From a virus, in the IMG/VR virus record IMGVR_UViG_3300011010_000241, positions 1-34,528 of that record: 34,528 nt of DNA; one strand, 5' to 3'. Position numbers and translations under genes: made by a program. Under the pieces are notes generated by a model that was not told the origin of the DNA, made no database searches, and saw only the letters and a list, made by a program, of their open reading frames with translations. Below are positions 1 to 34,528 of the stretch, piece by piece; the first letter of the stretch is position 1; every line of letters starts with the position of its first letter.

Positions 1-2
1 TA

Positions 3-1415
3 ATGGCAGCAACATTTAATCTAGTAAGAAATAGTAGAGTATTCTACACTACTAACGTAAACGCAAGTACCGGTGTAGTAGCCGCTTCTGGCTTTACTAC
101 TGGAAATACATTTGAACTACAAGTTCTAGATGGATTTACATTCGGTCAAACTTCAAACGCAGACACAATCACAATTTCTGAAGCAGGCTCTTCACCAACT
201 CGTGGTCAGCGTTCTTTCAATACAAGTCTAGGACAAGCAGATTTTTCATTCTCTACCTACATTAGACCATCTAAAGCAACAACTGTAAAGTGTGAAGAAT
301 ATGTTCTATGGAACTCTTTACTAGGCTCTATAGCTACTGATTCAGCAGATGCAATCGCAGTTGATTACACAGCAGCTTTAACCACTCCTACAGCAGTAGC
401 TTACGTAGGTGGTGTACTAACAGTTACAGGCGCTACAGGCACCTTAGCAGTTGGTGAAGTAGTTATGATGACAGGTCACGTAACTGCTGATCACAATACC
501 GCCATCCGGATCACTGGAGTTACTGCAGGTACTAGCTGGACAGGTACTTGGGTATCAAATCCTGCAACACCAAGCACAACTGCCGCAGATTACGACAATG
601 TAATCCTACGCAGAACAGCATGGAATGAGCAAGGAACTACATACGCTGAAGTTACAACAGCCCTAAGTAATAAAAACCAACTAGTTAAGTTTGGTATGAT
701 TATGGTAGTTGATTCAATTACCTATGTTATCGATAACTGCTGTTTAAATCAAGCAGATATTCAGTTTAGCTTAGACGGTATTGCTATGATAGCTTGGACA
801 GGTATGGGAACAGCCCTACGTCAAATTGCAACTACAGCAGTATTTGCTACTAGCTCACCATTTGCAATCACTGGTGGTTTAACTGGTAACTATACCTATA
901 AGAATACCACTGCTGATTTTATTACTAATAAACTAAGCACTGTTACCTTAAAAACAGGTATTAAAGGTACCGGAGCTGCATATAACCTAGCCCTAACAGG
1001 CGGACAAATAACAATTAATAATAATGTTACTTATCTAACACCAGCTAATCTTGGTGTAGTTAATCAGCCAGTAGGATACTACACAGGTACTCGTGCTATT
1101 TCAGGTAATGTAACAGCTTACTTACGTACAGGCAGCACAAATACTGCAGGTCTACTAAGCACTCTATTAGCGGCATCTTCTACATCTGCTGGTATTGAGC
1201 CACAGTATCAATTAATTGTGTACATCGGTGGAGCTTCTGCTACGACCCGTGTTGAACTAGAAATGCCAATGGCGTTTGTACAGATTCCATCAATTGATGC
1301 TCAAGCTGTTCTATCAACTACAATCAACTTTACTGCTGAAGGTCACGCAAATGACGCAAGCGGTATTGATATCGAAAATACTAATGAACTAGAAGTTCGT
1401 TACTACCGCGCATAA
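3..1415 (+). CDS. Major tail tube protein (probable)
   Basis: A 470-residue protein, probably the subunit that stacks into the tail tube. The assignment rests on position (directly before a two-frame chaperone and the tape measure gene) and on a Thr/Ala/Gly-rich beta-type composition like that of virion structural proteins of tailed phages. The N-terminal part (about 1-125) and the part from about 215 to 290 look like one domain, interrupted at about 128-205 by a compact beta module containing VGEVVMMTG. The C-terminal 180 residues form a second beta-rich region. The first ATG is at base 3, so its ribosome site is cut off and the start cannot be verified, although the MAATFNL opening resembles the MA- starts of neighbouring genes. 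No sheath gene is visible, but it could lie upstream. Another major structural role is the main alternative. Confidence 0.72.
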   Translation: MAATFNLVRNSRVFYTTNVNASTGVVAASGFTTGNTFELQVLDGFTFGQTSNADTITISEAGSSPTRGQRSFNTSLGQADFSFSTYIRPSKATTVKCEEYVLWNSLLGSIATDSADAIAVDYTAALTTPTAVAYVGGVLTVTGATGTLAVGEVVMMTGHVTADHNTAIRITGVTAGTSWTGTWVSNPATPSTTAADYDNVILRRTAWNEQGTTYAEVTTALSNKNQLVKFGMIMVVDSITYVIDNCCLNQADIQFSLDGIAMIAWTGMGTALRQIATTAVFATSSPFAITGGLTGNYTYKNTTADFITNKLSTVTLKTGIKGTGAAYNLALTGGQITINNNVTYLTPANLGVVNQPVGYYTGTRAISGNVTAYLRTGSTNTAGLLSTLLAASSTSAGIEPQYQLIVYIGGASATTRVELEMPMAFVQIPSIDAQAVLSTTINFTAEGHANDASGIDIENTNELEVRYYRA

Positions 1416-1426
1416 GCGGATTTTAC

Positions 1427-1458
1427 AGGTGCCGGCTTGATCATCGGCACCTCTTTTT
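1427..1458 (+). terminator. Intrinsic terminator after tail tube gene
   Basis: Eight-pair stem AGGTGCCG (1427-1434) with CGGCACCT (1445-1452), a ten-base loop, then TCTTTTT. It separates the tail tube gene from the chaperone genes. No convincing promoter follows, so the chaperones are probably expressed by read-through at a lower level than the tube protein. Confidence 0.85.
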
Positions 1459-1486
1459 AGTGTTATTATAATAGGATAAAAAACCA

Positions 1487-1918
1487 ATGTCAACAGCAGC
1501 ACCTGCTCTATCATTAAAATCATTACTAGTACCAAGCAAAACAGTCGAAGTAGACTATCCTGGACTTAATGGATTCAAAGTCAATGTAGTATTCTTGTCA
1601 AGAGAGAAACTTGTTGAAATTCGAAAGAAAGCAACAAAGACAGCTTGGAAGAATCGTCAAGCGACCGATGAACTAGACGATAAGTTGTTTTTACAACTTT
1701 ACGTAAATGCTTGTATTAAAGGCTGGAAAGGCCTAAAACTAGCTTATCTTGAGCAATTAGCTCCAGTAGACCTAGCAGGACAAGATCTAGAAAGCGAACT
1801 GCCGTATGATCAAGACAATGCCCTATTCTTAATGCAGAGTTCTGCAAATTTTGACGCCTTTATTTCGGAAACTGTTAGCGAGCTAGCAAATTTCACGAAG
1901 ACCAGTACATCGAACTAA
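1487..1918 (+). CDS. Tail assembly chaperone, short (G-like) form
   Basis: A 143-residue mixed alpha protein with charged segments (LSREKLVEIRKKATKTAWKN) and no membrane segment. Position between tube and tape measure genes, and overlap with a -1 frame ORF, match the G component of the G / G-T chaperone pair of long-tailed phages. Known role of that family: binding the tape measure protein and recruiting tube subunits during assembly; it is absent from the finished virion. AGGA at 1473-1476 precedes the ATG by ten bases. Ribosomes that do not shift end at TAA 1916-1918. The sequence family itself is not one I can name, so the call rests on gene order and the frameshift signal. Confidence 0.75.
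   Translation: MSTAAPALSLKSLLVPSKTVEVDYPGLNGFKVNVVFLSREKLVEIRKKATKTAWKNRQATDELDDKLFLQLYVNACIKGWKGLKLAYLEQLAPVDLAGQDLESELPYDQDNALFLMQSSANFDAFISETVSELANFTKTSTSN
1888..1894 (+). promoter_or_regulatory. Predicted -1 ribosomal frameshift site AAATTTC
   Basis: The heptamer reads A AAT TTC in the upstream frame, fitting X XXY YYZ. It lies inside the 1879-1918 overlap, where both frames are open. Slippage of Asn and Phe tRNAs by one base continues at CAC (1894-1896) into the downstream frame and gives a 265-residue fusion (136 + 129 residues). I see no strong downstream hairpin or upstream Shine-Dalgarno-like stimulator. Confidence 0.75.
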
Positions 1919-2283
1919 ATAGGTTATTAAAGTCTTACTTTGAGAACAGTAGTCTTAAAATGACAAAACAAGCATATTTTGAAATGTGCGAAGCACTTGG
2001 TAGTGAACCTGATGATTCTGAGATTCCAGTGGATTTCGAAGACTTACCAGACGAAGTACAATATGCATTTGGAGTTTATGGCAAATTACGAGATGAGTGG
2101 GATGGGTTCAACGGAGTATACCTTGGGAAAAATTTCACAGGTATACTAGATATATTTGATATATTAGATGTGCCGGTCGAAAACAAGCGCGGATTATTTG
2201 AGTTAGTATCAATTATTGATATTCACAGGTCTAATGCAATAGCACAGGCCAAAGAAGCTAAAAAGTCAGAGCAATCAAAATGA
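1894..2283 (+). CDS. Tail assembly chaperone, frameshift extension (T-like part)
   Basis: The -1 frame is open from 1879 to the TGA at 2281-2283. Translated from the shift point it gives 129 acidic residues (HEDQYIELNRLLKSYFENSS, then MTKQAYFEMCEALGSEP) that look like real protein well before the first ATG at 1960. The codons upstream of 1960 are therefore probably used, which favours a frameshift fusion to the preceding chaperone. ATG 1960 has only a weak GAGAA at 1942-1946, thirteen bases away. In lambda-type systems the fused G-T form binds the tape measure through G and the tube protein through T. Independent initiation at 1960 (107 residues) remains possible. Confidence 0.75.
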   Translation, partial: HEDQYIELNRLLKSYFENSSLKMTKQAYFEMCEALGSEPDDSEIPVDFEDLPDEVQYAFGVYGKLRDEWDGFNGVYLGKNFTGILDIFDILDVPVENKRGLFELVSIIDIHRSNAIAQAKEAKKSEQSK

Positions 2284-2284
2284 G

Positions 2285-2318
2285 AAACCCCTATACTGAA
2301 AGGTATAGGGGTTTTTTT
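2285..2318 (+). terminator. Intrinsic terminator before tape measure gene
   Basis: Twelve-pair stem AAACCCCTATAC (2285-2296) with GTATAGGGGTTT (2303-2314), a six-base loop TGAAAG and a seven-base T run. It begins two bases after the chaperone stop codon and insulates the tape measure promoter. Confidence 0.93.
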
Positions 2319-2340
2319 ATGAGTTAAAAAAATTTGCTTA

Positions 2341-2369
2341 TTGACTTCTGCGTGCTCGCGTGCTATAAT
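2341..2369 (+). promoter_or_regulatory. Sigma-70 promoter P1 for tape measure gene
   Basis: TTGACT (2341-2346), 17 bases, then TATAAT (2364-2369), with TG at 2361-2362 forming an extended -10. An A/T-rich stretch just upstream (2325-2335) could act as an UP element. Transcription should begin near 2376, giving a leader of about 47 bases before ATG 2423. Confidence 0.9.
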
Positions 2370-2422
2370 GTGGAGGATGAAATAATATTACATTGTTTTA
2401 AAAGATGTTTATTGGAGGCCGC

Positions 2423-5400
2423 ATGGCAACAGAACAATCAACGATTGAAGTAAACGTACTCACCAAGGGCTTAACTGAAGCCACGGCGAGTGCGCAGAAA
2501 TTACATGATATAATGAAGGCAACTTCGAACATAGCCGCGAATATTCGTATTCCTACGGCTGTTCAGGCTGCCCAAGAACAAGTAGCTGCTACAAATACCA
2601 GAAGGTCTTCGCCAGTTATGGCCTCGCCAAAACCAAAAGGCGGAGGCAGCAGTAATGAGTACGGTACTGCAAGAGGTACTGTAGGCACAGGTGCCGAAGG
2701 CCGAGACTTCGCTAAACAAGCGCAAGGTCTAGGCGGATTAGTACACGTATATGCTACTTTTGCTGCTAACTTATTTGCCGTCTCAGCAGCATTTTCAGCA
2801 CTTTCAAAAGCAGCAGATACTACTAACATCATCAAAGGCTTAGATCAACTTGGCGCTCAAAGCGGTAGATCTCTTGGTGGAGTTGCCAAGGCTATGGTTG
2901 AAGTTACTGGTGGTGCACTAAGTTTAAGAGAAGCAATGACTTCTACAGCGCTTGCAAGTTCTGCAGGTATGACTAATGCTGCCATGATAAGAATGACCGA
3001 AGTAGCTAAAAAGGCTAGTTTGGCTCTTGGTAGAGATATGGGCGATTCTATGGATCGTCTTACAAAAGGTATTGCTAAAGTTCAGCCAGAACTATTAGAC
3101 GAACTTGGTATTATGGCCAGGGTTATTCCTTCTCAAGAAAAATATGCAAGAGAATTAGGTAAATCCGTTAGTGCTTTAACTGATTTTGAAAAGAAGCAGG
3201 CATTTGCCAATGCTGTTTTAGAAGAAGGTGAAAGAAAGTTTAGTTCAATTAATATTGATACTAACCCATATACACAACTTTCAGCAAGCTTAGCTAACGT
3301 AGCACAGACTGGCTTAGAGTTAGTAAATACCGTATTAGGCCCACTAGCTTCAAGTTTAGCTAAAAGCCCAACAGGATTAGGGCTAGCACTAACAGGTATT
3401 GCCGGTATATTATTAAAACAAGCCATTCCAGCACTAGGACAGTATAAGAAAAGTTTAGAAGATGTAAGATCAATGACTCTAGCTAAGGTAACTAAACTTT
3501 CAGAAGTAGTTGGTGAAAGTGGTACCTATGATGCTATTGTTGGTAAAAGAGCTAAAGATAAATTTTTACAAGAGTCCAAATATGCAGAGCAGACTTTTGA
3601 AGTAAAAAGAAAACTAGCAAGACAAGCTGCACAAATAGAAGAAGACGCTGCTGAAGCCTCTATTAAAAGAGGACAGGGAGTATTAGGACACGAAACAACT
3701 ACTAATAGAATTAGAGATAGACTGTATACAGATGCGGCAGTAGCTGGTGCAAAATATAATGTAAGTCAGATACAGGGTGCTTATGGTATGCGCGCAGCTT
3801 TTTCAGAACTAAGTGCTGAAATTACAAAACTTAGAGAAGGTACTGCAAAAATAGAAGTTGGTGGAAAACTAGTAGGAGATATTCCAAAAATTGGAGCTTT
3901 TAGAGCAGCTTTAATAGGAGTATCCGGAGCTGTAGCTATTATAGGTACAACAATAGGTACTTTAATTAATGCTTTTGCCCCATGGATTCTAGCAATTACA
4001 GCAGTTGTATCAGGTGTAGCCTTCTTAATAGACTACTTTAAAACAGCTACCACAGCAATAAATGCATCAGCAAAAGCAGCCGAAGGAGTAAATATAGCAG
4101 TTAAAACTATAGGCGACACTCTTGATGCTATAGAGAAAAAACCATTTTTAGAGCAAATTAGTAATGCATCGGTACAGGCTAAAGCTGCAGCTATAAATGA
4201 ACTTAGCTCTAGCATAGGATTACTAACAAAAAGAAATAAAGAAGCTAGCGAAAGACTAGCAAAAGGTGGAATTGCTGATACAATTGGAGATATGCGTCTA
4301 GGTAGTATGGCTTTTAATCCAAATAGTGGTATCGGTCTTTATAAGTTAGGCGATGCCTACTCAAGTAACCTAGCCAAAGAACTTGCAGACGGAACAGAAC
4401 AAGCATTAGTTGCAGCATCCAAGGTAATAGAAGGTAGCGCAGCAGAAGAAAACTATAGAGCTAGTATTAAAAATATATTAGGAATAAGCTATAGTAGTTC
4501 AGCAGATTTAGAAAAACAACTAAGCAAAATACCAAATGAATTAATTCAAAAATTACCTAAGTTACAAAAAGCTTTAGAGGACACTAATAAAGCTGTAAAC
4601 AATGCAGCATCTGCAGGTAAAGAACTTGACGACGCTTGGACCGCAGCTACAAAAACTTTTGATAATTTAATTACTAGTTTAGCTATAACTGATCCACTTG
4701 GTAAATTAGGTGACGAGACTATTAAAGTTGGTATAGCCATGACTAAGGCTTTTGAAGATCCTGCAAATAAATTAGCAGAATTAAGCAAGACTTCCAAAGA
4801 TATGTCTAGGCTAAGATTTATGTCTCCTGAAACTGCAAAAGACATGATGCTATTTGCAGGGCGTCTGGAAGAATCTGCCAAAAAAGTAGATAAACTAAAC
4901 GAAAAGTTAAAAACCTCCAGAGAGAACGAAAATAAGTTTTCCAAAGAAGTTGGAATGTTTGGAAATATTACAGACTCTTTAGGGTTAACTAATAATCCTG
5001 GCGAATTAAGAAAAGCACAGCAACAATCTAAAAATATTCAGTCGCAGATTAATGCTGAAGCTAATAAAGTAGAATATCAAGACTTATACTTAAAATCTCA
5101 AGACGAAGTATTCTCCAGAGGTGCAAAACTTGTAGAAGTTTCTATAAGTCAGTCATTTGCAAAAGCAAATATCGCCCTAGGCCAAACAGTATTAGCCAAC
5201 GCCGGAAATACCAAAGAGGGATTAAGAGCTCAAGCGGATTTAGCAAAACAGCAAATTGATGTTGAATCAGCCAATCTTAACGTAATGGTTGAATTAGCAA
5301 GAGCTACTAATGAACTAGCTAAAATTCAGGAAGAATTATTAATTGCAGAAAAACGTAAGCAATTAAACCCAAATGATGCTGACTTTAAGAAACAGTCCAG

Positions 5401-8400
5401 TAAGCTCACAGAGAGAGCCATTGTATTAGAAGCATCTAGAGAACAAAAAAGTTTTAAAGATACTACTAGAGATTTAAATAGTACAAATCCAATAGACAGA
5501 CAGGCTGCTCAAAGAAACTATGGGTTAGTATCCATTATAGAATCAACAAGAGCGCAGCAAGCTTTAAATGCAGCAAAAAAAGTAGGCATAGATATTGATA
5601 CAAAAGGCAAAGAAATACTACTTGATATTGATGCAATAGTACGCCGAAATGATTTAATAGCTAAAGGCTTAAGTTTAAAAGTTGCAGAACTTGGTATTAT
5701 TACTCAGAACTCTCAGTATGAAAGCGAAGCTGCTGTATTACAAAAACAGAATCTTGAACGCAGTATTACAATTCTTGGACAAGAAAAAGAACGATTACAA
5801 ATAATTGGTCAGATAAGAGATGCAGAAATGCGTGCTAAATCAGCTAATCCAGAAATAAGAGCCGCAGCTCAAACCAGTATAGCAAAGTTCAGACTTGACT
5901 TAGCTCAAAAAGAGCAGATGAATGAAAAAGATCTTCAAATATTAAGTTTAAAGAATATTCAAGAACAAAAAGTTGCAAGAATTGCGGAATTTAATTATGC
6001 AAAAGATTTTCAACTATTAAACAATACAATTAATAGCGAAAGTCTTTCAGCTATTCAAAATTTATCTTCTGGATATTTAGACTTTATCAATCAACAAAAG
6101 TTAACTATAGAGTTAAGCAACCTAAAACTTAATTATGATAAGCAGTCTAATGCAGAATTAGAAAGTCAATTAATTCTACAAGATCAGCTAAATAAATTAA
6201 GAAAAGATACAACCTCAAGTCCTGATAGCATATCCAACGCTGAAAGATCACTAGCAGAATCTAAAGCTAAGTCAGCCCAGTTAGACTTAAAGTATGCTTA
6301 TGAAATACGTAACCTTAATGCTGCAAATTTAAAAACAAGACTAGATGGTCAAGAATCTATACGTAAAGATATAGCAGATACCGCGTTAGCAGAAATAACT
6401 TCAGCTAATAAAGTATTAAGTATACGAATAGGTATGGAACAAAAGCTATTACAAGCTAAAGTTAGTTTAGGCTATGTATCTGAACAAACAGCAGCAAGAC
6501 AAACTGAAGAAGTATCTAAGAAGTTACTTGCAGTTGAATTAGCTAACCAAGCAGCAGAAAATGCTAAATTAGAGAAAGATAACTTAGAAGCAACAAAAAT
6601 AAGGGAAGAGTTATTAGCTGCAGCAAAAGATAAGATAGATAAAGATTATAAAGCTAGACTCATAGAGAGAACACAGCAAACTAAAGATGCAATTGATAGA
6701 ATAATGGCACAGCCAACAGCTGAACCTGGTGTATTTAATCCTGGAGCAGTATCTGCAGATGTTAAAGCCTCTGAAGCAGCTAAAGCGCTAGAAGCCGGAC
6801 GTGCAGATGTAGATTCACTAGCAGCTCTTAGACTAAAAGCAACTACAGAACTTGAAGCGTCTACAGCAAGAGAAAATAAAAAATCTGCTGATGCGTTTAA
6901 ACAAAAACTTAACGATCAAGGGGCTCTTATAGACGATAAGAAGCAAGAAATTGCTTTAAATAGAGAAATTCAAGATCAACAGGCTAAAATTGCACAGATA
7001 ACAAAAGATCAGTCCTTTTATACTACACAAGCTGAACAAGCCGCAAAAAGTCTTGCAGCAACTTTTGGAGAGTTCGGAAAAGCTTTAGGTGACGTAATTA
7101 ATAATCTAGCTAAAAGTTCTGCAAATATGGCAACATATGAGCAAGATAGAATAAAAGCACTTCAACAAATAAGAGCTGCCGAAGGTAATCCAGCAGAAAA
7201 AGCCCAAGCCACAGAAAATCTTGCAAAGCTAGATCAAAAGTACAGTTCACAGAGACTAGATGACCTAGCCTCAATAGCAGCGGCTTCAGCAAATATTTTT
7301 GAGAAGGATAGTAAAGGCTACAATAAAATGATGGCCATTGAAAAGATACTACACTTAATGAAGATTGCTGACATGGTAATGCAACAAGCCAGATTCATGA
7401 AAGACTGGTTTGTTAGAATGACCAGTACTAGAGCTGAAATAGCTTTAGCTACTACTAAAGCCGCTGTTGGCGCAGTACCTTCCGCAATAGGTACAGGAGG
7501 TAAACTACTAGACGTAGCAGGTAAGCTAGTTCCTGGTAATACGGATCCTGGATTAGGTAAAGTTGATTATGGACTATTCACTGGCGGAGGTATGAAACTG
7601 CCAAATGCTCTTGGTAACGGACCAAGCTTAACAGGTGGTTTATCAAGTGCTGCTGCTCCAGCAGCTGCAGCAGGTGAAGCAGGCGGTATCATGAGTATGC
7701 TTGGTTCTGCAGGCGCAGGTATTATGGCAGCAGCTCCATGGATAGCAGGCGGTATAGCTTTATTATCACTATTCGGAGGAAGTAGCAAGCCAAAAGGGCC
7801 AACTCCTGAAGAATTAGCTTCTGTTAGTGGTACTGGTATGCGTTATAACGCAGACGGTAAACTAGAAGCTACAGGTACTGGTGCCCTAGGTGATGCTAAA
7901 GCAGCCAATGAGGGTATTGCAAAAAGTATTGATTATTTAACTAAAATAAACTACGAAAACCTACAGTTTGATAAAAATAAAGCTTTAGTAGCCTTAGAAG
8001 CTATTAGAGATAATACTGCTAACTTTGTAAAAGCAGTTGGAGCAACTGGTAAAATAGGTGACATGACAGCAGGTGGAGTAGAGCTAAATAAGAAAAGCGG
8101 ATTCTTAGGATTTAGTTCAAGCTCAACTACCCTAGCTGCTAGTGGTGTACAGATAACTGGTACTATTGGTGAAATTGCTGATGGTCTTGGTGGAGCTGTT
8201 AAAAAGTTTGAAGATATTAGAAGAAGTAGTAGTTCTTGGTGGGGCTTAAGAAGTTCTACTACTGTAACTCGTACAGAAACAGAAGTATCTAAAGTTGCAC
8301 AAGACTTTATAAGAGGCACAGTAGGTAGTTTCCGTGAAGCAATTCAAGCTTCAGCATCAGCATTTGGTCAAGATGGTGGCTTACTAAAACCAATTATTGA

Positions 8401-10102
8401 TCAACTAGATATTAGCTTTACCGCTTATCAAACTGGTGAAACTAGTGCTGATTTTGCTAACAGAGTACAAGAGGAACTCGGAAATAAACTAGACACAGCA
8501 GTTAAAGCAGTATTCCCAGGAATAGAAAGCTTAGCAAGTAAGTTTCAAAACTTTGGGGAAACCTTATCTGAATTTGCAATGCGAGTTCAAGGTGATAGTG
8601 AGCAGATTAAATTTGCTTTCCAGTCTATTGGACAAGCTTATATAGATAATTCTGGTGGTACTCCTGGAGCTGCAATGGCTCAACGAGAAGCCGAACAAAC
8701 ACTAGTAAAAGCATTTGGTGGATCACAAGAACTATTTGCTGCTATTGATAAATACGGTAACAGTATGCTTACTGAAGCTGAGAGATTGGCTCCAGTACGA
8801 GATAATGTTAATAAGAAATTAATAGAGTTATTTCCAGCACTTCAGTCTGGTGGTAAATCTTTAATTACTACTAGACAAGAATTTGATAATCTTAGAAAAA
8901 CTCTTGATCCACTTAATCCTGCTACTGCAGATTTATGGGCATCAATGACTAGATTAGGTCCAGCATTTGCTTCAGTTACTGAAGAAGTTAAGATGTTAGC
9001 AGATGCAGAACTTAAAAAGGCACAACAAGATCAATTAAGTACTATACTGGCTCTTAAAGGTGATGACGTAAGTAAAGCAAAAGCTTTAACACTTACTAGA
9101 CAGCGTGAATTAGATGCAATGGATGCTTTATTAAAACCAAATCAACTATACATCTATGCTTTACAAGACGAAGCGGCTGCCAAAGATAAATTACAAAGTT
9201 CTTACGATAAAGTTAAAACAGCAATTACTGGTACTATTGATAGTTTGAAATCTCAAATTACGGTTTTACAAGATTACAAGAAGAACCTACAAATGGGTGA
9301 TAAAGGTAATCTAACACCACAAGAAGCTTATGCAGCTTCCAAAGGTCAACTAGAATCAGCTGCCGCATTAGCTCAACAAACACTTGGTGCTGATGCTTCT
9401 AAATCAGAAATTGCAGCAAGAGATAAAGCTGTTTCAAGTTTACCAAATTTAATAGATCAGTTCTTAAATCAGTCTAAAACATCTTATGCTAGTGGCGATC
9501 AATATCAAGCTGATTACTCTTGGGTAAATAGTTTACTTGATACTACTACTGAACAGTTAACATCTCAAGAAACAGATGCTCAAAAGCAACTAACTGCTTT
9601 AAATGATAGTGTTACTTATCTAACTACTATTGACGAAAATACTAAAACAACAGCAGTCTTAATGTCAGAATTCCTAGCTAATCAAACTAGTTATGAAACT
9701 GCATCAGCCAGTGCTATGAGCCTATTAACTCAAGAGTTAACAGGTATACTAGCAAACCTGCCTACAAAGGTAAAAGGATTTGCTATGGGCGGACTAGCTA
9801 ACCGTGGTGTGAACATGGTTGGAGAGAATGGACCAGAACTAGTAGATTTTGCCTCACCAGGTAGAGTTTATACTGCTGGACAAACTGCTGCATTTGGAGA
9901 TAATACTGCATTAGTTGCAGAACTAAAAGCACTACGAGATGAAATGTCTCAGTTACGTTCGGAACAAAAGGAACAAACTGGACATATTATTCAAAGTAAC
10001 TACGATGCTAACCAGAAAAATGCGCAAGCAGTTTCTAATGTTACAGAAAATGCTATTAAACAACAGACGTGGAAAGAACGCTCTCAAGTTGTAATAGCTT
10101 AA
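2423..10102 (+). CDS. Tail tape measure protein
   Basis: Sets tail length and fills the tube before DNA ejection. I place the start at ATG 2423 (2559 residues), behind GGAGG at 2414-2418 and opening MATEQSTIEV; the in-frame ATG 2405 has no ribosome site. Visible order: an Ala-rich alpha N-terminus; a hydrophobic segment at about 493-537 long enough for one or two membrane passes; long coiled-coil-like stretches rich in Lys, Glu, Gln and Ala (about 800-1650); a second hydrophobic Ala/Gly segment at about 1756-1788; and near the C-terminus (about 2451-2489) GFAMGGLANRG followed by VGENGPELVDF, a signature I know from many tape measure proteins. No lysozyme or peptidase motif was recognised. It has its own promoter and terminator. 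Size, location and the C-terminal motif make the call firm. Confidence 0.97.
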   Translation: MATEQSTIEVNVLTKGLTEATASAQKLHDIMKATSNIAANIRIPTAVQAAQEQVAATNTRRSSPVMASPKPKGGGSSNEYGTARGTVGTGAEGRDFAKQAQGLGGLVHVYATFAANLFAVSAAFSALSKAADTTNIIKGLDQLGAQSGRSLGGVAKAMVEVTGGALSLREAMTSTALASSAGMTNAAMIRMTEVAKKASLALGRDMGDSMDRLTKGIAKVQPELLDELGIMARVIPSQEKYARELGKSVSALTDFEKKQAFANAVLEEGERKFSSINIDTNPYTQLSASLANVAQTGLELVNTVLGPLASSLAKSPTGLGLALTGIAGILLKQAIPALGQYKKSLEDVRSMTLAKVTKLSEVVGESGTYDAIVGKRAKDKFLQESKYAEQTFEVKRKLARQAAQIEEDAAEASIKRGQGVLGHETTTNRIRDRLYTDAAVAGAKYNVSQIQGAYGMRAAFSELSAEITKLREGTAKIEVGGKLVGDIPKIGAFRAALIGVSGAVAIIGTTIGTLINAFAPWILAITAVVSGVAFLIDYFKTATTAINASAKAAEGVNIAVKTIGDTLDAIEKKPFLEQISNASVQAKAAAINELSSSIGLLTKRNKEASERLAKGGIADTIGDMRLGSMAFNPNSGIGLYKLGDAYSSNLAKELADGTEQALVAASKVIEGSAAEENYRASIKNILGISYSSSADLEKQLSKIPNELIQKLPKLQKALEDTNKAVNNAASAGKELDDAWTAATKTFDNLITSLAITDPLGKLGDETIKVGIAMTKAFEDPANKLAELSKTSKDMSRLRFMSPETAKDMMLFAGRLEESAKKVDKLNEKLKTSRENENKFSKEVGMFGNITDSLGLTNNPGELRKAQQQSKNIQSQINAEANKVEYQDLYLKSQDEVFSRGAKLVEVSISQSFAKANIALGQTVLANAGNTKEGLRAQADLAKQQIDVESANLNVMVELARATNELAKIQEELLIAEKRKQLNPNDADFKKQSSKLTERAIVLEASREQKSFKDTTRDLNSTNPIDRQAAQRNYGLVSIIESTRAQQALNAAKKVGIDIDTKGKEILLDIDAIVRRNDLIAKGLSLKVAELGIITQNSQYESEAAVLQKQNLERSITILGQEKERLQIIGQIRDAEMRAKSANPEIRAAAQTSIAKFRLDLAQKEQMNEKDLQILSLKNIQEQKVARIAEFNYAKDFQLLNNTINSESLSAIQNLSSGYLDFINQQKLTIELSNLKLNYDKQSNAELESQLILQDQLNKLRKDTTSSPDSISNAERSLAESKAKSAQLDLKYAYEIRNLNAANLKTRLDGQESIRKDIADTALAEITSANKVLSIRIGMEQKLLQAKVSLGYVSEQTAARQTEEVSKKLLAVELANQAAENAKLEKDNLEATKIREELLAAAKDKIDKDYKARLIERTQQTKDAIDRIMAQPTAEPGVFNPGAVSADVKASEAAKALEAGRADVDSLAALRLKATTELEASTARENKKSADAFKQKLNDQGALIDDKKQEIALNREIQDQQAKIAQITKDQSFYTTQAEQAAKSLAATFGEFGKALGDVINNLAKSSANMATYEQDRIKALQQIRAAEGNPAEKAQATENLAKLDQKYSSQRLDDLASIAAASANIFEKDSKGYNKMMAIEKILHLMKIADMVMQQARFMKDWFVRMTSTRAEIALATTKAAVGAVPSAIGTGGKLLDVAGKLVPGNTDPGLGKVDYGLFTGGGMKLPNALGNGPSLTGGLSSAAAPAAAAGEAGGIMSMLGSAGAGIMAAAPWIAGGIALLSLFGGSSKPKGPTPEELASVSGTGMRYNADGKLEATGTGALGDAKAANEGIAKSIDYLTKINYENLQFDKNKALVALEAIRDNTANFVKAVGATGKIGDMTAGGVELNKKSGFLGFSSSSTTLAASGVQITGTIGEIADGLGGAVKKFEDIRRSSSSWWGLRSSTTVTRTETEVSKVAQDFIRGTVGSFREAIQASASAFGQDGGLLKPIIDQLDISFTAYQTGETSADFANRVQEELGNKLDTAVKAVFPGIESLASKFQNFGETLSEFAMRVQGDSEQIKFAFQSIGQAYIDNSGGTPGAAMAQREAEQTLVKAFGGSQELFAAIDKYGNSMLTEAERLAPVRDNVNKKLIELFPALQSGGKSLITTRQEFDNLRKTLDPLNPATADLWASMTRLGPAFASVTEEVKMLADAELKKAQQDQLSTILALKGDDVSKAKALTLTRQRELDAMDALLKPNQLYIYALQDEAAAKDKLQSSYDKVKTAITGTIDSLKSQITVLQDYKKNLQMGDKGNLTPQEAYAASKGQLESAAALAQQTLGADASKSEIAARDKAVSSLPNLIDQFLNQSKTSYASGDQYQADYSWVNSLLDTTTEQLTSQETDAQKQLTALNDSVTYLTTIDENTKTTAVLMSEFLANQTSYETASASAMSLLTQELTGILANLPTKVKGFAMGGLANRGVNMVGENGPELVDFASPGRVYTAGQTAAFGDNTALVAELKALRDEMSQLRSEQKEQTGHIIQSNYDANQKNAQAVSNVTENAIKQQTWKERSQVVIA

Positions 10103-10107
10103 AAATC

Positions 10108-10134
10108 AGCCCCAGCTTTGCTGGGGCTTTTTTT
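10108..10134 (+). terminator. Intrinsic terminator after tape measure gene
   Basis: Stem AGCCCCAGC (10108-10116), loop TTT, GCTGGGGCT (10120-10128), then T residues to 10134. A very strong, compact hairpin that starts six bases after the stop codon. Confidence 0.95.
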
Positions 10135-10154
10135 GTGCCAAACAAAAATTATGC

Positions 10155-10183
10155 TTGACTAAATATGCTTAAACGAGTATAAT
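10155..10183 (+). promoter_or_regulatory. Sigma-70 promoter P2 for tail-tip and fibre operon
   Basis: TTGACT (10155-10160), 17 bases, TATAAT (10178-10183): same hexamers and spacing as P1. Transcription should start near 10190, leaving a leader of about 19 bases that carries AGGAG (10199-10203), five bases before ATG 10209. Confidence 0.9.
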
Positions 10184-10208
10184 ATAGTAGATTGATCTAG
10201 GAGCGCTT

Positions 10209-12131
10209 ATGGCAATAAATTATACTCAAGCCTGGCTTGAAGATCCTACAAGCATACGTGGAATATTAGTAGAAATAACGGTAAAAGACTTGCAAGGTAT
10301 ATATGGTACTGCAGGTAGTGAAAATGTTATATACTTGTCTAATATTGGTTATGTTTCAGGAGACTCTCAAACTAGCTATCTGCCATTTTTAACAGGCAGT
10401 TTACAAACAACAGAATCCATATCTCTGGATGGTTCACTAACAATGTCATTTGGTGACATTGCGATAGCAAATACAAATGGTGAAAGAGATGATTGGTTAG
10501 ATAATACTAAGTTTATTTGGACAAATAGACCTATTCAAGTGTATCTTGGTGATCCAAGATGGCAGTTAACGACACTTAACGATATTCATGATACTCCCAA
10601 TGGAGGCTTTCAAAAAGTATTCGACGGAATTGTATCAGATATAGATTCTAGCGGTAGAGATGTACTTAATATTAAAGTACGAGATAAACTACAAAGATTA
10701 AATGAGCCTTTAACAGACAATAAATTAGGTACTAACGGTACTTGGGGCCAAGGTCAAACAAATCAAGACTCTATACGTCCTCTAATTTTTGGTGAAGTAT
10801 TTAATATAAGTCCCATACTAGTAGACCCTAGCCAATTAGAGTATATGTTTCACGATACCAATGTTGGAACAACTATTAAGGCCACAACAGCAGGCACAAA
10901 TATAATAACTTGCACAAGTACTAAAGGTTTTACAGTTAATGCTACGGTAGTATTTACTGCTAGTGTAGTAGTATCTGGAACAGGCTTAACACCAATTACT
11001 GCGGTATTTGGTGGATTATCTGCAGGTACTACGTATTATATTAAAACTATTAATAGTGACACTACCTTTACAGTATCCACAACTAGTGGAGGTGCTGCCG
11101 TATCTTTAAGTACTGCGTCCGCAGTCACCACCGCAATAGTACAAGCCCAAGTAAAAGTATCTAGCGCAGAGTTAGTAATTGAAATAAGAGATAATGGAGT
11201 ACCGATCTATACAGATGCAAGCGTATACACACTTGCAGGAGTGCCGAGACCAAACGGTGCCGTTATTAATTATGATACTGGTAAGTTTAAACTAACTAAA
11301 CCACCAAGTGGAACTGTAACTGCTAGCATACAAGGTGCAAAAAGGTCTATAAATTTAAGTACTGGAAATTTAGTAGAAGGTACTTATGTTAATAATATAG
11401 CTAATATAATTGCATTAATAGTTACGCAGTACGGACTAGCATCTGTAAGACTATCAGGATCAGACATTGATTTAGCTAATTTTAGCACTTTTGCAGCCAA
11501 TAATACCCAACCTATAGGTATTGCTATTAGTGACAGAACTAATACACTTCAGGCATGTAAATTTATTGCAGATAGTGCCGATGCCAGTTTATTTATGAAC
11601 CGTACAGGACTACTACAGCTATTACAACTTGGTGTTCCTACTGCAGATACAAAAGTAAATATTACTGATAATGATATATTACACCACTCGTTACAAATAT
11701 CTAGTAAAACTAATGTTATAGCAGCTACTAAGGTAGCTTATTGCAAGAATTATACCCCACAAACAACTTTAGCATCAACACTGCCTGCTAATCATAACAG
11801 AATATTTCAAGAGCCCTGGCTTTCCATTACTGTTGTGGATTCAACTGTGCAATCTGATTACAAATTAGATTCTACACCACTGCAATTAGAAACTGCTCTA
11901 ATCAAAGGAATAGATTCCGCAGAGTTAGCCCAGTCTATTAATGATTATTGGAAAGTACCTAAAATTGTTTACAGTTTTACAGGTACTAGCAAACTATTAT
12001 CCCTTAAACTAGGTCAAGCTGTAAATATTACGCATAATAGATTTGGTTTAACTTCTGGTAAAGATGGTCAAGTTATATCTTTAAGCCCTAATTGGGTAAC
12101 CGGAACTATTTCTGTAGAGGTAATAATTTAA
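10209..12131 (+). CDS. Tail-tip hub-like minor tail protein with inserted beta module
   Basis: A 640-residue virion protein at the head of the tip and fibre operon. The layout (GILVEITVKDL, then SLDGSLTMSFGDIAIANTNG, RPIQVYLGD, a FDGIVSDIDS segment, RPLIFGE, IEIRDNGVPI and a C-terminus with LSLKLGQAVNITHNRFGL) matches a minor tail protein family I recall from long-tailed phages of proteobacteria; its place after the tape measure gene suggests a baseplate or tip hub role. At about residues 222-311 a beta module (TVNATVVF ... TTYYIKTINS ... STTSGGAAVSLS) splits the otherwise continuous family pattern between LEYMFHD and ELVIEIRDNG. The stop TAA shares one base with the next ATG, so translation is probably coupled. 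Function is inferred; family resemblance is from memory. Confidence 0.75.
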   Translation: MAINYTQAWLEDPTSIRGILVEITVKDLQGIYGTAGSENVIYLSNIGYVSGDSQTSYLPFLTGSLQTTESISLDGSLTMSFGDIAIANTNGERDDWLDNTKFIWTNRPIQVYLGDPRWQLTTLNDIHDTPNGGFQKVFDGIVSDIDSSGRDVLNIKVRDKLQRLNEPLTDNKLGTNGTWGQGQTNQDSIRPLIFGEVFNISPILVDPSQLEYMFHDTNVGTTIKATTAGTNIITCTSTKGFTVNATVVFTASVVVSGTGLTPITAVFGGLSAGTTYYIKTINSDTTFTVSTTSGGAAVSLSTASAVTTAIVQAQVKVSSAELVIEIRDNGVPIYTDASVYTLAGVPRPNGAVINYDTGKFKLTKPPSGTVTASIQGAKRSINLSTGNLVEGTYVNNIANIIALIVTQYGLASVRLSGSDIDLANFSTFAANNTQPIGIAISDRTNTLQACKFIADSADASLFMNRTGLLQLLQLGVPTADTKVNITDNDILHHSLQISSKTNVIAATKVAYCKNYTPQTTLASTLPANHNRIFQEPWLSITVVDSTVQSDYKLDSTPLQLETALIKGIDSAELAQSINDYWKVPKIVYSFTGTSKLLSLKLGQAVNITHNRFGLTSGKDGQVISLSPNWVTGTISVEVII

Positions 12132-15100
12132 TGTCAACTTTATTAAATGATAATGACTTAGCTCTACAAGGAGCACCTTATAGAGACAAGACCAGCTTAG
12201 TAAGTGTAACTGCAAGTGATACAAACTTTATTACTGTAAAAAACGGCGGAGCAACTACTCCTAGTAGTATAACTCTAACAGCTACACCTAATATTGTTTT
12301 TACTGCTGCTGCAACATTTAGTTGGAGCTATGCTTTAAATACTGCCCCTACTACTTTTAAGGCTTTTGATGGGGCACTAATACAAGGAACCACTACATTT
12401 TCAGGAGCTGGAACAAGTATTACTAGAGCAGGAACCTATACTAATTTAGTTCCTTTAACTACAAGCGGTACAGGAACCGGAGCAAAATTTGTAATTACAA
12501 AACTAAATACAAATAGCACATATGCGGGAAATATTAGTGTAACAGTGGTTAATCCTGGAGTAGGTTATAAAACTGGAGATACGATTACTATATCTGGCGG
12601 TTTTCTTGGTGGAGCGCTAACTACTAATAACTTAATTCTAACTATTGGTGGATCAGTTAGTACAGTAACTGATAGTAATACTAAGTCTATAACTGCAGCA
12701 ACAGTTAATTCCATAGTTGGAGAAACAAAAGCTACTTCTATACAATTTAAATGTGCTGTAAGTGAAAATTTTATTGAGACCGCATATGGTTACGCTTTAG
12801 TAACATATAGTCTTGAACAGGCTAATGCAGATTCTATAAGTGTTGAACTTACTAGAACCAATGCTGCAGTAAATACTAATACTGCAGGAATACCAAATAA
12901 TTTTAATGATACTGGAACCACAATTACAGTTTTAAGATCTGGTACACAACTAGCTTATAGTGCATCAGGTGGAAATTTAGTTGGAATATCTACACCTAAT
13001 AGTTTTAGTGTTGAAATTGTTACAGATACTAGTATAGATGCAAGTGTTCCAGACAGAACAGTAGGATCAACTTCTTTTACTTTAAACTCATGGAGTTTAG
13101 CCGGCATAACAGCACTAACAGCAGATTCAGCAACAGTAACATTTCTAGTTACTGTATACGATGCTTCTGGATTTAAAACTCAAGGCACTTATAAAACCCT
13201 TACTTTAACAAAAGTAGCAAGTGGAGTAGACGGAGAGCCTGCGCTGGTTTATTTTATAGATTTAAGTGCTCCAGTAATAACTAAAAGTACAGCTAGTAAA
13301 TTTATAACTGGTGTACATGAACAGATAAAAGTATATGGCAAAAAGACAGTAGGTAGTGGTACTTATGTTACATATGGATTTTTAACAGTAACAGGTGATC
13401 TAGAAACAGAAGCTACTACAGCTTTTGCAGCTTCTGTTAATGGATATACTACAAATATAGCTAATACTTCACAAAATGAACTATATACAATTAAATTATA
13501 TGATAGGGCAGATAGAACCAATGCACAAGCAATATTACTAGACACTCAAAAAGTACCTGTAGTATTTAATGGATCTAATGCTATCACTGCTACAATTAGT
13601 AATGATTCAGCACCAGTTTCTGTAAACTTTTCAGGTACTGTGTTATCTGGAGGATATATTGGAACGGGTACACCAATACGAGTATATGAAGGGGCAGAAG
13701 AATTAACTTATAATACTGTAGGCACTACTAGAGGGACCTATACTGTAACTGCGCAGTCTTCAGGAGTTATTCCTGGTACTATAAGTAGAGTTACTGGTGG
13801 ATTATATGCCATAACAGGAAATGTATCCTCTTTAGCTGTAGATCAGGCAACTATTACGTTTAATATAACTGGTACAAGTAAAACCGGTGCAGCTTTTAGT
13901 ATTTCTAAAATACAAAGTATTTATAAATCATATCCAGGCTCAGACTCTACATTTAACTACTTAGATTTATCAACACGTGTAATAACTAAAAATGCGGATA
14001 AAGCTACGACAGATGGCGCACATAGTACAGTAGTAGTTACTGGTAAACAGACAGTAGGCAACGCAACACCAACTATTACAGGATTTGTAACATTTAGTGC
14101 AACTTTGATTGTACTAAATGTAAATTCTAACTCAATATTTTTAAGTGGTACTAGTACTCTAACAGTTAATGCTTCCGTGATATTTTCTGGTATAGGATTA
14201 CCAGCGCAAATAACAGTTGGTAATACGTATTATGTTAAATCAATAAATAGCACAGATAAATCAATTACATTATCTACTACACTTGGTGGAGCAACTTTAA
14301 ACTTAACTAATACAGGTAACTTAACAACAGCTTATATACAATCAGAAGCAAGTTTAGCTACTGCTAATAGTATAATAGGTACAATACCTAATGACGCAGG
14401 GGCCTACTCATACTCAGCCAGACTGTATAATACAGCTAACAAAACTCTTCAATTAGATTATGAAGAATTACCTATTGTATTTAAGGGATCTAATTCAATA
14501 GTAATGAATATTACTAATGATTCTGCACAAATATCTTGTAATTATCTAGGAGTACCTAACAGTGGCGGGTATGCTAATACAGGTAGTATAATACAAGTAT
14601 TTGATGGAGCAAATGAATTAGTATACAATGGAGTAGGTACTTCAGATGGTACATACACAGTTACAGCAACTGGAATAAGTATTACACCAGGTACCATAGT
14701 AGCTAGCGGTGTATCAGCATCTGCACAAATAGCCAGCAATATAACTAATGATTTAGCTAGTATCACTTTTACAGTTACTGGTAAATCCCTGAGTGGTGGC
14801 AATATTAGTATATCTAAAATTCAAACTATAACTAAGCAAATAAACGGTAAAAACGGAGATAATGGTACAACATTTAAGACTGCTATAATTCAAGCCTCTG
14901 GCTGGAGCAATAGTAGTACACCTCCAGCATTAACAGGAACTTTTAACTATAATTGGTCTACAGGAGTTCTTACACCAGGTACAGGAATGTCTACTATATA
15001 TCCACCAGGATATTATGCTGATGCTCCTGCAGCCACTGGAAATGGGCAAACTTTACATAGTGTAACAGTTACTATATCGGCACCTAGTACTGATACTGTT

Positions 15101-15616
15101 ACAAATGATATTCCGTGGGCTACAGGAAAAACTAATAGAATCGGATATAGGGTAGATGGTAGTATAGGTTCAGTAGGAGACTCCGCTAGAACAGCTTATA
15201 TTGTGACTACTTCTCCAGTTCCGCCTAGTACTCCTACAGCTGGCTCAGGAGATGTAGTACCAACTTCAGCCGATGGTACCTGGTCTTTTAATGCTACCAG
15301 TGTATTAAGTAGTGGTCAATTTATGTATCAATGTGATGGTACATATAAACCATTACCTGCTCCTGGAGTAACTACTTGGAGAGCACCTTATTTAAGTAAC
15401 TTAAAAGTAGGTAATCTATCAGCACTCAGTGCTGATCTTGGTTATATTACTGCAGGAGCTTTAAATATTGGTAGTGGAAAATTTACTGTAGATAATAGTG
15501 GTAATGTAAAGATTAAAGGTCTAGGCACTGCTAGAATGGAGATTTCCAACGATAATATAAAAGTTTTTGACACTTCAGGAGCTTTAAGAGTTCAACTAGG
15601 GAATCTTGATACGTAA
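12131..15616 (+). CDS. Central tail fibre / tip attachment protein (J-like C-terminus)
   Basis: 1161 residues from ATG 12131, which overlaps the preceding TAA by one base; GAGG at 12117-12120 is the ribosome site. A TTG further upstream (12092) opens the same frame but lies inside the previous gene. The chain is almost wholly beta, Thr/Ser/Gly-rich: a module with YKTGDTITISG at about 145-180, then Ig-like domains, with two tandem copies of one multi-domain block (about 373-604 and 607-913) each holding GSN ... ISNDSAPVS / ITNDSAQIS and a SISKIQ ending. The last 70 residues (LSALSADLGYITAGAL, FTVDNSGNVKIKG, IKVFDTSGALRVQLG) match the end of J-like central fibres. Probably extends from the hub and contacts the host receptor. 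The hub and fibre parts of a J protein may be split here between two genes. Confidence 0.75.
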   Translation: MSTLLNDNDLALQGAPYRDKTSLVSVTASDTNFITVKNGGATTPSSITLTATPNIVFTAAATFSWSYALNTAPTTFKAFDGALIQGTTTFSGAGTSITRAGTYTNLVPLTTSGTGTGAKFVITKLNTNSTYAGNISVTVVNPGVGYKTGDTITISGGFLGGALTTNNLILTIGGSVSTVTDSNTKSITAATVNSIVGETKATSIQFKCAVSENFIETAYGYALVTYSLEQANADSISVELTRTNAAVNTNTAGIPNNFNDTGTTITVLRSGTQLAYSASGGNLVGISTPNSFSVEIVTDTSIDASVPDRTVGSTSFTLNSWSLAGITALTADSATVTFLVTVYDASGFKTQGTYKTLTLTKVASGVDGEPALVYFIDLSAPVITKSTASKFITGVHEQIKVYGKKTVGSGTYVTYGFLTVTGDLETEATTAFAASVNGYTTNIANTSQNELYTIKLYDRADRTNAQAILLDTQKVPVVFNGSNAITATISNDSAPVSVNFSGTVLSGGYIGTGTPIRVYEGAEELTYNTVGTTRGTYTVTAQSSGVIPGTISRVTGGLYAITGNVSSLAVDQATITFNITGTSKTGAAFSISKIQSIYKSYPGSDSTFNYLDLSTRVITKNADKATTDGAHSTVVVTGKQTVGNATPTITGFVTFSATLIVLNVNSNSIFLSGTSTLTVNASVIFSGIGLPAQITVGNTYYVKSINSTDKSITLSTTLGGATLNLTNTGNLTTAYIQSEASLATANSIIGTIPNDAGAYSYSARLYNTANKTLQLDYEELPIVFKGSNSIVMNITNDSAQISCNYLGVPNSGGYANTGSIIQVFDGANELVYNGVGTSDGTYTVTATGISITPGTIVASGVSASAQIASNITNDLASITFTVTGKSLSGGNISISKIQTITKQINGKNGDNGTTFKTAIIQASGWSNSSTPPALTGTFNYNWSTGVLTPGTGMSTIYPPGYYADAPAATGNGQTLHSVTVTISAPSTDTVTNDIPWATGKTNRIGYRVDGSIGSVGDSARTAYIVTTSPVPPSTPTAGSGDVVPTSADGTWSFNATSVLSSGQFMYQCDGTYKPLPAPGVTTWRAPYLSNLKVGNLSALSADLGYITAGALNIGSGKFTVDNSGNVKIKGLGTARMEISNDNIKVFDTSGALRVQLGNLDT
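13250..14866 (+). repeat. Tandem duplication inside central fibre gene
   Basis: Two protein-level copies: 13250-13942 and 13952-14866. Matching landmarks in order are FIDLSAPVITK / YLDLSTRVITK, YGKKTVGSG / TGKQTVGNA, KLYDRADRT / RLYNTANKT, VPVVFNGSNAI / LPIVFKGSNSI, and FSISKIQSI / ISISKIQTI. Copy 2 is longer by about 75 residues because of a beta module at about 14092-14348. Confidence 0.85.
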
Positions 15617-15629
15617 TTAAAGGAATAGT

Positions 15630-17375
15630 ATGGCGTATGGATTAGCATTTTTTAAAGGTAGTACTACAGGGTTAGACGATTGGATAGCATCTCAAAATGC
15701 CGTTAACCCTTCCCTAGCAACTCAAAATACTAATAATCAAATTGCGGATAATACAGGAATATCTGCAACTAGAGCGCAAGTAGTAAATGCTTTCCAATCC
15801 AGTACTATTACTCCACTATTGCCCCTTAATTCAGAAATACGAGGCTGGATGATTAGTGGTTTAAGTACGTTTACTACATACTACACTGATCTATATAATA
15901 ATAACACTACCCACCGTGATAAAGTTATCGCAGATAGAGCATTTCAAACAACAATTATTTCTCCATTAACCTTAAAACAAGAAGCTAATCAAAATGGAAC
16001 ACCATCACAGTCTACGCAAGATACATCGGGAAGAAATAAAACCACATTCTTATTAGGAATAGATAATGGTACTATAACTGAAGATGTTACTGGAAATACA
16101 GCAATTCTGTGTGTAAACCCATTACCTAGAGACGAAGCTTTTTATGCAATTTTTCCTAGAACTAAATATCTTGGTACAGTAGCTTATAACGGAACTACTT
16201 CATATACTCAAATATGGGGTGGTGACTTTATAATTCCTAAAAATACCAACTGGTGTGCGGAAGCCTGGATTTATCCGGCTAGATTTGGCGGAGGTATTAT
16301 AGGCTCAGGAGATTACGGATCCGGATCATGGCAAGTAGTACAAAACCCTACTAGTGGGATCATACAGTTAATTGCAGAAACCATTACCGAAACTACTAGA
16401 ACATTTGTTACACATTACTGGTCTGGATACTCTCTTCGAGTTAATGGAACATTTCCACCAACAGGAATGGTTGTAGGTACTAAAATTACTCCTCCAGCAG
16501 CTTATGGAGCAGTTGGCGATATGGTTGTAACTTCTTTAGATTATGGAAATCAAATTATAAATGTGACTCCTCGCTTTATGGGAGGAGACCTAGATGAAGA
16601 CGGTAATCCTAATGGATTTAAAGCAACATATGTTAGTACTTATGATGATGATGGCAATGTTCTTTCAACTACCTATCCAACAGAATTTAATTTCACATAT
16701 GTAACTGAACAAGCCTCAACTAGTTTTACAGACTCAGGAACTACCACTGCACCTGTATATACATGGACTCATGTTGCCGTTAGTTTAACTGGTACTACAT
16801 TACGATTATTTATAGATGGAACAGAGAGAGGTACAAGAACTATCTCTCCTACTATATTTAAACCAAATTATATAGATCAATCGTATTATTTGGGAGTACA
16901 TGAAAGAAGTACTTCAGCCCTTTATTTTCAAGGATATATCTCTAGCCCAAGACTAGTAAATGGAAAATCTATTTATACAAGTAATTTTACACCTAGTACT
17001 ACAGCGCCAAGAGCTAGTAGAGCAAGTGTAATAGCTGCCTTCTCTAAAAATTTATCTGGACCAGTAGAGCCATCAGAACGCGATATTCAATATTGGATGT
17101 TTAAAGGTTTTGATGCTAATAGTACTCTACAATTCAGTACTACTGATATAACTTGGAATCAAGTAGATAATTTTTATAAATTAGCAAATACTAACGTATC
17201 AAAAACTTATGCCTCATGTGTAAACAAAGAAATGTTAGTTACTCAAATATTAGTTGGTACTCCAGATTTTAATAAACCTTATTATGCAAATACAATAACC
17301 ACCACTAGTTCTAGTGGTTCTGTAAACTTAACAGGTGCAAATGTGGATGCCTATATAACGGTAATGATGCGATGA
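15630..17375 (+). CDS. LamG-domain tail protein with duplicated flanking segments
   Basis: 581 residues, ATG preceded by AGGAA at 15621-15625. The middle (about 178-457) is a concanavalin/LamG-type beta sandwich: AYNGTTSYTQIWGGDFIIP, AEAWIYPARF, then YTWTHVAVSLTGTTLRLFID, and YLGVHERSTSALYFQGYISS before RLVNGKSIY. A polar Gly/Asp-rich insertion (about 262-350, including DLDEDGNPNGF) separates the early and late strands. An N-terminal segment (about 44-110: SATRAQVVNAF, EIRGWMISG) recurs in diverged form after the LamG domain (about 461-544: ASRASVIAAF, DIQYWMFKG). LamG_3-like domains in phage appendages often bind glycans, so a surface-binding role is likely but inferred. Its TGA overlaps the next ATG (ATGA). 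Confidence 0.75.
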   Translation: MAYGLAFFKGSTTGLDDWIASQNAVNPSLATQNTNNQIADNTGISATRAQVVNAFQSSTITPLLPLNSEIRGWMISGLSTFTTYYTDLYNNNTTHRDKVIADRAFQTTIISPLTLKQEANQNGTPSQSTQDTSGRNKTTFLLGIDNGTITEDVTGNTAILCVNPLPRDEAFYAIFPRTKYLGTVAYNGTTSYTQIWGGDFIIPKNTNWCAEAWIYPARFGGGIIGSGDYGSGSWQVVQNPTSGIIQLIAETITETTRTFVTHYWSGYSLRVNGTFPPTGMVVGTKITPPAAYGAVGDMVVTSLDYGNQIINVTPRFMGGDLDEDGNPNGFKATYVSTYDDDGNVLSTTYPTEFNFTYVTEQASTSFTDSGTTTAPVYTWTHVAVSLTGTTLRLFIDGTERGTRTISPTIFKPNYIDQSYYLGVHERSTSALYFQGYISSPRLVNGKSIYTSNFTPSTTAPRASRASVIAAFSKNLSGPVEPSERDIQYWMFKGFDANSTLQFSTTDITWNQVDNFYKLANTNVSKTYASCVNKEMLVTQILVGTPDFNKPYYANTITTTSSSGSVNLTGANVDAYITVMMR

Positions 17376-18289
17376 CAACCTATGGATTTCTAGCCACTAA
17401 TGGCAATAGTCAAGTACTAATATCAAGTAAAACTAAAAATTTACACTTTCTTGGTAAGGCAACATACTATCAAACTTTACAAAGTACAAATAGTTATGGA
17501 GGTATTAGACGCTGGAGTTATAGAATAGTTTCTATAACAACACCTATTCCTTTTTTTACTACACCTACTTCAGAAAGTTATGCAATTTTACGTATAACTA
17601 TAGTGGCTGCAGATACTTGGGAGATAGAGATAATTAAATCTGGTAGTAGTGATGTAAAGCCAGAAGTCTATGTATTTACAGAAGCTAACGGTCAAATTAA
17701 GCCTATAAATTCTTGGGGTATGAGAGTATTAAATGAAACATCTGGCGTAACTTACGATTCTAGACTAAGACCTTTAATTGTAAGAGCAGGAGGATCAGTA
17801 ACTCAACCATATGATCCAATTACGAGCATACCACCACCAAATGCATTAGATGCATCGGAGTGCAAAACTGATGCTAGTCCTTACCTTATACCAAACGCTA
17901 CTACTAGCTCAACTGTAAGTGGAGTATCGTCTTTAGTAAAACCTATAGTAAATTATCAATCAGTATCTCAAGCTCAAAAACAGTTCACAATAACTATGGT
18001 TTCAAAAACTGGATTCTTTGTTAAACAAACGTATGTTAGAACTAGCAATTACTGGGTATTTTGCAGAGGTGGAATATCTATATCACCTTCTGGTTCTACT
18101 CTTAATATAACTAATGGTTGGATTGCCGTAGATTACTCATGTAATTGGACCTATAAAAAAGAAAGTACGTTTTTAGGTATTGGGGTAGGTGGAAATAGTA
18201 GAACAGGTGGCACATGGCCTTTTGAAAATTCTTCAATAAATATGAATCCAGTATCTTTTATAGTTTCTGATGGCGAATTATATGATTAA
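17372..18289 (+). CDS. Minor tail protein, YGL-type (unknown function)
   Basis: 305 residues, starting in an ATGA overlap with the LamG gene, so probably translationally coupled; no strong ribosome site is seen. The opening (YGFLATNGNSQVLISSKTKN) resembles a class of small phage structural proteins that begin with Tyr-Gly and a residue pattern ending in a Gly-x-x-x-Leu turn, encoded near tail-tip genes. The rest is beta-rich with many aromatic residues (RRWSYRIVS, NYWVFCRGG, DYSCNWTYKKE) and no signal peptide or membrane segment. A virion component is likely from position. Precise function unknown. Confidence 0.6.
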   Translation: MTTYGFLATNGNSQVLISSKTKNLHFLGKATYYQTLQSTNSYGGIRRWSYRIVSITTPIPFFTTPTSESYAILRITIVAADTWEIEIIKSGSSDVKPEVYVFTEANGQIKPINSWGMRVLNETSGVTYDSRLRPLIVRAGGSVTQPYDPITSIPPPNALDASECKTDASPYLIPNATTSSTVSGVSSLVKPIVNYQSVSQAQKQFTITMVSKTGFFVKQTYVRTSNYWVFCRGGISISPSGSTLNITNGWIAVDYSCNWTYKKESTFLGIGVGGNSRTGGTWPFENSSINMNPVSFIVSDGELYD

Positions 18290-18497
18290 ACCTTTTAATA
18301 TTTTAACAACCAAAGATGAACCAAACTTTGGAACTCTAGTACATTATAATATATCAGTTAGATCTTATGTAGAAAATAGAGAATATAAAGGACCATTAAC
18401 CAATATAGCAGTTTCCAGTGTATTAGTTCCATACGATGAAGATATAGATACATACTTACTTAATTATTTAATACGATGTGGATGGATTAAGTCATGA
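18282..18497 (+). CDS. Small hypothetical protein in tail operon
   Basis: 71 residues from ATG 18282, which overlaps the preceding stop codon by eight bases; an in-frame ATG at 18270 would add four residues. Neither start has a clear ribosome site, so reinitiation after the upstream gene is likely. The protein is soluble-looking, with a mix of charged and aromatic residues (EDIDTYLLNYLIRCGWIKS at the C-terminus). I do not recognise it. It overlaps the next gene by four bases (ATGA), which supports its being a real, co-translated gene. Confidence 0.6.
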   Translation: MIKPFNILTTKDEPNFGTLVHYNISVRSYVENREYKGPLTNIAVSSVLVPYDEDIDTYLLNYLIRCGWIKS

Positions 18498-19120
18498 ATT
18501 ATTTATCAGTAGAAACTTCAGAAGGTTTAGTAAAGTATTACTTAACCGGTACACAAAGATTTAAAGAAATAGCACTAATAGTAGAATCTAAGTATAGTAA
18601 TTTAGATTCTACTAAATGGGAACTAGTTAGTGAACCAATGTACAATAGCATTTTAGATGATGAAGTAGTATCGGCTATATACAAAGTACCTAGCCCATAT
18701 TTAGACCATCTAGACCCTATTAAAGTAAGTCGAAAATATTTATTAAATAAGTTACATATTTATGAAAAAGTATATACACTTTTAACCGATATGACTTCTG
18801 AATTTGAGTTACCAAATAATTCTAAAGCATTAGCTAAAGGATATTTACTAAATATATACGGGCAGCCAGGTGATGAAGATTATTCTAACTATATAGATAT
18901 ATACTTTTCATGTACAGATCACGCAAGTGTAGAAGCCTTCACAGAAAAAACTTTAGCAGTTGGTATATATTCAAACTATTACTGCATAACTTTCAATAAC
19001 ACTACTAAACAGTGGTTGAAAATAAAGAATTATTGTTATGATAAACAAAATAGTTTATCAAACTGGAATGAGTATTGGACTGCTGAATGTAACGATAGAA
19101 ATATAGAAATTTCTACATAG
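18494..19120 (+). CDS. Hypothetical protein in tail operon
   Basis: 208 residues, starting within an ATGA overlap with the small gene before it. Acidic/aromatic composition (many Tyr, Glu, Asp, Leu), unlike the Thr/Gly-rich fibre proteins around it, suggests a globular protein instead of an extended fibre. No signal peptide, membrane segment or catalytic motif recognised. The central helix-like part (KVSRKYLLNKLHIYEKVYTL) and the C-terminal Trp/Tyr-rich part (NWNEYWTAECNDRN) are the most distinctive regions. Could be an assembly factor or minor structural protein; no function is assigned. Confidence 0.6.
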   Translation: MNYLSVETSEGLVKYYLTGTQRFKEIALIVESKYSNLDSTKWELVSEPMYNSILDDEVVSAIYKVPSPYLDHLDPIKVSRKYLLNKLHIYEKVYTLLTDMTSEFELPNNSKALAKGYLLNIYGQPGDEDYSNYIDIYFSCTDHASVEAFTEKTLAVGIYSNYYCITFNNTTKQWLKIKNYCYDKQNSLSNWNEYWTAECNDRNIEIST

Positions 19121-19147
19121 CTTTCCTAAAATTTATAGAGGAATAAA

Positions 19148-20074
19148 ATGGCATCGAATAATCTTAGAATAGTCTACAATAACATTGTAGATCTATCTAC
19201 AACCGTTATAACGGCATCTAGCACTGCATCAGGTACTGCTACCCCTGTAAGTAATTTAAAGTTAGATTCTAAATCTCAGGTATGGAGATCCGCCTCTACT
19301 GGAACACCAAATGGCACAGGTTTATACACTACAAGAGCAAATATAGTGCTAACATTTAGTAGTGCTATTATTGGTGGAGTAATGCTGCCTTTTTGTAACC
19401 TTTCTTCAGCTGCAAAAATAAGAGTACGTGGATATACTGGCACAGCCCCAACAACTGGAGCAGCTACAAATTCTCCAACTGCTTCAACTACTGGAACTTT
19501 AGTACACGACAGTACAAAAATATTTTCATGCCCCTACCAAACGTTTGGTTTATGGAATTGGGGTAGTTTACCATTAGGGGTAAACAGTTACTCATATGGT
19601 GGTGGTACTTATGGCAGAGTATGGATGCCTGCACAACTAGCATGTACTAGTTTATTAATTGAGATAGAGGATACTGAGTGCAGTAATCCCTATATAGAAG
19701 TATCAAGAATTATTACCGGATCTTATTGGTCTCCAAAATATAATACTTCTTTTGGACTATCCACAGGTAGTCAAGATTTGAGTCAGCACCAACGTAGTGA
19801 ATCAGGCGACCTAATCACAAATAGAGGTATTAGATATCGTAGCATGCGATTTGACTTAACCTGGTTACCTCCAGAAGATAGGTTAGAATTTACAAGAATA
19901 TTAAGAGGTAATGGTTTACCAAGACCTTTATTTATAAGTTTATTTCCTAATAATTCAGACGATTACGAAAAAGAACAATCACATCAGATTTACGGAAAAT
20001 TATCGCAGCTTTCTGATATAACACACCCTATTTTTGAAATCTACAGTACTAGTATTGACATAGAGGAGATTTAA
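19148..20074 (+). CDS. Conserved tail structural protein (308 aa)
   Basis: 308 residues with a good ribosome site (GAGG 19138-19141, six bases from ATG). The N-terminal 180 residues are beta-rich and contain a run of strands typical of a jelly-roll or discoidin-like fold (ANIVLTFSSAIIGGVMLPFC, KIRVRGYTG, LLIEIEDTEC). The C-terminal third carries GSYWSPKYNTSFGLSTGSQD, SESGDLITNRGIRYRSM, RILRGNGLPRPLFISLFP and HQIYGKLSQLS, a pattern I know from a family of virion proteins of long-tailed phages. Its molecular role is not established to my knowledge; a distal tail or fibre-anchor function is plausible because the giant fibre gene begins immediately after its stop codon (TAA then ATG). Confidence 0.68.
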   Translation: MASNNLRIVYNNIVDLSTTVITASSTASGTATPVSNLKLDSKSQVWRSASTGTPNGTGLYTTRANIVLTFSSAIIGGVMLPFCNLSSAAKIRVRGYTGTAPTTGAATNSPTASTTGTLVHDSTKIFSCPYQTFGLWNWGSLPLGVNSYSYGGGTYGRVWMPAQLACTSLLIEIEDTECSNPYIEVSRIITGSYWSPKYNTSFGLSTGSQDLSQHQRSESGDLITNRGIRYRSMRFDLTWLPPEDRLEFTRILRGNGLPRPLFISLFPNNSDDYEKEQSHQIYGKLSQLSDITHPIFEIYSTSIDIEEI

Positions 20075-27442
<7,368 letters not shown>

Positions 27443-27444
27443 AA

Positions 27445-28620
27445 ATGCCTAGAATATCATCATTAATCACAAAGGGGTTTCGTACCCCTGATGTGGTACC
27501 AGGTTACTGGAGTATTCCTCAAGGTGCTCTTATAATGTATAATAGTGCCACAGATCCTGGTCTAACTGGTTGGACTAGGTATTCTGCAGCAGATGGAAAA
27601 TTTATAAAAGGCACTGCTACTCAAGGAGAAATAGGCACAGTTACTGCAAATAATAACACTAGCTGGCAAAGTTCGGGATACTCATCTCTTACTGGTACTG
27701 GTGGTTCACACTCAGGACCAGGTGCAAACTATCAAGACTTTCCACCTGGAAGTACTTTTCCTCAAACTAATGTGGATACTTATCCTAATACTGCTGGTAG
27801 CCATCAACATACTGTAACTTTTTTTCCAGGAGCAGGAAGTGACTTAAACCCTGCTAGTACTGACTATATACTGTTAGAAGCTACTCAAGAGCAAAAAAAG
27901 TTACCAGTAAATACTGTAGTTGCTAAAAGTACACAACCTGTAAGTAGTACTCAAGAACTGTCTAGTACTACTTACAGGTACATTAGAGGAGGAGTCTCCT
28001 ACACTAATACTGCAGCAACTAGTCGTACACTTAATGGAAGTAGTGATACTTTTGGTCCCCATAATCATGGTGTTAGTAATTATACTGGTCTTGTAAGTGG
28101 AGGTACTACAAATACTGCTTTAAGTCAGATTAAAAATAGTTTAACTGCTAACAGTCACTCACATAGTGTTACAGCAACAATAACAGGTCAAAGATTATCA
28201 GGAAAATTACTTAAGTTATGGAAATTAGCTAGTGAAGTAATACCAGATGATAATATAATTATTATGTATACAGGTAATATTAGTAGTTTACCTAGTTACT
28301 GGAAAGTATGCAACGGTACAAATGGAACACCAAATATGGTAAACTATTTTTTAGGCTATTCCACTATAGCAACTGCTCATGATACTACTACAAGTTATGT
28401 TGCATCAGTTTCTGTAGGTAGTTTAAGTACGGAATCCTGGTCACATAGTCACATTACTGCCAGTGTTGTATCAAGAATTGGTTATGGAGTTAATAATTTA
28501 CATACCACTACTAATGCTTCTCACTCACATACTATAAGTACTAACCCTTCAGGTTCAAATGTATTTCAACCAGATGAAATAAAGTTATGTTTTATTCAAC
28601 TTACAAAGACAATATATTAA
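27445..28620 (+). CDS. Tail fibre with collar-like repeats and His-x-His motifs
   Basis: 391 residues, starting two bases after the giant fibre stop. It has two related halves: an N-terminal half with IPQGALIMYN, GWTRYSAADGKFIKG, and a C-terminal half with IIIMYTGNISSLPSYWKVCN then GTNGTPNMVNYFLGYS. The latter resembles the phage tail-collar pattern (P-x-x-W-x-x-C-x-G ... GTP-x-x-x-x-x-F). Five His-x-His motifs (SHQH, PHNH, SHSH, SHSH, SHSH) recall the metal-binding histidines of T4-like short and long tail-fibre tips. A trimeric receptor-binding tip or collar protein with metal-stabilised ends is the likely role; metal binding is inferred from the motif. Confidence 0.75.
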   Translation: MPRISSLITKGFRTPDVVPGYWSIPQGALIMYNSATDPGLTGWTRYSAADGKFIKGTATQGEIGTVTANNNTSWQSSGYSSLTGTGGSHSGPGANYQDFPPGSTFPQTNVDTYPNTAGSHQHTVTFFPGAGSDLNPASTDYILLEATQEQKKLPVNTVVAKSTQPVSSTQELSSTTYRYIRGGVSYTNTAATSRTLNGSSDTFGPHNHGVSNYTGLVSGGTTNTALSQIKNSLTANSHSHSVTATITGQRLSGKLLKLWKLASEVIPDDNIIIMYTGNISSLPSYWKVCNGTNGTPNMVNYFLGYSTIATAHDTTTSYVASVSVGSLSTESWSHSHITASVVSRIGYGVNNLHTTTNASHSHTISTNPSGSNVFQPDEIKLCFIQLTKTIY

Positions 28621-28621
28621 T

Positions 28622-29131
28622 ATGGCACATGATTTTATAAATATAGATACCTACAATAATACAGCTGCATGCAGATTAAATAATAAAGAATTAGCATTTT
28701 CTAGTGCTACAGATTTTATTACTGCCCTAGGTTTTCCTTTTGAAATAGGCTTACTAAGTTGGGAACCTCAAAGGTGTCACTGGGTTGTAGAAAAACCTGG
28801 TACACCTCCTACTATTGAAGGTGGTAGTAATTTACCAGAAATAGTGTGGATTGATGATAATTTAGATCGTATACGTGCTTATTGCGCAGAAGTTATAGCA
28901 CTACAACCGCAACCTAGAGAGGTAACTGTAGCAGATATTAGAAATAATAAGTTACAATTCACAGACTGGGTTTTACAGCGTCATCAAGAAGAACAGCTTT
29001 TAAACTTACCGCATAGTTTATCTGATCAAAAATTACAAGAATTTTTAATCTATAGACAGGCATTAAGAGATATGACAAAAACCTATAGTAGTTTAAGTAC
29101 TGCTGTATGGCCTATTAACCCATTGGAGTAA
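28622..29131 (+). CDS. Tail fibre assembly chaperone-like protein
   Basis: 169 residues, ATG two bases after the previous stop; no clear ribosome site, so reinitiation is likely. The C-terminal half matches a phage tail assembly chaperone pattern I know: an Arg-containing segment (IRNNKLQFTDWVLQ), a Leu-rich stretch, IYRQALRDM and a WPINP ending, corresponding to the usual TDW ... YRQALRD ... WP-x-x-P layout. The N-terminal half (about 1-80) is a small domain with a Trp-rich stretch (LLSWEPQRCHWVVEKPG). Lying between two fibre genes, it probably aids folding or trimerisation of one of them, and may not be in the virion. Confidence 0.72.
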   Translation: MAHDFINIDTYNNTAACRLNNKELAFSSATDFITALGFPFEIGLLSWEPQRCHWVVEKPGTPPTIEGGSNLPEIVWIDDNLDRIRAYCAEVIALQPQPREVTVADIRNNKLQFTDWVLQRHQEEQLLNLPHSLSDQKLQEFLIYRQALRDMTKTYSSLSTAVWPINPLE

Positions 29132-29134
29132 TGT

Positions 29135-30346
29135 ATGCCAATTGTTTTTCCAGATAATCCTACACTTAATCAAGTTACGACAACAGGTGGACAAGCCTGG
29201 GCTTGGAACGGAGAAGCGTGGGTTAGTTCTGGCAGTTTAAGTATTTATTACTACTCACTACCAGACGCAAGCGCAACAACACTAGGCGGAGTTAGAGTAG
29301 GCTCAGGATTAGCATTTACATATACTAGTCCTTGGACAGCAACAATAACAGGCATGACGTCTACTACTGGACTAGCTGTTAATGATGTGATTACAGCCAC
29401 TAATAATACAGGTAGTATAGGTGCTGGTGGTACTTATACTATAACAAGCATAGTTAGCCCAACCAGTATAACTTTTCAAGCTGCTGGAGGAACAACCCCA
29501 CTAGCAGGCATAGTAACTGCAATAACTAGATCAGGCACTAATTTTGGTTCTGGCACTGTAGGTTCAATTACAGGTGCTAATGGTACTCTTAACGTTGTAG
29601 GTGGATCCGCAGGAGCTACAGGAGCTACAGGACCTTCAGGGGGTAATCAAGGAGCCACTGGAGTTCAAGGTGCTACTGGTCTTAATGGTACTAATGGACA
29701 ACCAGGTGCTTCAGGTGCTACAGGTGCTACTGGAGTTCAAGGTGCTACAGGTGCAGGTGCTACAGGTGCCTCTGGTGCTACAGGTGCTAGTGGAGCTACA
29801 GGATATCAAGGAGCTACAGGAGCTTCAGGGCTTCAAGGTGCTACAGGATCAGGTGCTACAGGAGCAGGTGCTACAGGAGCTAGTGGAGCCACAGGTACAA
29901 TAGGGGCTACAGGAGCTTCAGGATTTCAAGGAGCTTCAGGAGTTCAAGGAGTTACAGGATTTATTGGTGCTACAGGTGCTTCGGGACTTCAAGGTGCTAC
30001 AGGTGCTGGATTTACTGGCTCTACAGGACCAACTGGTAATATTACAAAAAATTATTACTATTCAGGTACTTTAGCTATAAATACAGGTACTCTTCGTTTC
30101 TACTTAGCTAATGCTGCCACACTAACTAAAATAGTAACTAACTTACAAACTGCAGGGTCTACAGACTCTACTGTGGTGTTAAAAAAGAATGGAATAGCAG
30201 CACAAACTGTTTCCATAACTGCAAGCACTACTTCAGTTACTTCAAATGTTAACATAGCACTTGCAGCTAACGACTATTTAACAGTAGATATTACAGTGGC
30301 CGGAACTAGTGCTGCTAATCTCTACATGACCTTTGTTTACGGATAA
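29135..30346 (+). CDS. Collagen-like tail fibre 2
   Basis: 403 residues; GGAG at 29125-29128 overlaps the final Glu and stop codons of the previous gene. The N-terminus ([20 protein letters not shown], then [12 protein letters not shown]) is a short fibre-attachment module common in phage fibres. It is followed by a [19 protein letters not shown] segment, a beta module at about 60-135 ([15 protein letters not shown] ... [20 protein letters not shown]), a collagen-like shaft (about 160-301) and a C-terminal beta domain (about 305-403) ending [11 protein letters not shown]. Likely a trimeric surface fibre. Its collagen DNA repeats closely resemble those of the giant fibre. Confidence 0.82.
29612..30037 (+). 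repeat. Collagen-like Gly-X-Y repeat region 2
   Basis: About 142 residues of Gly-X-Y, again GAT/GAS/GLQ-rich, with Gly-x-Gly gaps (TGAGAT, TGSGAT) and one GGNQ interruption near its start. DNA repeats are variants of GGTGCTACAGGTGC, as in region 1. Confidence 0.9.
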
Positions 30347-30353
30347 AAATAAT

Positions 30354-30644
30354 ATGAACTATAAAGAAGTTATCCAATATTTAAACTTTCCTGATTACCA
30401 ATATACTCGTCAGGATTGGGAATATATAATGTTATATATTAACACTCCTTGTTATAATATACAAGATCTTGCTAATTTAATTACTGATTACGGAGTAGGT
30501 ATTGAAGAACTTAAATTAAATTTATTAAATATAAATCAAGCTGTAGTTATGTTTAAAAAAGGTGGATCTTTTAGAGAAGATTTTCCTGGACAAGTAACTA
30601 TAGCAGAGTATAGTGAAGATACTCCATCACAGGAAAGTACGTAA
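30354..30644 (+). CDS. Small hypothetical protein between fibre genes
   Basis: 96 residues from ATG 30354 (MNYKEVIQYLNFPDY...), eight bases after the previous stop; an upstream in-frame TTG at 30333 lies inside the fibre gene and is unlikely. Soluble, mixed charged and aromatic, with likely helices (QDLANLITDYGVGIEELKL) and a polar acidic tail. It differs in composition from the Thr/Gly-rich proteins on both sides. I do not recognise a family; an accessory or chaperone role for adjacent fibres is possible from location only. Confidence 0.6.
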   Translation: MNYKEVIQYLNFPDYQYTRQDWEYIMLYINTPCYNIQDLANLITDYGVGIEELKLNLLNINQAVVMFKKGGSFREDFPGQVTIAEYSEDTPSQEST

Positions 30645-30645
30645 T

Positions 30646-31926
30646 ATGTATATAAAATTAAGATTTACCACAGGTACTAATCCATATAATGCATTAAAAA
30701 TATTGGATTGGTGTATTAATAACCGACCTGCAACCGGATCAAATATTGCTACTCAAATTACTACAGCAGGAAATGCTACTTTAGCAGGTTTAATAGATCA
30801 AACTAATACTCAAGTATGGAACGCAGGAACAGGTATAACAGCCCTTACTTCAAAAACTACTTCTAAGTTTACTAAAACAGCGGCTACATCACATACTTAT
30901 CAGTTTTATGTCGAACAAGAGGCCTACGATAATGCAAATTATAAACATTTATTTAGAATAGCAGATACATCTTCAACTACGGCAACTGCCGTAACCTCCG
31001 CAGGTGATCACTTTGCTAGTATTACAGGTAGTATGATTTCAGGTATTACTAGTGAAGTATTTTCACAAAATAGCTATGGCACTGCTACTATAGGCGGTAG
31101 TGGTACTATAAGTGGAAATCTTTCAGCTGCACATCCAACTAATCAATTCTACTTTAATAGCACTAACTGGCTAGGTACTAATCTTACTGGTTTTACTATA
31201 TTTATTACTGATAATTGCTTTGCATTATTTTTTACAGGTGCTGGTCAAAGTATTCCAAGTGGTGTACCTGCAGGTATCTTTGCTACTAATGGCTCTTATC
31301 TAAGAGGTATAAGTTTAGCAGCTCAATATACCCGAACAGATCCATGGAATACTTCAACTAGTGGTATACCTCCATGGGTATACGCAGGAGTTACCAATCT
31401 AAACTCAACAGGAAACGGATTTATGAATACTATTAGTAGATTTAATTCCGCACAAAATCTTGGATTTACTACAACTGCAGGTATGGCACATCTTTATGCA
31501 GATAGAGGTATTAATGCTGTACCTAGTAATGCTTTTTCAGTATTTCCCTTTGTTGAAAGAATTCCTGCCGCTTTAGGTATAGGAAATAGGTTTGATGATT
31601 CCTCAGGGTTAACCATTGCCGCCGGTCAGGTTGGCACCTCTCAAACTCTTACTACTCAACATGGTGCAGCATTAAGCACTGTTGCAGGTAGTCGTTTTAT
31701 TTCCGCAGATTTAAAATCTACAAGCTATGCCCTATTACCAATGACATGGTCAAATAGACATCAAAACAATGGCGGTGGCAGTATAACTAATAGATCTGGA
31801 ATCTATATTTTCAACGGAGACTACTTTCCAGGAGATACTTTAGTTTCTGGAACTAAAACCTATATTTTATGGCCCGGCAGTTTAGATCACGCAAATAGAA
31901 TAGCTTTAGCTGTTCCAAGAGAGTAA
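30646..31926 (+). CDS. Virion surface protein, paralogue A
   Basis: 426 residues from ATG 30646 (MYIKLRFTTG), one base after the previous TAA, with AGGAAAG about ten bases upstream inside the preceding gene. A GTG at 30613 opens the same frame but is less likely, because the next gene also begins MYIKL. Beta-rich, Thr/Ser/Asn-rich, no membrane segment. The C-terminus (PMTWSNRHQNNGGGSITNRS, GIYIFNGDYFPGD, TYILWPGS, AVPRE) aligns with that of the following gene, showing the two are paralogues. The genomic setting suggests a virion-surface or fibre-associated protein; function unknown. Confidence 0.68.
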   Translation: MYIKLRFTTGTNPYNALKILDWCINNRPATGSNIATQITTAGNATLAGLIDQTNTQVWNAGTGITALTSKTTSKFTKTAATSHTYQFYVEQEAYDNANYKHLFRIADTSSTTATAVTSAGDHFASITGSMISGITSEVFSQNSYGTATIGGSGTISGNLSAAHPTNQFYFNSTNWLGTNLTGFTIFITDNCFALFFTGAGQSIPSGVPAGIFATNGSYLRGISLAAQYTRTDPWNTSTSGIPPWVYAGVTNLNSTGNGFMNTISRFNSAQNLGFTTTAGMAHLYADRGINAVPSNAFSVFPFVERIPAALGIGNRFDDSSGLTIAAGQVGTSQTLTTQHGAALSTVAGSRFISADLKSTSYALLPMTWSNRHQNNGGGSITNRSGIYIFNGDYFPGDTLVSGTKTYILWPGSLDHANRIALAVPRE

Positions 31927-31930
31927 AGAT

Positions 31931-33172
31931 ATGTATATAAAATTATTATTTACCGCCGATAAAGGTTTAGAACCCTTATTACGAATACTAGCCTATGTAA
32001 TAAATACATCTAGTATTACCTCAGCAAGTACGCTTAATACTGCTCTAACTAATACAGGTATATTTGCTGCTGATATAGGTAACGGATTCGACTCAACTAA
32101 TAGTCAAATAATTAGAACAGTTAATCTAAGTACAACTACAGCACATATTGCTAAAACAGCTCTAGCAAATACTATCTATTTTACTCTTCAACAAGCTGTT
32201 TACGATTCACCTACCACTTATTACTATACTCAACTTAGAATGACTGCAAGTAATAATACTACTGATTGTCTTCAAGGAAATGGTTTAACAGGTGGTACAA
32301 TGGCAAGTTCACAACTTGCACAAACTCAAGCAGCAACATCAGCAACAGCTGGTGGCACTATATTAACTCTTACAAATACAAGCGTTGATTATGCTCTTGG
32401 TACAAATAGTCCTGCAGTTAGTAATTGGCGTGCTTTGCACTGTTATATAACAGATAAAACTTTTTGGTGGGCATTTTCTGGAGTAGGTGGTGCAACCGGA
32501 GTAGGCTGGAGTGGCACATATAATACTTCAAGTACACTTTCAGGTTCATTTGTTTCACAGTATACTCGTCAAGATCACTGGAATCTTGCTATAAATGATA
32601 TTATTCCTGTTGCTGCTACTAGAATGACATCAAATTATAACGGACTATTTAACGCTGCCACAAGTTATGGAAATACAACAGCTTTAGTAGACGGATCAAC
32701 CTCAACTTTCTATACTCAAATTCAGCCGTTAAAAGTATTTAACATGATTAATATTCCATGTACTAATACAACAGGTAATTTTACAAGAGACTTTCATAGA
32801 ATAGTAAGTCATGATCTAGGAGGTCATAGAAATAGTAGTCATTATGCCCTTAGTGTAAGTCAAAGTACTACTACCACTAATCAAGAAGGACAACAATCAG
32901 CAGGTCCTGTGCTAACTACGACAGCTGGATTTAAACTTCCAAATGCTACTAATACTCAGGCTGTTTTTTCAATATTTCCACTAACTTGGTCAAATACTCA
33001 ATACGGGGCATATGGTGGAGGTAACATAACTGAACAATCTGGGGTATGGATATTTTACGGAGATTATGCAGCAGGTGATGAATTTACTTATAATTCTAAA
33101 ACTTATACTTTGTGGCCCTCTACTGTAAATCCAACAACTTCTAGACTTGGTTTTGCAATTCCAAAGGAGTAA
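31931..33172 (+). CDS. Virion surface protein, paralogue B
   Basis: 413 residues, four bases after paralogue A. It shares the opening MYIKL-x-FT, a central AQYTR / SQYTR-x-D-x-WN motif, and a closing block (PLTWSNTQYG, GGGNITEQSGVWIFYGDYAA, TYTLWPSTV, AIPKE). The middle is strongly diverged. Two His-containing stretches (HRIVSHDLGGHRNSSHYAL) are present here and lack a close counterpart in paralogue A. Its final AAG GAG TAA supplies the AGGAG ribosome site for the next gene. Function unknown; virion surface likely from context. Confidence 0.68.
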   Translation: MYIKLLFTADKGLEPLLRILAYVINTSSITSASTLNTALTNTGIFAADIGNGFDSTNSQIIRTVNLSTTTAHIAKTALANTIYFTLQQAVYDSPTTYYYTQLRMTASNNTTDCLQGNGLTGGTMASSQLAQTQAATSATAGGTILTLTNTSVDYALGTNSPAVSNWRALHCYITDKTFWWAFSGVGGATGVGWSGTYNTSSTLSGSFVSQYTRQDHWNLAINDIIPVAATRMTSNYNGLFNAATSYGNTTALVDGSTSTFYTQIQPLKVFNMINIPCTNTTGNFTRDFHRIVSHDLGGHRNSSHYALSVSQSTTTTNQEGQQSAGPVLTTTAGFKLPNATNTQAVFSIFPLTWSNTQYGAYGGGNITEQSGVWIFYGDYAAGDEFTYNSKTYTLWPSTVNPTTSRLGFAIPKE

Positions 33173-33177
33173 TTTAA

Positions 33178-34209
33178 ATGGCTGTAATAACTACTTTTCA
33201 AGCCTATACTACTCCTACGAGTTCTGGAATACTGGCTACTCCTGTAACATTTAGTAGTAGGATACAGGATAATCCTTTTGGACAATACATAACTCCTACT
33301 GGCATATCTGGTATAACGGTAACTCCTATAATAAATGAGCAAATTAACTATAGAAGCTATAATTATGGGTTTATAGGTGGTTCTATAAGACTTACTCAAG
33401 GTCAAACAATCACAGATGTTACTAATACGTTAACTCTGGGAGCAGATAGTACTATTGAAATGTGGTTAGATGTAGATAAGTTGCCTTTAACTGGATTAAC
33501 CCCTATACTTGCAAAACGAGATAATACAAGCACTAGTCCTCCTAATTGGTTATTTCTATACTTAGATACTAATGGATATCTAACGCTTCAAGTATCTTCT
33601 GCCTCAGTTGCAGGAGCTTGGGCTTTAACTCTTACAGGTACTAAACAGATTTCTGAAGGTAGATGGAATCATATTGCTATAGTCAGACAGTCTACAACAA
33701 ATTGGACTGTGTATGTTAATGGCACATTCTATATGAGTGGTACAGTAAGTGGTGCTTTAAATAACTTAACCACTACTCTAGTACTTGGAGCAGCCGATAG
33801 TACTCGTACTGTTGCTGGTAGTTTTGGATTACTACAAGGATACGTAACTGGCTTTAGAATAAATACTACAACAGCTATATATCAAGCCGATTTTATACCT
33901 ACAGTTATATCAAGTCCTCAACTTACACAAGCAGCCAATACTTACGGAACACCTAGTCAGGCAGTTGCATCAGGTACTGTGTTACTAGTAAATCCTGAAC
34001 ATGGCTCTACAACTTTTACTGATGTTTCAGGTACTTCTAGAACTTTTACGGGTGGTACGGTAAACTATGTGACCCCTATAGAAGGAACTGCAACAAGTTG
34101 GAATTTTTATACAAAGCCAACAAGTACAGGTATACCTGTTACTCCTATACAAGGATTTTCAACAGTAGTAAGCGGTGTTGGTCAAACTGTTACAGAACTA
34201 TGGATCTAA
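33178..34209 (+). CDS. LamG-domain tail protein 2
   Basis: 343 residues; AGGAG at 33165-33169, eight bases before ATG. A concanavalin/LamG_3-like domain spans about 60-245: SIRLTQGQTI, STIEMWLDVDKL, PPNWLFLYLDTNGYLTLQVS, GRWNHIAIVRQSTTNWTVYV, GYVTGFRINTTTAIYQADF. Short Pro/Thr/Gly segments of one type flank it: YTTPTSSGILATPVTF (10-25), YITPTGISGITVTPII (about 37-52) and YTKPTSTGIPVTPIQ (about 311-325). The linker QAANTYGTPSQ ... LLVN ... DVSG resembles QEANQNGTPSQ ... LLGI ... DVTG in the first LamG protein, so the two share more than the LamG fold. Probable carbohydrate-binding appendage; last gene of the tip operon. Confidence 0.75.
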   Translation: MAVITTFQAYTTPTSSGILATPVTFSSRIQDNPFGQYITPTGISGITVTPIINEQINYRSYNYGFIGGSIRLTQGQTITDVTNTLTLGADSTIEMWLDVDKLPLTGLTPILAKRDNTSTSPPNWLFLYLDTNGYLTLQVSSASVAGAWALTLTGTKQISEGRWNHIAIVRQSTTNWTVYVNGTFYMSGTVSGALNNLTTTLVLGAADSTRTVAGSFGLLQGYVTGFRINTTTAIYQADFIPTVISSPQLTQAANTYGTPSQAVASGTVLLVNPEHGSTTFTDVSGTSRTFTGGTVNYVTPIEGTATSWNFYTKPTSTGIPVTPIQGFSTVVSGVGQTVTELWI

Positions 34210-34212
34210 ATC

Positions 34213-34248
34213 AAATTCCCGTTCCTTATTTTTAGGGGGCGGGAATTT
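34213..34248 (+). terminator. Intrinsic terminator closing tail operon
   Basis: AAATTCCCG (34213-34221) pairs with CGGGAATTT (34240-34248). The inner arms TTCCTT and AGGGGG can extend it with G-U pairs to a six-base loop ATTTTT. A T run continues to 34252. It begins four bases after the LamG gene stop. Confidence 0.9.
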
Positions 34249-34255
34249 TTTTATC

Positions 34256-34284
34256 TTGACACTAATAGCCCGACGTGGTATAAT
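34256..34284 (+). promoter_or_regulatory. Sigma-70 promoter P3 for downstream module
   Basis: TTGACA (34256-34261), 17 bases, TATAAT (34279-34284), with TG at 34276-34277 forming an extended -10: the best consensus match of the three promoters. The leader of about 56 bases holds a weak six-pair hairpin (34300-34305 with 34315-34320) before GGAAG at 34334-34338. Confidence 0.92.
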
Positions 34285-34346
34285 AGAACAAAATTATAGA
34301 GGCGTGTAGAATTTACGCTTAAATTACATTAAAGGAAGCGCCAAAA

Positions 34347-34528
34347 ATGGAACCAAATGATTTTAATACTGGTTCAGGCATACTTGTGGGTCTAGGATTT
34401 ACTCTAATAAGTATCTCATTTGGCATACAACAACTGCTTAAAGCCTGGAGAAATAACGCAGCAGAGTCAGCCCTAGTAAAAATGATGCAAGAAGAGTTAG
34501 CTCGTATGAGTCAACAAAATACTGCTCT
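34347..34528 (+). CDS. Small membrane protein, 3' truncated by window end
   Basis: ATG 34347 with GGAAG at 34334-34338; the frame stays open to the window edge (60 complete codons). The protein begins MEPNDFNTGSG, continues with a hydrophobic segment of about 17-18 residues (ILVGLGFTLISISFGIQ), then a charged helix (KAWRNNAAESALVKMMQEEL) with heptad-like spacing. One N-terminal membrane anchor followed by a coiled-coil fits an Rz-like spanin, a type III holin or another phage membrane protein. It has its own strong promoter after the tail operon, where lysis genes are often found. The function is not established because the rest is missing. Confidence 0.6.
   Translation, partial: MEPNDFNTGSGILVGLGFTLISISFGIQQLLKAWRNNAAESALVKMMQEELARMSQQNTA

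Follow-up and report, generated by a model that had tools for sequence, protein, structure and literature searches.

Small beta domains are known to decorate phage structural proteins. Promiscuous Ig-like domains on such proteins go back to Fraser et al. (2006, as cited in PMC10684548 and PMC10721106), and weak carbohydrate binding has been proposed for phage Ig-like domains (PMC10721106). At the tail tip, the lambda hub protein gpJ carries an Ig-like domain, FNIII-A, within its HDII-insertion domain, which is the same domain that accommodates the plug domain of T5 pb3 (PMC10721106). Shuffled domains are frequent among receptor-binding and baseplate proteins (PMC10684548, 2023).

Here we analysed a virus record of 34,528 bases (the window; its own phage is denoted W and the loci fetched for comparison carry L-numbers), in which a beta-strand module is inserted into both the tail hub and the neighbouring central fibre. 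Like the promiscuous Ig-like domains, it is a small beta domain at the surface of many unrelated structural proteins, varies in presence among close relatives and probably has an accessory role. In contrast to them, it lacks significant Pfam hits to Ig or FN3 families in the 55 members searched (the best, Ig_7 in a single member, has E 0.095), and its leading PDB fold matches are other than Ig/FN3, pointing weakly to ubiquitin E1 and endosialidase-like structures. For these two reasons we regard the module as working like Ig-like domains without classing it as Ig-like. With gpJ FNIII-A and the pb3 plug it shares insertion into a tail-tip hub whose scaffold has the same overall fold, but it belongs to a different domain family and may or may not use the equivalent loop. 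The evolutionary phenomenon matches the domain-level mosaicism described for phage proteins, shown most strongly by those of the baseplate and of receptor binding (PMC10684548); the domains there are known ECOD domains, whereas this module has no named Pfam family.

Tail genes and their inserts

The hub gene (10209–12131; 640 aa) lies 3' of a long tape-measure-like ORF (2405–10102, 2565 aa; no match in Pfam) and 5' of the central fibre gene (12131–15616; 1161 aa from its ATG, with a TTG at 12092 as a possible start). Both genes and the features within them are on the plus strand, and the genes overlap by one base, the fibre ATG at 12131 starting on the final base of the hub stop codon. The hub product matches phrog_8917 (E 2.5e-45), and its AlphaFold2 model (pLDDT 87) has the T5 tail tip as best PDB match in Foldseek (7zhj_b, E 7.5e-19, TM(query) 0.57) and also matches lambda gpJ. 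From these matches, the gene is predicted to encode a T5 pb3-like baseplate hub or tail-tip protein. An NCBIfam search of the hub and fibre proteins returned no named family.

The hub copy of the module occupies about 10866–11153, between LEYMFHD and ELVIEIRDNG (module HMM E 1e-28). The fibre copy is located in the second of two related repeats. Repeat A1 (13247–13582; A-domain HMM E 4e-57) is module-free, GFLTVTGD continuing directly as LETEATTAF (13376). In repeat A2 (13952–14497), GFVTFSA (14081) is followed by 81 residues, TLIVLNV...TTAYIQS (14102–14344), before EASLATANS, and the A-domain HMM matches on either side of the module (residues 621–689, E 8e-18; 715–802, E 6e-14). The contrast noted in the preliminary description between a first copy with no insert and a second with about 80 extra residues was therefore confirmed. 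With the insert removed, A1 and A2 are 41% identical. The motif order described earlier for the two inserts (TVNA-x-V-x-F, YY-x-K-x-INS, STT-x-GGA, TTA-x-x-Q) was likewise recovered when hub and fibre inserts were aligned.

Near its N-terminus, the fibre also carries an insert of a second mobile type (GVGYKTGD, or GGSGY-x-x-GD, module; 12428–12655). This insert is absent in L006 and present as two tandem copies in L003 (fibre ORF at 9911), and its profile matches 62 ORFs in 55 fetched loci.

Filled and empty sites across phages

We scored 63 hub homologues for module presence by site. Site 1 lies between LEYMF-x-D and VIEIRDNG and site 2 follows NGVPIYTD-x-x-VYG; the module is found at site 1, at site 2, at both or at neither, in one to three copies. 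Site 1, an insertion hot spot like site 2, is filled in L001–L006 and others and empty in L007–L009 and others. At the two loops, copies occur singly or in numbers of up to three (L025, L043, L107 and L119). Hub L125 counts as 'absent' on the tree, but its contig ends there and the start of the module is present. On the hub-core tree, about 5–6 changes fall on site 1 and three on site 2. Presence and absence among close homologues is illustrated by the sister hubs L025 and L107: a single clean, in-frame indel of net 288 nt separates them at site 1, and the DNA on either side is about 88% identical. Further copies at different loop positions, which the preliminary description had proposed to look for, thus exist at two hub loops and elsewhere.

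Among the fibres examined, the module is confined to the clade with two A repeats. The two-repeat orthologues (L001, L002, L005, L016 and L017) carry it at one and the same position of A2, with A1 always free of it, and the single-repeat fibres (L006, L103, L104, L111, L118, L123, L132, L184, L185 and L186) all lack it.

Family-wide, a module profile detected about 260 copies, spread over 140 ORFs, in the first ~90 loci. In a larger set the distinct copies numbered at least 146; the 82 ORFs that contain them include hubs, fibres and other large phage ORFs. The module is about 75–95 residues long. Once the modules were masked, the ORFs fell into at least seven host families, placing the module in several non-homologous phage proteins. 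The window's own copies gave no significant match in Pfam, PHROGs or PDB sequence searches, but other members of the family match several distinct PHROG families, including 4711, 9370 (tail fibre) and 7765 (best E 2e-7). Two cultured phages carry the module, Microbacterium phage Atraxi (gp43) and Synechococcus phage Sf-CH11, with E-values that derive from a tiny database; despite these and many uncultured phage proteins, the module is apparently without a Pfam name. A scan of genome contigs found no relative. The comparisons revealed neither a recombination junction signature nor any recent transfer between unrelated genes, the best between-family pair sharing 62% amino-acid identity. Most likely, the module falls within the established class of promiscuous phage beta domains, as a member still without a name. 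One ORF of 1286 residues (L046:4624–8481) consists largely of ~14 module copies, in which longer and shorter forms alternate and are up to 70% alike.

Because the same two hub loops take this module, other insert types and combinations of them, the hub may have defined 'sockets' for interchangeable surface domains, with the widespread, unnamed and perhaps FCCH-like family acting as a domain cassette that prefers certain docking loops; we offer this reading tentatively, at a little under an even chance.

Inserts of other kinds, their type judged by eye, occupy the same hub hot spots: site 2 carries an unrelated-looking insert in L111 and one of GGSGY type in L117, another beta insert precedes site 1 in L142 and L144, and in L123 the site-1 module is followed by a long extra lectin-like stretch.

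Homology, gain and relatedness of the two copies

The tail proteins in the window are Thr/Ser-rich, and the likeness of the inserts might in principle reflect no more than the shared composition of such beta domains. The hub and fibre inserts, however, are 41% identical over 85 columns (BLASTP, E 3e-13), and their Smith-Waterman score of 138 lies far above 2000 shuffles (mean 43, sd 7, maximum 75) and above the highest value, 67, of 182 comparisons in which other stretches of the tail proteins were used. Specific F, YY-x-K, T-x-S and GG positions are moreover conserved family-wide, which leaves an explanation by composition with almost no credibility. The inserts are homologous; chance resemblance was ruled out by the Smith-Waterman controls and the BLASTP E-value. 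That copy 1 and the hub relatives have instead lost an ancestral module deserves somewhat more weight, since the change counts on the hub tree do not discriminate gain from loss, and the module may have been lost from hub site 1 in L118, L122 and L107. In the fibre, by contrast, this would require many independent losses, as about ten distinct A units outside A2 are all module-free, and we consider it quite improbable. Because ~10 distinct single-repeat relatives and every A1 lack the module, the sequence comparison supports its addition in A2, a gain being far simpler than repeated loss. The block therefore appears, as the preliminary description held, to be a separable module that was added: it is missing from single-repeat fibres and A1, and hub relatives show clean empty sites. 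The accompanying view of A1 and A2 as a natural before/after pair within one gene stood only in part. An empty A1 and a filled A2 do exist, but when the longest branches were left out of the A-unit tree, A1 grouped with the single repeats and A2 fell outside (82/85); with these branches included, no clear order emerged and A1 plus A2 as one clade was not rejected (p-AU 0.28). The pair is imperfect because these trees do not show that repeat 2 arose within the window lineage by duplication of repeat 1, and the hub pair L025/L107 is the better before/after comparison.

The proposal that a domain moved or was copied between the neighbouring hub and fibre genes fared less well. A direct copy from hub to fibre (or the reverse) in the ancestor of the clade would suit two adjacent genes of the same clade, in which the W fibre module has its best non-fibre BLAST matches in the L005 and W hub modules; hubs are also frequent in the top matches of the fibre profile, and hub and fibre modules as one clade were not rejected (p-AU 0.71). 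Against this, the hub-module profile ranks the fibre modules 64–86 of 136, so that hub modules are nearer to those in unrelated ORFs of other phages than to the one in the fibre, and in the fibre-profile search the W-clade hubs rank 1, 7, 8, 10, 13 and 80, interspersed with unrelated ORFs and with other phages' hubs. A module tree had too few columns to resolve hub-fibre copying. The 12-mer ACAGTTAATGCT, previously presented as the common start of both modules, does occur in each of them and exactly twice in the window (10932–10943 and 14162–14173; 0.01 expected), but ~20 residues inside the module rather than at its start. It is not conserved among orthologues, the corresponding codons differing by 1–7 bases in the hub and 0–3 in the fibre, and because the same codons vary in this way, its identity is no inherited signature of copying. 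At the DNA level, the likeness of the two modules is significant only across one 32-nt stretch, at the YYxK core. Hub and fibre modules within a phage are 34–43% identical, less than orthologous modules between phages (hub 68–90%, fibre 47–84%); any copying between the two genes would therefore be old, predating the clade, and without concerted evolution. Judged from these identities, the divergence of hub and fibre modules is older than the W/L001 split. Independent recruitment from a common pool fits the data equally well or better, and we regard a direct copy as unlikely.

Predicted fold and putative role

In an AlphaFold2 model of A2 with its module, the module is mostly predicted at pLDDT about 88–95 with about six strands, the first of which is continuous with a host strand (48–61), while confidence for the surrounding A2 domain is only modest (pLDDT about 42–76). 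Strands also cross both module boundaries in the hub model. The module is thus modelled as a compact unit that continues the strands of its host. Foldseek searches with A2 plus module gave phi92 endosialidase as a weak PDB match (E 0.009), and, among viral structures, fibres of phages together with uncharacterised phage proteins (E 1e-6 at best). Many ubiquitin E1 (UBA1) structures recur among the matches, with probability up to 0.96 but E-values of 0.06 and worse (0.06–0.4) and the aligned region not displayed. These matches suggest, but do not establish, an FCCH-like small barrel; E1_FCCH (PF16190) gave no match among 55 members at E<1. The FCCH domain of E1 is itself inserted. Nothing relevant on FCCH was found in the phage literature.

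From these comparisons we propose that the module is a self-folding small beta-strand unit of a family widespread in phage structural proteins, a mobile-module reading that we hold to be very likely. On the models, it would sit in frame at a surface beta-hairpin tip, where the host strand leads into the first strand of the module and resumes after its last. Gain and loss would be restricted to a few preferred positions, namely two neighbouring hub loops and one loop of fibre repeat A2, and the route was probably recombination between phage genomes. In the window lineage, one copy each in hub and fibre would have been passed down vertically from before W and L001 separated. The putative role is surface decoration, with weak adhesion to cell-surface glycans or stiffening of the tail tip, leaving the tail-channel scaffold untouched; adhesion itself we put at just short of evens. 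Taken as a whole, this explanation is in our view highly probable. With natural pairs of empty and filled hubs on a known fold, the function of a promiscuous surface domain becomes directly testable by deletion.

Two further ORFs of the window were noted. Directly 3' of the fibre gene, ORF 15630–17375 contains a Laminin_G_3/concanavalin-like lectin domain (E 9e-11) and is likely, from this match, to be glycan-binding. ORF 20075–27442 (2455 aa) is rich in collagen-like triple-helix repeats, with 7 stretches matching Pfam Collagen (E 3e-62).
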